From Candidatus Gastranaerophilales bacterium (GTDB lineage Bacteria; Cyanobacteriota; Vampirovibrionia; Gastranaerophilales; Gastranaerophilaceae): a stretch of 47,937 nucleotides of DNA. The notes beneath the pieces were generated by a model. The model had not been told where the DNA came from. It worked only from the letters and a program-made list of their open reading frames with translations, and searched no databases. The stretch lies in contig CALVAT010000006.1 of the NCBI GenBank assembly GCA_944325565.1, forward strand, positions 1-47,937. The letters run 5' to 3'. Shown here in pieces: positions 1 through 47,937 of the stretch (within the stretch, counting starts at the first letter, position 1; each line of letters opens with the position of its first letter). The position numbers and the translations under genes are program-made.

Positions 1-690
1 GCCAAATATTTTGTTATGAAAAGTATAAATGATTTGAATAATCCTAAATTTTTGCCTATTGCAGAAGATATTTGTGAACAAGATACAGATGTGACAACTT
101 CTAATAGCACAAGAACTATCATTGAAGCAAAAAAATTTATAAACAAACATTATAATTTAAATATTTTACGAAAATATACAGATAAAAATGATTTTTATAA
201 AATTGCTGTTATCAATCTTGTTAATAAATGGGGATTAGAAAATAATGCAAATATAATTTCTCAATTATGCAATGATGAGAATATACAGATTTCAGCACTT
301 GCAAAAAATGCAATTGATAATATAAAACGAAATCCAAATCCAATATCACAAAGTGAAGAAGACATACAACCGAAAAGTGAATATGAACTTCCAATAAAAT
401 ATGGATTTAATCTGAGAGATGCAATTATATCAAAAGAAGATTTAAAAGCTTTAAAATTTTATAAAAACGAATTTCGTTTAAAAGATATAATTACAGAAAT
501 TAATGAGTCTAATGATATGTCAAGAACGATACAATTTATAAAAATTTTGGGTCAAAGAGGTTATTTATCATCTCATGCAAAAGTTGTGGAACCAAATGAA
601 ACAGATATTAACCCAATTACAAAAAGAAAAACAGAAGCATATCTAAAAATACAAGTTAGAAATAATTATATTCTTAATAAACCTTACTAA
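1..690 (+). CDS. HEAT-like helical repeat protein, 5' end outside window (hypothetical)
   Basis: The frame is open to the left window edge. The first in-window ATG (16) has no ribosome binding site, so this is probably the 3' part of a longer gene. The N-terminal ~100 residues read as paired helices of HEAT/ARM type; a segment around residues 70-105 (NIQISALAKNAIDNIKRN) looks like a HEAT second helix. The C-terminal half is charged and unassigned, and there is no signal peptide or membrane segment. The stop lies 13 bp before the next gene's start, so the two are probably cotranscribed. A similar helix pair is found as an orphan fragment at 5049-5180. A scaffold or protein-binding role is the usual guess for HEAT repeats; no specific function can be given. 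Confidence 0.7.
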   Translation, partial: AKYFVMKSINDLNNPKFLPIAEDICEQDTDVTTSNSTRTIIEAKKFINKHYNLNILRKYTDKNDFYKIAVINLVNKWGLENNANIISQLCNDENIQISALAKNAIDNIKRNPNPISQSEEDIQPKSEYELPIKYGFNLRDAIISKEDLKALKFYKNEFRLKDIITEINESNDMSRTIQFIKILGQRGYLSSHAKVVEPNETDINPITKRKTEAYLKIQVRNNYILNKPY

Positions 691-703
691 GAAAGGAAAT
701 GAA

Positions 704-1723
704 ATGAAAATATCACCCATTAGCAATTTTAATTATTCACAAAAATTTAATAGAAATAATAATATAACCAATACTATCAATAACCCGTATAATCTTAGTT
801 TTAAATCATCTTATGATGATGTTTATTATGTTGATGTTCCTCTAAAAAGCTTTGACCCATTAAATGCAGATGAAAACGAACTAAAAAATCTGGGTGAAGT
901 TTTTCACAAATATAGTGATGTAGAAACATTGTGTAAAAGAAGATATGGCACCGGCTTGTTTACAAAATACGAAAATACACGTGCCTATGAAGCTTATCAG
1001 AAATTGTCTAAGTCAATTAATGAAACAAGAAAACATAAAAATGAACTTGTTGCAGAAATGAATAATCTTTTAAACAAAGAAATTACCGGTGAAGGTAACA
1101 TGATGGAAAAGAAAATGGAGGTTAAAGATAGTTTTCTGGATTTACTAAGAATAGAACAAAATACAGGAAGAAAAGTCCCTATAGAAAACGGAATACTAAT
1201 ATACGGAAATTCCCGAAAAAAAGATGATTTTATAAATTGGCTAAAAAACACATCAGAAACTGCTTTTAAAGAAATAGAATATGATGAAAACAAACCTTTT
1301 GACTCAATTAAGGCAATAAAACAGGCTTTAAAAAACGCACAAACCGGCTATGAATATACTGATAGACGCTCCATTTTATATATAAAGAATCTGGATAAAT
1401 TGCTGACTAATAAGTCTAAAGAAAATATAATAATGATAGCTCATTTTAAAAGTTTTGCTGAACTTGCTTCTGAAAAATTTCATACAACACTCCTGTTTAA
1501 GACTGATATGCCTTTAGAAAATTTTGAATCTGCTTCAATTGGGCCGAACAGATTTGGACTTAAAGTTAAATTAACAAACGAATTGTCAGAAAGCGATGAG
1601 CAAAAGGTAAAAGACATAAGACAAGAAATCACAAGATTAGACAAGATGACGGACAAAACTAATGAATATATAAAAACGGAAGAAGTTTGTACATATTGGA
1701 ATTCAGAAAATCATCTTCCTTAA
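704..1723 (+). CDS. Degenerate AAA-like protein with MKIxPI N-terminus
   Basis: 339 aa, preceded by an AAGGAAATGAA ribosome binding site. Residues 1-36 form a low-complexity Asn-rich leader (MKISPIS, then NPYNLSFKSS) shared in style with the convergent AAA+ gene. Residues 160-290 align by eye with an AAA+ core. The strand before the P-loop is present (GILIYG), but the P-loop reads GNSRKKDD instead of GxxxxGK[ST], so ATP binding is unlikely. A Walker-B-like strand (SILYIKNLDKLL) lacks the acidic pair. About 40 residues near the C-terminus (FKSFAELASEKFHTT ... IGPNRF) are almost identical to the end of the 634-aa protein on the opposite strand. Inferred role: a pseudo-ATPase or adaptor partner of the neighbouring AAA+ protein. 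No named family recognised. Confidence 0.85.
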   Translation: MKISPISNFNYSQKFNRNNNITNTINNPYNLSFKSSYDDVYYVDVPLKSFDPLNADENELKNLGEVFHKYSDVETLCKRRYGTGLFTKYENTRAYEAYQKLSKSINETRKHKNELVAEMNNLLNKEITGEGNMMEKKMEVKDSFLDLLRIEQNTGRKVPIENGILIYGNSRKKDDFINWLKNTSETAFKEIEYDENKPFDSIKAIKQALKNAQTGYEYTDRRSILYIKNLDKLLTNKSKENIIMIAHFKSFAELASEKFHTTLLFKTDMPLENFESASIGPNRFGLKVKLTNELSESDEQKVKDIRQEITRLDKMTDKTNEYIKTEEVCTYWNSENHLP

Positions 1724-1733
1724 CAATAATCAT

Positions 1734-1774
1734 AAAAGCACCGGCAGAGTAGCTTATTCTGCCAGTGCTTTTTT
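1734..1774. terminator. Bidirectional intrinsic terminator
   Basis: Stem AGCACcGGCAGA / TCTGCCaGTGCT with a short loop, flanked by an A-run on the left and a T-run on the right, so it works in both directions. It lies between convergent genes; the loop contains the stop codon of the minus-strand AAA+ gene. Confidence 0.85.
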
Positions 1775-2884
1775 ATCTTCTTCGAAATTATTGATATCCT
1801 CTACACTAATAGTTGTTTTTTCGTATTTTTTTAATGTTTTAATAAAGTCTGATATTGTTGCATTAGGTTTGTCTTGTAATGTTGACCTTAGGATATTAAC
1901 AATATCTCCATTTGCATAAAATTTTTCAGGATTCACAAAAAATGCATTTACCAGATTATCAATATTACCCTCCGGTTTGATATTTAATGTATTAAAATTA
2001 TCAACAATTATTTCTTTACACGTTTTTCTGTCTGCAGTTCCAACAGGAACTTTAAAATTTGTCTGAGCAAGTATGTCATTATCTATAAATAAAGGGGTAT
2101 TTGATGTTAAAAATAGTGTACATTTATATTTAGATGAACAGTCTTTGATAAAATTTTTAAATTTTTCTATATCAAAAGAGCATTCATTAGCGAGTAATTC
2201 TGCTTCATTAACAACAATAATTGTCCGCTTTTTGTCAGTACTTTCATTGTAGTTTTTTAATGATTCTTCAGCATAATCCTTAATCAGCTCCATTGCATCA
2301 TCTTCGCCTCCTGAAACAGTTACAATGTTTGATAAACTTTGTTCAGCCAAAGCTTGAGCAAATGTTGTTTTACCATTATTTGAAGGACCATAAAACAAAA
2401 CAATATTCGGCACATCTACACCCTGTGAAGTTCTGTCTTTCATTATTGTTGAAAGGATAAATTCTTCTTTTAATTTCTCTTTTATTTCTTCATAACCGGA
2501 GATTCTGTTAAAACCTTTGTTTTTTTCTATATTGTCCATTGCATCTAAAAATTTTGATATTACATCAAAATCTTTTGAATAATTTTGTTTATCAGATTTG
2601 TCTAAAATTTCATTGATTTTTTTATATTCACGCAACGTTCTTTCATTCTCTCGCATCAATTCTTCTTGAGATTCCAAAGAAGAATCATACACTTTTTTCA
2701 TTCGTTCTTGGTTTATCTGCTCGTACCTTTTTCTTAATTTAGCAGTTTCGTCAAAGGTATTATCATTCTTTTTAAAACTATCATTTCCAAAGGAGAGCGG
2801 ATTTGTATAAAAAGTATTTGAAAAAATTGTTTGCCCTGTTATATTTTTTTTATAACTTTGTAAATTGATTGGATTAATTTTCAT
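1754..2884 (-). CDS. AAA+ family ATPase with intact P-loop
   Basis: 376 aa. It has an MKINPIN leader with NPLSFGND at residues 29-35, then a charged, probably coiled-coil segment (45-100), then an AAA+ module that opens with an ISGYEEIKEKL segment (about 128-138). Walker A is GPSNNGKT (166-173). Walker B is TIIVVNEAE (221-229), with Asn in place of the usual Asp but the catalytic Glu kept. A sensor-1-like LFLTSN sits at 257-262. The C-terminal helical lid runs to about residue 360. It lies 1 bp downstream of the 634-aa gene and is surely in the same operon. Inferred: the one catalytically competent member of this three-gene set. Substrate unknown; no signal peptide. Confidence 0.85.
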   Translation of the reverse strand: MKINPINLQSYKKNITGQTIFSNTFYTNPLSFGNDSFKKNDNTFDETAKLRKRYEQINQERMKKVYDSSLESQEELMRENERTLREYKKINEILDKSDKQNYSKDFDVISKFLDAMDNIEKNKGFNRISGYEEIKEKLKEEFILSTIMKDRTSQGVDVPNIVLFYGPSNNGKTTFAQALAEQSLSNIVTVSGGEDDAMELIKDYAEESLKNYNESTDKKRTIIVVNEAELLANECSFDIEKFKNFIKDCSSKYKCTLFLTSNTPLFIDNDILAQTNFKVPVGTADRKTCKEIIVDNFNTLNIKPEGNIDNLVNAFFVNPEKFYANGDIVNILRSTLQDKPNATISDFIKTLKKYEKTTISVEDINNFEEDKKALAE

Positions 2885-2885
2885 T

Positions 2886-4790
2886 TTATTGCTCCTTTAT
2901 TTTTAATTTTACTAAAAATCTATTTGGTCCAATTGATGCACTTTCAAAATTTTCAAGGGGTTTATCTGTACGCATCAAAATTGTTGTATGGAATTTTTCA
3001 GAAGCCAGTTCTGCAAAACTTTTAAAATGAGCTATTGTTCTTACATTTTCTTTAGTTTTATGTGTTAAAAGTTCATCCAAATTGTGAACCTCAACAATTG
3101 TTCTTTTCCCTGTTTTTTGATATTCAAGCTCTGAAGCTTTGAGAATCTTTTTCAAGTCAAACACAGCTTTTAACATATCCGTATTTCCATTTTCAAGGAA
3201 ATCATATTCTTTATAATTTACATCGAGAGATTTTCTTATGGAATCAGCTATAATTCTTGTTTTTTCTGCAGGACCATATAACAATATACCGTTGCCATCC
3301 GGACCAAATGCTTTTAAACCTGCTTTTTCAGTCACAAATGAATTTACATATTCACGAATAAATTTATCTTTATCTATATAACTAAAATCACATTGGTTCA
3401 TTTTTTCAATAGTTTCTTTATACAATTTACCAAATTCAAACCCTTTAATAAATTTAATACTTATAGTATCGTTGTTCTTCAGGCTGTTCAACACCTCATT
3501 TTGTTTTTCATTTTTTATTATCAACCTTAGATTAGAACCTTCTATACTGTTTTTTATAATTTCTTTAAATTTTATAAAATCCTCAGAATCTTTTTCTGTT
3601 TTTGAAACTAAATCTTCTAAACCATCTAAATAAAAATATGTATATTTGTTTTCTCTGTTATACAAGTCTTTTGCCTTAGGCAATTCAGCCAGAATTTTTT
3701 CATTTAATTTTGCAAAGCCTTCTTTTTTTGCATCTATATTAACAAATTTGTCATCAACAATTGTTTGCAATTTCTCCAAAAATTGATTTGCAGTTTTTGA
3801 TGTGACATTGTCAAAGAATAATATATCAGATTTATCTATTTTCCAGGCAAAATGGCTCAATGTTTGAACTATGCTATCATCTAAATAGTCAGATAAAGAT
3901 TCCATTATTTTATCGTGCTTAATACTTTCAATATCCGATTGAAGTCTGCTAAAATCTGCCAAATCGCCGGATAAATCAATTGTTTTAATTTCATCAGTAA
4001 AAGCCAGTTTCATATGTTGTAAAGATTCAAGTTCTTTATTTTTGCCATTAGTAACATAAATCAATCGATTGTTGGCATTAGACGCAATAAGTTCTCTGAA
4101 TTTGTTCAAATATTCTTCATTATTGGGTTTGCCAAAATCGTTAAATAGAGTGTCAACATTTTCAATATTTAAGAAAGTATATTGTTTATTGTTTTTGTAA
4201 TTTTCTTTTGCATTTTGGGAAATTTTTGTTAATGTTCCAAAAAATTCTTCCATAAATCCATTAGTGTATTTTGTAGAGGAATATGCTGTTTTATATTTAC
4301 CGGACAATATTTGTGTAATATTTTTAGCTTTTTCAGCTGATATATTTTCTAAATTTATCAAGGGCGGCAAATCAGGTACATTTTGCAATCTTAATTCTTT
4401 TAACTTAAAAAGATATTCCAAAGGTAGAATATCCTGCTTTTTATTAACCAGAGCTTTTACAAATTCTGATTTATCAAGAGGAAGTTTTTTTATTTTGCTT
4501 TGCCAGCTCATTTTTAATTCTTCAGGCAGTCTTTTTATAAATTTATCTATTCTTTCAAGTGAATAGTTGTTTGTTGATGTAATTTTTCCTCTTTTTAGAG
4601 AATTATAAACAAGCAATGCTCCTGAACCAAGCACAGCCAAACCACCTAATGCTAACAATAATTTATGAGAATCATGATACTCCTCTTTTGGCGTTTTCAC
4701 AGACTGGTTATTGTTTGTTTGGACGGTATTTTTATTAGTAAGAGTTATTATAGGAAATTGTTGCTTTAAATCCTGAAAACTTATAGTCAT
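2886..4790 (-). CDS. Membrane-anchored protein with tandem degenerate AAA-like modules
   Basis: 634 aa. A single hydrophobic segment at residues 43-63 (HKLLLALGGLAVLGSG...) suggests an N-terminal anchor with most of the protein on one side. The remainder looks like three successive AAA-like modules without functional P-loops. Walker-B/sensor-like strand pairs appear as YTFLNIENVDTLF with RLIYVTN, as YTYFYLDGLEDLV with LRLIIKN, and finally as RTIVEVHNLDELL. The last module keeps GILLYGPAEKTR where a P-loop would be. Its last 40 residues nearly match the end of the 339-aa protein. It is the first gene of a leftward operon with the active AAA+ ATPase 1 bp behind it. Inferred: a membrane platform for that ATPase. 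No named family recognised. Confidence 0.8.
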   Translation of the reverse strand: MTISFQDLKQQFPIITLTNKNTVQTNNNQSVKTPKEEYHDSHKLLLALGGLAVLGSGALLVYNSLKRGKITSTNNYSLERIDKFIKRLPEELKMSWQSKIKKLPLDKSEFVKALVNKKQDILPLEYLFKLKELRLQNVPDLPPLINLENISAEKAKNITQILSGKYKTAYSSTKYTNGFMEEFFGTLTKISQNAKENYKNNKQYTFLNIENVDTLFNDFGKPNNEEYLNKFRELIASNANNRLIYVTNGKNKELESLQHMKLAFTDEIKTIDLSGDLADFSRLQSDIESIKHDKIMESLSDYLDDSIVQTLSHFAWKIDKSDILFFDNVTSKTANQFLEKLQTIVDDKFVNIDAKKEGFAKLNEKILAELPKAKDLYNRENKYTYFYLDGLEDLVSKTEKDSEDFIKFKEIIKNSIEGSNLRLIIKNEKQNEVLNSLKNNDTISIKFIKGFEFGKLYKETIEKMNQCDFSYIDKDKFIREYVNSFVTEKAGLKAFGPDGNGILLYGPAEKTRIIADSIRKSLDVNYKEYDFLENGNTDMLKAVFDLKKILKASELEYQKTGKRTIVEVHNLDELLTHKTKENVRTIAHFKSFAELASEKFHTTILMRTDKPLENFESASIGPNRFLVKLKIKEQ

Positions 4791-4806
4791 GTGCTACTCC
4801 AATATG

Positions 4807-4818
4807 TTGATATATCAA
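4807..4818. promoter_or_regulatory. 12-bp palindrome upstream of the AAA operon
   Basis: TTGATATATCAA is a perfect palindrome 17-28 bp upstream of the minus-strand start at 4790. Its position suits an operator or a -10 region. No regulator is identified. Confidence 0.3.
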
Positions 4819-5048
4819 TTTTAAGTCTAAACATACATTTTTTTGTTAATCAAGATTTATTTGTTTTACAAAAATACAAATAGTTTTGGCGATAATATAA
4901 AATATACATTTTGCTGTTTGAACAATATTATTTTTTAGCTCCAAGATAGGTATTATTAATTCAATGCTTTTATACGAAATCCAAAAACAGAATATAAATA
5001 AGTTGGTACATAGAAATTTTTGATACGATGGCCAAATAGGAGACATGA

Positions 5049-5180
5049 AAAAAATTTGATAAGTCTGCACATATAATCATAACAGCATCACTGACGAGAT
5101 TAAAACATCACGAAAATCCTAAAATAGCTAAAAAAGCAAATGAAACATTGGAAATTATTTGTATTGTTTTAAAAAGAGCA
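5049..5180 (+). pseudogene. Orphan HEAT-repeat fragment
   Basis: Read in the frame of position 5049, this stretch encodes a helix pair around KHHENPKIAKKANETLEII. The same register (NP-K-x6-A-x2, then a hydrophobic helix) occurs in the HEAT-like gene at the left window edge. No start codon with a ribosome binding site precedes it, and the frame runs into the 3' end of the opposite gene. It is best read as a leftover of a gene broken when the adjacent mobile element inserted or a deletion occurred. The rest of the 400-bp gap (4791-5192) shows only the palindrome at 4807 and no convincing gene. Confidence 0.4.
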
Positions 5181-5203
5181 GAAACAAGGCTTTTACCCTT
5201 GTT
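5171..5203 (-). terminator. Intrinsic terminator of the methyltransferase operon
   Basis: On the minus strand, AACAAGG-loop-CCTTGTT (7 bp, perfect) is followed after a short spacer by a T-run. It overlaps the last codons of the DUF5681 gene. Confidence 0.55.
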
Positions 5204-5603
5204 CCTGTTCTTTTTTACCTGTACAACGCATATAAAGCAGATCTTTTACAAGTTTTTCAAGTTCTTCTCGCTTTTCGTCGTCAACTGTTTGTGCTTTGTT
5301 TGTATTTTTTATTTCTTTGATTGGTTTATCCCACAAGTAACGCATACAGAATCTCAATGCCAGCTTATCGCCTTTTAACGCATCAAATACAATTCTTTGA
5401 GCAAGAGCAATGAAAGCCTCTATATTTTCGTACTCACCGTCTTTATTTTTAATTTTTATTTTTTGCTTTAAAGTCTGAATAGCTGCATCTTCTATAGTTT
5501 GAGGTTTTTGGGGTCTTCCTTTGGGATTACCCGATTGCCCTGGTTTAAATTGTGTATGTTTGGGCGGTTTTTTGTAGCCGATTTCGTAATCTTTCTTTTT
5601 CAT
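5193..5603 (-). CDS. DUF5681 domain protein (mobile-element associated)
   Basis: 136 aa from the ATG at 5603, which has a GGGGG ribosome binding site 6 nt upstream. A TTG 12 bp further up is in frame but less likely. The N-terminus holds the family signature: GYKKPPKHTQFKPGQSGNPK followed by a GRP turn (residues 8-30). The C-terminal part is charged and helical. DUF5681 proteins are typically found in prophages beside ParB/methyltransferase fusions and just ahead of a terminase. Here the methyltransferase is present but no terminase follows, which fits a truncated element. Biochemical role unknown; a DNA-packaging or DNA-binding role is only an inference from context. Confidence 0.85.
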   Translation of the reverse strand: MKKKDYEIGYKKPPKHTQFKPGQSGNPKGRPQKPQTIEDAAIQTLKQKIKIKNKDGEYENIEAFIALAQRIVFDALKGDKLALRFCMRYLWDKPIKEIKNTNKAQTVDDEKREELEKLVKDLLYMRCTGKKEQEQG

Positions 5604-5604
5604 G

Positions 5605-6906
5605 CTAGCCCCCAAAATTCAACTTGAGTTCAGCTTTTCGTCCGGTTAACTTTTCCCAACGATATATAATTGCATTACAATATTTTTCGTCCAGCTCAAT
5701 TAACCTTGCCTTTCGTTTTGTTTTTTCACAAGCAATAAGGGTAGAGCCACTTCCTCCAAAACAGTCAAGTACAATACCTCCTGGTGAGGAGGCGTCAAGT
5801 AAAATATCACTTAAAAGCCCTACAGGTTTTACTGTCGGGTGGAGCTTAAACAGTTCTTGTGCTTGCTTGTTTTGAACATTCATTCCTTTAACTGACCAGA
5901 CGTTAGTCCTATATCTGCCGTTGTGCCCAAGCTGGATATTGTTGATGTGCGGATTTTTTCCGTTTTTAAAAACACATACAAATTCGTGCTGGCTCCTATA
6001 CAATGACCCCATTCCGCCTGTTGTTTTATCCCAAACGCAAATATTTTTTAGCTCATCGTACTGTTCACCTGCTGTCAAAAAGGTTTTTAACCCTCTCCAG
6101 TCGATAAAAATGTAATGTAAACTTCCGTCAGTTGAGCTTTCACGGAGGTTTTCCATAAACTTTTGCGTAAAATCCATAAACTCTGACTCAGTCAGTTCTC
6201 CGGACGCCATTTTAAAATCAGTATGTTGAATTTTACCGTTACCACAGACATGCCCTTTGATTTTTACATTGTAAGGCGGGTCGGTTACAATTATTTCAGC
6301 TTTTTCCGTCATTAACAGACATTTGAATGAGTCTGGGTCCAATGTATCACCACAAAAAATTTTATGTTCCCCAAGTATCCACAAGTCGTTCTTTTTTACC
6401 TTTTGTGGTATTGAGTCTAAAAGAGAATAGACCTCTTTATCTTCCTCTTGTTTGTTTTCATCACCAATTAATTCAATCGTAAGACTATCTATTTCAGGTA
6501 TTTCAAATCCTGTATCTGTTATGTCAAAATCCAGCTCTAACAGTTCTTTAAATTCAATTTTTAAAATGTCGCTGTCCCACTGAGCATCTTCTGCTAATCT
6601 GTTATCGGCGATTCTATAAGCTTTTATTTGCTCAGGCGTGAGGTTTTCAAGCTGTATTGTAGGGATTTGAACTGCATTAAGCATTTTCATTGCTTCATAT
6701 CGAGCGTGACCTGCAACAATGTTATTTTCTTTGTCGACCAGAATTGGTGCGGTAAAGCCAAATTGCATGATACTGTTTTTAATCTTTTCAATTTGTTTTG
6801 CGTTGTGTACTCTAGGATTTTTGGAATAAGGCTTAATCATTCCAATTGCTAGCATCTCAACAGTTTTTCCTGAGATTTGAATGTCCTGTAAATTTTGATT
6901 TTCCAT
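5605..6906 (-). CDS. ParB-like domain fused to N6/N4 DNA methyltransferase
   Basis: 433 aa from the ATG at 6906, which has GGAG 6 nt upstream; an in-frame TTG 12 bp earlier overlaps that site. Residues ~20-105 are a ParB/Srx-like nuclease-fold domain (KPYSKNPRVHN, then IVAGHARYEAMK). The C-terminal half is a beta-class amino-methyltransferase: the catalytic DPPYN (209-213) precedes the AdoMet-binding FGGSG (383-387). It methylates adenine-N6 or cytosine-N4 in DNA; the target site cannot be read from sequence. There is no restriction endonuclease nearby, so it is an orphan methyltransferase of the prophage type, perhaps for protection or replication/packaging marks. Its stop is 2 bp from the next gene's start. 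Confidence 0.93.
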   Translation of the reverse strand: MENQNLQDIQISGKTVEMLAIGMIKPYSKNPRVHNAKQIEKIKNSIMQFGFTAPILVDKENNIVAGHARYEAMKMLNAVQIPTIQLENLTPEQIKAYRIADNRLAEDAQWDSDILKIEFKELLELDFDITDTGFEIPEIDSLTIELIGDENKQEEDKEVYSLLDSIPQKVKKNDLWILGEHKIFCGDTLDPDSFKCLLMTEKAEIIVTDPPYNVKIKGHVCGNGKIQHTDFKMASGELTESEFMDFTQKFMENLRESSTDGSLHYIFIDWRGLKTFLTAGEQYDELKNICVWDKTTGGMGSLYRSQHEFVCVFKNGKNPHINNIQLGHNGRYRTNVWSVKGMNVQNKQAQELFKLHPTVKPVGLLSDILLDASSPGGIVLDCFGGSGSTLIACEKTKRKARLIELDEKYCNAIIYRWEKLTGRKAELKLNFGG

Positions 6907-7105
6907 TATAAACTCCAAAAGAGGCTTAGCTACAACATAAAATTTCCTCTTTTTTTAATATAAAAAAAGCAATTTATACCCCCTGAAAAATATTAATAAT
7001 ATTTTTTAGAACTCACAAAAAAATGCTTTATATTAAATCAACGGCTTTTTTACGACTTGACTTATCCTGCAACCAGAGCGATGAATAAAGCAAAAGGGAT
7101 TTAAA

Positions 7106-7501
7106 ATGAAGAAAAACGCTAAAAAATTAACAAATGAAGAATTAAAACAAAAGGCAAAAAGCTACGGATTAAATATTGAAAACCTGCATAGGGCTTACAT
7201 TATAGAAAATATAAAATGGTACGAAAAATACAAAGCTTTTTCGACTCAAACACAAAAAAAGATTGAAAGACTTGTTGCTCAATACGAAAGAAAACAAAAG
7301 ATAAAAATAGACAATAAAGAACCTGCTAAGTTTATCGCAGGAACAAAATACATAAGAGAATTTCAAGGCAAAAAATATGAAGTTACTGCTATATCAGACG
7401 GCTACTGTTATAACGGTAAAGTGTATAAAAGTCTATCAGCTATAGCAAATGAAATAACAGGTACTCGCTGGAACGGCAAAAGATTTTTTGGAGTTAAATA
7501 A
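7106..7501 (+). CDS. DUF2924 family protein
   Basis: 131 aa with an AAGGGAT ribosome binding site. The C-terminal 60 residues carry the family pattern: GTKYIREFQGKKYEVT, then DGYCYNGKVYKSLSAIA, and finally ITGTRWNGKRFFGVK. The N-terminus is helical and basic. In other bacteria DUF2924 genes sit directly before large serine recombinases of the kind found at 8511, and the pair is a recognisable signature of integrated elements. The function is not established. A role as accessory DNA-binding factor for recombination is plausible given its size, basic charge and constant neighbourhood. Divergent from the methyltransferase, with a 199-bp shared promoter region. Confidence 0.88.
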   Translation: MKKNAKKLTNEELKQKAKSYGLNIENLHRAYIIENIKWYEKYKAFSTQTQKKIERLVAQYERKQKIKIDNKEPAKFIAGTKYIREFQGKKYEVTAISDGYCYNGKVYKSLSAIANEITGTRWNGKRFFGVK

Positions 7502-7520
7502 AATTTATATATGTCCATTT

Positions 7521-7550
7521 TTGACATGCTTGTTTGTTAATTTATTAATA
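7521..7550 (+). promoter_or_regulatory. Possible sigma-70-type promoter for the WG-repeat gene
   Basis: TTGACA at 7521-7526 is followed after 18 bp by TTAATA (7545-7550). It lies just ahead of the start at 7568, so the leader would be very short. Confidence 0.35.
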
Positions 7551-7567
7551 TTAGGATTATAAAACAA

Positions 7568-8434
7568 ATGAAATTTAAAAATATTGAAATTGTGACACCT
7601 GCAGATGGAATCGATAGTTTGGGCTGTATCTATTGTGCTCATGAATCGAAGAATAACATTCTTGCCAGGTACGAATATTTTTTTATAACACCTAACGGCA
7701 AACTCGCAGCTTACTTCAAAAGCCAAAAGCCATTTTCTGTGGAATATTTATCAAACAAAAACAAATATATTTTTGCGGTTTTTCACACTTTTGGCAATGG
7801 CAAAAAAGTTGATATTGTTAGAGTTGAACGAGCAAACAAACATGTAATAGTTAACTCTTACGACGATATCGAATTGGGAGTGGAAGATGGAACTTTTGCA
7901 GTAAAAAATGACGACAAATGGGGATTTATCGACGAAGCAGGAAAAGAAATAATAAAGTGTCAGTATGAAAAATATTATAGCTTCAATTTAGGTTTGGCTG
8001 TTGTTTATAAGAACAACAAATGGGGGATAATTAACAAAAAAAATGAAACAGTTGTTCCTTTTGCGTACAGAAATATTAAATTATACAAGGATACGACTGA
8101 TAAGAAGAAAAGCCATAAATATTTTGATGAATATCCATCAGGTGGTTTTTATCGAATAAAAAAAGACGACAAGTTCGGTTATGTTTCAGAACAAGGTGTA
8201 GTTTTAAAGCAGCCCGTCTATCAATGGGCAGATAGATATATAGGAAAATATTGTGTTGTTGAATATGATAAGCTAACTCAAGAAAAATGGGCGATTTTAG
8301 ACAATAGAGCCAAATGCATTTTTAAAAGTTATTACCGGATTTTTAATCTTGGTAACGGAATGTTTCTTGTCTCTAATGACATGCATAATTATGCGTTAGT
8401 CAAAATTAAAGAAAATAGCATTTTGGGGTTATAA
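7568..8434 (+). CDS. WG-repeat (KWG) protein
   Basis: 288 aa. WG repeats are visible from residue ~105: DDKWGFIDEAGKEI, NNKWGIINKKNETVVP, DKFGYVSEQGVVL and a degenerate copy KWAILDNRAKCIF. These short beta-rich repeats form surfaces of unknown partner. The first 100 residues are not recognised. There is no signal peptide, and the ribosome binding site is weak (AGGA 12 nt upstream). It sits between the DUF2924 and recombinase genes, a position where cargo is often carried. Inferred cargo gene of the mobile element; function unknown. Confidence 0.8.
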   Translation: MKFKNIEIVTPADGIDSLGCIYCAHESKNNILARYEYFFITPNGKLAAYFKSQKPFSVEYLSNKNKYIFAVFHTFGNGKKVDIVRVERANKHVIVNSYDDIELGVEDGTFAVKNDDKWGFIDEAGKEIIKCQYEKYYSFNLGLAVVYKNNKWGIINKKNETVVPFAYRNIKLYKDTTDKKKSHKYFDEYPSGGFYRIKKDDKFGYVSEQGVVLKQPVYQWADRYIGKYCVVEYDKLTQEKWAILDNRAKCIFKSYYRIFNLGNGMFLVSNDMHNYALVKIKENSILGL

Positions 8435-8510
8435 GTAAATAATTTTAACACTTCAACAAATCTTCTTTAAAAGACTTGATAAATATGCGGGTAAGAGTGA
8501 TAAATACAGC

Positions 8511-10085
8511 ATGAAGAAAATCAGATGCGCTATATACACAAGAAAATCGTCAGAAGAAGGACTTGAACAAGACTTCAACTCTCTTGATGCCCAAAGGGAA
8601 GCTTGCGAAGCATATATAAAATCTCAAATACATGAAGGCTGGGTTCTTGTTGAAAAGCAATATAATGACGGTGGTTTTTCCGGCGGAAACATGGAAAGAC
8701 CCGCTTTTCAAGAACTTTTGTCTGATATTGAAAATGATGAAATTGATATTGTTGTTGTGTACAAAGTTGATAGACTAACTCGTTCACTTATGGATTTTTC
8801 GAAAATAATTGACATTTTTGACAAACATGAAACCTCGTTTGTCTCTATCACCCAACAATTCAACACTACGACCTCAATGGGACGACTTACTCTAAATATA
8901 TTGTTATCCTTTGCACAGTTTGAAAGAGAAGTTACTGGGGAAAGAATACGGGATAAATTCGCTGCATCACGTAAAAAAGGTATGTTTATGCACGGCATTG
9001 CAACCATCGGTTACATAAAAAAAGACGGTATTTTGTACGAGGACAAAGAACATTCATACAAAATTAAAACTATTTTTAAAAAATATATTGAGTTTAAAAG
9101 TGTTGCGAAATTGCAAAACTACATTAATGAAAGCCAAATTTATACAAGAACAGGTAAAAGTTTTCGTAAAGGCAATTTACATAGAATCCTCAGAAACAAA
9201 GTGTATATAGGCAAGATTGAACATAAGAACGAAGTCTATGAAGGTCTGCACGATGGGATTATAGATGAAAAAATCTTCAACAAGGTTCAAAAGATTATGG
9301 ATGAAAATTCTGTCAAAGCTAAAAACTCAATAGGCTCAAAGCATGTTTCACTTTTAGCCGGAAAAATATTTGATGACAAAGGCAATATTATGTCTCCTTC
9401 TCACAGCCGAAATCGCCACGGTGCTTGTTACAGATATTATATAAGCCAGGCAATTATTCAAAACAGAGCACATGAGGCAGGCACAATTTCAAAAATACCG
9501 GCAGGGGAGATTGAACAATTTGTCTGTGAAAAGATAAAAGAACTTATTTTAAACAAAGAACAGATACAAAATTATATAAAAGACAAACCAATCAAAAAGC
9601 AAAATAACATTCTTAATTTTCTTGAGTTGTATACACCTGATGTTGTTTTTATTAGAACAGTTTTGAATAAAACAACCATATATCAAGATAAAATTAGAAT
9701 TTTGATAGATAGAGATTTGTTGGTCCAAGCAATCGAAGCTGTTACGTATGGAAAATTATTAAACTTTAAAAGTACAGGTGACTACTTCCTTGACTTTTCT
9801 TACGATGTAAAAATTTCCTCTGCCAATCAAAAGGGAACAAAAATTGTAATCGGTCACAATAAAGTTGAATACAATCTAACACTTATTCAAGCAATAACCA
9901 AAGGTTTTTATTATTTTAAGCTTCTGCAAGAAGGCAAAATGACAAAAGAACAAAAAAGCAGCAGCCACATAAAAAGACTTATGAAACTCAGACTGCTTCC
10001 GCCCGAAATTATCGAAGCCATACTGAATGGTACGCAAGACAAAACCTTGACAATAAAAGAGCTCTATACAATGGCAGTTGTATAA
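8511..10085 (+). CDS. Large serine recombinase / site-specific integrase
   Basis: 524 aa. The resolvase catalytic domain spans residues ~4-150: YTRKSS with nucleophile Ser13, the arginines in DRLTRS, and the QFEREVTGERIRDKFA hinge helix. A recombinase DNA-binding domain follows (~165-260), then a zinc-ribbon-like domain lacking most Cys ligands (SPSHSRNRHGACYRYY). The C-terminal helical domain ends with IKRLMKLRLLPPEIIEAIL, typical of the DUF2924-associated branch. It catalyses integration or excision through 2-bp staggered cuts, and it looks full length and intact. Attachment sites could not be located. It is the strongest evidence that this region is a mobile element. Confidence 0.95.
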   Translation: MKKIRCAIYTRKSSEEGLEQDFNSLDAQREACEAYIKSQIHEGWVLVEKQYNDGGFSGGNMERPAFQELLSDIENDEIDIVVVYKVDRLTRSLMDFSKIIDIFDKHETSFVSITQQFNTTTSMGRLTLNILLSFAQFEREVTGERIRDKFAASRKKGMFMHGIATIGYIKKDGILYEDKEHSYKIKTIFKKYIEFKSVAKLQNYINESQIYTRTGKSFRKGNLHRILRNKVYIGKIEHKNEVYEGLHDGIIDEKIFNKVQKIMDENSVKAKNSIGSKHVSLLAGKIFDDKGNIMSPSHSRNRHGACYRYYISQAIIQNRAHEAGTISKIPAGEIEQFVCEKIKELILNKEQIQNYIKDKPIKKQNNILNFLELYTPDVVFIRTVLNKTTIYQDKIRILIDRDLLVQAIEAVTYGKLLNFKSTGDYFLDFSYDVKISSANQKGTKIVIGHNKVEYNLTLIQAITKGFYYFKLLQEGKMTKEQKSSSHIKRLMKLRLLPPEIIEAILNGTQDKTLTIKELYTMAVV

Positions 10086-10188
10086 TACGTCCGCAACTGA
10101 CATACAATATTGGTAATATACGAACAAAGAAAAGCCAAACATATGAATGATAATAATATTAAATATCAAAAATTAAGGAGTAAAAATT

Positions 10189-10536
10189 ATGACAAAATCA
10201 AAAACTAAAAAAAGAATGTATTTTCATGGCGAGTGCGTAATCGCAGAGTTAAGTGCATTACCCAAGAATTTAAAATCAAGAAATGATAAAGATTCAATAA
10301 TGATTGCAGAAAGTGAAACTATTGGTAACGAACACAGAATCAAAGTTAAAGAAGGCGTTGAGTTCTTTGAAGACAATAATGGCGTTTTGTATATGAAAAA
10401 TACCGTGCCTACAGAAATTTATTGCCTGCACACAGAACGACACGATACAATTATCCTTCCTGAGGGTTTCTGGCAAATAGACAAAGCTGTTGAGTACGAT
10501 TATTTGTCTGCCAAAGTTGTTAATGTAGCGGACTAA
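10189..10536 (+). CDS. Small protein paired with the DUF6745-like gene
   Basis: 115 aa with an AAGGAG ribosome binding site 8 nt upstream. The visible pattern is ESETIGNEHRI, then GVEFFEDNNGVLYMKN, then HTERHDTIILPEGFW and a closing EYDYL. From memory this resembles a family of about 110-120 aa proteins encoded immediately upstream of DUF6745 genes in actinobacteria, cyanobacteria and others. It is probably soluble and beta-rich, with no enzyme motif. The 11-bp gap to the next gene, with its own AAGGAG, indicates cotranscription. Function unknown. Confidence 0.75.
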   Translation: MTKSKTKKRMYFHGECVIAELSALPKNLKSRNDKDSIMIAESETIGNEHRIKVKEGVEFFEDNNGVLYMKNTVPTEIYCLHTERHDTIILPEGFWQIDKAVEYDYLSAKVVNVAD

Positions 10537-10547
10537 AAGGAGTTACT

Positions 10548-11816
10548 ATGACAGATAATGATTCTAGGGAAATTAAAATAGCTATTTGCAAAAAGCTAAT
10601 GGAAATATACTCTTGTGATTTTCATTACATATATGAAGAAGTTTTCGAACATTTATGCTCTGAAATTGTAGATGCACTGCAAAATACAGATCCGGAAGCT
10701 AAACTTAAAGAATTTGAGCAACTTGCAATTGAACAAAAGCAATTTGAACAAATTGAAGAAGATTTGTTAGAGCAGAATATTATAGAATATCGTAAATTTA
10801 TTGACAATATAACACTTGAACCGAATAAATTATCTGATGATGCTATAATAGCTCTTTGTCATGAATTTTATAATGATTTTGTGAAACATCATGAAGATAA
10901 AGAGAAATTTCCGAACATGCCGGCTGTAGAAATTATTAAACTTGGTGATTATATAAATGTTCCATCTCGACACGATCAAACTATTGGATATCAAGGCGTT
11001 AGTTATTGGCTTCATGAGCAAATCCCCGATCCGCAGATAAGACTTATTCGGAGTCGTCTCCCGCTACAATCAGGTTCTTTTATTGACTATATAGGGAAAA
11101 TTATAAATATAAATCTAAATACTTTCGGAGGAATTATACAACATTGCCACGATGCGTATAAGAATCTATGTTATGATAAATGCAAAATCTTAAAAATTGA
11201 AAATCCCTATCTTCAAAAGTTTTGGGATTGGTACACTAAAAGTTTAGATGTACTTGCGATGTATTATCTCAAAAAAGACAACACCTGTTATGTCATTAAA
11301 AAGCCTGATGAATTAAAAATTGATGCAGACAAAAAAGAAATATATTTCAGATACGGGCAAGAAGAATTTTATTATAAAAATAAAGTTAAACTTCCAGTCT
11401 GGCTTTATAAAACGAAAGCAGATGACTTAAAAACAGAAGATTTTTTGTTGCTTCAAAATGCTGATGCAAAGGCTGTATTTATTGAAAAATTCGGAATTGA
11501 TCGTTTAGCAAAACTTGGAACGGTTATAGATTCTTATGAAAATTATCCGGATAATGAAATGTGGGCTAAATCAGAATATAAGATTATAGATATGCATAAA
11601 ATTATTCCTGCAAGAGAAAGAATTGACCGTTGGAAAAATTCCAGAGGCAGAGCAAAACCATTTACTTATGCACCATTTTTATATATGAAAAACCAAACAA
11701 CCGGTGTTTATCATTTAGAAGGAATCCACCCCCGCTGTAAAACCTTATACGATGCAATCAAAATGCGCTATAAAGGTTTGAATATAAAAGATTTTGAGAT
11801 TAAGGATATAAAATAA
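10548..11816 (+). CDS. DUF6745-like protein
   Basis: 422 aa with AAGGAG ahead of the ATG. The C-terminal third shows features I associate with DUF6745: a stretch ending NADAKAVFIEKFGIDRLAKL, then a closing segment where a short protein ends with HLEGIHPRCKTLYDAIK. The middle holds aromatic-rich segments (FWDWYTKSLDVLAMYYL). There is no signal peptide, membrane segment or recognisable catalytic motif. It forms a two-gene unit with the 115-aa protein. It is probably element cargo, because it follows the recombinase directly on the same strand and is closed by a terminator. The family assignment is by memory and should be checked. Confidence 0.75.
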   Translation: MTDNDSREIKIAICKKLMEIYSCDFHYIYEEVFEHLCSEIVDALQNTDPEAKLKEFEQLAIEQKQFEQIEEDLLEQNIIEYRKFIDNITLEPNKLSDDAIIALCHEFYNDFVKHHEDKEKFPNMPAVEIIKLGDYINVPSRHDQTIGYQGVSYWLHEQIPDPQIRLIRSRLPLQSGSFIDYIGKIININLNTFGGIIQHCHDAYKNLCYDKCKILKIENPYLQKFWDWYTKSLDVLAMYYLKKDNTCYVIKKPDELKIDADKKEIYFRYGQEEFYYKNKVKLPVWLYKTKADDLKTEDFLLLQNADAKAVFIEKFGIDRLAKLGTVIDSYENYPDNEMWAKSEYKIIDMHKIIPARERIDRWKNSRGRAKPFTYAPFLYMKNQTTGVYHLEGIHPRCKTLYDAIKMRYKGLNIKDFEIKDIK

Positions 11817-11855
11817 AAAACAAATTGCAATAACCTGCACCTCGAAATTTTAAAA

Positions 11856-11886
11856 AGAGACTTTTATACATAAAAGCCTCTTTTTT
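11856..11886 (+). terminator. Intrinsic terminator after the DUF6745-like gene
   Basis: Stem AGAGaCTTTTAT / ATAAAAGcCTCT followed by six T. One mismatch pair in the stem. Confidence 0.75.
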
Positions 11887-11965
11887 AGTCTTAAAAGTCT
11901 CTAAATTTGGTCTCTAAAACGAATCAAATAACCGCAAAGCCAAAACTATGGGGATAATTTTACAT

Positions 11966-11998
11966 TAAAAAGTCCACCTCTCTTGTGAGGGTGGACTT
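11966..11998 (-). terminator. Second minus-strand terminator downstream of tRNA-Ser
   Basis: On the minus strand, AGTCCACC-loop-GGTGGACT runs into TTTTTAA. It follows the duplicated tRNA 3' end at 12000-12015, exactly as another terminator follows the real tRNA. Confidence 0.75.
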
Positions 11999-11999
11999 A

Positions 12000-12015
12000 A
12001 ATTCGGAGAAGGAGG
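12000..12015. repeat. Direct repeat copy 1 (duplicated tRNA-Ser 3' end)
   Basis: AATTCGGAGAAGGAGG is identical to 12177-12192, where it covers the last 11 nt of the tRNA acceptor/T arm, the discriminator and 4 nt of flank. The copies are 177 bp apart. Duplication of a tRNA 3' end is the usual trace of tRNA-targeted integration. Confidence 0.8.
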
Positions 12016-12150
12016 CAGCAATGCTCGATTTTTTATCTCACTTCGTTCGAAAAATCGGCACTCTGCATCCGTCAAACTACGGCTCGGCGTTGCCTGCGCC
12101 TTGTTTGTCGTAGGATTCTCACCCTCTTCTCGGGTTCTCATCCCTCCGCA
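12016..12150. other. Structured segment between tRNA-Ser 3' duplications
   Basis: More G+C-rich than its surroundings and full of inverted repeats. CGATTTTT pairs with AAAAATCG, and CTACG closes a larger stem ending CGTAG with GGCG/CGCC inside. It also contains two near-copies of GGxTTCTCAxCCCTC, which resemble a tRNA T-arm with changed loop bases. No open reading frame or canonical tRNA can be folded from it. Likely a small repeat or a remnant of the tRNA-targeted insertion. Confidence 0.5.
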
Positions 12151-12152
12151 TT

Positions 12153-12173
12153 AAAAAAGACCCTTGCGGGTCT
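12153..12173 (-). terminator. Terminator of tRNA-Ser
   Basis: On the minus strand, AGACCC-GCAA-GGGTCT is followed by TTTTTT, 7 nt past the tRNA 3' end. Confidence 0.85.
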
Positions 12174-12176
12174 AAG

Positions 12177-12192
12177 AATTCGGAGAAGGAGG
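12177..12192. repeat. Direct repeat copy 2 (tRNA-Ser 3' end)
   Basis: Same 16-bp sequence as 12000-12015; this copy is part of the intact tRNA-Ser gene. Confidence 0.8.
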
Positions 12193-12270
12193 GATTCGAA
12201 CCCTCGAGGCAGATTACTCCACCTAACACCTTAGCAGGGTGCCGCCTTCAGCCTACTCGGCCACTTCTCC
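12181..12270 (-). tRNA. tRNA-Ser (anticodon GCU)
   Basis: The minus strand gives a 90-nt class II tRNA. The acceptor stem is GGAGAAG/CTTCTCC (7 bp) with discriminator G. The anticodon loop is CTGCTAA with anticodon GCT. It has a long variable arm, and a T arm GAGGG-TTCGAAT-CCCTC. CCA is not encoded. It decodes AGC/AGU serine codons. Confidence 0.97.
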
Positions 12271-12345
12271 ATATATTCAATTTCAAGGTAAATTAATATT
12301 AGCAAAAAAATCTCTTTTTTACAAATACTTATTTTTAAAGCCTTT

Positions 12346-13017
12346 TTAGTTATATTGCTTTATTATCGTTGAACAAAAATCTATCAACATAGAATAGCTT
12401 TTTTCTGTCTGCTCAATTGAAAAATCGTCAATATTGTCTTTATTCAATGCCTGATATAAAAGCTGTTTTTCTACCCCATCAAGTTTGCTATACAGTTCTT
12501 TTTTAGTTAAAACAAACTCGCCTGTTTCAAAAAAATATTTTGCCTGTATCACAAAAACAATGCCCTTTAACAAATCTTTCAATGCTTCTTTAGGATTGCT
12601 TCCGTATAAAAAGCTATGGCAGGCAAAATGATATATATTTTCCGCTCCGATTTTTGCCGCGGTTTTTGCGTCCTGCGGCGTAATCTCGGGGATAAGTTCT
12701 TTCATATCTCCATAAATCGCCATTGTGTCATAATACAGCCTGAATAATTCATATTTAGACCAGTTTTTTAACCCGTCTTTCGAACATATAAACCCGCAAG
12801 CCTTATCACTAGACGGCATAGATTTTATAATTTTTTTATAGGCGCAAAGTTCATTAATACCGAGATTTTTAAGCACAACAACCATATCAATGTCGCTTGT
12901 TTCAGTCGCTTCGCCTCTTCTATAACTTCCCTGATAACCAATAAACACTAAATTTTCATCGAATATATTTTTGCACTTTTCACTAATTTCAACAAGCCAC
13001 GAAGTTATATCGAACAA
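12346..13017 (-). CDS. Nucleotidyltransferase-fold protein (pol-beta superfamily)
   Basis: 223 aa from a TTG start with GTGGAG 7 nt upstream. The diagnostic motif is GSYRRGEATETSDIDMVVVL (residues 30-49): Gly-Ser plus the metal-binding Asp42 and Asp44. The C-terminal half is helical, resembling the substrate domain of kanamycin/lincosamide-type nucleotidyltransferases (ANT-like) or GlnD-like enzymes. It probably transfers a nucleotide to a small molecule or protein; the substrate cannot be told. It stands alone between tRNA-Ser and the divergent thioredoxin gene. No toxin-antitoxin partner of HEPN type is seen beside it. Confidence 0.85.
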   Translation of the reverse strand: MFDITSWLVEISEKCKNIFDENLVFIGYQGSYRRGEATETSDIDMVVVLKNLGINELCAYKKIIKSMPSSDKACGFICSKDGLKNWSKYELFRLYYDTMAIYGDMKELIPEITPQDAKTAAKIGAENIYHFACHSFLYGSNPKEALKDLLKGIVFVIQAKYFFETGEFVLTKKELYSKLDGVEKQLLYQALNKDNIDDFSIEQTEKSYSMLIDFCSTIIKQYN

Positions 13018-13131
13018 AAGTAATCTCCACTTAAATTTTTATTTATAATATATCATATTAAACACCTATACAATATTAATCTTAATAAATCATTGTATGT
13101 TATATTAAAATGTATGTTAAGGAGAATAGAT

Positions 13132-13536
13132 ATGAAAAATTGGATTGTTGCACTTGCTATTTTAATTATTCCGGTGGTGGCTTATTTTGTTTTGGACAAA
13201 ACAAACAGTTCAAAAGCTGCGTTTGAAGCTCAAGCACAGAGCAGCTATTCAAAACCTGTTGTTATGAAGTTTTCTTCTCCGATGTGTTTGGACTGCAAAA
13301 AACTTGAAGGCGTGACGAGCGTTGTTATGCCTCAATATGCTGATAAAGTTGAATATCAAAAATATACAACTCAAACCAACGACTCCGCAACGGATGCTTT
13401 AATAAAAAAATACAACATAACCCTTGTGCCGACAATGATATTTCTTAAAAAAGACGGAAATGTCTATAAAAAGACAGAGGGATTTATGACAGAAAAAGAA
13501 TTGGAAAATATTCTTAAAGGCTTAATCAATGGATAA
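13132..13536 (+). CDS. Membrane-tethered thioredoxin-like protein
   Basis: 134 aa from the ATG at 13132, preceded by AAGGAG; a longer frame upstream has no ribosome binding site. Residues 4-20 are a signal anchor (NWIVALAILIIPVVAYFV). A thioredoxin fold follows with redox motif C52-L-D-C55 in SPMCLDCKK, and the cis-Pro segment LVPTMIFLKKDG. It is probably extracytoplasmic. It overlaps the ccdA-like gene by 8 bp, so the pair likely forms a relay: CcdA carries electrons from cytoplasmic thioredoxin to this protein, which reduces exported disulfides (for example for cytochrome c maturation). The client is unknown. Confidence 0.88.
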   Translation: MKNWIVALAILIIPVVAYFVLDKTNSSKAAFEAQAQSSYSKPVVMKFSSPMCLDCKKLEGVTSVVMPQYADKVEYQKYTTQTNDSATDALIKKYNITLVPTMIFLKKDGNVYKKTEGFMTEKELENILKGLING

Positions 13537-14239
13537 ATTAGTTACTTTTTTTCAGGCAAATGTTCAGGGTGAGTTCTCCCTGCTTATATTGGCACTGTGC
13601 TTTTTAGGCGGTGTCGTAGCCTCTTTATCTCCCTGCGGTATAGGCATGTTGCCGATAGTGGTCAGTTATATAGGCAGTTCTTCAGAAAAAAGAACTTCAA
13701 AAAATCTGCTTCAAATAATATTTTTTATCCTCGGTTTGTCAATCTGTCTAACTGCAATAGGACTAATTTGTGCATTAACAGGACAGATATTTGATGCCTC
13801 AAGCAGAGTCTATTTTGTTCTGATTTTGACATCTTTGATTCTGATATTCGGTTTGAACCTTGTGGGATTGCTGGATATAAACTTTCCGGTTCTTGTCAAA
13901 AAGTTTCCTCAAAGCGACAAGCATAATTTTATAACTTATCCACTGCTTTTGGGGATGGTATTTGCTCTCGCTGCTTCGCCTTGTTCCACACCTATACTTG
14001 CCGGCATTATGGCGGCGGCTTCTATGAGTGCAAATTTTCTTTATGCTGCATTAATGCTGTTTTTGTTCTCTCTGGGGCAGGGAATGATAATACTTGTTGC
14101 GGGGTTATTTACATCTGTTTTGAAGAATCTTTCCTCATTTGCAAAATACACTGATATCCTCACAAAAATAAGCGGGGTAATCCTTATTCTTTTTGCAATA
14201 TTCCTTTATTACAAAGTGTTTGCCGGATTTTTCTCATAG
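13529..14239 (+). CDS. ccdA: CcdA/DsbD-family transmembrane electron transporter
   Basis: 236 aa, six predicted membrane helices. The two redox cysteines sit at the expected places: Cys36 in SLSPCGIGMLP (first helix) and Cys152 in AASPCSTPI (fourth helix). Length and layout match CcdA rather than full DsbD. It passes reducing equivalents from cytoplasmic thioredoxin across the membrane, here most likely to the overlapping thioredoxin-like protein. Its 3' end overlaps the convergent 184-aa gene by 31 bp, with no terminator between them. Gene symbol by family, not orthology proof. Confidence 0.9.
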   Translation: MDKLVTFFQANVQGEFSLLILALCFLGGVVASLSPCGIGMLPIVVSYIGSSSEKRTSKNLLQIIFFILGLSICLTAIGLICALTGQIFDASSRVYFVLILTSLILIFGLNLVGLLDINFPVLVKKFPQSDKHNFITYPLLLGMVFALAASPCSTPILAGIMAAASMSANFLYAALMLFLFSLGQGMIILVAGLFTSVLKNLSSFAKYTDILTKISGVILILFAIFLYYKVFAGFFS

Positions 14240-14763
14240 ACAGAGGTTGAGGCTTGGTTTCTCAAATATTCGAGTATTGCGCCGCCGACTTCTTCATTGG
14301 GGTCAAAAGGTATTTGAACAGGGTTTTGAGAGTTTTTCAAAAACATTGTCACAAGCGGGCCAAAACCATCAGGCACCAGTGTTTTTCTGTAAATTCCGGC
14401 AAGCATAACCTGAACATTATGAGATTTTGAATAATTGAATCTTGATATAACAGGATATGTGTCACCGACATTTTTTGCACCCGCATCGATTATTCTGTTT
14501 AAAAGAAACAGACCTGCTGTAATATCTTTTTCATTGTCTGTGTCTTTTAGCATATCTATAACAGGAGAAACAGCCTGTTCTTTATAAGAGGCGATTTTTT
14601 GAGCAAGATTCTCGTCAAAAAGTGCGTGGTTTACTCTTTCATCCGGCAAAACAAATGATTTTGAAAATGTCCGCACCATCTCGCGGGGCTCCTGTTTGTC
14701 ATAGGCAGATGGTCTGGCTGACATTGTATAGAAATTTTTAAACACAACCGGTTGTATATGCAT
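14209..14763 (-). CDS. Hypothetical protein, last gene of the riboswitch operon
   Basis: 184 aa with AGGGA ahead of the ATG. The start MHIQPVVFKNFYT recalls the MKIxPI leader of other genes here. Residues 55-150 look helical and HEAT-like (AVSPVIDMLKD ... AGLFLLNRIIDAG ... VQVMLAGIYRKTL). No signal peptide or enzyme motif. It lies 31 bp after the 517-aa gene on the same strand and is probably its cotranscribed partner. Family not recognised. Confidence 0.75.
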   Translation of the reverse strand: MHIQPVVFKNFYTMSARPSAYDKQEPREMVRTFSKSFVLPDERVNHALFDENLAQKIASYKEQAVSPVIDMLKDTDNEKDITAGLFLLNRIIDAGAKNVGDTYPVISRFNYSKSHNVQVMLAGIYRKTLVPDGFGPLVTMFLKNSQNPVQIPFDPNEEVGGAILEYLRNQASTSVYEKNPANTL

Positions 14764-14794
14764 AAATTAAGTCCCTATATTTTTTATATTTTAA

Positions 14795-16348
14795 TTATGA
14801 GTAAACAAACGGCGGGCCGTTTTTGATTTCGTATAGTATATTTTCCGCTCTTGTTTTGAGCTCTCCTTTATCTTTGCCGTTCATTGCCTGAACCCGAAAC
14901 TCGTCCATCAAAGGCTCTATTACGCTGCGTTTTTTTGTTTCAAAATTTTTGAGTTCAACGCTAACCAGCCGTTTTTGCAAATCGAGTTCTGTTTTTGCGT
15001 TTTCTTTTATAACCTCTGCTTCTTTTACTGCTTCAACTGTTTTTGCTCCTACATACCCCACAGTTGTTACGGCGGCCATTCCGCCGAATACCATTTTCAA
15101 AAGCGGGCTGTGCGGGTTTACTATCATATTATACAGATGAGAGCATAAATCTCCTGTATAAGAGAATAAAACAGGTTTGTTGGAGGGTTTGCCGGCAATT
15201 GCTTCTGCACCTTCATCCGTAAGTTTTTCAACTTCTCTATCAACATATTGCCTGTAACTTTTGTAGGTATCTCCGTTTAGCGCGGTATATTCACCTTCAG
15301 GCAGATTTTTGGCTTTTGCAAAAAACTCGTCAATCTCCCCTTTGTTAAGGTTTAGGGAAACTATTCTGTTTTTCAATTTTTCCAGAACATTCTGAGATGG
15401 ATTTTCAATTTTTGAAATGTTGGCTGCAAATTCTTTTAAGCTTGAAGCAGCAATGTCTTCGCACGTTTTTGCCGCTGATTGAAGGTTTTTCATTGCAAGA
15501 AATCCAAGACCGGCAACAACAGCAGTGCTCAATCCAACGCCTGCTGCAGCAATCAGGGTATTTTGTTTTTCTTTGGAATTTGTTTCAGAAGCTGCTGTTT
15601 GAGAATTTTTAAAAGATATAAATTTTTTAAAGGTTGTATTTTCATTGCCCACATTATTTTTATGCAGAATATTATTGAGCTCTCTGGCTTTTTCAGCCAG
15701 CATGTTTCTTAAAATCTGCATTTTGCCCGAGAAACTTTTTGTTTCTACTTCAATAAGCTGCTCCTGAAGGTTGCGCTGTACATCGGCCTGTTTTTTTCTT
15801 ACCCAGATTTCTTTTATCCCGTCAACATAATTTTTTCCGACAAAGCCGATAGAGCTCAAAACAAAAACCCCGAGTGCGCCCATAACGTTTCTGTAGTTAG
15901 GGTCGCGTATCATCAAAAGCATTGCAAGGTGCGGCTCGTCATTTACTGATACGTGTTTTGTAATCTCCTGAAGGGTTTGCCATGGTTTCAGGTTCTTTTT
16001 AATTTCTGCGGATTTTTTCAATGCAAACATTGAGCCTGCAAGCAGGCCGAAAACGCCTACTGTAGTAGCCAGTAACGGTGCAAGCGAACGCTGAAGTGAT
16101 TTTTCTTTATTTTTATAATCCTTGTTTTCAAACGTGTCCGGTTTTACAGTCTTATCAGGAATAACAAGACTATCGTACATATTATCAATATCCGGTGTCA
16201 AAGCAGCAGAGAACATATCCCTGTCTTTTATAAGGTTGTTAACAACAACACCTTCTTTTAGCTCTGATATATTCTTTTTTTGTGTTTGGGTGTGATTTCT
16301 GTATTGTTTTTGTGTTTCCAGATCCTGATACGGTTTTATGTAACTCAT
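14795..16348 (-). CDS. Membrane protein with internally duplicated TM/coiled-coil unit
   Basis: 517 aa. Four or so hydrophobic segments are seen: LAPLLATTVGVFGLLAGSMF (~91), GALGVFVLSSIGFVG (~157), TLIAAAGVGLSTAVVAG (~264) and MVFGGMAAVTTVGYVG (~430). After the second and fourth come similar charged helices: VGKNYVDGIKEIWVRKKQAD with QEQLIEVETKSFSGK, versus VGAKTVEAVKEAEVIKENA with QKRLVSVELKNFETK. This points to an internal duplication. No family recognised. It lies 3 bp after the 236-aa gene. Probably an inner-membrane scaffold; function unknown. Confidence 0.8.
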   Translation of the reverse strand: MSYIKPYQDLETQKQYRNHTQTQKKNISELKEGVVVNNLIKDRDMFSAALTPDIDNMYDSLVIPDKTVKPDTFENKDYKNKEKSLQRSLAPLLATTVGVFGLLAGSMFALKKSAEIKKNLKPWQTLQEITKHVSVNDEPHLAMLLMIRDPNYRNVMGALGVFVLSSIGFVGKNYVDGIKEIWVRKKQADVQRNLQEQLIEVETKSFSGKMQILRNMLAEKARELNNILHKNNVGNENTTFKKFISFKNSQTAASETNSKEKQNTLIAAAGVGLSTAVVAGLGFLAMKNLQSAAKTCEDIAASSLKEFAANISKIENPSQNVLEKLKNRIVSLNLNKGEIDEFFAKAKNLPEGEYTALNGDTYKSYRQYVDREVEKLTDEGAEAIAGKPSNKPVLFSYTGDLCSHLYNMIVNPHSPLLKMVFGGMAAVTTVGYVGAKTVEAVKEAEVIKENAKTELDLQKRLVSVELKNFETKKRSVIEPLMDEFRVQAMNGKDKGELKTRAENILYEIKNGPPFVYS

Positions 16349-16351
16349 TAA

Positions 16352-17062
16352 TTAGTCTTCGCTTTCTTGTTTGGTGACAGTTTGTTCGGGGATTTTTTTG
16401 TTTTGAAACAGTGTTTCTTTTGTTGTGTTTTCTTCGTGGATTAATTTTTGTTCTTCTATTCTTTTTACTTCTTCATCTTCTTCGTTGTCTGCTCCCGCAA
16501 TGCCAAAAAGGGAGAAAATTTTCTTTTTAACATCTTTGAGTTTGTCTGAAATTTTCTTTTCAATGGCGGCTTTTGCTTCGCCCAGCATTGCCGTTAATTT
16601 ATCCGTGATGTCAGCTATTTTTTGCTTAAAAGAATCAACTGCTTTAGCAATATTATTTGTAAGGTTTTGTATGGTGTTGTTGATGGTTTGCACTGCTTTT
16701 GCCATAGGGGTGATAACTGTATCCAGCACTGCTGTTAAAGCCTGTGCAACAGGCTTAGGCAAAGAGGAATTTAATATAGCAAGTTTCAGGGCATTTATTT
16801 GGGTTTGCAGATTATTTAAGTGTGCCTGCTGTGTTTGGGCGGCAAACATCTGTTGTGTATGGAGTCTTGCCTCTTTTTGTGCTTTTAGCATCTGGCCTAT
16901 TGCATAGCATTCATTCCAGGTCATTTCTTTTGGTTTGTTGTCTTTTCTGACGCTTCCTCCGCCCCCCATGCCGTTGCATATAGGACAGGCTCCCATAGGC
17001 AGACCGTGCGGGCATGTACCTATTCTACTGTTATTTGCTGCTCTTGGAAGGGTTGCGGCCAT
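16352..17062 (-). CDS. Cys/His-motif protein, first gene behind a cobalamin-type riboswitch
   Basis: 236 aa. The N-terminus has GTCPHGLPMGACPICNGMG (residues 16-34), a C-x2-H ... C-x2-C arrangement that could bind zinc, followed by a Gly-rich stretch. Residues 55-190 are long amphipathic, coiled-coil-prone helices rich in Ala, Gln and Lys; the C-terminus is acidic. There is no signal peptide or membrane segment. The ribosome binding site is weak (GGGAT about 9 nt upstream). Directly upstream on the same strand lies a cobalamin-riboswitch-like leader, so expression may respond to B12. Family not recognised. Confidence 0.8.
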   Translation of the reverse strand: MAATLPRAANNSRIGTCPHGLPMGACPICNGMGGGGSVRKDNKPKEMTWNECYAIGQMLKAQKEARLHTQQMFAAQTQQAHLNNLQTQINALKLAILNSSLPKPVAQALTAVLDTVITPMAKAVQTINNTIQNLTNNIAKAVDSFKQKIADITDKLTAMLGEAKAAIEKKISDKLKDVKKKIFSLFGIAGADNEEDEEVKRIEEQKLIHEENTTKETLFQNKKIPEQTVTKQESED

Positions 17063-17129
17063 AAAAAATTATCCCTGTTCTTAATTCCTCTCAACTGCGG
17101 GAAAAAACAAGGATACAATAAGCATTTGC

Positions 17130-17262
17130 TTAAAATATGACCCCATGCCTAAATCCCGAAGCTATGGTTTTTACAAGAGTATTCCGGCTATACGGTTGCG
17201 GCTCAGCCGGGGATTTTCACCCCTGTTCCCTCTTTTTTTAATTTTACTTTTGACAAAAGTCA
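17130..17262 (-). promoter_or_regulatory. Cobalamin (B12) riboswitch, compact variant
   Basis: Read on the minus strand, the leader carries the conserved cobalamin core in order: GGGAAC (17230-17225), the GGTGAAAATCC element (17222-17212), GGCTG (17209-17205), then GCCGCAACCGTA (17203-17192), matching the consensus GCTGxCCCGCAACTGTA. Next comes AGCCGGAATACTC (17189-17177), matching the 3' box AGxCxGGAxACC. A CCAT/ATGG stem with CTTCGGGAT in its loop (about 17167-17140) could be the L13 kissing partner. An upstream ACTTTTGTCAAAAGT hairpin (17260-17246) may be P2. The P6-P12 extensions seem absent. It would control the 17062-14209 operon. The call rests on motif matching only. Confidence 0.65.
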
Positions 17263-17265
17263 GTG

Positions 17266-19452
17266 TCAATTTTCTTTCTTTGTGTTTTCATATATTGTCA
17301 CATAACCAGTGTATCTAATATTTTCTGATTTAAAGTCATATATCTGTTTTATTTTAAATCCTTTGGGTTCAAAGAATTTTTGATCTATATAACAGCGAGA
17401 ATCCATTACAATTGCACCATCTTTATACTGGTCAGAAGTGTAAAAGCCGCCGCGGTGTTTTTCGTATACACAGGAGAACGGGCTGTATTTTGGATAATAT
17501 GCATTTCCATTTTTATCAAGTTTATATCCTGTTTTAATATCTTTAGTTTCTTTGAGTAAAACAGTACTTATTAAAATCTGTTTTGTTGTAATTATGTAAT
17601 CATAGTCATTGTATTTATAGTTTAGAGCATTTTCCGGCAATAAAGTATCTATTTTATAACCGTGGCTGTTTAAAATATCCAGAATATATGTGTTGTCGGT
17701 TGCATCAGGGAAAAGTGCAATTTTAGAACCTTGGGGTAATTGCTGGATGTAATCTCTTAGATAACAGTATGTATTTTTTCCGTCAAAACCGGTATAAAGA
17801 GCGCATCTTATCCGTTCTCTTGCCTGCATTAGTGTCGGTGTTTTTAGTATTACGTTAGTGATGTCTGTTATTCCTCTGCCGGCAAGGTGTGTACTGATTA
17901 TTACAAAATAAGACATAGCAAAAAACAGTATTAACAGTTTGATTATATTCGTCTTTTTTATGTAAGAAATAACCAGCAGCGGTGAGGATAGAATAATTAA
18001 AAATGTTAAAAATCTTATGCTAAATACCATGTAAGCAATTGAAAATGACATACAGGCAACATTTATTAAAAACATTAGCGCAAAAACGAAAATAACCTGC
18101 AGTTTTGCACTATGCCTTTTCGCCAATCCCAGTATTACAGAGGTGCAAAGGGAGGGCAAAAACACAAGAAAACCTAAAATTCCTGCTCCGGTTTTAACGT
18201 TGATAAGTCTGTTGTTGATTTCATTGTAGTCGGACATTTCAACGCCGAGATCCATTGGTATATGAAGGAACGAAAGTATTGCTTCTCTGGCATTCAGAAT
18301 GTGTTCTCCGACATATTCACTGTATTTGAATCCTGAAAAATCAAACAGCATAAAGATATATTTTATGTAGTTTGCAATAAATGCCTTGAATCCGCCTCTA
18401 AAACCGTGTACAGCACGTGCCGATTCGCTTCCCAGCGGATTTCCGAAATTTATAAAGTTTAGAATATAGTTATAGCTTGAAAAAATCATAAATGTGATGA
18501 ATAAGAAACCGAGATATGCCATTAACGGTTTGTAAAACTCTTTTTTCTCTTTTTGATATGCAAAATAACTCATCAGGAGAAATGCTCCGGGGAAAGCAAT
18601 AACCGCAGGTGATTTTGTTCCCATTGCAAGTGCATATGCAAGCGCAGAAAAGAACAGTATGCCGGCTTTTTTTTCTTTAAGTGCAAACAAAAACAGAGTT
18701 ATTGAAGCCATAACAAGACCGGCTATTAAGACATCTGTTTCTAAGCTTGTAATCTCAACTATTACCGAAGCAAAAGAGGAGAGAATGAATATGCTCCAGA
18801 GGATTCTTCTTTTGGTAAAGTTAAAGTATTCAAGTATGTTGTAAAGACAAAAGATTGAGGCAATATAACCTAAAAAGGCTATATAGTATAAACCTATATC
18901 AATTTTGAAAAATAATAGATTCCAAAGATATAGAATTTCAGAGTTTATAGGCATAACGAGATTTCTGTCATCAGAAATTACAAAATGATTTAAACTTCCC
19001 TGATGCATCCAGTAAGAAGCTCTGTTTAAGTGATAAGTAAGAGCATCCCCGCCTGTTACCGGCAAAAATGCGTCCAGAAGGACAACAACAAGCATCAAAA
19101 ATAAAAATCCGAATGCCATTATCATTAAAATTTTGTCGCGTTTCAGGGCTTTAAATATCTCTTGGAATTTTTCTTTTACTGCCGGAATATAAAACGGTTT
19201 GTTGTTTTTGAACCACAGAACGGCTGAAGCTGCCAGAAATAGAATATTAAATACAAGTACATTTATTTCTGTAATGGCTTTGAACAGTGATAAAACTTCA
19301 AAGGTTAAAACGACCTGTGCAAACATTATTAATAGTGTGTATAAAAATGGTGCCGGGCCGTATGGTTTGTTATCTTCTGTTCTGGGGGATGCAACGCAGG
19401 CTGTCAGATATGAAGATACAAAAACCATAAGCAGTGATATAAAAAACAACAT
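17266..19452 (-). CDS. Large multi-pass membrane protein, GT-C glycosyltransferase-like
   Basis: 728 aa with GGAGAGAG just before the ATG. About 12-13 hydrophobic helices fill residues 1-500, and a soluble C-terminal domain spans the last ~190 residues. A loop after helix 4 holds ...DAFLPVTGGDALTYHLNRA with an Asp near its start and HQGS later, similar to the acidic first loop of PMT/ArnT-type GT-C enzymes. Such enzymes move sugars from lipid-linked donors on the outer face of the membrane. The assignment to GT-C is by architecture; no specific family or substrate can be named. No terminator of its own is seen before the riboswitch. Confidence 0.75.
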   Translation of the reverse strand: MLFFISLLMVFVSSYLTACVASPRTEDNKPYGPAPFLYTLLIMFAQVVLTFEVLSLFKAITEINVLVFNILFLAASAVLWFKNNKPFYIPAVKEKFQEIFKALKRDKILMIMAFGFLFLMLVVVLLDAFLPVTGGDALTYHLNRASYWMHQGSLNHFVISDDRNLVMPINSEILYLWNLLFFKIDIGLYYIAFLGYIASIFCLYNILEYFNFTKRRILWSIFILSSFASVIVEITSLETDVLIAGLVMASITLFLFALKEKKAGILFFSALAYALAMGTKSPAVIAFPGAFLLMSYFAYQKEKKEFYKPLMAYLGFLFITFMIFSSYNYILNFINFGNPLGSESARAVHGFRGGFKAFIANYIKYIFMLFDFSGFKYSEYVGEHILNAREAILSFLHIPMDLGVEMSDYNEINNRLINVKTGAGILGFLVFLPSLCTSVILGLAKRHSAKLQVIFVFALMFLINVACMSFSIAYMVFSIRFLTFLIILSSPLLVISYIKKTNIIKLLILFFAMSYFVIISTHLAGRGITDITNVILKTPTLMQARERIRCALYTGFDGKNTYCYLRDYIQQLPQGSKIALFPDATDNTYILDILNSHGYKIDTLLPENALNYKYNDYDYIITTKQILISTVLLKETKDIKTGYKLDKNGNAYYPKYSPFSCVYEKHRGGFYTSDQYKDGAIVMDSRCYIDQKFFEPKGFKIKQIYDFKSENIRYTGYVTIYENTKKEN

Positions 19453-19485
19453 ACTCTCTCTCCGTTAATATTTCCTATAAAATTA

Positions 19486-19635
19486 TATACTAAATAAGAA
19501 ATATTTTTATACACCCGGGGAGTTTTAAAAAACAGCACAATTTCATATTATAAGACTGTGCATATTCCACTCTCACTCGTAAACTGTTTACTTTATGTCC
19601 GCCGGTGTATTCAATACAATCCGACGGTTTTTTTT
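19486..19635 (+). ncRNA. Candidate small RNA ending in an orphan terminator
   Basis: The plus strand carries a strong intrinsic terminator at 19599-19635 (CCGcCGG-TGTA-loop-TACA-at-CCGaCGG followed by eight T), yet no plus-strand gene lies upstream. A possible -10 box TATACT is at 19486-19491. An internal hairpin GCACA/TGTGC is at 19535-19561. Together these could define a small RNA of about 140 nt between two minus-strand genes. No match to 6S, SRP or tmRNA motifs was seen. Confidence 0.35.
19599..19635 (+). terminator. Plus-strand intrinsic terminator without an upstream gene
   Basis: 11-bp interrupted stem with a TTCAA loop and eight T on the plus strand. The minus side has no T-run, so it does not serve the minus-strand CheW gene. 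Confidence 0.75.
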
Positions 19636-19637
19636 AC

Positions 19638-20699
19638 CTAGTTAGAAATATCAACGTAAAGTCTTTCGTCGTTTATCAATTTATCAAGGTTTAAAATATT
19701 ATAAACTTCATTATCTATATAGGCCTCGGCGTTTATAAACAGTGTATCAAGACTCATATCGTTTTTGGGTTCAATACATTCTTTTGAGATGTTTATAATA
19801 TTGTTTATTTCATCAACATATAATGCCAGTTTTAGCTCTGTAGAGTCTATAACAATAGCTTTGCCTTCGAGGTTGGGGTCTTCTGTTTTATCCTGCGGCG
19901 GATTATCAAAACCGATAAGTTTTTTCAGGTCAATTACACTGTAAAAATTCCCCTTCAAATTTATTATTCCTTTTACGAAATCCGGAGTATAAGGGATTTT
20001 TGTTACCGGATAACTTTTCATATTTATAAGCTCTTTAACAAAAAGCGAATATATACAGTATGTGTGTGATGCGACTTTAAAAACAACATACTGGTCTTTT
20101 CCGTATACATTTGCATCCAGATTCATTGCTGGGATTTGTGCAATATCATTGCGTCTTTTGTTCAGAATGCATACTGATTCTTCATCATCAGGAAATAAAT
20201 TCGTATAATGTGTTGTGTTTTCATTAAATTGTGCTTTTTTTATAACTTTTTCAAGATTGAAAATATCGATTATGTTAACAACTTTGTCATCAAGTTTGTA
20301 AAATGTTCTCGTTATGTTGTTAAAGTTTTCCCCCATTACTCTCTGGATTTTTGACGGTAATGCTGTAAAAAAGTCGGTTACTTCATCGACTATTATCGCA
20401 ATCAGAGATTCGTCGCCTTTTACTATTATAATTTTGTTGTTAAGTTCATATTTTTTTTGAGGCAGCGCAAATATTTTTCTTATATCAACAACTTTTATAA
20501 ACAAATCATTGTAGTTTAAAATTCCCACAATATATTCAGGCAGTCTCTGCGGTTCATTTAACATAGGCAATGCTGTTACTTCGAGAATATTCTGTGCATT
20601 AAGTGCATATATGTTGTCATCCAGCAAAAAACACAGATGCAGATTATCAGGGTCGTTGATAGTTAATAGAGGCATATTGGGCGGTGTTTTGTATTCCAT
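19638..20699 (-). CDS. Tandem CheW-domain protein
   Basis: 353 aa with two CheW domains. The first spans ~20-155 (LCFLLDDNIYALNAQNILEV ... EYIVGILNYNDLFIKVVDIR), the second ~200-345 (YVVFKVASHTYCIYSLFVKEL ... FVKGIINLKGNFYSVIDLK). CheW domains couple chemoreceptors to CheA. A double-CheW without a receiver domain may bridge receptors or act as a scaffold, as in some CheV relatives. It is divergent from the receptor gene across about 120 bp, so the two are probably coregulated. The ribosome binding site is weak. Confidence 0.9.
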   Translation of the reverse strand: MEYKTPPNMPLLTINDPDNLHLCFLLDDNIYALNAQNILEVTALPMLNEPQRLPEYIVGILNYNDLFIKVVDIRKIFALPQKKYELNNKIIIVKGDESLIAIIVDEVTDFFTALPSKIQRVMGENFNNITRTFYKLDDKVVNIIDIFNLEKVIKKAQFNENTTHYTNLFPDDEESVCILNKRRNDIAQIPAMNLDANVYGKDQYVVFKVASHTYCIYSLFVKELINMKSYPVTKIPYTPDFVKGIINLKGNFYSVIDLKKLIGFDNPPQDKTEDPNLEGKAIVIDSTELKLALYVDEINNIINISKECIEPKNDMSLDTLFINAEAYIDNEVYNILNLDKLINDERLYVDISN

Positions 20700-20822
20700 T
20701 TTTTGTCAGTCCCGATTTTTGTCTTTGACAAATGTTCTCATCATCGACATAAATTAAAATTTGTAATAAAATAATTATATTGCATTTTGATGAAAAATAA
20801 CAGGGAGTTAAGAGGATTTATT

Positions 20823-21839
20823 ATGAATAACGGCAATGAATTTAATTATAAACAAAAATCAGATATTAAATTAATCTTGGATATAGTGTTCCTTTTGATA
20901 CTTCTTGTTTTGATTGTTATTATTTCGGCTAAGCAGGTGTGGACTCCTGTGTCGATTGTGTCTATGGTGCTTTTGACAGCTGGTTATCTGGCCCAGTATC
21001 TGTGGTCAAAAAGCTGGCTTTTCAGGGAATTTCAAAATGATATACAAATAAAAGATACAAAAACTTCTAATTCTGCTGAAAAAATTCTCGAAGTTACTGT
21101 CAGCCAGAAAAATGAAATATCAAAGTACAAACAGACTTTTTTGACTGCAGCTAACAATGTAGAAAAACTTAAGTCCCTGTCTTTTGCTTTAAAACAGAAT
21201 GCTAAAGAAATTTTATACAAAGTCAATCAATCCCTGAAAAATGTAGAAATAGAACAAAAACCTGTACAGGCTAATATTGATAAAATGATAGTGCTTAAAC
21301 AGCGTATTCAAATTATTGCGGAATTGATTCTTGAATTGAGCGAATATATCCAGCAAATCGGCTCTATTATCGGGCTGGTAGAAGATATTGCAGAACAAAC
21401 GAATATGCTTGCACTCAATGCTGCTGTAGAAGCAGCAAGAGCCGGCGAGCACGGTAAAGGTTTTGCGGTTGTTGCCGGTGAAATCAGAAAACTCGCTGAC
21501 GAATCAAAACAGGCAACGACAAAGATTGCTTCGCTTATTAACGATATCCAGCACACAACAAATTCTACTGTTATGGCTACAGAAGAAGGCAGCAAAGAGA
21601 TTGAATCAGGGGTGAAACTTGCTGGAAATATTGAAGAAAACTTTAATGTATTGAACAATACGCTTAATTCTTTGATGAAGTTTATTGAAAATGTTTCTTT
21701 TAATTCTGAAAATCAAGAAAAGCTCTCGGGCGATATCGTTAAAGATATTAAAGAAAATGTAAATGATCTGTCGGAAATGCTCACTACTTTTAATAAAAAT
21801 ATAGAAAGCATAAACGAACTAAAAAATATAGAGAAATAA
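20823..21839 (+). CDS. Methyl-accepting chemotaxis protein lacking a sensor domain
   Basis: 338 aa from the ATG at 20823, which has AGAGGA 6 nt upstream; an ATG at 20787 is in frame but lacks a site. Two membrane helices (~17-35 and 42-60) are joined by a few residues only, so there is no periplasmic sensing domain and no HAMP. A coiled coil follows, with the MCP hairpin tip: [20 protein letters not shown] followed by [19 protein letters not shown]. It signals to CheA via CheW. The input is probably an internal signal, membrane state or a partner protein. 12 bp ahead of the cheA-like gene. Confidence 0.93.
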
Positions 21840-21851
21840 ATGGTTATATAA

Positions 21852-24800
21852 ATGGATTTTTCACCGGAAGAGTTTGACGAAATTTTAAATATATTCAGAG
21901 GCGAAACTGAAGAAATCGTTCAAAAACTCAACAACAATCTTCTTCAGCTTGAATCGAATCCGGATAATGAAGATTTGCTTGTGTATCTTTTCAGGGATGC
22001 ACACTCGCTAAAGGGTGCTGCAAGGATGATAGGATTTAATAATATCCAGCGTCTTGCGCACAAGGCCGAGGATGTACTGGGGCTTGCAAAAGAAAAGAAA
22101 ATTAAAATTAATCGAGAGATTTCTGACGCTCTTTATAATGCAATAGATTTGATGTCTGAACTTATACAGGAATCTGTGAAGCTGAAAAAAGAGTATTATA
22201 CGGATGACATACAAAAACAGATTGATAAAATTGATGAAATAGTAAAAAGAACAGAGTCAAAACAAAAAAAACAACAAACTCCTGCTCCTGAAAAAACTTT
22301 GCCGGAGGAAAAAATACCCCCCGCCGGTGAGCCGGATGAAAGCCAGCAAAAAAGTATTAATAAAATAAATGCGATGCTTTCTGAAAGTTATCTTTTGCTC
22401 AATAATATGGCCGGTGAAGAAGGCTCTTCTTATATAGAAACTTTTGACGATATAATAAAACAGCTAAAAGAAGAATTTTATGAAACTGACTATAGCGAAA
22501 TAAAAAAGAATCTTAATGAGATTGAGCAAAAAATAGACTTTGTAATGCGAAGCTCAAATATCGTTAATAATGATGAGGTAGAGGAGCTTAATCTTAAACT
22601 TATTAATATATTAAATAACCTCAACAGTATTTATGAAGCACAAAATATAGAAAAACTGGATATAAAGGGGTTAATCTCAAAAAAAATTCATGATGAAGAA
22701 GAGGCTGCTAATGAGCAGGAGAATAATCAAACAACAGAACAAAGCTCCGAGGTAAAACAGCTTCTTGCAGATATTAATTATATAAAAGACGAGTTAGGGC
22801 ATCTTGAAACTAATCTTTCTCAGATACCTAAGATACAGGCTGTAATAAATGATATTATTGAAACTAATCACAAAACTGAGATTACAAGTCTTGCTAAAAA
22901 GCTGGATGAAATTTTAGAAATCCTTAAAAATACTAAAAAATTACCGGAAAAGGAAATTATAGCCGTATTAAAACAGTGTTTTTCATCTGCTGAAAAAATG
23001 GCACAGGAGGACAATGAACAGCAGGAGGATATATCTCTTGTGCTGCAAAGACTCGATATTATTAAGCAAATGCTGGATTTAAACTCTTCTGTAAATCCGC
23101 TTGCTAACCTCAGCACAACACTGGATGCTTCTCCTCTTCCGGTAAAAAAAGCTCAGGACTTTTTTAATTCTTTTGAAACAACTTCAATTAGAACATTGCG
23201 TGTTGATTCTAAAAAGCTTGATCGTCTGGTTAACCAGATGGGCGAGCTTATCATAGGAAGAATTAAACACAAAAAAAATATTTCAGAACTTGAAAAAATG
23301 CTTGTGGATTTGAACGAATGGCGTAATTTTAACCATAAATCTCAGAGCTTTATTAAATATTATGACAGAAAATACCTGAATAAAGATGACAAAATAGACT
23401 ACTCTACACTTTCTGTTTTTAGCAAGCAGATTTATTCAATTTTTCAGGAAAATTCTTCTAAAATTTTAAAACTGACAAATAGAATTCTTAACCTTCAAAA
23501 ATCCGTGGATGAAGAAGACACAAAACTGAATGTTATTATTACACAACTGGAGAGTATGGTTAAAAATATCCGTGTACTCCCTCTCGCTACAATATTTCAT
23601 ATGTTTCCGAGAATGATACGCGATATTTCAAAAGATACGGGAAAAGACATCGAGCTTCTTATCTCCGGTAGCGAAACTAGTGCGGACAAAAAAGTTATCG
23701 AAGAAATTAAAGCTCCCCTGATGCATATAATACGAAATTCTATTGACCATGGGATTGAAACACCTCAGGAGAGAATCGCGGCCGGCAAACCGCCAAAGGG
23801 AAAAATCTATCTGATTGCAAAAAGTATGCAGAATAAAATCATAATCGAAGTTCACGATGACGGACGCGGCATTGATTTGCAAAAAATACTGGACAGGGCT
23901 CTGGAAAAAAATCTTATAACAAAACGTGAGGCTGATTATCTTTCTGCTGAGCAAATTATGAATATAATCTTCTGGCCGGGGTTTTCAACCGAAAAGGTCG
24001 TTACCGAAATTTCCGGCAGAGGGGTGGGGCTTGATATTGTTCAGACCAAGATTACCCAGCTTAACGGGAGTGTAAAGGTTTTTTCTGTGCCCAATCAGGG
24101 TACTAAAATCACAATAGAACTCCCTGTTACAATGGCTACTTTAAAAGCTTTCATAGTTCAGGCGGCTAAGCAGCTTTTTGCAATGCCTATGACTGCAATT
24201 AAAACTGTTATGTGGGTTGATAATAAAGATATTTACACGCGCAACAATGCTCAATCAATCATTATTGAAGGCAAAACCGTAAATCTTTTTTATCTGAGCG
24301 ATTTGATGAAACTGCCTTCTGATACAGAGTTTAGAAATAACGAACAAAAAACAGTAATTTTGATAGATGTAGAAAATAGTCTTATGGGGATTATTGTTGA
24401 CAAGATACTCGGCGACCAGAATATTTTGCAAAAGAAACTTGAGCCGCCGATTATAAAACTGAAAAATATTTCAGGTATTACAACTCTTGCCAACGGAGAT
24501 GTTTGTTTAATTTTAAATATTCCTGAACTGTATAAAAGTACCTATGTGCCTGCGGAAAAACCGCTCGTGCCGGTATCAAAATATCAGCTGCAGCCTAAAA
24601 CAAATAAGGATTATAAAATACTTATTGTTGATGATTCAATGACAACAAGAGAGTTGTTGAAAAATATTCTTGTCCACTGGGGATACAGCTTTGAAATGGT
24701 TAAAAACCCGAGAGAAGCATTCGAAAGCCTTTATAAAGATGATTTTGATCTTATACTTTCGGACATGGAAATGCCGGAGATGGACGGAAGAATGTTCGTT

Positions 24801-24974
24801 AAAGAACTCAAAAACCACAGAAAACTTCAGGATATTCCTATCATATTAATTACATCTTATGACACGGAACATCTTACAAAAGATATGCCTGATGTTAATG
24901 CTTTTATTAAAAAATCAAACTTTAATCAGGATTACCTGCTCGATGTAATAGAAAAACTTCTTAAACAAGAGTAA
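21852..24974 (+). CDS. cheA: Hybrid chemotaxis histidine kinase CheA-CheW-REC
   Basis: 1040 aa. The N-terminal HPt domain has phospho-acceptor His51 in HSLKGAARM. A long acidic, coiled-coil linker (~125-430) follows, then a dimerisation segment (DSKKLDRLVNQMGELIIGR). The HATPase domain shows HIIRNSIDHGIETPQER (N box), DDGRGID (G1) and GRGVGLDIV (G2). A CheW-like P5 domain comes next, and a C-terminal receiver with phospho-acceptor Asp971 in DLILSDMEMPEMDG. The fused REC could serve as phosphate sink or output, as in Pil-Chp/FrzE-type kinases. In line with the MCP and HD genes, so one operon. No stand-alone CheY is nearby. Confidence 0.95.
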   Translation: MDFSPEEFDEILNIFRGETEEIVQKLNNNLLQLESNPDNEDLLVYLFRDAHSLKGAARMIGFNNIQRLAHKAEDVLGLAKEKKIKINREISDALYNAIDLMSELIQESVKLKKEYYTDDIQKQIDKIDEIVKRTESKQKKQQTPAPEKTLPEEKIPPAGEPDESQQKSINKINAMLSESYLLLNNMAGEEGSSYIETFDDIIKQLKEEFYETDYSEIKKNLNEIEQKIDFVMRSSNIVNNDEVEELNLKLINILNNLNSIYEAQNIEKLDIKGLISKKIHDEEEAANEQENNQTTEQSSEVKQLLADINYIKDELGHLETNLSQIPKIQAVINDIIETNHKTEITSLAKKLDEILEILKNTKKLPEKEIIAVLKQCFSSAEKMAQEDNEQQEDISLVLQRLDIIKQMLDLNSSVNPLANLSTTLDASPLPVKKAQDFFNSFETTSIRTLRVDSKKLDRLVNQMGELIIGRIKHKKNISELEKMLVDLNEWRNFNHKSQSFIKYYDRKYLNKDDKIDYSTLSVFSKQIYSIFQENSSKILKLTNRILNLQKSVDEEDTKLNVIITQLESMVKNIRVLPLATIFHMFPRMIRDISKDTGKDIELLISGSETSADKKVIEEIKAPLMHIIRNSIDHGIETPQERIAAGKPPKGKIYLIAKSMQNKIIIEVHDDGRGIDLQKILDRALEKNLITKREADYLSAEQIMNIIFWPGFSTEKVVTEISGRGVGLDIVQTKITQLNGSVKVFSVPNQGTKITIELPVTMATLKAFIVQAAKQLFAMPMTAIKTVMWVDNKDIYTRNNAQSIIIEGKTVNLFYLSDLMKLPSDTEFRNNEQKTVILIDVENSLMGIIVDKILGDQNILQKKLEPPIIKLKNISGITTLANGDVCLILNIPELYKSTYVPAEKPLVPVSKYQLQPKTNKDYKILIVDDSMTTRELLKNILVHWGYSFEMVKNPREAFESLYKDDFDLILSDMEMPEMDGRMFVKELKNHRKLQDIPIILITSYDTEHLTKDMPDVNAFIKKSNFNQDYLLDVIEKLLKQE

Positions 24975-24979
24975 AACTA

Positions 24980-25555
24980 ATGAAGCCCGACAGTCTTTAC
25001 GAAAAATATTGCAAAGATAAAGAGCATGCAAACGAAGTAAAAAAATACGCCGTTATGATTTTGGATGCTTTAAAACAAAATGTTAGCGAGTTTAAAACTT
25101 TGTCAGATAAGGCGGGCGAGTATCTTGAGCACGCTGCGCTTTTGCATGATATCGGTTATGTTGTAGAGAAAAAATCTCATCACAAGCACGCAATGAATAT
25201 AATTATTGACGAGGGGATAGAAGGTTTTTCGGATAAAGAGATTTTGATTATTGCTAATATTGCCAGATATCATCGTGCATCTTTTCCGGATGCAGCAAAG
25301 CATGAGCGCTTTGCACAGCTTTCAGAAGATGACAGGCTGCTTGTCAGCAGGGTCGGTGCTGTTTTACGGCTTGCTGACGGTTTTGATAAGCCGCATAAAA
25401 ACTTGATTCTTAGAATGCGAGCCGAAGAAACAGACGACAAGGTGAAACTTTATTTAAAAACTATCGGGTTTAAACCGAATTTAAAAATGGCTGAACAAAA
25501 AAAAGATTTGCTTGAATTTGTTTTGCAAAAAAAAGTTGAGTTTCTTTTTATGTAA
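24980..25555 (+). CDS. HD-domain phosphohydrolase
   Basis: 191 aa. HD metal-binding motifs: His at EYLEHAALLHDIGYVV, the HHKHAMNII segment, and RYHRASFP further on, followed by RVGAVLRLADGFD. The layout resembles the C-terminal HD domain of Ppx/GppA exopolyphosphatases without the N-terminal ASKHA domain. It would hydrolyse a phosphate ester, nucleotide or polyphosphate; the substrate is unknown. Starts 5 bp after the cheA stop, so it may be the output or modulating enzyme of the chemosensory operon. Confidence 0.85.
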   Translation: MKPDSLYEKYCKDKEHANEVKKYAVMILDALKQNVSEFKTLSDKAGEYLEHAALLHDIGYVVEKKSHHKHAMNIIIDEGIEGFSDKEILIIANIARYHRASFPDAAKHERFAQLSEDDRLLVSRVGAVLRLADGFDKPHKNLILRMRAEETDDKVKLYLKTIGFKPNLKMAEQKKDLLEFVLQKKVEFLFM

Positions 25556-25654
25556 ATTGAAACAGATGCGTGTGAGATTCATACTATTTTATGCGAGCAA
25601 TTGATATTTTGCCTGAAATATGCTATTGAATAAGTAGGAAACGGAGGTTTTTAT

Positions 25655-26395
25655 ATGTTTAAAAGTACAAATCCTGTGTTATCAAGAATGGATAACAGTG
25701 ATATACAAATGTTAAACAGCGTTCCGATGACAGTTAACGGTACAATCGGAAAAACATTTGCGCTTATTTTGATTGCGCTTGTTGCTGCTGCAGCTATGGT
25801 TTATGAAGCTATGATGGGCTATACCGATAAAATGATGATGGTTATGGGTATTGCGCTGGTTGCTGCTTTGATAAGCGGTTTGGCGGCCTGCTTTTTGCCG
25901 AAATTTACAAAATTTTTGGCACCTGTGTATGCCTTTGCAGAGGGGGCGTTATTAGGCGGTATATCAATATTCCTTGAGGTAAAGTTTCCGGGGATTGCTA
26001 TTCAGGCAATTTCTGGCACATTTATTGCGTTTTTGGTTATGCTTTTCTTATACAGGGTAAAAGCTATCAGAGCCACTGAAAAATTCCGTGCGACAATAAT
26101 GACGGCTTTATTCACTATAATGATAATCTATCTTGTTGATTTAGTTGGAAGTTTCTTCCATTTTTCCATACCGTTTGTATCAGGCAACGGTGTGATGGCG
26201 ATTGTATTTAGTGCAATAGTTGTTCTTATTGCTTCATTAAGTCTTATTCTGGATTTTGATTTTATTGAAAAAGGCGCACAGAATTTATTGCCAAAAGACT
26301 TTGAATGGTACGGAGCTTTCGGACTGACAGTCACTCTGGTATGGCTGTATATCGAAATTTTAAGACTTGTAGCATTGTTAAGAGGAGATGAGTAA
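25655..26395 (+). CDS. Bax inhibitor-1/YccA family membrane protein
   Basis: 246 aa with ACGGAGG ahead of the ATG. Seven hydrophobic helices starting at ~34, ending with the family's semi-buried C-terminal segment (SLILDFDFIEKGAQN ... FEWYGAFGLTVTLVWLYIEILRL) with conserved acidic residues. Members of this branch (often annotated YccA/BI-1, COG4760) include pH-regulated calcium-leak channels; in bacteria the role is poorly defined. Probably monocistronic, with a strong terminator right behind. Confidence 0.92.
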   Translation: MFKSTNPVLSRMDNSDIQMLNSVPMTVNGTIGKTFALILIALVAAAAMVYEAMMGYTDKMMMVMGIALVAALISGLAACFLPKFTKFLAPVYAFAEGALLGGISIFLEVKFPGIAIQAISGTFIAFLVMLFLYRVKAIRATEKFRATIMTALFTIMIIYLVDLVGSFFHFSIPFVSGNGVMAIVFSAIVVLIASLSLILDFDFIEKGAQNLLPKDFEWYGAFGLTVTLVWLYIEILRLVALLRGDE

Positions 26396-26398
26396 TAA

Positions 26399-26430
26399 TA
26401 AAAAGCCCTTATTTTAAGGGCTTTTTTATT
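26399..26430. terminator. Bidirectional intrinsic terminator
   Basis: AAAAGCCCTTA-TTT-TAAGGGCTTTT, flanked by A-run and T-run. It serves both the BI-1 gene and the convergent subtilase gene. Confidence 0.92.
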
Positions 26431-28096
26431 TATTATTTTTTATGGATTCTATTAATTTTTGCGGGTTTATCAACCGTCCAACATAAACTCCTGTATTGTT
26501 ATTTTTGCATTCATCTGAGGTCTCCAGTGCTTTTTCCCAAAATTCCTGAGGCGAAATTTGGGGATTTACCTGTTTGGCAAGAGCATACATCCCTGCAAGC
26601 CATGGTGTAGACCAGCTCATGCCGCCATCGTTGCCTTCGTAGCGGTATCCGTCTTTACTATGATAGTCCGCTACTGTTCTGTGATCCATCGGAACGAGCA
26701 GAAGTTTGTCTTTGTTTCTGTACATATTGCCACTTTCTGATTTTTTCAACCAGAACGCCCCTGCTTCATAGCCTTCAGGATTATTAGGGTCTGTGACGGG
26801 ATTACGGTTTGCGCCGTTAGTTTCCATTCCGTATTGTTCCTTAAGAGCTGTGCTTACAACAAATACTCCTTCTTTTTTTGCTCTTTCAACAGCAGCAAGA
26901 AGTTTATCATAACCGGGAGCATATTTGTCGAATCCCCAGCTTATTGATATAACGGGGATTTTTTTGTCCGACGGCAGATTTTTATTCATATCAAGAATTT
27001 TGTTAATTGCATTTGCATACGGAGTGTTGTCGAATGCCTCTCCTGTTTTTTCCAGAGCTTGTATTTGTTCTTCTAATAGTTGAACAAATTCTGTATCATC
27101 TTTGTTGTTCTCTATTGCTTTTAAAAGATTATTTTTGTATTCTTCAATATTCTCCGGCGAATTTGTGCAGTTAATTGCGCCAAAATAGACTAAATCACTA
27201 TCCGGAGCAACACCGGTTGTTTTGCCGACAGCAATTGATGCTACTGCTGCACCGTGCATCTGTGCGTTAGTACGGTTCATTTCTTTTGTATTTATATTTT
27301 CAAGGTGAACAAGGTTGGAAGAATATTCTCTGTGTTCTCCAAGCGGCTGATCGATTATAGCAATTGTTATACCTTTACCGGTAATGCCCTGACTGTGAAG
27401 ATTTCTTATACCCAATCCTGGGTCTTTCATTTTTTCTTTATATTCATCAACTATTTTTTTCTGTTCATCTGATAGTACTGTTGTGTTGTCAATACACAGG
27501 TCAAGAAGTTCTTCTTTTGATAGTTTTAGTTCGCTTATATCACAATTTCTTGCATCCTTTATATCCGGGTGGCTGCCTGTCGGAATCTCTGTAAAATTTT
27601 TTATTTTTGTTATTTCGGGCTCAGGAAGCTGAGGGTCATAAATAAAATCGGGATCGAGTTCCTTGCATATTCTTTGCTGTTCTTCAGAGAGTATGGTTGA
27701 CATATTGTCTATTACAATACCGGCAAACTGTTCTTTTGTTAAATTCAACCCCGACAGGTCGCTCCAGCTGGTAAAAGGTACTCCCTGAGAATTTTTGCGC
27801 AGTTCACTTATATCTTTAATTTTTTTATATATGCTCGAGTAGTTTTCGTAAGGTGCAAATTTTTCTTTTTTGAAAATATCAGTTGGTTTTTTTTCTTCTG
27901 GTTGATTGAGAGAAGTCGTTGTTTTTTCAAGCACCAGCCCTTCCATTGAATCTCCGACTGTCATACCAGCCTTAACACCGTTTAGGGGAATTGTTGGATT
28001 GGCCTTTTTAAAAGAATCAATTTCCGTTTGCTCTATAATATTGTTGCTGTTTATATCAAGCTTACTCAGCAGTGATTTTATATTTTCCCAGCCCAT
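26426..28096 (-). CDS. Subtilisin-like (S8) protease with N-terminal EF-hand
   Basis: 556 aa. Residues 14-25 form an EF-hand/dockerin-type loop (D-x-N-x-N-N-x-I-x3-E). Two similar helical units follow (about 110-150 and 185-225: LTKEQFAGIVIDN / LSKEELLDLCIDN). The S8 catalytic domain starts near 230: Asp249 in IAIIDQPLG, His281 in MHGAAVASIAVG and Ser494 in GGMSWSTPWLAG. The usual oxyanion Asn segment (GN) reads VFVVSTALKEQ, so activity may be altered. No signal peptide is visible, so either a cytoplasmic enzyme or export by an unrecognised route. Start by ATG with a weak ribosome binding site. Confidence 0.9.
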   Translation of the reverse strand: MGWENIKSLLSKLDINSNNIIEQTEIDSFKKANPTIPLNGVKAGMTVGDSMEGLVLEKTTTSLNQPEEKKPTDIFKKEKFAPYENYSSIYKKIKDISELRKNSQGVPFTSWSDLSGLNLTKEQFAGIVIDNMSTILSEEQQRICKELDPDFIYDPQLPEPEITKIKNFTEIPTGSHPDIKDARNCDISELKLSKEELLDLCIDNTTVLSDEQKKIVDEYKEKMKDPGLGIRNLHSQGITGKGITIAIIDQPLGEHREYSSNLVHLENINTKEMNRTNAQMHGAAVASIAVGKTTGVAPDSDLVYFGAINCTNSPENIEEYKNNLLKAIENNKDDTEFVQLLEEQIQALEKTGEAFDNTPYANAINKILDMNKNLPSDKKIPVISISWGFDKYAPGYDKLLAAVERAKKEGVFVVSTALKEQYGMETNGANRNPVTDPNNPEGYEAGAFWLKKSESGNMYRNKDKLLLVPMDHRTVADYHSKDGYRYEGNDGGMSWSTPWLAGMYALAKQVNPQISPQEFWEKALETSDECKNNNTGVYVGRLINPQKLIESIKNNK

Positions 28097-28191
28097 GAAA
28101 ATGCCTTTTTATTTTATTACCTGAGGTTAATATCGGCATTTTCCTTTTGGGGCTTGAATTTTTTCTGTTTTTTTTTAAGAAATATTAATAA

Positions 28192-28875
28192 TCATCTTAT
28201 ATCAAAAAACTTGTGCACCTGACCGATGAGTCTTGTGTTGTGATAGTTTTTAGAAAAGTAGTTAAAGGTTTCCAGAATTTTTTCGTGCGAAACCTTTATT
28301 TTATTTTCTTCCATTTTAGGCTGAAGAATTACAGGTATATTATATTTTTTTGCAAGGTTTAAACACTCTTTTAACTCATAATCTTCAATAGAATCGTCAA
28401 ACACAAGTTTTGCAAACGTATCTTTGTTATTTTGTGTTGCAACATTAAGAAATTCATCGTGCTGAGTGAAAACATCGCCTATTTTTGCGCTGGAATCCAG
28501 TTTAAAATCCATGGAAATAATATCAACATAATCAATAATTGTTTTTAAAGCACCGGCTAGGGTTCCGTTTGTTTCAAGATAAATTTTGAGCTTCAATTTT
28601 TTTAGTTCCGGCAAAAACTCTTTCAAAAACTGATAGTGCAAAAGCGGCTCTCCGCCTGTTAAACTTACGGAATGTATTGCCTCAAGGTCAAAAGTTTTTA
28701 CGCGTTCAACCAGTGATTGAATGCTGTATTCTTCTCCGCGGTCAAATTCTGTATCACAGTAATCACACAAAAGATTGCACCCGCAAAATCTTATAAAAAG
28801 TTGTCTGTAGCCTATATAAGGCCCTTCCCCCTGTATTGAATCGAAAATTTCCGCAATTTTTGTTTTATCAGTCAT
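28192..28875 (-). CDS. queE: 7-carboxy-7-deazaguanine synthase QueE (radical SAM)
   Basis: 227 aa. DSIQGEGPYIG at 12-22 is the QueE hallmark. The radical-SAM iron-sulfur motif is C33-x3-C37-x2-C40. SLTGGEPLLH (SAM-binding GGE) follows. The enzyme converts 6-carboxy-tetrahydropterin to 7-carboxy-7-deazaguanine on the way to preQ0/queuosine. The start overlaps the dnaJ-like stop by 8 bp with AGGGAG upstream, so the two are translationally linked. The partner QueD is at 36515. Confidence 0.95.
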   Translation of the reverse strand: MTDKTKIAEIFDSIQGEGPYIGYRQLFIRFCGCNLLCDYCDTEFDRGEEYSIQSLVERVKTFDLEAIHSVSLTGGEPLLHYQFLKEFLPELKKLKLKIYLETNGTLAGALKTIIDYVDIISMDFKLDSSAKIGDVFTQHDEFLNVATQNNKDTFAKLVFDDSIEDYELKECLNLAKKYNIPVILQPKMEENKIKVSHEKILETFNYFSKNYHNTRLIGQVHKFFDIR

Positions 28876-29959
28876 TTAATAAATTCTCCCTGACATTGTG
28901 TTTTGAAATTAATTTTAACTGTTCGTATAACTCAATCTCTTTTGCTGTCATTTCTTTTGGCACAACTATTTTTACCGTAACAATCTGGTCGCCTTTTTTG
29001 TTGTTTTTTCCGTTAGAAGTGCCCTGCTGCGATAATCTGAATTTTTGGCCTGTTGAAGTATAAGGCGGGATTTTCATAGAAACATTTCCGCATAATGTGG
29101 GGACTTCAATATTTGCCCCCAGAACAGCTTCAAAAGGCGTTATGGGAATTTCGCACAGCACGTTGTTGCCTTCGTATTTAAAAAAGCTTGATTCTTCAAT
29201 ATCAATAAAAAGGTATAAATCCCCGCTTTTACCGCCGTTGTATCCTTTATTGCCCTCGTTAGCAATCCTTATTTTGGCGCCTTTTTTTACACCTACGGGG
29301 ATTTTTACGTTAAGTTTTTTGTGTATGGAAACTTCTCCGCTTCCTTTACACAGCGGGCATTTTGCACCGTTAATAAACCTTCTGCCTTCGCATTTCGGGC
29401 ATCTTTCACTGTGCAAAACATTGACTGTTCTGTTTGTACCTGAAATTGCCTCTGAAATTTTTATTGTAACGTTTAAATTTATATCTCTGCCGTTTTCCGG
29501 CTTAAGCTTTTTCTTTTCGGTTTTAGTCCTGCTATTTTTTTGTGAGTCGTTAGTAAATAATCCATCAAGGATATTTTCAAACACCTGTGAAAACGAACTT
29601 TTGTCGTGATGTTTTTCTTCTGTTTTGGTTTTTTGTTCGGGTTTAAAATCGGTTTTAGTTTGTGCGGATTCCGACTGTGAGTATGCTTTTTTTGCCTGTG
29701 TTTTCGAGGTTGAAGAGTAGGAGGATTTGAAGTTGAAGCCTTTAAGTATATCGTACTGGCTTCTTCTCTGTTCATCGGTTAAGACTTCGTAAGCTTCCGT
29801 AATCTCTTTAAAACGCAGTATGCTTTCCTGTGAGTTGTCATTTACGTCAGGATGCCATCTGCGCGCCTGTTTGCGGTATGCAGATTTTATCTGAGCCTCG
29901 TCAGCGTCGGGCTCAATCCCTAAAATGGCATATAAATCTTTCTGGTAATACTGGTTCAC
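28868..29959 (-). CDS. DnaJ-like (Hsp40) co-chaperone with half zinc domain
   Basis: 363 aa. The J-domain spans residues 6-70, with HPD at 36-38 (RRWHPDVND). A Ser/Thr/Lys-rich linker (75-165) replaces the Gly/Phe region. The cysteine domain has only two CxxC units (CPKCEGRRF ... CPLCKGSG), one zinc site instead of two. Beta-sandwich substrate-binding domains follow, ending near residue 355. It stimulates DnaK ATPase and delivers substrates. Probably a secondary J-protein rather than the housekeeping DnaJ, because there is no dnaK/grpE here and the zinc domain is halved. Confidence 0.9.
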   Translation of the reverse strand: MNQYYQKDLYAILGIEPDADEAQIKSAYRKQARRWHPDVNDNSQESILRFKEITEAYEVLTDEQRRSQYDILKGFNFKSSYSSTSKTQAKKAYSQSESAQTKTDFKPEQKTKTEEKHHDKSSFSQVFENILDGLFTNDSQKNSRTKTEKKKLKPENGRDINLNVTIKISEAISGTNRTVNVLHSERCPKCEGRRFINGAKCPLCKGSGEVSIHKKLNVKIPVGVKKGAKIRIANEGNKGYNGGKSGDLYLFIDIEESSFFKYEGNNVLCEIPITPFEAVLGANIEVPTLCGNVSMKIPPYTSTGQKFRLSQQGTSNGKNNKKGDQIVTVKIVVPKEMTAKEIELYEQLKLISKHNVRENLLND

Positions 29960-30016
29960 TGGTTTATCCGATTAATATAATACACATAAATATTATTAAT
30001 AATATTTTATCAAAAG

Positions 30017-31171
30017 TCAGATATTTGCAGCTTTATTTATTATATCAGGTATAGACTCAATTTCTTCATAGCTGATATCCGCTCTTAAAGAAATTCTAAC
30101 TCTTGCAGTATTTTGTGCAACAGTCGGATGTCTTATCGGCAGGAGGTAATATCCGTTATCGATTAAAACTTTTGATGCTTTAACGGCTGTTTTGTTCTCT
30201 CCCAGTATTACCGGCACTATGTGGCTGCTGCCTGTTGTTGTAAGATTCAATGCGGCAAGATTTTCTCTCAGTTTTTGTGCGGTTTTTAAAAGTTCCTGTC
30301 TTTGTGTTTTCAAATTCGGTATAACCTCTGTTATGACAAAATAAGAAAACGCGATATTTATCTCGGGGATTGCCGTAGAAAAGATAAGCGGTCTGCATTT
30401 GTTAATCAAATAGTTTATCAAAACCTCATGTCCGCTGCAAAATGCCCCCATTGAACCGATTGCTTTTCCAAAAGTTCCGACAATAAGGTCTATATCCTTT
30501 ATGCAGTTTTGTTCTTCCGCAATTCCGAGTCCTCTGCTTCCATAGACTCCGAATGCGTGTGCCTCGTCCACGACTAAAATCGCGTTATATTTGTTTTTAA
30601 GTTCAACAAGTTTGTTTAAGTCAGCAATATCCCCGTCCATGCTGAACAGTGATTCTGTCACAATTATAGCCGTATCATAGTCGTTTCTGTGCTTTTGCAA
30701 AAGCTCTTCAAGATGGTCGTAATCAAGATGTTTGTACCTGAACATTTTTGCTTTGGAAAGTTTTATGCCGTCTAATATGCTTGCATGGTTGAGTTTGTCG
30801 CAAAATACTACATCCTTTTTTGACAAAAGCGCAGACATAATCCCCGTGTTAGCGTGATAGCCGCTGTTAAAAATCAGTGATTTGTCTTTTCTGTACAGGG
30901 CCGAGAGCAGACACTCGAGTTTTGCATAAACATAGGAGCTGCCCGTAAGCAGTCTGGATGAGGCAGAGCCCATGGAAAAATCGGCAATTTTTAAAAAGTT
31001 ATTTAAAACTTTTCTGTCCTCTGCAATACCAAGATAATCGTTCGAAGAGAGGTTTAGATATTTTTTGTTATCTTCAAAAATATATTTTCCCGTTTTTTTT
31101 AAGGATATGAGTTTTCTTTCGCAGCAATTTTCCTTAAGTTCTTTAAGCTCACTAAAGTATCTTTCAAACAT
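30017..31171 (-). CDS. bioF: 8-amino-7-oxononanoate synthase (AONS family)
   Basis: 384 aa, alpha-oxoamine synthase fold. Motifs: YLNLSSNDYLGIAEDRKV near the N-terminus, SRLLTGSSYVYAKLE, VDEAHAFGVYGSRGLG (PLP Asp and His) and GTFGKAIGSMGA with the PLP Lys. It condenses pimeloyl-thioester with alanine in biotin synthesis. Glycine C-acetyltransferase (Kbl) is the main alternative, since no other bio gene is in the window. GGGAAT precedes the ATG. It follows the small membrane gene by 27 bp on the same strand. Confidence 0.88.
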   Translation of the reverse strand: MFERYFSELKELKENCCERKLISLKKTGKYIFEDNKKYLNLSSNDYLGIAEDRKVLNNFLKIADFSMGSASSRLLTGSSYVYAKLECLLSALYRKDKSLIFNSGYHANTGIMSALLSKKDVVFCDKLNHASILDGIKLSKAKMFRYKHLDYDHLEELLQKHRNDYDTAIIVTESLFSMDGDIADLNKLVELKNKYNAILVVDEAHAFGVYGSRGLGIAEEQNCIKDIDLIVGTFGKAIGSMGAFCSGHEVLINYLINKCRPLIFSTAIPEINIAFSYFVITEVIPNLKTQRQELLKTAQKLRENLAALNLTTTGSSHIVPVILGENKTAVKASKVLIDNGYYLLPIRHPTVAQNTARVRISLRADISYEEIESIPDIINKAANI

Positions 31172-31198
31172 AATTATTCCCTGTAATAGACTGTGTTT

Positions 31199-31585
31199 TT
31201 ATATAAATGATAAAGCCAGAAGAAGGCTTATTATCAATGTCAAAATCTGTATATTAGTGTAAAAGTGCACTTTCTCGTAACTTGCAAAATGTCCGATAAT
31301 AAAAGGTAAAAACAAAAATATCGGAAATATTGCACTGTAGACAGCATTTCCGGCAAACAGATTGCTGATGGAAAACCATATTATTGAAACAAAATATAAA
31401 ACAAACAGAATAGATATCACAACGGAATAGTAAGCAAAAAACTTAACCGCGTTTTCGAACTTGTACAACGCGAGTTTGCCTGTTATAAAACCTATTATTA
31501 AAAGCACGTTTGTGACAATAATAACCTTCAACGACAAAGGCAAAAGGCTTATGATTTTTATAACCTGAGCTGTATCAATATGCAT
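31199..31585 (-). CDS. Small four-helix membrane protein
   Basis: 128 aa with four hydrophobic segments (~10-32, 43-70, 80-100, 108-127). Its start overlaps the hydrolase stop by 11 bp, and bioF follows 27 bp later, so it lies inside a leftward operon. No motif or family recognised; function unknown. Confidence 0.8.
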   Translation of the reverse strand: MHIDTAQVIKIISLLPLSLKVIIVTNVLLIIGFITGKLALYKFENAVKFFAYYSVVISILFVLYFVSIIWFSISNLFAGNAVYSAIFPIFLFLPFIIGHFASYEKVHFYTNIQILTLIISLLLALSFI

Positions 31586-32435
31586 CGGCGGCCTCGCTTC
31601 CTATTGCAACAAGGTTTTTAGTCCCCTCAGGCGCATAATTTGAAAGGCTGTTTAAGAAGTCTATCGAGGTATTAAAAACAAAATCTCTTTCATTATCCAT
31701 AACAACAAGATGGTAGCTGTCTTCAAGTTCAATATACTTTCTTATGCTGGAACCGACGTTGCGGTAAACAAACTGTGAGCCTTTAACGCTTGTCAGGTCA
31801 TCTTCTTTTGCATGCATTAAAAGCACTGGGGCTTTGACTCTGAACATATTTTTTTGTGCAAATTTTGAGAGCTTTAAAAGTTCGTATATGCAAGACATCG
31901 GGTAATTGTCCAGAGCCTCTGTGTTTCTTTTTTGAAGTGCTGCAATCTTTTTTCTTAATACTTCATTCTTTAATCCGTAAGGCTCTCTCTCCGGAAAAGA
32001 GTAATAGTATCTTAAGATTGTGTGCAGCCCAAGCGGCATAAAGAAGTTGTACCACGGTATTGTCCAGCCGTCTAAAAACAGAGTGGTTGATAAAGAAACA
32101 ATGCCCCTTACTTCTCGGTATTCGGAAGCAATTGCCAGTGCAAGTACAGCGCCCATACACAAACCGCCCAGATATACCTCTTCATATTTCTGGGTTAAAT
32201 TTCTGTAGTGCATTGTTGAGTCTGTATACCAGTCTTCCCAGCGTACGGTTTTTATATTGATGGGGCTTGTGCCGTGTCCGGGCAGACAATAGCAATATAC
32301 ATCAAAGTCCGCTTCAAAAAATGCACGGCCCATCTTTTTCATCTCAAAAGGGCTGCCCGTCATTCCGTGGAATAGCAGAACAGCTCTTTTGCACTGGTTT
32401 TCGTGGATAAACTCAAAATCTAAACTCTGTCCCAA
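31575..32435 (-). CDS. Alpha/beta hydrolase with Cys in the nucleophile elbow
   Basis: 286 aa, TTG start with AAAGGT upstream. Carboxylesterase/Est30-type layout: oxyanion loop LLFHGMTGSPFEM (~20-32), nucleophile elbow GGLCMGAV, where the usual Ser is Cys93, acid in MHAKEDDLTS (Asp212/213) and His242 in EDSYHLVVM. No signal peptide. A Cys-His-Asp triad occurs in dienelactone hydrolases, so the protein may still be active, possibly on thioesters; this is inference. Its position upstream of bioF makes a link to pimeloyl-thioester supply conceivable (compare BioH) but unproven. Confidence 0.85.
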   Translation of the reverse strand: MGQSLDFEFIHENQCKRAVLLFHGMTGSPFEMKKMGRAFFEADFDVYCYCLPGHGTSPINIKTVRWEDWYTDSTMHYRNLTQKYEEVYLGGLCMGAVLALAIASEYREVRGIVSLSTTLFLDGWTIPWYNFFMPLGLHTILRYYYSFPEREPYGLKNEVLRKKIAALQKRNTEALDNYPMSCIYELLKLSKFAQKNMFRVKAPVLLMHAKEDDLTSVKGSQFVYRNVGSSIRKYIELEDSYHLVVMDNERDFVFNTSIDFLNSLSNYAPEGTKNLVAIGSEAADAY

Positions 32436-32538
32436 AGATATGTACCTTTTAATGATTGTCTAATCCGGTGTTGTCCGTCAGCCTGTTTTATTTTCGACTG
32501 ACAGAATACGCCATTTCAGCGTGTCACTCAAAATAATT

Positions 32539-33936
32539 TTAAGCTTTTTCCATATATCTTTCAAACAACTGATCCATAAGCTCAAGCGCCATATCGATTT
32601 CTTCATCGGATATGTACAATTGAGGAACGATTGTGATGATATTTTTAAAGTAGCCGCCGTTGTTAAGGATAAGACCGCATTTTTTACCTTTGTAGGTCAA
32701 ATCGCCTTTAAGACCGGCTTCTATAATTTCATCACAGAGTTCTCTTGCCGGAGCAAATCCGTCGTTTTCCGTTACTTCAACGCTCAGCGCAAAGCCAAGG
32801 CCGTTTACAGTACCGATATTTTTATATTTCTTTTCAAGAACTTTTAATCCGTCGAGGAATTTTTTACCTTTGCGTGCAATTTCTTTTTCGAGGTTTTCTC
32901 TTTCCTCTTCAAAGATACACATAACTTCATAGCCTGCACGTGTGCCAATCGGATTAGCCGCATAGGTCGAGTGAGTTCTTCCTGCAGGGAATACTTTCGG
33001 ATTGATGAGTTCTTCTTTTGCCCACATACCGGCAAGAGGGTTCATACCGTTTGTGATAGATTTAGCAAAAGTCATTGCATCGGGTTTTGCGCCGAAGTGT
33101 TCCATTGCCCAGAGTTTACCTGTTCTGAAACAGCCCATCTGTACTTCATCTACCATAAACAGGATGTTATGTTCATCAAGAACTTCTTTAAGCGCTTTGA
33201 AGTAACCTTTTGGCGGGACGATATATCCGCCTGTGCCAAGGAGAGGTTCTGCAATAAATCCGCCGAATTCGCAGTCTTTAGTTTTCGGGTCATAAACGCC
33301 GTTGTATTCGCTTTCAAATAATCTTGCGAACTGTTTTACACAGTACATTCCGCAGGTTTCGCAATTTTTGCCGTAGTGGCAGCGGAAGCAATAAGGGAAC
33401 GGAACAAAATGAGCAGTGTCGGAGATATGGCCGAAATGTTCTCTGTATCTGTAGCTGGAAGTTACCGCAGTTGTACCGATTGTTCTTCCGTGATAACCGC
33501 CCATAAATGCAAACATTCTCGGTTTTTTAGTGTAGTTTCTGATTAACTTGAGCATATCTTCGTTAACCTGGGCACCGCCTACGTTAAACTGGACACGGCC
33601 TTTGATTCCGTATCTGTCGATGTTTGCCTGTGCGATTTTTTTGGCCAGCAATGCTTTGTAATCGTAAACAAATCTTGAAGAAATTTGAGGCATTGTTTGA
33701 TACTGGTCCAGGACTGCGTTTAGCACTCTTTTGTTTTTATAGCCGAGGTTGCAGCTTGAATACCACATCTGTAAATCCAGGTAAGGTGTATCTTTGCCGT
33801 CGTACATATACGAACCTTCGCAATCTCTGAATATAGTTTGATCATCGTGATAATGAACAGTATCACCCCAGGAACAATATTCTTTGTCTATTGCTTTAAT
33901 TTCCTCATCCGATAACTGCATTTTTGTGCCGAGCAT
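32539..33936 (-). CDS. Class III PLP-dependent aminotransferase
   Basis: 465 aa with AAGGAG ahead of the ATG. Fold-type I motifs: GGYHGRTIGTTAVTSSY, FMVDEVQMGCFRTG with the PLP-ring Asp263, and FAKSITNGMNPLAG with Schiff-base Lys292. Late in the protein come RTHSTYAANPIG and the C-terminal domain. It belongs with ornithine/4-aminobutyrate/lysine-type aminotransferases; the substrate is not determinable. A Cys-rich insertion (Cys183, 186, 192, 195, 199) in the middle is typical of one subgroup. It sits 18 bp behind the MtnX-like phosphatase gene, in one operon. Confidence 0.92.
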   Translation of the reverse strand: MLGTKMQLSDEEIKAIDKEYCSWGDTVHYHDDQTIFRDCEGSYMYDGKDTPYLDLQMWYSSCNLGYKNKRVLNAVLDQYQTMPQISSRFVYDYKALLAKKIAQANIDRYGIKGRVQFNVGGAQVNEDMLKLIRNYTKKPRMFAFMGGYHGRTIGTTAVTSSYRYREHFGHISDTAHFVPFPYCFRCHYGKNCETCGMYCVKQFARLFESEYNGVYDPKTKDCEFGGFIAEPLLGTGGYIVPPKGYFKALKEVLDEHNILFMVDEVQMGCFRTGKLWAMEHFGAKPDAMTFAKSITNGMNPLAGMWAKEELINPKVFPAGRTHSTYAANPIGTRAGYEVMCIFEEERENLEKEIARKGKKFLDGLKVLEKKYKNIGTVNGLGFALSVEVTENDGFAPARELCDEIIEAGLKGDLTYKGKKCGLILNNGGYFKNIITIVPQLYISDEEIDMALELMDQLFERYMEKA

Positions 33937-33954
33937 TTTTTCTCTCTCCTTAAT

Positions 33955-34602
33955 TTATAACATTTTTATATATTCAGTTATTTCTTTAAACGATTTAAAT
34001 TCAATCAAATTATCGATTGGCGTACTTTTACCATACTGCAACAATTTCCCTTTCGCAAATAAAAAATCTGCATTTTTTGCAGCGCAAAAGTCTGATAATC
34101 CGTCCCCTGCGTACAATACCCGTTTTGTAACAATTCTGTTGGATTTTATTACATTACATTTGCACACGCCTGACCCAGGGGTGCAGGATTTATTGTAGTT
34201 GGGAAAAGATGTTTTGAATTTTCCATTTTTGATTTCAAGTTTATTGGAAAATATTTTTACACCAACAATATTATACTTTTTGAGTATCCTTTCAATAAAA
34301 TAATCGAATCCATCAGACACAATATAAAAATCAATCTCCTGAGATTTAAGGTAATTTAAAAAATCGCTAAAAGTTTCATCAATTTCAATAGAGTCGATAA
34401 ATTCGTTAAGAGAATTTTCGTCAACATTGTCAAAGAGCTGCATTTGTTTTTCAATGCATTCTTTAGAGCCGATTTTTCCCTTTATCCAATCATCCTCGAT
34501 ATCCAACCACTTTTTGTCAGCATAAAGACATAAAAATTTATTTAATGTGTCTTCTTTTGTGATAGTACCGTCAAAATCACAAAAGAATTGATAATTTTTC
34601 AT
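33955..34602 (-). CDS. HAD-superfamily phosphatase, MtnX/SerB-like
   Basis: 215 aa from the ATG at 34602 with AAAGGA upstream; an in-frame TTG 6 bp earlier is less likely. HAD motif I is CDFDGTITKED (Asp9, Asp11), motif II is YIVSDGFDYF, and motif IV is YAGDGLSDFCAA. The N-terminal pattern matches 2-hydroxy-3-keto-5-methylthiopentenyl-1-phosphate phosphatase (MtnX) and related phosphoserine-phosphatase-like enzymes. No other methionine-salvage gene is present, so the substrate stays open. First gene of an operon with the aminotransferase. Confidence 0.88.
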   Translation of the reverse strand: MKNYQFFCDFDGTITKEDTLNKFLCLYADKKWLDIEDDWIKGKIGSKECIEKQMQLFDNVDENSLNEFIDSIEIDETFSDFLNYLKSQEIDFYIVSDGFDYFIERILKKYNIVGVKIFSNKLEIKNGKFKTSFPNYNKSCTPGSGVCKCNVIKSNRIVTKRVLYAGDGLSDFCAAKNADFLFAKGKLLQYGKSTPIDNLIEFKSFKEITEYIKML

Positions 34603-34730
34603 AAACAATCCTTTAAAAAGATTTTATTATTATACAACAAACAAATTATTTTGTCTGTTTTAAAAGAGCCACATTTAACAAAATAATTCTGGTTATTGTA
34701 CAATAAATGTGAACATAACGAGGTGATATT

Positions 34731-36515
34731 GTGAACAGAGAAGAATTTTTAAACAAAGCTAATGAATTAATAGGCGAAAAAAATTTTGATGAAGCAAAAA
34801 AACTTATTGAGGCTTATATCGCTGATTCAAAGGATACTTCTATTGAAGTTGAAAAAACGTTGGGGCTTTGTAATATCAATCTGGGAAACAATAAAGAAGC
34901 AAAAACTAATTTTGAAAAAGTCGTTGAACAAAACGACGATGATGCGACTTCTTGGTTTTATCTAGGTATGATTTATGAAGATCTTAATGAACTTGAGAAG
35001 GCACAATCTGCTTATGAAAAAGTTATTGTCTTAAGAGAGGATTATAAAGACGCATATAAAAATCTAGGAGTTTTGCATCTAAAGTTAAAAAACAATGACA
35101 CCTCTCTCGAGTTTGCTCAAAAAGCTCTGGCATTTGATGATGAAGACTATCAGGTGTACTATATTATAGGAACAGCATATACAGCTAAAAAGGAATATGA
35201 AAAGGCTGTTGAGGCATTGCAAAAAGGTATCGCGCTGAAACCGGAACATCCTTTGATGTATAACAATCTTGGTTCTTGTTATCTGGCTTTAAAACAGATA
35301 AAAGAAGCGCAAAAAACTTTTGAAAAAGCAGTAGAACTAGGCCCCAATAATGCAACAAGCTATTATAACCTTGCTACCGCTCTTCAATTACAGCAAAAAC
35401 ACACAGAAGCGCTGGAATTTTTTGAAAAGGCCTATAATTTAGACCCGAAGGAGTTTCATCTTTCTGCTGTTGCAGTAGCTGCGATAAACGCTGATGAATG
35501 GGAAAAGGCAATTTCTTATTATCAAAAACTTATTGTACTCCACCCCGAAAAACAGAATTTTCAATATAATCTTGCCTGTGCTTATCACGCTCTTGGCCGC
35601 TACAATGAGGCTATAAGGCTTCTAGCGCAGCTTGTTACTCTCAATCCCAAGTCTATCTCTATGGGTAAAATGCTTGCGGACTGCTATGAAAAAACAGGAA
35701 ACAACGAGCTTGCCAAAAAGGTTTATACAAATATGATAAGGCTGGGCAAAATACCGCCTGATGTTTATTACAGCTATGCACTTTTGTGTATGAAAACCGG
35801 TGATAAAGATAAGGCTGAAACTATTTTTAAAAAGGTTATTCAGCTTGACCCTAAAAATGCCCCGGCGCACAAAGATTTGGGCGTTGTTTATCTTTCCCAG
35901 AGATTGTTTGATTATGCAAAAGACGAGTTTTTAACAGCATTTGAGTTAGAACCTGAAAATCCTTCAGTTGTATTTGAACTGGCTAATTTTTATCAGGTGA
36001 TGAATGACTATAAATCTGCTGCTCAATATTATGAAAAAGCGTATGAACTGGATAACAATTCAGTGGACATAAGTATTTTTAGAGCTTTGAATTATCTAAA
36101 AATGAATGAGACCGACAAATCTCTTGAACTGTTTTTGGAGGCGATGAAAAAATTCCCTTCGCAGTATCTGATTTTGTTTAACATCGGTTTAATTTATTAT
36201 CAGAAGGGCAATTATGAAGCAGCCAGAGAGTTTTTGTCTGATGCATACAGCCTGTATCAGGATCCTGAAATTATGAATGTCCTTGCATTGACTTTCTTTG
36301 AACTTAAAGAATATGAAAACGCACGCAATCTTGCGCTGAAGCTGGCTGAAAAATTTCCTGATAACATAAATATTATGCTTCTGCTGGCTAAAATATATAT
36401 AGAAATGGCGGATGCTAAAAACTCGGTTGAATATCTGGAAAAAATTCTGAAAATTTTCCCCGAACAACCGGATGCAAAAGAACTTTATGAAAAAATTAAA
36501 GGAGTAAGCAAATAA
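34731..36515 (+). CDS. TPR-repeat protein
   Basis: 594 aa, GTG start with GAGGTGAT upstream. Nearly the whole protein is tandem tetratricopeptide repeats (about 15), for example NNEALTSW-type units with ATSWFYLGMIYEDLNELEKA and APAHKDLGVVYLSQRLFDYA. No signal peptide, membrane segment or catalytic domain. TPRs mediate protein-protein contacts, and this looks like a pure scaffold. The stop codon overlaps the queD start by one base (TAATG), so they are translationally coupled; no functional link is known. Confidence 0.93.
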   Translation: MNREEFLNKANELIGEKNFDEAKKLIEAYIADSKDTSIEVEKTLGLCNINLGNNKEAKTNFEKVVEQNDDDATSWFYLGMIYEDLNELEKAQSAYEKVIVLREDYKDAYKNLGVLHLKLKNNDTSLEFAQKALAFDDEDYQVYYIIGTAYTAKKEYEKAVEALQKGIALKPEHPLMYNNLGSCYLALKQIKEAQKTFEKAVELGPNNATSYYNLATALQLQQKHTEALEFFEKAYNLDPKEFHLSAVAVAAINADEWEKAISYYQKLIVLHPEKQNFQYNLACAYHALGRYNEAIRLLAQLVTLNPKSISMGKMLADCYEKTGNNELAKKVYTNMIRLGKIPPDVYYSYALLCMKTGDKDKAETIFKKVIQLDPKNAPAHKDLGVVYLSQRLFDYAKDEFLTAFELEPENPSVVFELANFYQVMNDYKSAAQYYEKAYELDNNSVDISIFRALNYLKMNETDKSLELFLEAMKKFPSQYLILFNIGLIYYQKGNYEAAREFLSDAYSLYQDPEIMNVLALTFFELKEYENARNLALKLAEKFPDNINIMLLLAKIYIEMADAKNSVEYLEKILKIFPEQPDAKELYEKIKGVSK

Positions 36516-36880
36516 TGTATGAATTAAAGGTAATAAGCTCGTTTTCAGCGGCACACCACCTTTTAAACTACGAAGGTGAATGTGAAAACCAGCACGGGCA
36601 TAACTGGAAGGTAGAGGTTTTTGTTACCGGAGAGAACCTTGATAAATCTAATATTCTTGTGGATTTTAAGGTCTTAAAACGCGAGCTTAAAAAAGTTCTC
36701 GACAGACTAGACCACAAAGATATTAATGAACTTGAAGAGTTTAAAAATATTAGTCCGAGCAGTGAAATACTTGCTAAATTTATTTATGATGAGATGAACA
36801 AGGTGTTTCCTCAGGTGTCAAAAGTAGGAGTCTGGGAGAATGAAAATTCTTGTTCAATGTATTATGAAGACTGGGATTAG
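36515..36880 (+). CDS. queD: 6-carboxy-5,6,7,8-tetrahydropterin synthase QueD
   Basis: 121 aa. Zinc and active-site residues are in place: FSAAHHL (His14/15), then ECENQHGHNW (Cys23, His27, His29). A later LDRLDHKDIN supplies the catalytic Asp/His, and VWENENS the substrate-binding Glu. It makes CPH4 from dihydroneopterin triphosphate, the substrate of QueE (found at 28192). GTP cyclohydrolase and QueC are not in the window. Starts inside the TPR gene's stop codon. Confidence 0.95.
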   Translation: MYELKVISSFSAAHHLLNYEGECENQHGHNWKVEVFVTGENLDKSNILVDFKVLKRELKKVLDRLDHKDINELEEFKNISPSSEILAKFIYDEMNKVFPQVSKVGVWENENSCSMYYEDWD

Positions 36881-36903
36881 TAAAAAATAAAGGCGGATAG
36901 GAT

Positions 36904-37749
36904 ATGAATTTAATACAGGCAATTATTATGGGCTTGATTCAAGGGCTGACAGAGTTTTTACCGGTTTCAAGCTCCGGACACCTCGTTTTAACCTCGAGTT
37001 TGTACAAATTTTTTACGCATAAAGATTTCGTAACCGGCAGCAGCGAAGAGGTTATATTTGATATAGTCTTGCATCTTGGGACTTTGCTTGCTGTATGTTT
37101 GTATTTTAAAGACGATATTATTAAAATTACAAAAGCTTTTTTCAAAGCTTGTATTAAGAGAGATTTCTCTGACCCCGAAGCAAAACTTGCCGGTTTTATA
37201 CTTCTTGGTACAGTATTTACAGTTCTTGTGGCTTATCCATTGAAGATTGTATCGGAAAGTTTAATCAGCCTGCCTTATATAGTCGGGATATTTATTTTCC
37301 TTACCGGCTGGATACTGTTCTTAGGCGAATGGGCTGCTGAAAAGAAAAAAACAAAAACTGATAAGGTTGATTTAAAAACTGCTATTATTATCGGCCTTGC
37401 TCAGGGTATTGCTTCTATCCCCGGAATATCACGTTCCGGCTCGACAATTTCTACCGGCATATTTTTAGGTCTGGACAGAGTTGCTTGCGCCAGATACTCT
37501 TTTCTTTTGAGTCTGCCGATTATTGTCGGGGCATCGATTTTTTATCCGATATTGGAGCTTGATTTAAACCAGATGATGAATTTTAACTGGCTTGCTTTTT
37601 GTGTCGGTTTTGTTATTTCATTTATTTCCGGATATTTTTGTATAAAATATTTTCTGAAATTTCTGGGTAAACACTCGATGAAAATATTTGCATACTACTG
37701 CTGGGCAGCCGGTTTGTTTATGTTTGTGTTTTTTAAATTTTTTGTATAA
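36904..37749 (+). CDS. uppP: Undecaprenyl-diphosphate phosphatase (BacA/UppP)
   Basis: 281 aa, about eight membrane helices. Both BacA signature loops are present: GLTEFLPVSSSGHLV (residues ~15-28, with catalytic Glu) and IPGISRSGSTIS (~170-180, with the Arg). It recycles undecaprenyl diphosphate for peptidoglycan and other envelope polymers, and overexpression gives bacitracin tolerance in other bacteria. Follows queD by 23 bp, with a strong terminator behind. Confidence 0.96.
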   Translation: MNLIQAIIMGLIQGLTEFLPVSSSGHLVLTSSLYKFFTHKDFVTGSSEEVIFDIVLHLGTLLAVCLYFKDDIIKITKAFFKACIKRDFSDPEAKLAGFILLGTVFTVLVAYPLKIVSESLISLPYIVGIFIFLTGWILFLGEWAAEKKKTKTDKVDLKTAIIIGLAQGIASIPGISRSGSTISTGIFLGLDRVACARYSFLLSLPIIVGASIFYPILELDLNQMMNFNWLAFCVGFVISFISGYFCIKYFLKFLGKHSMKIFAYYCWAAGLFMFVFFKFFV

Positions 37750-37752
37750 TTG

Positions 37753-37790
37753 CTTAGATTAACCGGTGCCTGTGCACCGGTTTTATCTAA
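37753..37790 (+). terminator. Intrinsic terminator of uppP
   Basis: TTAGAT-taa-CCGGTGC-CTGT-GCACCGG-TTTT-ATCTAA: a 7-bp GC stem followed by TTTT, extended by an outer pairing. Confidence 0.88.
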
Positions 37791-38370
37791 TCTAGTGTCG
37801 CAGTTGCCGCCGGCTGAGCGCAGCCAGCACCTGTTCCCTTTTTGCCTTCTTTTGCCTTCTTTTTCCACTCTGCCGAATAAAAGCTGACTAAATGTCAGGC
37901 TTTATTTTTATGAGAGGCTTTGATTTTGTGAAAGTTGTGAAAATTGAAAAAATGGGGGCTTCACTATGTGAACAATGTGTCACTCAAAAAATTATTTATA
38001 TATAAAAAAAAGCTATGAATTGTGTTTTGCACTTTTGGTTCATAGCTATTAGATTAGGGATATGCGTATCGTCGTCTTTATTTAAGGAGTATAGTGTTAT
38101 TTTACATATACTTTGGCTATATAAAATCATTCATTGTTATGAATAATTTTTTAATGCTCCTACATTTATCCGACATGTTCATGACTTTTTTATAAAAATC
38201 ATTAAGGTAAAGTAGTACCTTTGAGTTACTAGAAAGTAAAAGAAGGTGCGGCTTTGGTGCAGGGCATGTAAAAAGTACGCCAAAAGTATGATATTTATAC
38301 CAAAAGTTTAATTTATCATGCTCCTGTTCCGATAACGTAAACAGGGCAAACTTAACAAGGGTGTTAAAAT
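37791..38370. other. 580-bp non-coding region with orphan signals
   Basis: Contains a GC-rich hairpin island (37797-37835, GGCTG-AGCG-CAGCC), a two-copy TTTTGCCTTC repeat (37837-37861), a run of TTGTGAA motifs (37926, 37935) ending in the palindrome TTCACTATGTGAA (37960-37972), a minus-strand terminator (38003-38047), and two CCAAAAGT copies 20 bp apart (near 38281 and 38301). No convincing gene on either strand. Probably regulatory DNA for the gene at 38371, and possibly a small RNA on the minus strand. Confidence 0.55.
38003..38047 (-). terminator. Minus-strand intrinsic terminator without a matching gene
   Basis: On the minus strand, AGCTATGAA and TTCATAGCT (9 bp perfect) enclose a smaller GTG/CAC stem and are followed by eight T. 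No credible minus-strand coding sequence lies upstream, which suggests an antisense or small RNA. Confidence 0.75.
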
Positions 38371-39858
38371 TTGTATAACAGTATTTATCCGGTACAAATA
38401 AAACCATATGTGCCGCCGCAGACCAAAAAACAGGTTGACGGCAACGAGCAGGACGAGTCCTCACAGTCTGACCTTTATAAAAGCAGACGTTCGGGAACCG
38501 ACCCTTATGGTGCTACGGATCCTAACGGGAGAAGTTCTTATCCCCGCCATGAATACCCGAACGGTCAAAAATCAACAATTGATTATTCTAAGTCTAAAGT
38601 CAACATTGCCCAGATTATAACTGATTTTAAAAGTACAACAAACGCAATAGGTGCTCCTCCTAATATTGTTCAGGAGGTAGATCAGTATCTTGCGCTTGCG
38701 GAAACACAGTCTTTAAAAAACGAGCCCGACAAAAAACTTATACAGTCTAATTTAAAAAATGCCTCAAATGTGCTCGACAAATTCATCTCCCAGACTTTGA
38801 ACAAAAAATCAAAGGTTGTGGAAAACTGGATAGATGCACTTTTCTTGCAGCAGGTGGATTACAAATCAGACCCGACAACGGTTAATGAGGATTTTCTCGT
38901 AAAACTTCCTGATAAAGAAACAGGCGATATGAAGCCTATTTCTCAAAACCTTGCGGCCGCACCTGCAGAAGAAACTCAAACACAGGAAATCCCTCAGGAG
39001 CCTGAAGCTGCAGAAATTCAACAGATAACAGAAGCACAAACTGCACAAGCTCCGCAGCAGACTGCCGATGTTCAGAAAAATAATCATAATGTTTATATTC
39101 CTCAGGACGCTCAGGTTAGAAAAGCCTTTATACAGGGGAAAAAATATGCCTCTATAAATCAGACTGATAAGGCAATAGAAGCTTTTAACACAGCTTTGAC
39201 TCAGGCTCAATATACAGGCGATACTAATGCTGAAGGCATGGCCTGCTTTGAGTTAGGAAAAATTTACGATAATCAAGACAACCTTGATAAGGCTTTGAGT
39301 TTTTATAATCAGGCACACAGAGCCACCAATGATAACAATCTTAAAGTTCAGGCGCTGTATGCAATGGCCGAAATTTATAATGATGTAGTTTATTTTGAAC
39401 CGGCGATGGATCATTATTTTGCTGCTATTTCTTATGCCGGCGAAGCCGAAAATCTTAATGCCCAGACAAGAGCGCTCTCTGATATAGCCGATATGTATGC
39501 AGAAAGATATGACACCGCCCAAACTTATAAGTACTACGGTATTGCTAAAAATATTGCCCTTGAAACTAACAATACAAAAACCATGGGCGCCATCTGGTCA
39601 CGCAGCGGCGATTCTATGAGTATATTGAACGAAAATGTTAACGCCCTTCAGGATTACAAATCCTCCGCCCGCTTTTATGAACAGGCTGATTCTCCTGTTA
39701 AAATGGCAAAAAATTACGAAAAAGCTTCTTCTGTTATGCTGAAGCTCGGCAACAGAAAAAAAGCTCAATCTCTGCTTGAAAAAGCACACACCCTTGCATT
39801 AAGAGCGTCTGATGACGAATATGCCCAAAAACTCCAAAAACAATTGAATGTATTTTAA
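38371..39858 (+). CDS. TPR protein with Pro/Gln-rich N-terminal region
   Basis: 495 aa, TTG start with AAGGGTG upstream. Residues 1-65 are polar and Pro/Ser/Gly-rich (VQIKPYVPPQTKKQ ...). Residues 75-150 are helical. Residues 195-245 are a Glu/Gln/Ala/Pro linker. From ~250 onward come TPR units (AIEAFNTALTQAQYTG; MACFELGKIYDNQDNLDKAL; repeated to the end). The TPR pattern with ~40-residue spacing resembles Rap/SNAP-like TPRs. No signal peptide. Role: protein interaction; the partner is unknown. Confidence 0.88.
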   Translation: MYNSIYPVQIKPYVPPQTKKQVDGNEQDESSQSDLYKSRRSGTDPYGATDPNGRSSYPRHEYPNGQKSTIDYSKSKVNIAQIITDFKSTTNAIGAPPNIVQEVDQYLALAETQSLKNEPDKKLIQSNLKNASNVLDKFISQTLNKKSKVVENWIDALFLQQVDYKSDPTTVNEDFLVKLPDKETGDMKPISQNLAAAPAEETQTQEIPQEPEAAEIQQITEAQTAQAPQQTADVQKNNHNVYIPQDAQVRKAFIQGKKYASINQTDKAIEAFNTALTQAQYTGDTNAEGMACFELGKIYDNQDNLDKALSFYNQAHRATNDNNLKVQALYAMAEIYNDVVYFEPAMDHYFAAISYAGEAENLNAQTRALSDIADMYAERYDTAQTYKYYGIAKNIALETNNTKTMGAIWSRSGDSMSILNENVNALQDYKSSARFYEQADSPVKMAKNYEKASSVMLKLGNRKKAQSLLEKAHTLALRASDDEYAQKLQKQLNVF

Positions 39859-39934
39859 CAATGTTTCATCTATAATTAAACTTGTAATTTATACGTAGTC
39901 AGCAGCCCCTGACACAATCAGCAAGGATAAGGTT

Positions 39935-40708
39935 ATGGACGAAAAACAATTTAAAAACGAACTTGATGAAGCAATGAAACTCTTTCAAAAAAGAGATTTT
40001 GAAGCTGCATTGAACAAATTTAATACACTGCTTGAGGCGGATAATAAAAATGCCCACCTGTACAATAACATCGGTCTTTGCTATGCAAATCTGGGGCAAA
40101 ACGTACAGGCCGAAGAATATTATAAAAAAGCGCTTTTTCTCGATGACAAACTTGTTGAGACATACATAAATATTGCTGATATCTATTACAAAGAAAACCG
40201 TCTGTGGGATGCAATTGAAATTTTGCAGGAGGCAACTGCGCGCATTCCTGATAACGTTGCTTTGCTGCATTATCTCGGACGTATTTATATAGAAGACAAA
40301 CGCTATGATGATGCAATAGATGTGCTGGATACGGTTCTTGAGCTTGCACCTAAAAACTTTGATGCAAACTGGGATTTGGGGATGGTATATTTTGAACTAG
40401 GGGATTATAACAGTGCAATTGCAAATTTTGAAGAGGTTTTAAAGTATATTGAAGATAACGAGCTTATCTATTATCAGACCGCACTTGCTTATGAAGCTAA
40501 TGACGAAGTTGACAAAGCTGTTTCAAACCTTTTAAAAAGTATTTCCGTAAACGAGAAATTTCCGCTCGGTTACAAAAGGCTCGGCATGCTGTTTATGGCA
40601 CGCGGTGAGAACGAGGACGCCAAAGAGTACTTTAATGAGTATCTGGGATTCGATATTCCTTTAGAAGAAAAAGAAAAAATCCAGAAGATAATAGACAGGC
40701 TGGGATAA
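39935..40708 (+). CDS. TPR-repeat protein
   Basis: 257 aa with AAGGATAAGG ahead of the ATG. Six or so TPRs cover the protein: FEAALNKFNTLLEADNKN, AHLYNNIGLCYANLGQN, YNSAIANFEEVLKY and others. No signal peptide or extra domain. It sits 45 bp before the calpain-like gene on the same strand and may be cotranscribed with it. Confidence 0.92.
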   Translation: MDEKQFKNELDEAMKLFQKRDFEAALNKFNTLLEADNKNAHLYNNIGLCYANLGQNVQAEEYYKKALFLDDKLVETYINIADIYYKENRLWDAIEILQEATARIPDNVALLHYLGRIYIEDKRYDDAIDVLDTVLELAPKNFDANWDLGMVYFELGDYNSAIANFEEVLKYIEDNELIYYQTALAYEANDEVDKAVSNLLKSISVNEKFPLGYKRLGMLFMARGENEDAKEYFNEYLGFDIPLEEKEKIQKIIDRLG

Positions 40709-40752
40709 GTTTATAAAAGCAAATTTTGTTCTTTACATGTTTTGTCGGGATT

Positions 40753-41481
40753 ATGAAACCTATCTCAGCAGAAGAAATACAAAATCTTAGATATGCAATA
40801 CAATATTTTCAGGACTGCTATCTTGTGTCGGCGGTTGGAGCGCTTACAAGAAGCCCGAACGGCAGAAAAATTCTGGCGGAAAATATTTCGCACACAAATA
40901 ACGGTTTTCGTGTGAGGTTTAATAATATAAACGGGAATGTTCATGATTTTTTTGTTGCCCGAAAGGAAGCCGACGATCTTGTATATATGGACAAATATAT
41001 GAATCCTATACAAATAGAACAACCGCATAATCCTGTTATTAAAGCGATAGAAGCTGCAATGAACAAGCTTCTGGACAAATATCCTTTTAAAAAACCGCTT
41101 ATATGCAGAATCCCCGATTGTAATGAAAAGTTTGAATTCAACAAACCGTCTAATTTTTTTGAAATGTTTACCGGCAAAAAAGCTATAACGTTAAATGAGG
41201 GCGGGCTGAGATTGAGTCTTAAATCTAAAGAAAAATCCGGAAGAGATATTTTTGATAAAATCAGTAAAAATCCGGAGAATAGTTTTGTCGCAGGAACATC
41301 AATCGGCTTTCACAAGGGACTGGGCAGTTATCATTGCTACAGCGTAAAAAATATAGATAAAGACAGCAATAAAATAGAATTGTTTGACCACAGGCTTTTG
41401 AAAACAGTTACTCTTACTTATGAAGAAGCAATAAAAAAGTTAAAATTTATTGTGGGATATTTTGATAAGGATTTAATGTAA
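40753..41481 (+). CDS. Calpain-like cysteine protease domain protein
   Basis: 242 aa from the ATG at 40753; a TTG start 27 bp earlier is possible. Calpain (C2) features: nucleophile segment YFQDCYLVSAVGAL with Cys22 (compare GDCWLLAAL), and His194 in GLGSYHCYSVKNID (compare GHAYSV). A following strand, KIELFDHRLL, stands where calpains have the RNPWG Asn. The spacing Cys to His (~170 residues) fits the family. No signal peptide. The third catalytic residue is uncertain (Asp212/His213), so it may be a divergent active enzyme or a pseudo-protease. The ribosome binding site is weak. Confidence 0.75.
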   Translation: MKPISAEEIQNLRYAIQYFQDCYLVSAVGALTRSPNGRKILAENISHTNNGFRVRFNNINGNVHDFFVARKEADDLVYMDKYMNPIQIEQPHNPVIKAIEAAMNKLLDKYPFKKPLICRIPDCNEKFEFNKPSNFFEMFTGKKAITLNEGGLRLSLKSKEKSGRDIFDKISKNPENSFVAGTSIGFHKGLGSYHCYSVKNIDKDSNKIELFDHRLLKTVTLTYEEAIKKLKFIVGYFDKDLM

Positions 41482-41550
41482 TTTTTAACAATTTAAATGC
41501 TTTGTTCTGCTCTAAATCTGTATATAACAAAATTATGTTAAAATTACACT

Positions 41551-43434
41551 ATGAGCATTCAAAAATCAAATCTGCCTGCAGAGGTAAAGCAAACTTTATC
41601 TATAATCCCTGAGTTAAGCGGTTCTTATCAGTATTTTGATAAAAACGGCGAAATTATTTACGTTGGCAAAGCTAAAAATCTGAAAAAAAGAGTCTACAGC
41701 TATTTTAACAAGCACCATGATTCCCCAAAACTCAGGGTAATGGTACCTCAGATTGAAAAAATACAATTTATTGTAACAGACAGCGAGGTTGAGGCTCTTA
41801 TTCTGGAATCTCATCTTATTAAAAAACACAAGCCAAAATATAATGTTTTATTAAAAGACGATAAAAAATTTCCGTATTTTGTTATTACAGATGAGGAATA
41901 CCCGCGAATTATCGTGGCCAGAAAAGCAAACAAAAATAAAATTAAGGGCAAATATTTCGGTCCGTATACTGACTCTAGAGCAATGTATGCTACCTTGGAC
42001 TTGATAAAGAAATTATTTCCTCTAAAACAGTGCAAAAATCCTAAATTTAAAGACCGCCCGTGTCTGTATTACCATATAGGACGCTGTATGGCTCCCTGCC
42101 AGAGGCTGATTACGCCGGAAGAGTACAAAAAAATTCTAAAAAATGTTGAACTGTTTTTGACAGGTAAACAGAAAGAACTCGTTGACGCATTAAAAAAAGA
42201 GATGGAAAAATATGCGGCAACAGAGGACTTTGAAAAAGCCGCCAGATATCGCGACAGCTGGATGGATGTTCAAAAAACAATGGAACACCAGAAGGTCGTG
42301 TTTGAAAACACAAATATTAATCAGGATATTATTGCAATATACAACGAGGGAAATCTCTTTGTTGTATCACTGCTTCAAATTCGTCAGGGCAGGCTCACGG
42401 ACAAAAAGGATTTTCAATTTTCTAATACAGAAACTATGGAAGCAACGGAAGGAGAAAACAGCCTTTCCGGTGAAAACGAGGTTCTCGCTACTTTCTTAAA
42501 AGAGTATTACACAATGACACCGGAATTTGATATTCCTAATACGGTCGTTGTTCCTCGTGTTCTTGAAAAAGACGATATTGAACTCTATACAAAATGGCTG
42601 GAATCTGTTGCGTCTAAAAAAGTAAAAATAACCGATTCCCCAACAAAAAGAAACATCGAACTTTTGAATCTGGCGCAAAAGAACGCAAAATTTTATTTTG
42701 AAAAAGTTAAACTCCAGAAACTTACAGAAATTCAAAGAGATTACAACGAAGTCGGAAGCTATATTCAAGAAAAACTGGGGCTGTCAAAATTTCCCTATGT
42801 TGTGGAATGCTTTGATATTTCACATATTCAGGGGACAAACACTGTTGCGTCCATGGTTACGTTTGAAAACGGACTTCCTAAAAAATCCCGATACCGAAAA
42901 TTTAAGGTTAAATCAACGGAATCCAAACCCGACGACTTTAAATCTCTGCAGGAAGTTGTTGAGCGAAGATACTTCGGAAAACTTACGGAAACCCTGCCTA
43001 TGCCCGATTTAATAATAATAGACGGCGGCAAAGGACAGCTTTCTTCTGTTATGGAAATTTTTGATGCGCACAACTTCCATCCCGATGTTGTTTCACTGGC
43101 TAAAAGGCTGGAAGAAGTTTTCAAACCTCATGAGTCTAATCCGGTAATTTTTCCTATAAATTCTCCGGCGCTTTATTTCTTCCAGAGAATAAGAGATGAG
43201 GCCCACCGTTTTGCCATAACTTTCCACAGACAGTTAAGAGGCAAGAAAGCGACTGAATCCGTGCTTGATGAAATAAAAGGTCTGTCTAAGGAAAACAAAG
43301 AAATACTTATGCGCGAATTTAAAGATGTCAAAAAGATTTCTCAGGCAAGTTATGAACAGCTTAAAGAAAAAATCCACACCCGTGCGGCAAAGGCTGTGTA
43401 TAACTTTTTCAATCCGAATGTGCAGATTGTTTAA
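41551..43434 (+). CDS. uvrC: Excinuclease ABC subunit C
   Basis: 627 aa, full length. The N-terminal GIY-YIG nuclease has GSYQYFDKNGEIIYVGKAKN (residues 24-43). A Cys-containing CLYYHIGRCMAPC segment follows, then a UVR motif (EDFEKAARYRD, ~230). The RNase-H-like half has VVECFDISHIQGTN and LIIIDGGKGQLSS. A C-terminal helix-hairpin-helix ends the protein (~575-627). It makes both incisions around DNA lesions with UvrA/UvrB, neither of which is nearby. Confidence 0.98.
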   Translation: MSIQKSNLPAEVKQTLSIIPELSGSYQYFDKNGEIIYVGKAKNLKKRVYSYFNKHHDSPKLRVMVPQIEKIQFIVTDSEVEALILESHLIKKHKPKYNVLLKDDKKFPYFVITDEEYPRIIVARKANKNKIKGKYFGPYTDSRAMYATLDLIKKLFPLKQCKNPKFKDRPCLYYHIGRCMAPCQRLITPEEYKKILKNVELFLTGKQKELVDALKKEMEKYAATEDFEKAARYRDSWMDVQKTMEHQKVVFENTNINQDIIAIYNEGNLFVVSLLQIRQGRLTDKKDFQFSNTETMEATEGENSLSGENEVLATFLKEYYTMTPEFDIPNTVVVPRVLEKDDIELYTKWLESVASKKVKITDSPTKRNIELLNLAQKNAKFYFEKVKLQKLTEIQRDYNEVGSYIQEKLGLSKFPYVVECFDISHIQGTNTVASMVTFENGLPKKSRYRKFKVKSTESKPDDFKSLQEVVERRYFGKLTETLPMPDLIIIDGGKGQLSSVMEIFDAHNFHPDVVSLAKRLEEVFKPHESNPVIFPINSPALYFFQRIRDEAHRFAITFHRQLRGKKATESVLDEIKGLSKENKEILMREFKDVKKISQASYEQLKEKIHTRAAKAVYNFFNPNVQIV

Positions 43435-43439
43435 TAAGG

Positions 43440-43655
43440 TTAGAGCTTTAAAAGCTCTTGAACATCGGTTTCTAAATATTGAGCAAAATCATAAATTTTT
43501 GAACAAGAAAGGTTTAAAATTCCGGATTCTACCTTGGAAATGTAACTCCAGGAAAGATTCGTTTTTTCTGCAAAAGATTCCTGTGTGTATCCTTTTTGTT
43601 TGCGAATCCTTTGTATATTTTTCCCTATCTTTTTTAAAAAGTCTTTCTTGGTCAT
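43440..43655 (-). CDS. Small XRE-family transcriptional regulator
   Basis: 71 aa, a single helix-turn-helix: IGKNIQRIRKQKGYTQESFA then NLSWSYISKVESGILN. No extra domain. Convergent with uvrC, with only 5 bp between the stops. It could be a stand-alone repressor, or the antitoxin of a pair whose partner is missing here. Confidence 0.9.
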   Translation of the reverse strand: MTKKDFLKKIGKNIQRIRKQKGYTQESFAEKTNLSWSYISKVESGILNLSCSKIYDFAQYLETDVQELLKL

Positions 43656-43988
43656 TTATTTAACATAAACAATATTCATATATATTGGTATGCAAAGATA
43701 ATTGAATACTGTGAATTGAATCGAAATCAACATCAAAATGTCTGTATTTTCACCGGCATTTTTTGGCTTTAAAAAGGCTTTTGGGGGCGAAAAGTTTTTC
43801 TTTTAAATTTATAAAAAATATGCTACTATTATCTTAGCTTAATATATAAAAGAATTAATAATTAATATGAATTTATAAATCATTAATTTTATACATAAAT
43901 ATTTGGCTCGAATGCACCGTGAATAAAAAATACTGGCGCATTTGAGTATGTGTATATATAGAATAAGAGGTACAGGACAATCGACACA
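43656..43988. other. 333-bp intergenic region ahead of rny
   Basis: A+T-rich, divergent between the XRE gene and rny. A plausible -10-like stretch ATGCTACTATTAT lies near 43820, which would leave a leader of about 150 nt for rny. I see no coding sequence, tRNA or clear terminator in it. Confidence 0.5.
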
Positions 43989-45518
43989 ATGACTTTATTA
44001 ACCGCACTCTTAATAATTGCCCTTCTCGCTGCAGCAGGCCTCGGCGCACTGGCGTTTGCCGCAATGCAGAAGAAAAAAACAGTGCAGGCACTTTACGATC
44101 AGCTTTCTAAAGAAACAGCAGAAAAAGAAAGCCTTTTGAAAAAAGAAGCAATGATTCAGGCTAAAGAAGCATTGCATATTGAACGTGAAAAATTTGACGA
44201 CGAAATAAGAGAACGCCGTCAGGATTTGCAAAGAGCAGAAGACAAACTTATTAAAAAAGAAGATATGCTCGAAGACAAACTGCAAGAAGCAGCCGATAAA
44301 GAATATGCCGTTCAGAAAAAAATGGATGAACTTCTTGAAAAAGAAGATTATCTGGCTGACCTTATTGCAAAACAAATCGAAGAAACTGAAAAAATTGCAG
44401 GCATGTCTCGCGATGAAGCCAGACATATGTTGTTGGAACAGTTGAAACAGGATCTTCAACAGGAGCAAATGCAATTAATCAGAGAAAACGAAATTAAAAT
44501 TAAAGAAGCAGCAAAACAGACAGCACAGGATATTCTCTCTACCACAATGCAAAGATGTGCTATTGATCAGGTTGTGGAATCCACAGTGTCTGTTGTTAAC
44601 CTTCCATCTGACGAAATGAAAGGCCGTATTATCGGACGTGAGGGACGTAATATCAGAACACTGGAAACTCTTACCGGTGTTGACCTGATTATCGATGACA
44701 CACCGGAAGCTGTTGTACTTTCCAGCTTTGACCCTGTCAGACGCGAGGTTGCAAAAGTTGCACTGGAAAAACTTATCTCCGACGGCCGTATCCACCCTGT
44801 AAGAATTGAAGAAATGGTGGAAAAAGCACAGGAGGAAATTGAAGAAAAAATTAAAAAAGAAGGTGAAAACGCAGCAGTAGATATGGGCGTTTTGAACCTT
44901 CATAAAGAGTTAATCAAAACACTCGGACGTTTGTATTACAGAACAAGCTACGGGCAAAATGTTTTGAAACACTCGCTGGAAGTAGGCCACATCGCCGGAA
45001 TGCTTGCCGCTGAACTCGGCGCAAATGTTCAGGTTGCAAAACGTGCCGGACTTCTCCACGACATAGGCAAGGCTGTCGACCAGACTCAAGACGGAACACA
45101 TATTGAGCTGGGTGTTGAGCTTGCCCGTCGTTACGGTGAGAAAGAAGAAATTGTTCATGCAATAGAAGCTCACCACGACGATGTTACAGCAAATACGATT
45201 GAAGCAGTTTTGGTAAAACTAGCGGATGCTATATCAGCCGGACGTCCCGGTTCAAGACGTGATACTCTTGAAATCTACATCAAAAGACTCAAAAAAATTG
45301 AAGAAATCGCCTCGAGCTATGAAGGCATAAAACAGTCTTTTGCTGTACAGGCGGGCCGCGAGGTCAGGATTATTGTCCAGCCTGACATGTTCGATGATCT
45401 GGCAAGCGCAAAGTTAGCCCGCGATATTGCTAAGCGTATTGAAGAAGAACTCGATTATCCGGGTCAAATCAGAGTAACGGTTGTACGCGAAATCAGAACA
45501 ACCGAAATTGCGAAGTGA
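43989..45518 (+). CDS. rny: Ribonuclease Y
   Basis: 509 aa. An N-terminal membrane helix (residues 3-24), then a long charged coiled coil to ~190. The KH domain has [15 protein letters not shown] at ~212-226. The HD domain has [11 protein letters not shown] (~353) and AIEAHHDDV. The C-terminal segment reads [17 protein letters not shown]. It is the membrane-bound endonuclease that initiates mRNA decay in many bacteria. The next genes (ymdB-like, PHP) follow in the same direction, the usual rny neighbourhood. Confidence 0.98.
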
Positions 45519-45582
45519 TAAAAATCCAAGAACGCGGATTTTATCAGGATGACGGTGATTTGACCTGTACGCGCAGGCAAAT

Positions 45583-46413
45583 ATGACAACAGAAAACGAA
45601 CAAATAAAAGTATTATTTATTGGCGATATTGTAGGTCGTCCGGGGCGTAATGCTGTTAAGCATTTTCTGGACGACTTGCGCGCCTGTGAAAATAACGATT
45701 ACGATTTTATTATTGCAAATGTGGAAAATGCTTCCCATGGCTTCGGCCTTACGGAAAAGAACCACAATGATCTTGCCTCATACGGCATAGATTGTTTTAC
45801 TTCGGGCAACCATATATGGGATAAAAAAGATATTTATTCTTATATAGATAAGTCTGACAGGTTGATAAGACCTATGAATTACCCTAAAGGGACTTACGGG
45901 GTAGGGTACAGAATTTTTGATGTTAAAAATACAAAAGTTGCTGTTATGAATCTGCTTGGCAGAACATTTATGACGCCTGTGGACTCTCCGTGGGAAATTT
46001 TGGAAAATGAAATTGAAAAAATAAAAGAGCAGGCGCCTGTTGTTATTGTTGATTTTCATGCAGAGGCAACCGCAGAAAAAATATGTTTTGCAAAATTTTG
46101 TTCTGCTCATAATGTCAGTGCTGTTTTGGGTACTCATACCCATGTACAAACCGCTGATGAAAGAATTATAAATAATTACACCGCTTATATATCGGATGCA
46201 GGCTTTTGCGGGGCGTTTGATTCTGTAATAGGTATGGCTTACGAACCATCATTAAAACGTTTGATTACAAGTATTCCGGAAAGATTCGATATAGCAGAAA
46301 CTCCGGTACTGGAACTTAATGCTGTCAGCATGCGCTTTGATGCCGTTTCAGGGCAAGCTCAAAGCATAGAAAGAATTCATTATATAAAAGATATTAGTGA
46401 GGTACAGACATGA
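45583..46413 (+). CDS. ymdB: YmdB-like metallophosphoesterase (TIGR00282)
   Basis: 276 aa. Calcineurin-like metal motifs: FIGDIVGRPGRNAV, NVENASHGFG, TSGNHIWDKKD, VDFHAEATAEK and LGTHTHVQTADE. Family members hydrolyse 2',3'-cyclic nucleotides, and in Bacillus YmdB affects biofilm and motility. It lies 64 bp after rny, the same order as in Bacillus. The ATG lacks a clear ribosome binding site, so an upstream alternative start cannot be ruled out. Confidence 0.95.
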   Translation: MTTENEQIKVLFIGDIVGRPGRNAVKHFLDDLRACENNDYDFIIANVENASHGFGLTEKNHNDLASYGIDCFTSGNHIWDKKDIYSYIDKSDRLIRPMNYPKGTYGVGYRIFDVKNTKVAVMNLLGRTFMTPVDSPWEILENEIEKIKEQAPVVIVDFHAEATAEKICFAKFCSAHNVSAVLGTHTHVQTADERIINNYTAYISDAGFCGAFDSVIGMAYEPSLKRLITSIPERFDIAETPVLELNAVSMRFDAVSGQAQSIERIHYIKDISEVQT

Positions 46414-46428
46414 AGAAAGGATAGAAAG

Positions 46429-47295
46429 GTGAAAGTCGATTTACACATTCACACAATCTATTCGGACGGCGTATTCAGCCCCGAAAAGATTGTGGATACT
46501 GCTATTGACGCGGGTTTGAATGCTATTGCGATTACCGATCACGATAACGTTCTTGCTTATCCGATAGCGGTAGAGTATGCTCAAAAAATCGCAAAAGAAA
46601 AAGGGGCACCGCCGTTGGAAATTCTTCCGGGTGTGGAAATCAATACGATTTATAAAGATACAGAAATCCATATTCTGGGATATTTTATGAACCGTGATGA
46701 CAGCGATTTTCAAGAGATGCTTAAAAATCAGCAAAAAGCACGTATTGAGCAGACGGAAGAAATTATTCATCTTTTAAATAAAAAAGAAGGGATACATATT
46801 ACATTCGACAAATTGAAGAGTCTTGTTGCCCCGGGCGGCAGCATAGGCAGACCGCATATTGCTAAAGCAATTACCATGGCCGGCGGAACAAACAGCGTTA
46901 TGGAAGCATACAGCAAATATATCAATGACGAATCGGATGTTTATGTTCAAAGAAAAACTGTTTCGCCGCATGAAGCAATAGAGATTATTTATGATGCAGG
47001 CGGAATCCCTGTGTTCGCACACCCTTTTGACGTTGATGATGCGGAAAATCTTATAAAAGAGTTTATGCATTACGGCTTGAGAGGGGTGGAAGCATACCAC
47101 CGTAAACATTCGCCGGCAATGGTTGAATACTATTCCACTATTGCGGAAAAGAACGGACTTATTATAACCGGCGGGTCTGATTTCCATGCGCCGAATCCGA
47201 ACAACGGTCAGATTATTCTGGGGAAAAACTTTATTCCTGAATGGATTTATGACACATTGATGAAAGAAAAGAAACAGTTAGATCTGGCAAGGTGA
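46429..47295 (+). CDS. PHP-domain phosphoesterase (RNase AM/YciV-like)
   Basis: 288 aa, GTG start with AAAGGA upstream. PHP metal motifs: VDLHIHTIYSDG (residues 3-14), AITDHDN, LPGVEIN, FAHPFD and GSDFHAPN. Homologs include E. coli YciV/RnaseAM and TrpH, which remove nucleotides from 5' ends or act on 3',5'-bisphosphates. 15 bp after the ymdB-like gene, so with rny it forms a likely RNA-turnover operon. Confidence 0.93.
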   Translation: MKVDLHIHTIYSDGVFSPEKIVDTAIDAGLNAIAITDHDNVLAYPIAVEYAQKIAKEKGAPPLEILPGVEINTIYKDTEIHILGYFMNRDDSDFQEMLKNQQKARIEQTEEIIHLLNKKEGIHITFDKLKSLVAPGGSIGRPHIAKAITMAGGTNSVMEAYSKYINDESDVYVQRKTVSPHEAIEIIYDAGGIPVFAHPFDVDDAENLIKEFMHYGLRGVEAYHRKHSPAMVEYYSTIAEKNGLIITGGSDFHAPNPNNGQIILGKNFIPEWIYDTLMKEKKQLDLAR

Positions 47296-47296
47296 A

Positions 47297-47937
47297 ATGA
47301 AAAAACTTAGAGCTTTTAATATGGTAGAAATTATGATTGTGGTTTGCCTGCTTGTGACCACAGTCATACTCTGCCTGCCGACAATATTTAACAATTCAAA
47401 AGAAGCGAGAATAATTGCCGGCTGGAAAAGGCTGTTTTTAGAGGCTCAGACAAATTTTGAAGTCTTTAATATAAGCGATGCTGAGCTAATACGTTCTGTT
47501 TGCAAAACGGATGTAGAGGATAAGGAGAACGAAATTTTTAAAATAATAGCTCCTTATCTTAATGTTGATTTGAGCAAAAATACAAAGAGTTTAAAATCTT
47601 ATCATTACAAATTTAAAAACGGTTCTCAGGTGCCAATGCAGTCAAATGTTTTTACAAAACTCTGGGCTTATCAGGAAAACGGGAATATAGTCGGGTTTAA
47701 ATGGTTGGATTGCAGTTGCACTGAAACAAAACCCTGTGCTGCAGCATTGTTTGATATGAACGGAGTAAAGCCGCCGAATCGTATAGGCCGTGATATATTC
47801 GGGATTTATCTTTACCGCAATAGAATAGCGGCTTTTGGTTCTGAAGAAACTGACGGCGATAAACTTGAAAAGGACTGTAACGGACATACAAGCGGAATGG
47901 GATGTTCAGAATACTACCTTCGCGGCGGCAAGTTTTA
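47297..47937 (+). CDS. Type IV pilin-like protein, cut by the window end
   Basis: 213 codons to the edge; the last two bases are TA, so a stop may follow at once. AAGGTG lies 2-7 bp before the ATG. The N-terminus MKKLRA|FNMVEIMIVV is a class III prepilin signal: short basic leader, Phe+1, Glu+5, then a hydrophobic helix to ~residue 30. The leader ends in Ala rather than the usual Gly. The C-terminal part has paired Cys (CSCTETKPC, DCNGHTSGMGC) and LFDMNGVKPPNRIGRDIFG, which resembles secreted pseudopilins. Probably a pilin or pseudopilin of a type IV pilus/type II secretion-like system. Starts 1 bp after the PHP stop. Confidence 0.85.
   Translation, partial: MKKLRAFNMVEIMIVVCLLVTTVILCLPTIFNNSKEARIIAGWKRLFLEAQTNFEVFNISDAELIRSVCKTDVEDKENEIFKIIAPYLNVDLSKNTKSLKSYHYKFKNGSQVPMQSNVFTKLWAYQENGNIVGFKWLDCSCTETKPCAAALFDMNGVKPPNRIGRDIFGIYLYRNRIAAFGSEETDGDKLEKDCNGHTSGMGCSEYYLRGGKF

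What the first reader, a model, noticed from the sequence alone, without database searches (positions are those of the whole stretch)
40753..41481. Small bacterial calpain-like protein beside TPR genes
Cys22 in QDCYLVSAVGAL and His194 in GSYHCYSV match the calpain catalytic core, which is uncommon in bacteria and mostly eukaryotic. The Asn-Pro-Trp-Gly block is replaced by FDHRLL. The protein stands alone without calcium domains, next to TPR proteins that might act as partners.
Basis: partly seen in the sequence, partly recalled or inferred. Interest (0 to 1): 0.5.

Follow-up and report, generated by a model that had tools for sequence, protein, structure and literature searches.

The report
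Roaming calpain-like protease gene in bacterium
A small bacterial gene encodes the bare catalytic core of a calpain-type protein-cutting enzyme; it sits at different places in related genomes but carries the same start signal with it, a signal also found in front of a scattered set of other unusual genes.

Summary
Window 40753-41481 encodes a 242-aa protein with Cys22, His194 and FDHRLL where calpains have NPWG. The predicted structure (pLDDT 95) is a full calpain protease core: VIA Z 16.0, best non-calpain 10.8. Gln17, Cys22 and His194 are invariant in 35 of 35 aligned homologues; the third catalytic position is Asp in 21 of 23 close orthologues and Asn in 8 of 12 diverged ones, so a Cys-His-Asp triad is likely. 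The TPR-partner idea fails: none of the 22 other ortholog loci has these TPR genes or uvrC beside it, and sister genome G002 shows the empty site. What travels with the gene is ~45 bp of upstream DNA, a promoter-like element present in 22 of 23 orthologues. A model of that element finds a dispersed gene set in the window's genome and in 23 of 23 genus genomes (transglutaminase-, GNAT-, CheR-like and HExxH proteins, often with a short N-terminal F-K/Q/G tag). I read it as a calcium-independent cysteine peptidase belonging to an accessory regulon and spread as a promoter-plus-gene unit. Export by a second flagellar-type type III apparatus is possible, unproven.

The parts
40753..41481 (+). calpain-core-like cysteine peptidase gene, 242 aa
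40719..40727 (+). promoter-like element, first block GCAAATTTT (about -34 to -26 from the ATG; -35-box position if the transcript is leaderless)
   Evidence: conserved in 22 of 23 orthologues
40739..40744 (+). promoter-like element, second block GTTTTG (consensus GTTTTA, -14 to -9; -10-box position)
40801..40803 (+). Gln17, candidate oxyanion-hole residue
   Evidence: Q in 35 of 35 rows
40816..40818 (+). Cys22, predicted nucleophile
   Evidence: C in 35 of 35 rows
41332..41334 (+). His194, predicted general base
   Evidence: H in 35 of 35 rows
41386..41388 (+). Asp212, predicted third catalytic residue, at the Asn position of calpains
   Evidence: D 21 / E 2 of 23 orthologues; N 8 / E 3 / D 1 of 12 diverged
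40709..41524 (.). segment absent from the otherwise 95% identical locus of genome G002 (inserted here or lost there)
39935..40708 (+). TPR protein (257 aa), left neighbour; not part of the system by synteny
41551..43434 (+). uvrC-like gene (named from its sequence, recalled), right neighbour; not part of the system

Best explanation
The gene encodes a calcium-independent, single-domain cysteine peptidase of the calpain (C2) fold with a Cys22-His194-Asp212 triad. It is transcribed from its own conserved promoter of an alternative-sigma type, probably as a leaderless mRNA, together with a dispersed regulon of accessory enzymes. Promoter and gene move between chromosomal sites as one unit, so neighbours mean nothing for its function. 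Most likely it makes limited cuts in a protein substrate when that regulon is switched on. Shown by computation: fold, conserved residues, non-conserved neighbours, empty site, conserved upstream element and its recurrence before other genes. Inferred: that the element is a promoter, proteolytic activity, sigma-factor control, horizontal transfer, and the place of action (inside or outside the cell).
For: Fold: model pLDDT 95.0, pTM 0.92; the 30 best Foldseek PDB hits are calpains (E 8.9e-7 to 1.9e-3); VIA Z 16.0 over 200 residues, model 4-242, against 10.8 for phytochelatin synthase. Residues. Promoter: GCAAWTTTT..CATGTTTTA at fixed distance from ATG in 22 of 23 orthologues with unrelated neighbours. 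Regulon: model R1 hits the window's genome at E down to 1.2e-6 apart from this gene; 12 of the 16 best hits (E < 0.02) start right before an ORF in the right orientation; 23 of 23 genus genomes have hits at E <= 0.005; 21 of the 22 non-calpain loci returned there have a sense ORF start. A PWM built without the window's own row scores the element 30.3, and 12 of 20 scored own-genome sites reach 22 or more, where dinucleotide shuffles give 1.9 sites per genome at 20 or more. Unit: DNA similarity to G002's gene is window 40710-41481, promoter plus ORF only. Xenology: G000 and G002 pair in the TPR257 tree (100/100), but a G000+G002 calpain clade is rejected (p-AU 0.001).
Against: No activity data. 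The Pfam score is just under the cut-off and a sequence profile of the family finds no calpain in the PDB. Gln17 is one residue closer to Cys than in canonical calpains (the calpain spacing is recalled). Two orthologues have Glu at the third position. Orthologue L034 lacks the element. The four remaining top-16 R1 hits lie inside antisense ORFs, one of them (L064) with a high PWM score and no gene after it. Over all 30 own-genome loci examined only 16 were sense, against 9 in the anti orientation. A clade of all 8 genus orthologues is not rejected (p-AU 0.32), so duplication and loss could replace transfer.
Confidence: 0.55

Rival explanations
1. Inactive or binding-only homologue (pseudo-peptidase), like the non-peptidase calpain homologues.
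For: The Asn/NPWG block is not conserved; Asp, Glu and Asn all occur.
Against: Gln, Cys and His are invariant in 35 of 35 rows. PMC4631099 (section 8, part 1 read) states that Asn to Asp can leave an active peptidase and cites PalB of S. cerevisiae.
Confidence: 0.15
2. Same fold, other chemistry: a papain-fold transpeptidase, deamidase or transglutaminase-type enzyme.
For: Phytochelatin synthase (a transpeptidase) and bacterial papain-fold toxins follow calpains in the fold list; a transglutaminase-like protein is in the same regulon (weak, E 0.043).
Against: The calpains stand 5 Z units above and cover both subdomains (model 4-242).
Confidence: 0.15
3. Translocated effector: the regulon's products leave the cell through the second, diverged flagellar-type type III apparatus.
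For: Regulon products carry an N-terminal tag in 21 of 36 cases against 29 of 267 background genes; diverse enzyme-like products; a second FlhA/FliI/FliH/FliF set besides a canonical FlhA.
Against: The calpain has no such tag. The type III genes do not carry the element. The genomes have flagellins and rod proteins, so the second set may serve a flagellum. The tag regex was set after seeing sequences.
Confidence: 0.2
4. Partner of the adjacent TPR proteins in one operon.
For: Same strand, 44 bp apart in this genome.
Against: Own promoter-like element; 0 of 22 other ortholog loci keep the pair; empty site in G002.
Confidence: 0.03

Closest known systems
Bacterial calpain homologues (MEROPS C2; Pfam PF00648; Rawlings 2015, PMC4631099)
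   Same: Calpain protease core, Cys and His, no calcium domains, single domain, no signal peptide reported for most, patchy distribution.
   Different: NPWG replaced by D/E/N-H/K/T/P-R; shorter N-terminal part (21 residues before Cys; Gln-Cys spacing shorter by one, spacing recalled); carried with a shared promoter element; Gastranaerophilales are not among the phyla named in the sections I read.
Cyanobacterial calpains (PMC9380684; outline and Discussion read)
   Same: Sister lineage by usual taxonomy; CysPC core; function unknown.
   Different: Those are often fused to PPC domains and typically larger; here the core alone.
Eukaryotic PalB/Rim13-type calpains (as cited in PMC4631099)
   Same: Asp at the Asn position.
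   Different: Multidomain and eukaryotic; no closer sequence relation was tested.
Human calpain-1, -3, -9 protease cores (PDB 1tlo, 6bdt, 2p0r)
   Same: Fold over nearly the whole model, Z 15-16.
   Different: 14-20% identity; calcium sites not recognisable here; NPWG absent.

Membership tests
Calpain family C2 (Peptidase_C2) | Calpain protease-core fold (both subdomains) | tested here: met
Calpain family C2 (Peptidase_C2) | Pfam gathering score | tested here: inconclusive
   23.6 against 23.8 bits; orthologues in G013 and G022 pass; 22 of 35 homologues match at E <= 0.01
Calpain family C2 (Peptidase_C2) | Catalytic Cys and His | tested here: met
   Invariant in 35 of 35 rows
Calpain family C2 (Peptidase_C2) | Third residue Asn in NPWG | tested here: not met
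   Asp212 and DHR; Asn and NPW only in diverged rows, NPW in L029 alone. By PMC4631099 Asp can still be functional
Calpain family C2 (Peptidase_C2) | Calcium sites of the core | tested here: inconclusive
   By offset from Cys22 the site-1 positions read Ala6, Glu8, Arg13 instead of Ile, Gly, Asp (sequence; site list from PMC4631099; Cys105 recalled). No structure-based test. The family does not require them
Calpain family C2 (Peptidase_C2) | Peptidase activity | not testable with these tools
   needs expression and assay
Promoter regulon (element R1) | Element at fixed distance before the start codon | tested here: met
Promoter regulon (element R1) | N-terminal tag seen in 21 of 36 other members | tested here: not met
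   No [SNAKT]F[KQG] in residues 2-45 of P0001 (by reading with the regex)
Type III secreted effector | Secretion by a type III apparatus | not testable with these tools
   no secretion data

The most novel reading that the evidence does not exclude
Gastranaerophilales keep a pool of one-gene cassettes, each with its own alternative-sigma promoter, that encode effector-like enzymes (calpain-type and transglutaminase-like ones among them) and hop between chromosomal sites; their products are tagged or timed for export by a second, diverged flagellar-type type III apparatus that every examined genome keeps besides its flagellar one.
Probability: 0.15. Interest if true: 0.85.

Novelty: new variant of a known kind. 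Interest (0 to 1): 0.5.

Why it matters
The function of bacterial calpains is unknown (PMC9380684 says so in its Discussion). Here one of them comes with a testable handle: a conserved promoter-like element that links it to a definable set of genes, although its neighbours are never the same. If the regulon is an exported effector set, it would also bear on why gut Gastranaerophilales have partial or duplicate flagellar gene sets (PMC4040986 reports partial sets in six of nine genomes).

Tried and rejected
TPR partnership: rejected by synteny and the empty site. One ortholog locus (L042) has a generic TPR-like gene (25% identity) three genes upstream on the other strand; I count it as unrelated.

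Phage or plasmid origin: no match to P0001 in plasmids or phages by tblastn at E <= 0.001; a scan of viral contigs found 26 pattern matches and no relative; no PHROG. No target-site duplication or terminal repeat seen by eye at the insertion.

Sequence search of PDB with one sequence and with the profile found no calpain; the link rests on Pfam and on the predicted fold.

Kinase-like reading of regulon proteins L097/L104/L115: mine, from sequence only; Pfam gave nothing useful and the model failed (pLDDT 37.4). I do not rely on it.

Expected non-flagellar status: rejected, flagellins and rod proteins in 25 of 25 genomes.

One-clade test: G000 with the other 7 genus orthologues is not rejected (p 0.32), so transfer from outside the genus is not shown.

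Searches for print: 'Gastranaerophilales'+'calpain' 0 papers, 'calpain'+'Melainabacteria' 0 papers; 'type III secretion' with the two names 2 and 3 papers, listings only seen, none on this subject by title; two searches gave no relevant title.

Full report
What is there. Window 40753-41481 encodes a 242-residue protein. Pfam finds Peptidase_C2 at E 3.2e-5, 0.2 bits under its curated cut-off. It is the only homologue in its own genome at E <= 1. Close orthologues (60-76% identity) occur in 16 further genomes of the 146 searched, all of the same family; 51 of 146 have some homologue at E <= 0.01. GTDB contigs give 15 loci; 13 record titles say Candidatus Gastranaerophilales and two say uncultured bacterium. 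I aligned 23 close orthologues (A2) and 12 diverged homologues with them (A1).

Fold and active site. With A1 as alignment the structure is predicted at pLDDT 95.0. All of the 30 best Foldseek PDB hits are calpains. VIA-align gives Z 16.0 for calpain-3 over model residues 4-242; the best non-calpain is phytochelatin synthase, 10.8. Gln17, Cys22 and His194 are invariant in 35 of 35 rows. The NPWG Asn aligns with Asp212: D in 21 and E in 2 of 23 orthologues; N in 8, E in 3 and D in 1 of 12 diverged homologues; the canonical NPW survives in one row, L029. PMC4631099 (outline, section 8 part 1 and section 14 read) notes that Asn to Asp may leave an active peptidase and that most bacterial calpain homologues are the domain alone. 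So the anatomy is that of a calcium-independent peptidase; activity is inferred.

Neighbours. The TPR-calpain-uvrC order exists only here among 23 ortholog loci: none of the other 22 shows these TPR genes or uvrC around the gene. Only small groups of orthologues share neighbours with each other (L016/L045/L018; L005/L006/L007/L014; L033/L035). TPR257 is in 22 of 23 genus genomes. In G002 the locus is TPR495-TPR257-uvrC with a short gap and no calpain; the DNA matches the window at 95.0% up to 40708 and at 94.6% from 41525. G002 has its calpain on another contig, 70% identical in protein, and the DNA similarity there covers window 40710-41481, that is the upstream element and the ORF (for the other loci). 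G000 and G002 are sisters in the TPR257 tree (100/100), yet a clade of their two calpains is rejected (p-AU 0.001). Transfer, or duplication with loss, both fit; the one-clade test for the genus (p 0.32) does not decide.

Promoter-like element. Upstream of 22 of 23 orthologues lies GCAAWTTTT, then about 11 bases, then CATGTTTTA, ending about nine bases before the ATG; L034 lacks it, and four rows have spacing shifted by one or two bases. If the ATG is the transcript start, the blocks fall at -34 and -14, as for a two-block promoter. That it is a promoter is inferred.

Regulon. A sequence-only model of the element (R1) was run on the window's genome. Of the 16 hits with E < 0.02, 12 lie directly before an ORF in the right orientation and four lie in antisense ORFs; over all 30 loci kept, 16 are sense, 9 anti and 13 inside another ORF. 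A PWM made without the window's own row gives 12 of 20 scored sites at 22 or more, while shuffles give 1.9 per genome at 20 or more. In the genus, 23 of 23 genomes have hits at E <= 0.005; of 28 loci returned six are calpain orthologues, and 21 of the other 22 have a sense ORF start. Diverged calpain homologues L024, L025 and L027, 3 of the 12, also have the element at their start. Products by Pfam: 5'-nucleotidase, M16 peptidase, uridine kinase and CheR-type methyltransferase are over cut-off; GNAT-like and transglutaminase-like are under cut-off; three have HExxH by eye (L098, L099, L105). In one family (L060/L112/L116) similarity is again limited to element plus ORF; GNAT-like and some other families keep a flank and are at fixed loci.

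Tag. 21 of 36 regulon proteins have [SNAKT]F[KQG] in residues 2-45, against 29 of 267 background genes (Fisher p 6e-10) and 2 of 33 in residues 46-90 of the same proteins; in the own genome 10 of 15. The pattern was set after reading some of the sequences, rows include orthologues of one another, and the calpain itself lacks the tag.

Possible exit. All 25 genomes searched have FlhA-type proteins, and nearly all two full-length ones. In the window's genome one passes the FlhA cut-off and sits on C58; the other, on C42, is under both the FlhA and SctV cut-offs and sits with FliI/SctN-like and FliH-like proteins. Relatives show FliF, an unnamed protein, FliH, FlhA and FliI in a row. Flagellins and rod proteins are in 25 of 25 genomes, and a rod-like cluster lies about 5-6 kb from a regulon GNAT gene on C13. 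This makes export thinkable, no more: the type III genes lack the element. PMC5877343 and PMC4040986 (passages read) report partial flagellar sets in some Gastranaerophilales.

Verdict. The finding is real, and ordinary as 'a small bacterial calpain'. What is new is the third-residue variant, the promoter-plus-gene unit without fixed neighbours, and the regulon it points to. Most likely role: limited proteolysis when the regulon is on.

Noticed in passing
G000:C42 (L126:9906-14142), L128:7810-14773, L129, L130: A second, diverged FliF-FliH-FlhA-FliI cluster besides a canonical FlhA; under the curated cut-offs of both flagellar and injectisome models.
   Followed up: partly
G000:C16 (L127:8563-10020): A 486-aa protein with only the C-terminal part of FlhA behind another N-terminal part; similar ones in nearly all genomes searched.
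   Followed up: no
window 704 (+), 1757 (-) and 2889 (-), starts as listed: Proteins with the same kind of N-terminal tag (LSFKS, LSFGN, ISFQD) at the left end of the window, without a strong element.
   Followed up: no
L035 about 6745-7460: Next to G002's calpain gene lie stretches that match many places of G000 at 78-98%: dispersed repeats, several at contig ends.
   Followed up: no
L064 (G000:C110:3063-3090): A strong match to the element (PWM 29.2) with no ORF behind it and an antisense ORF over it: chance, or a promoter of an unlisted RNA.
   Followed up: partly
L080, L109, L110: A conserved 78-85 aa protein (NMFQQPVQQIG.. / NGTGELQP) behind the element in three genomes.
   Followed up: no
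window 43440-43655 (-): A 71-aa HTH-like regulator ORF, antisense, between uvrC and the rny-like gene (both named from sequence, recalled).
   Followed up: no
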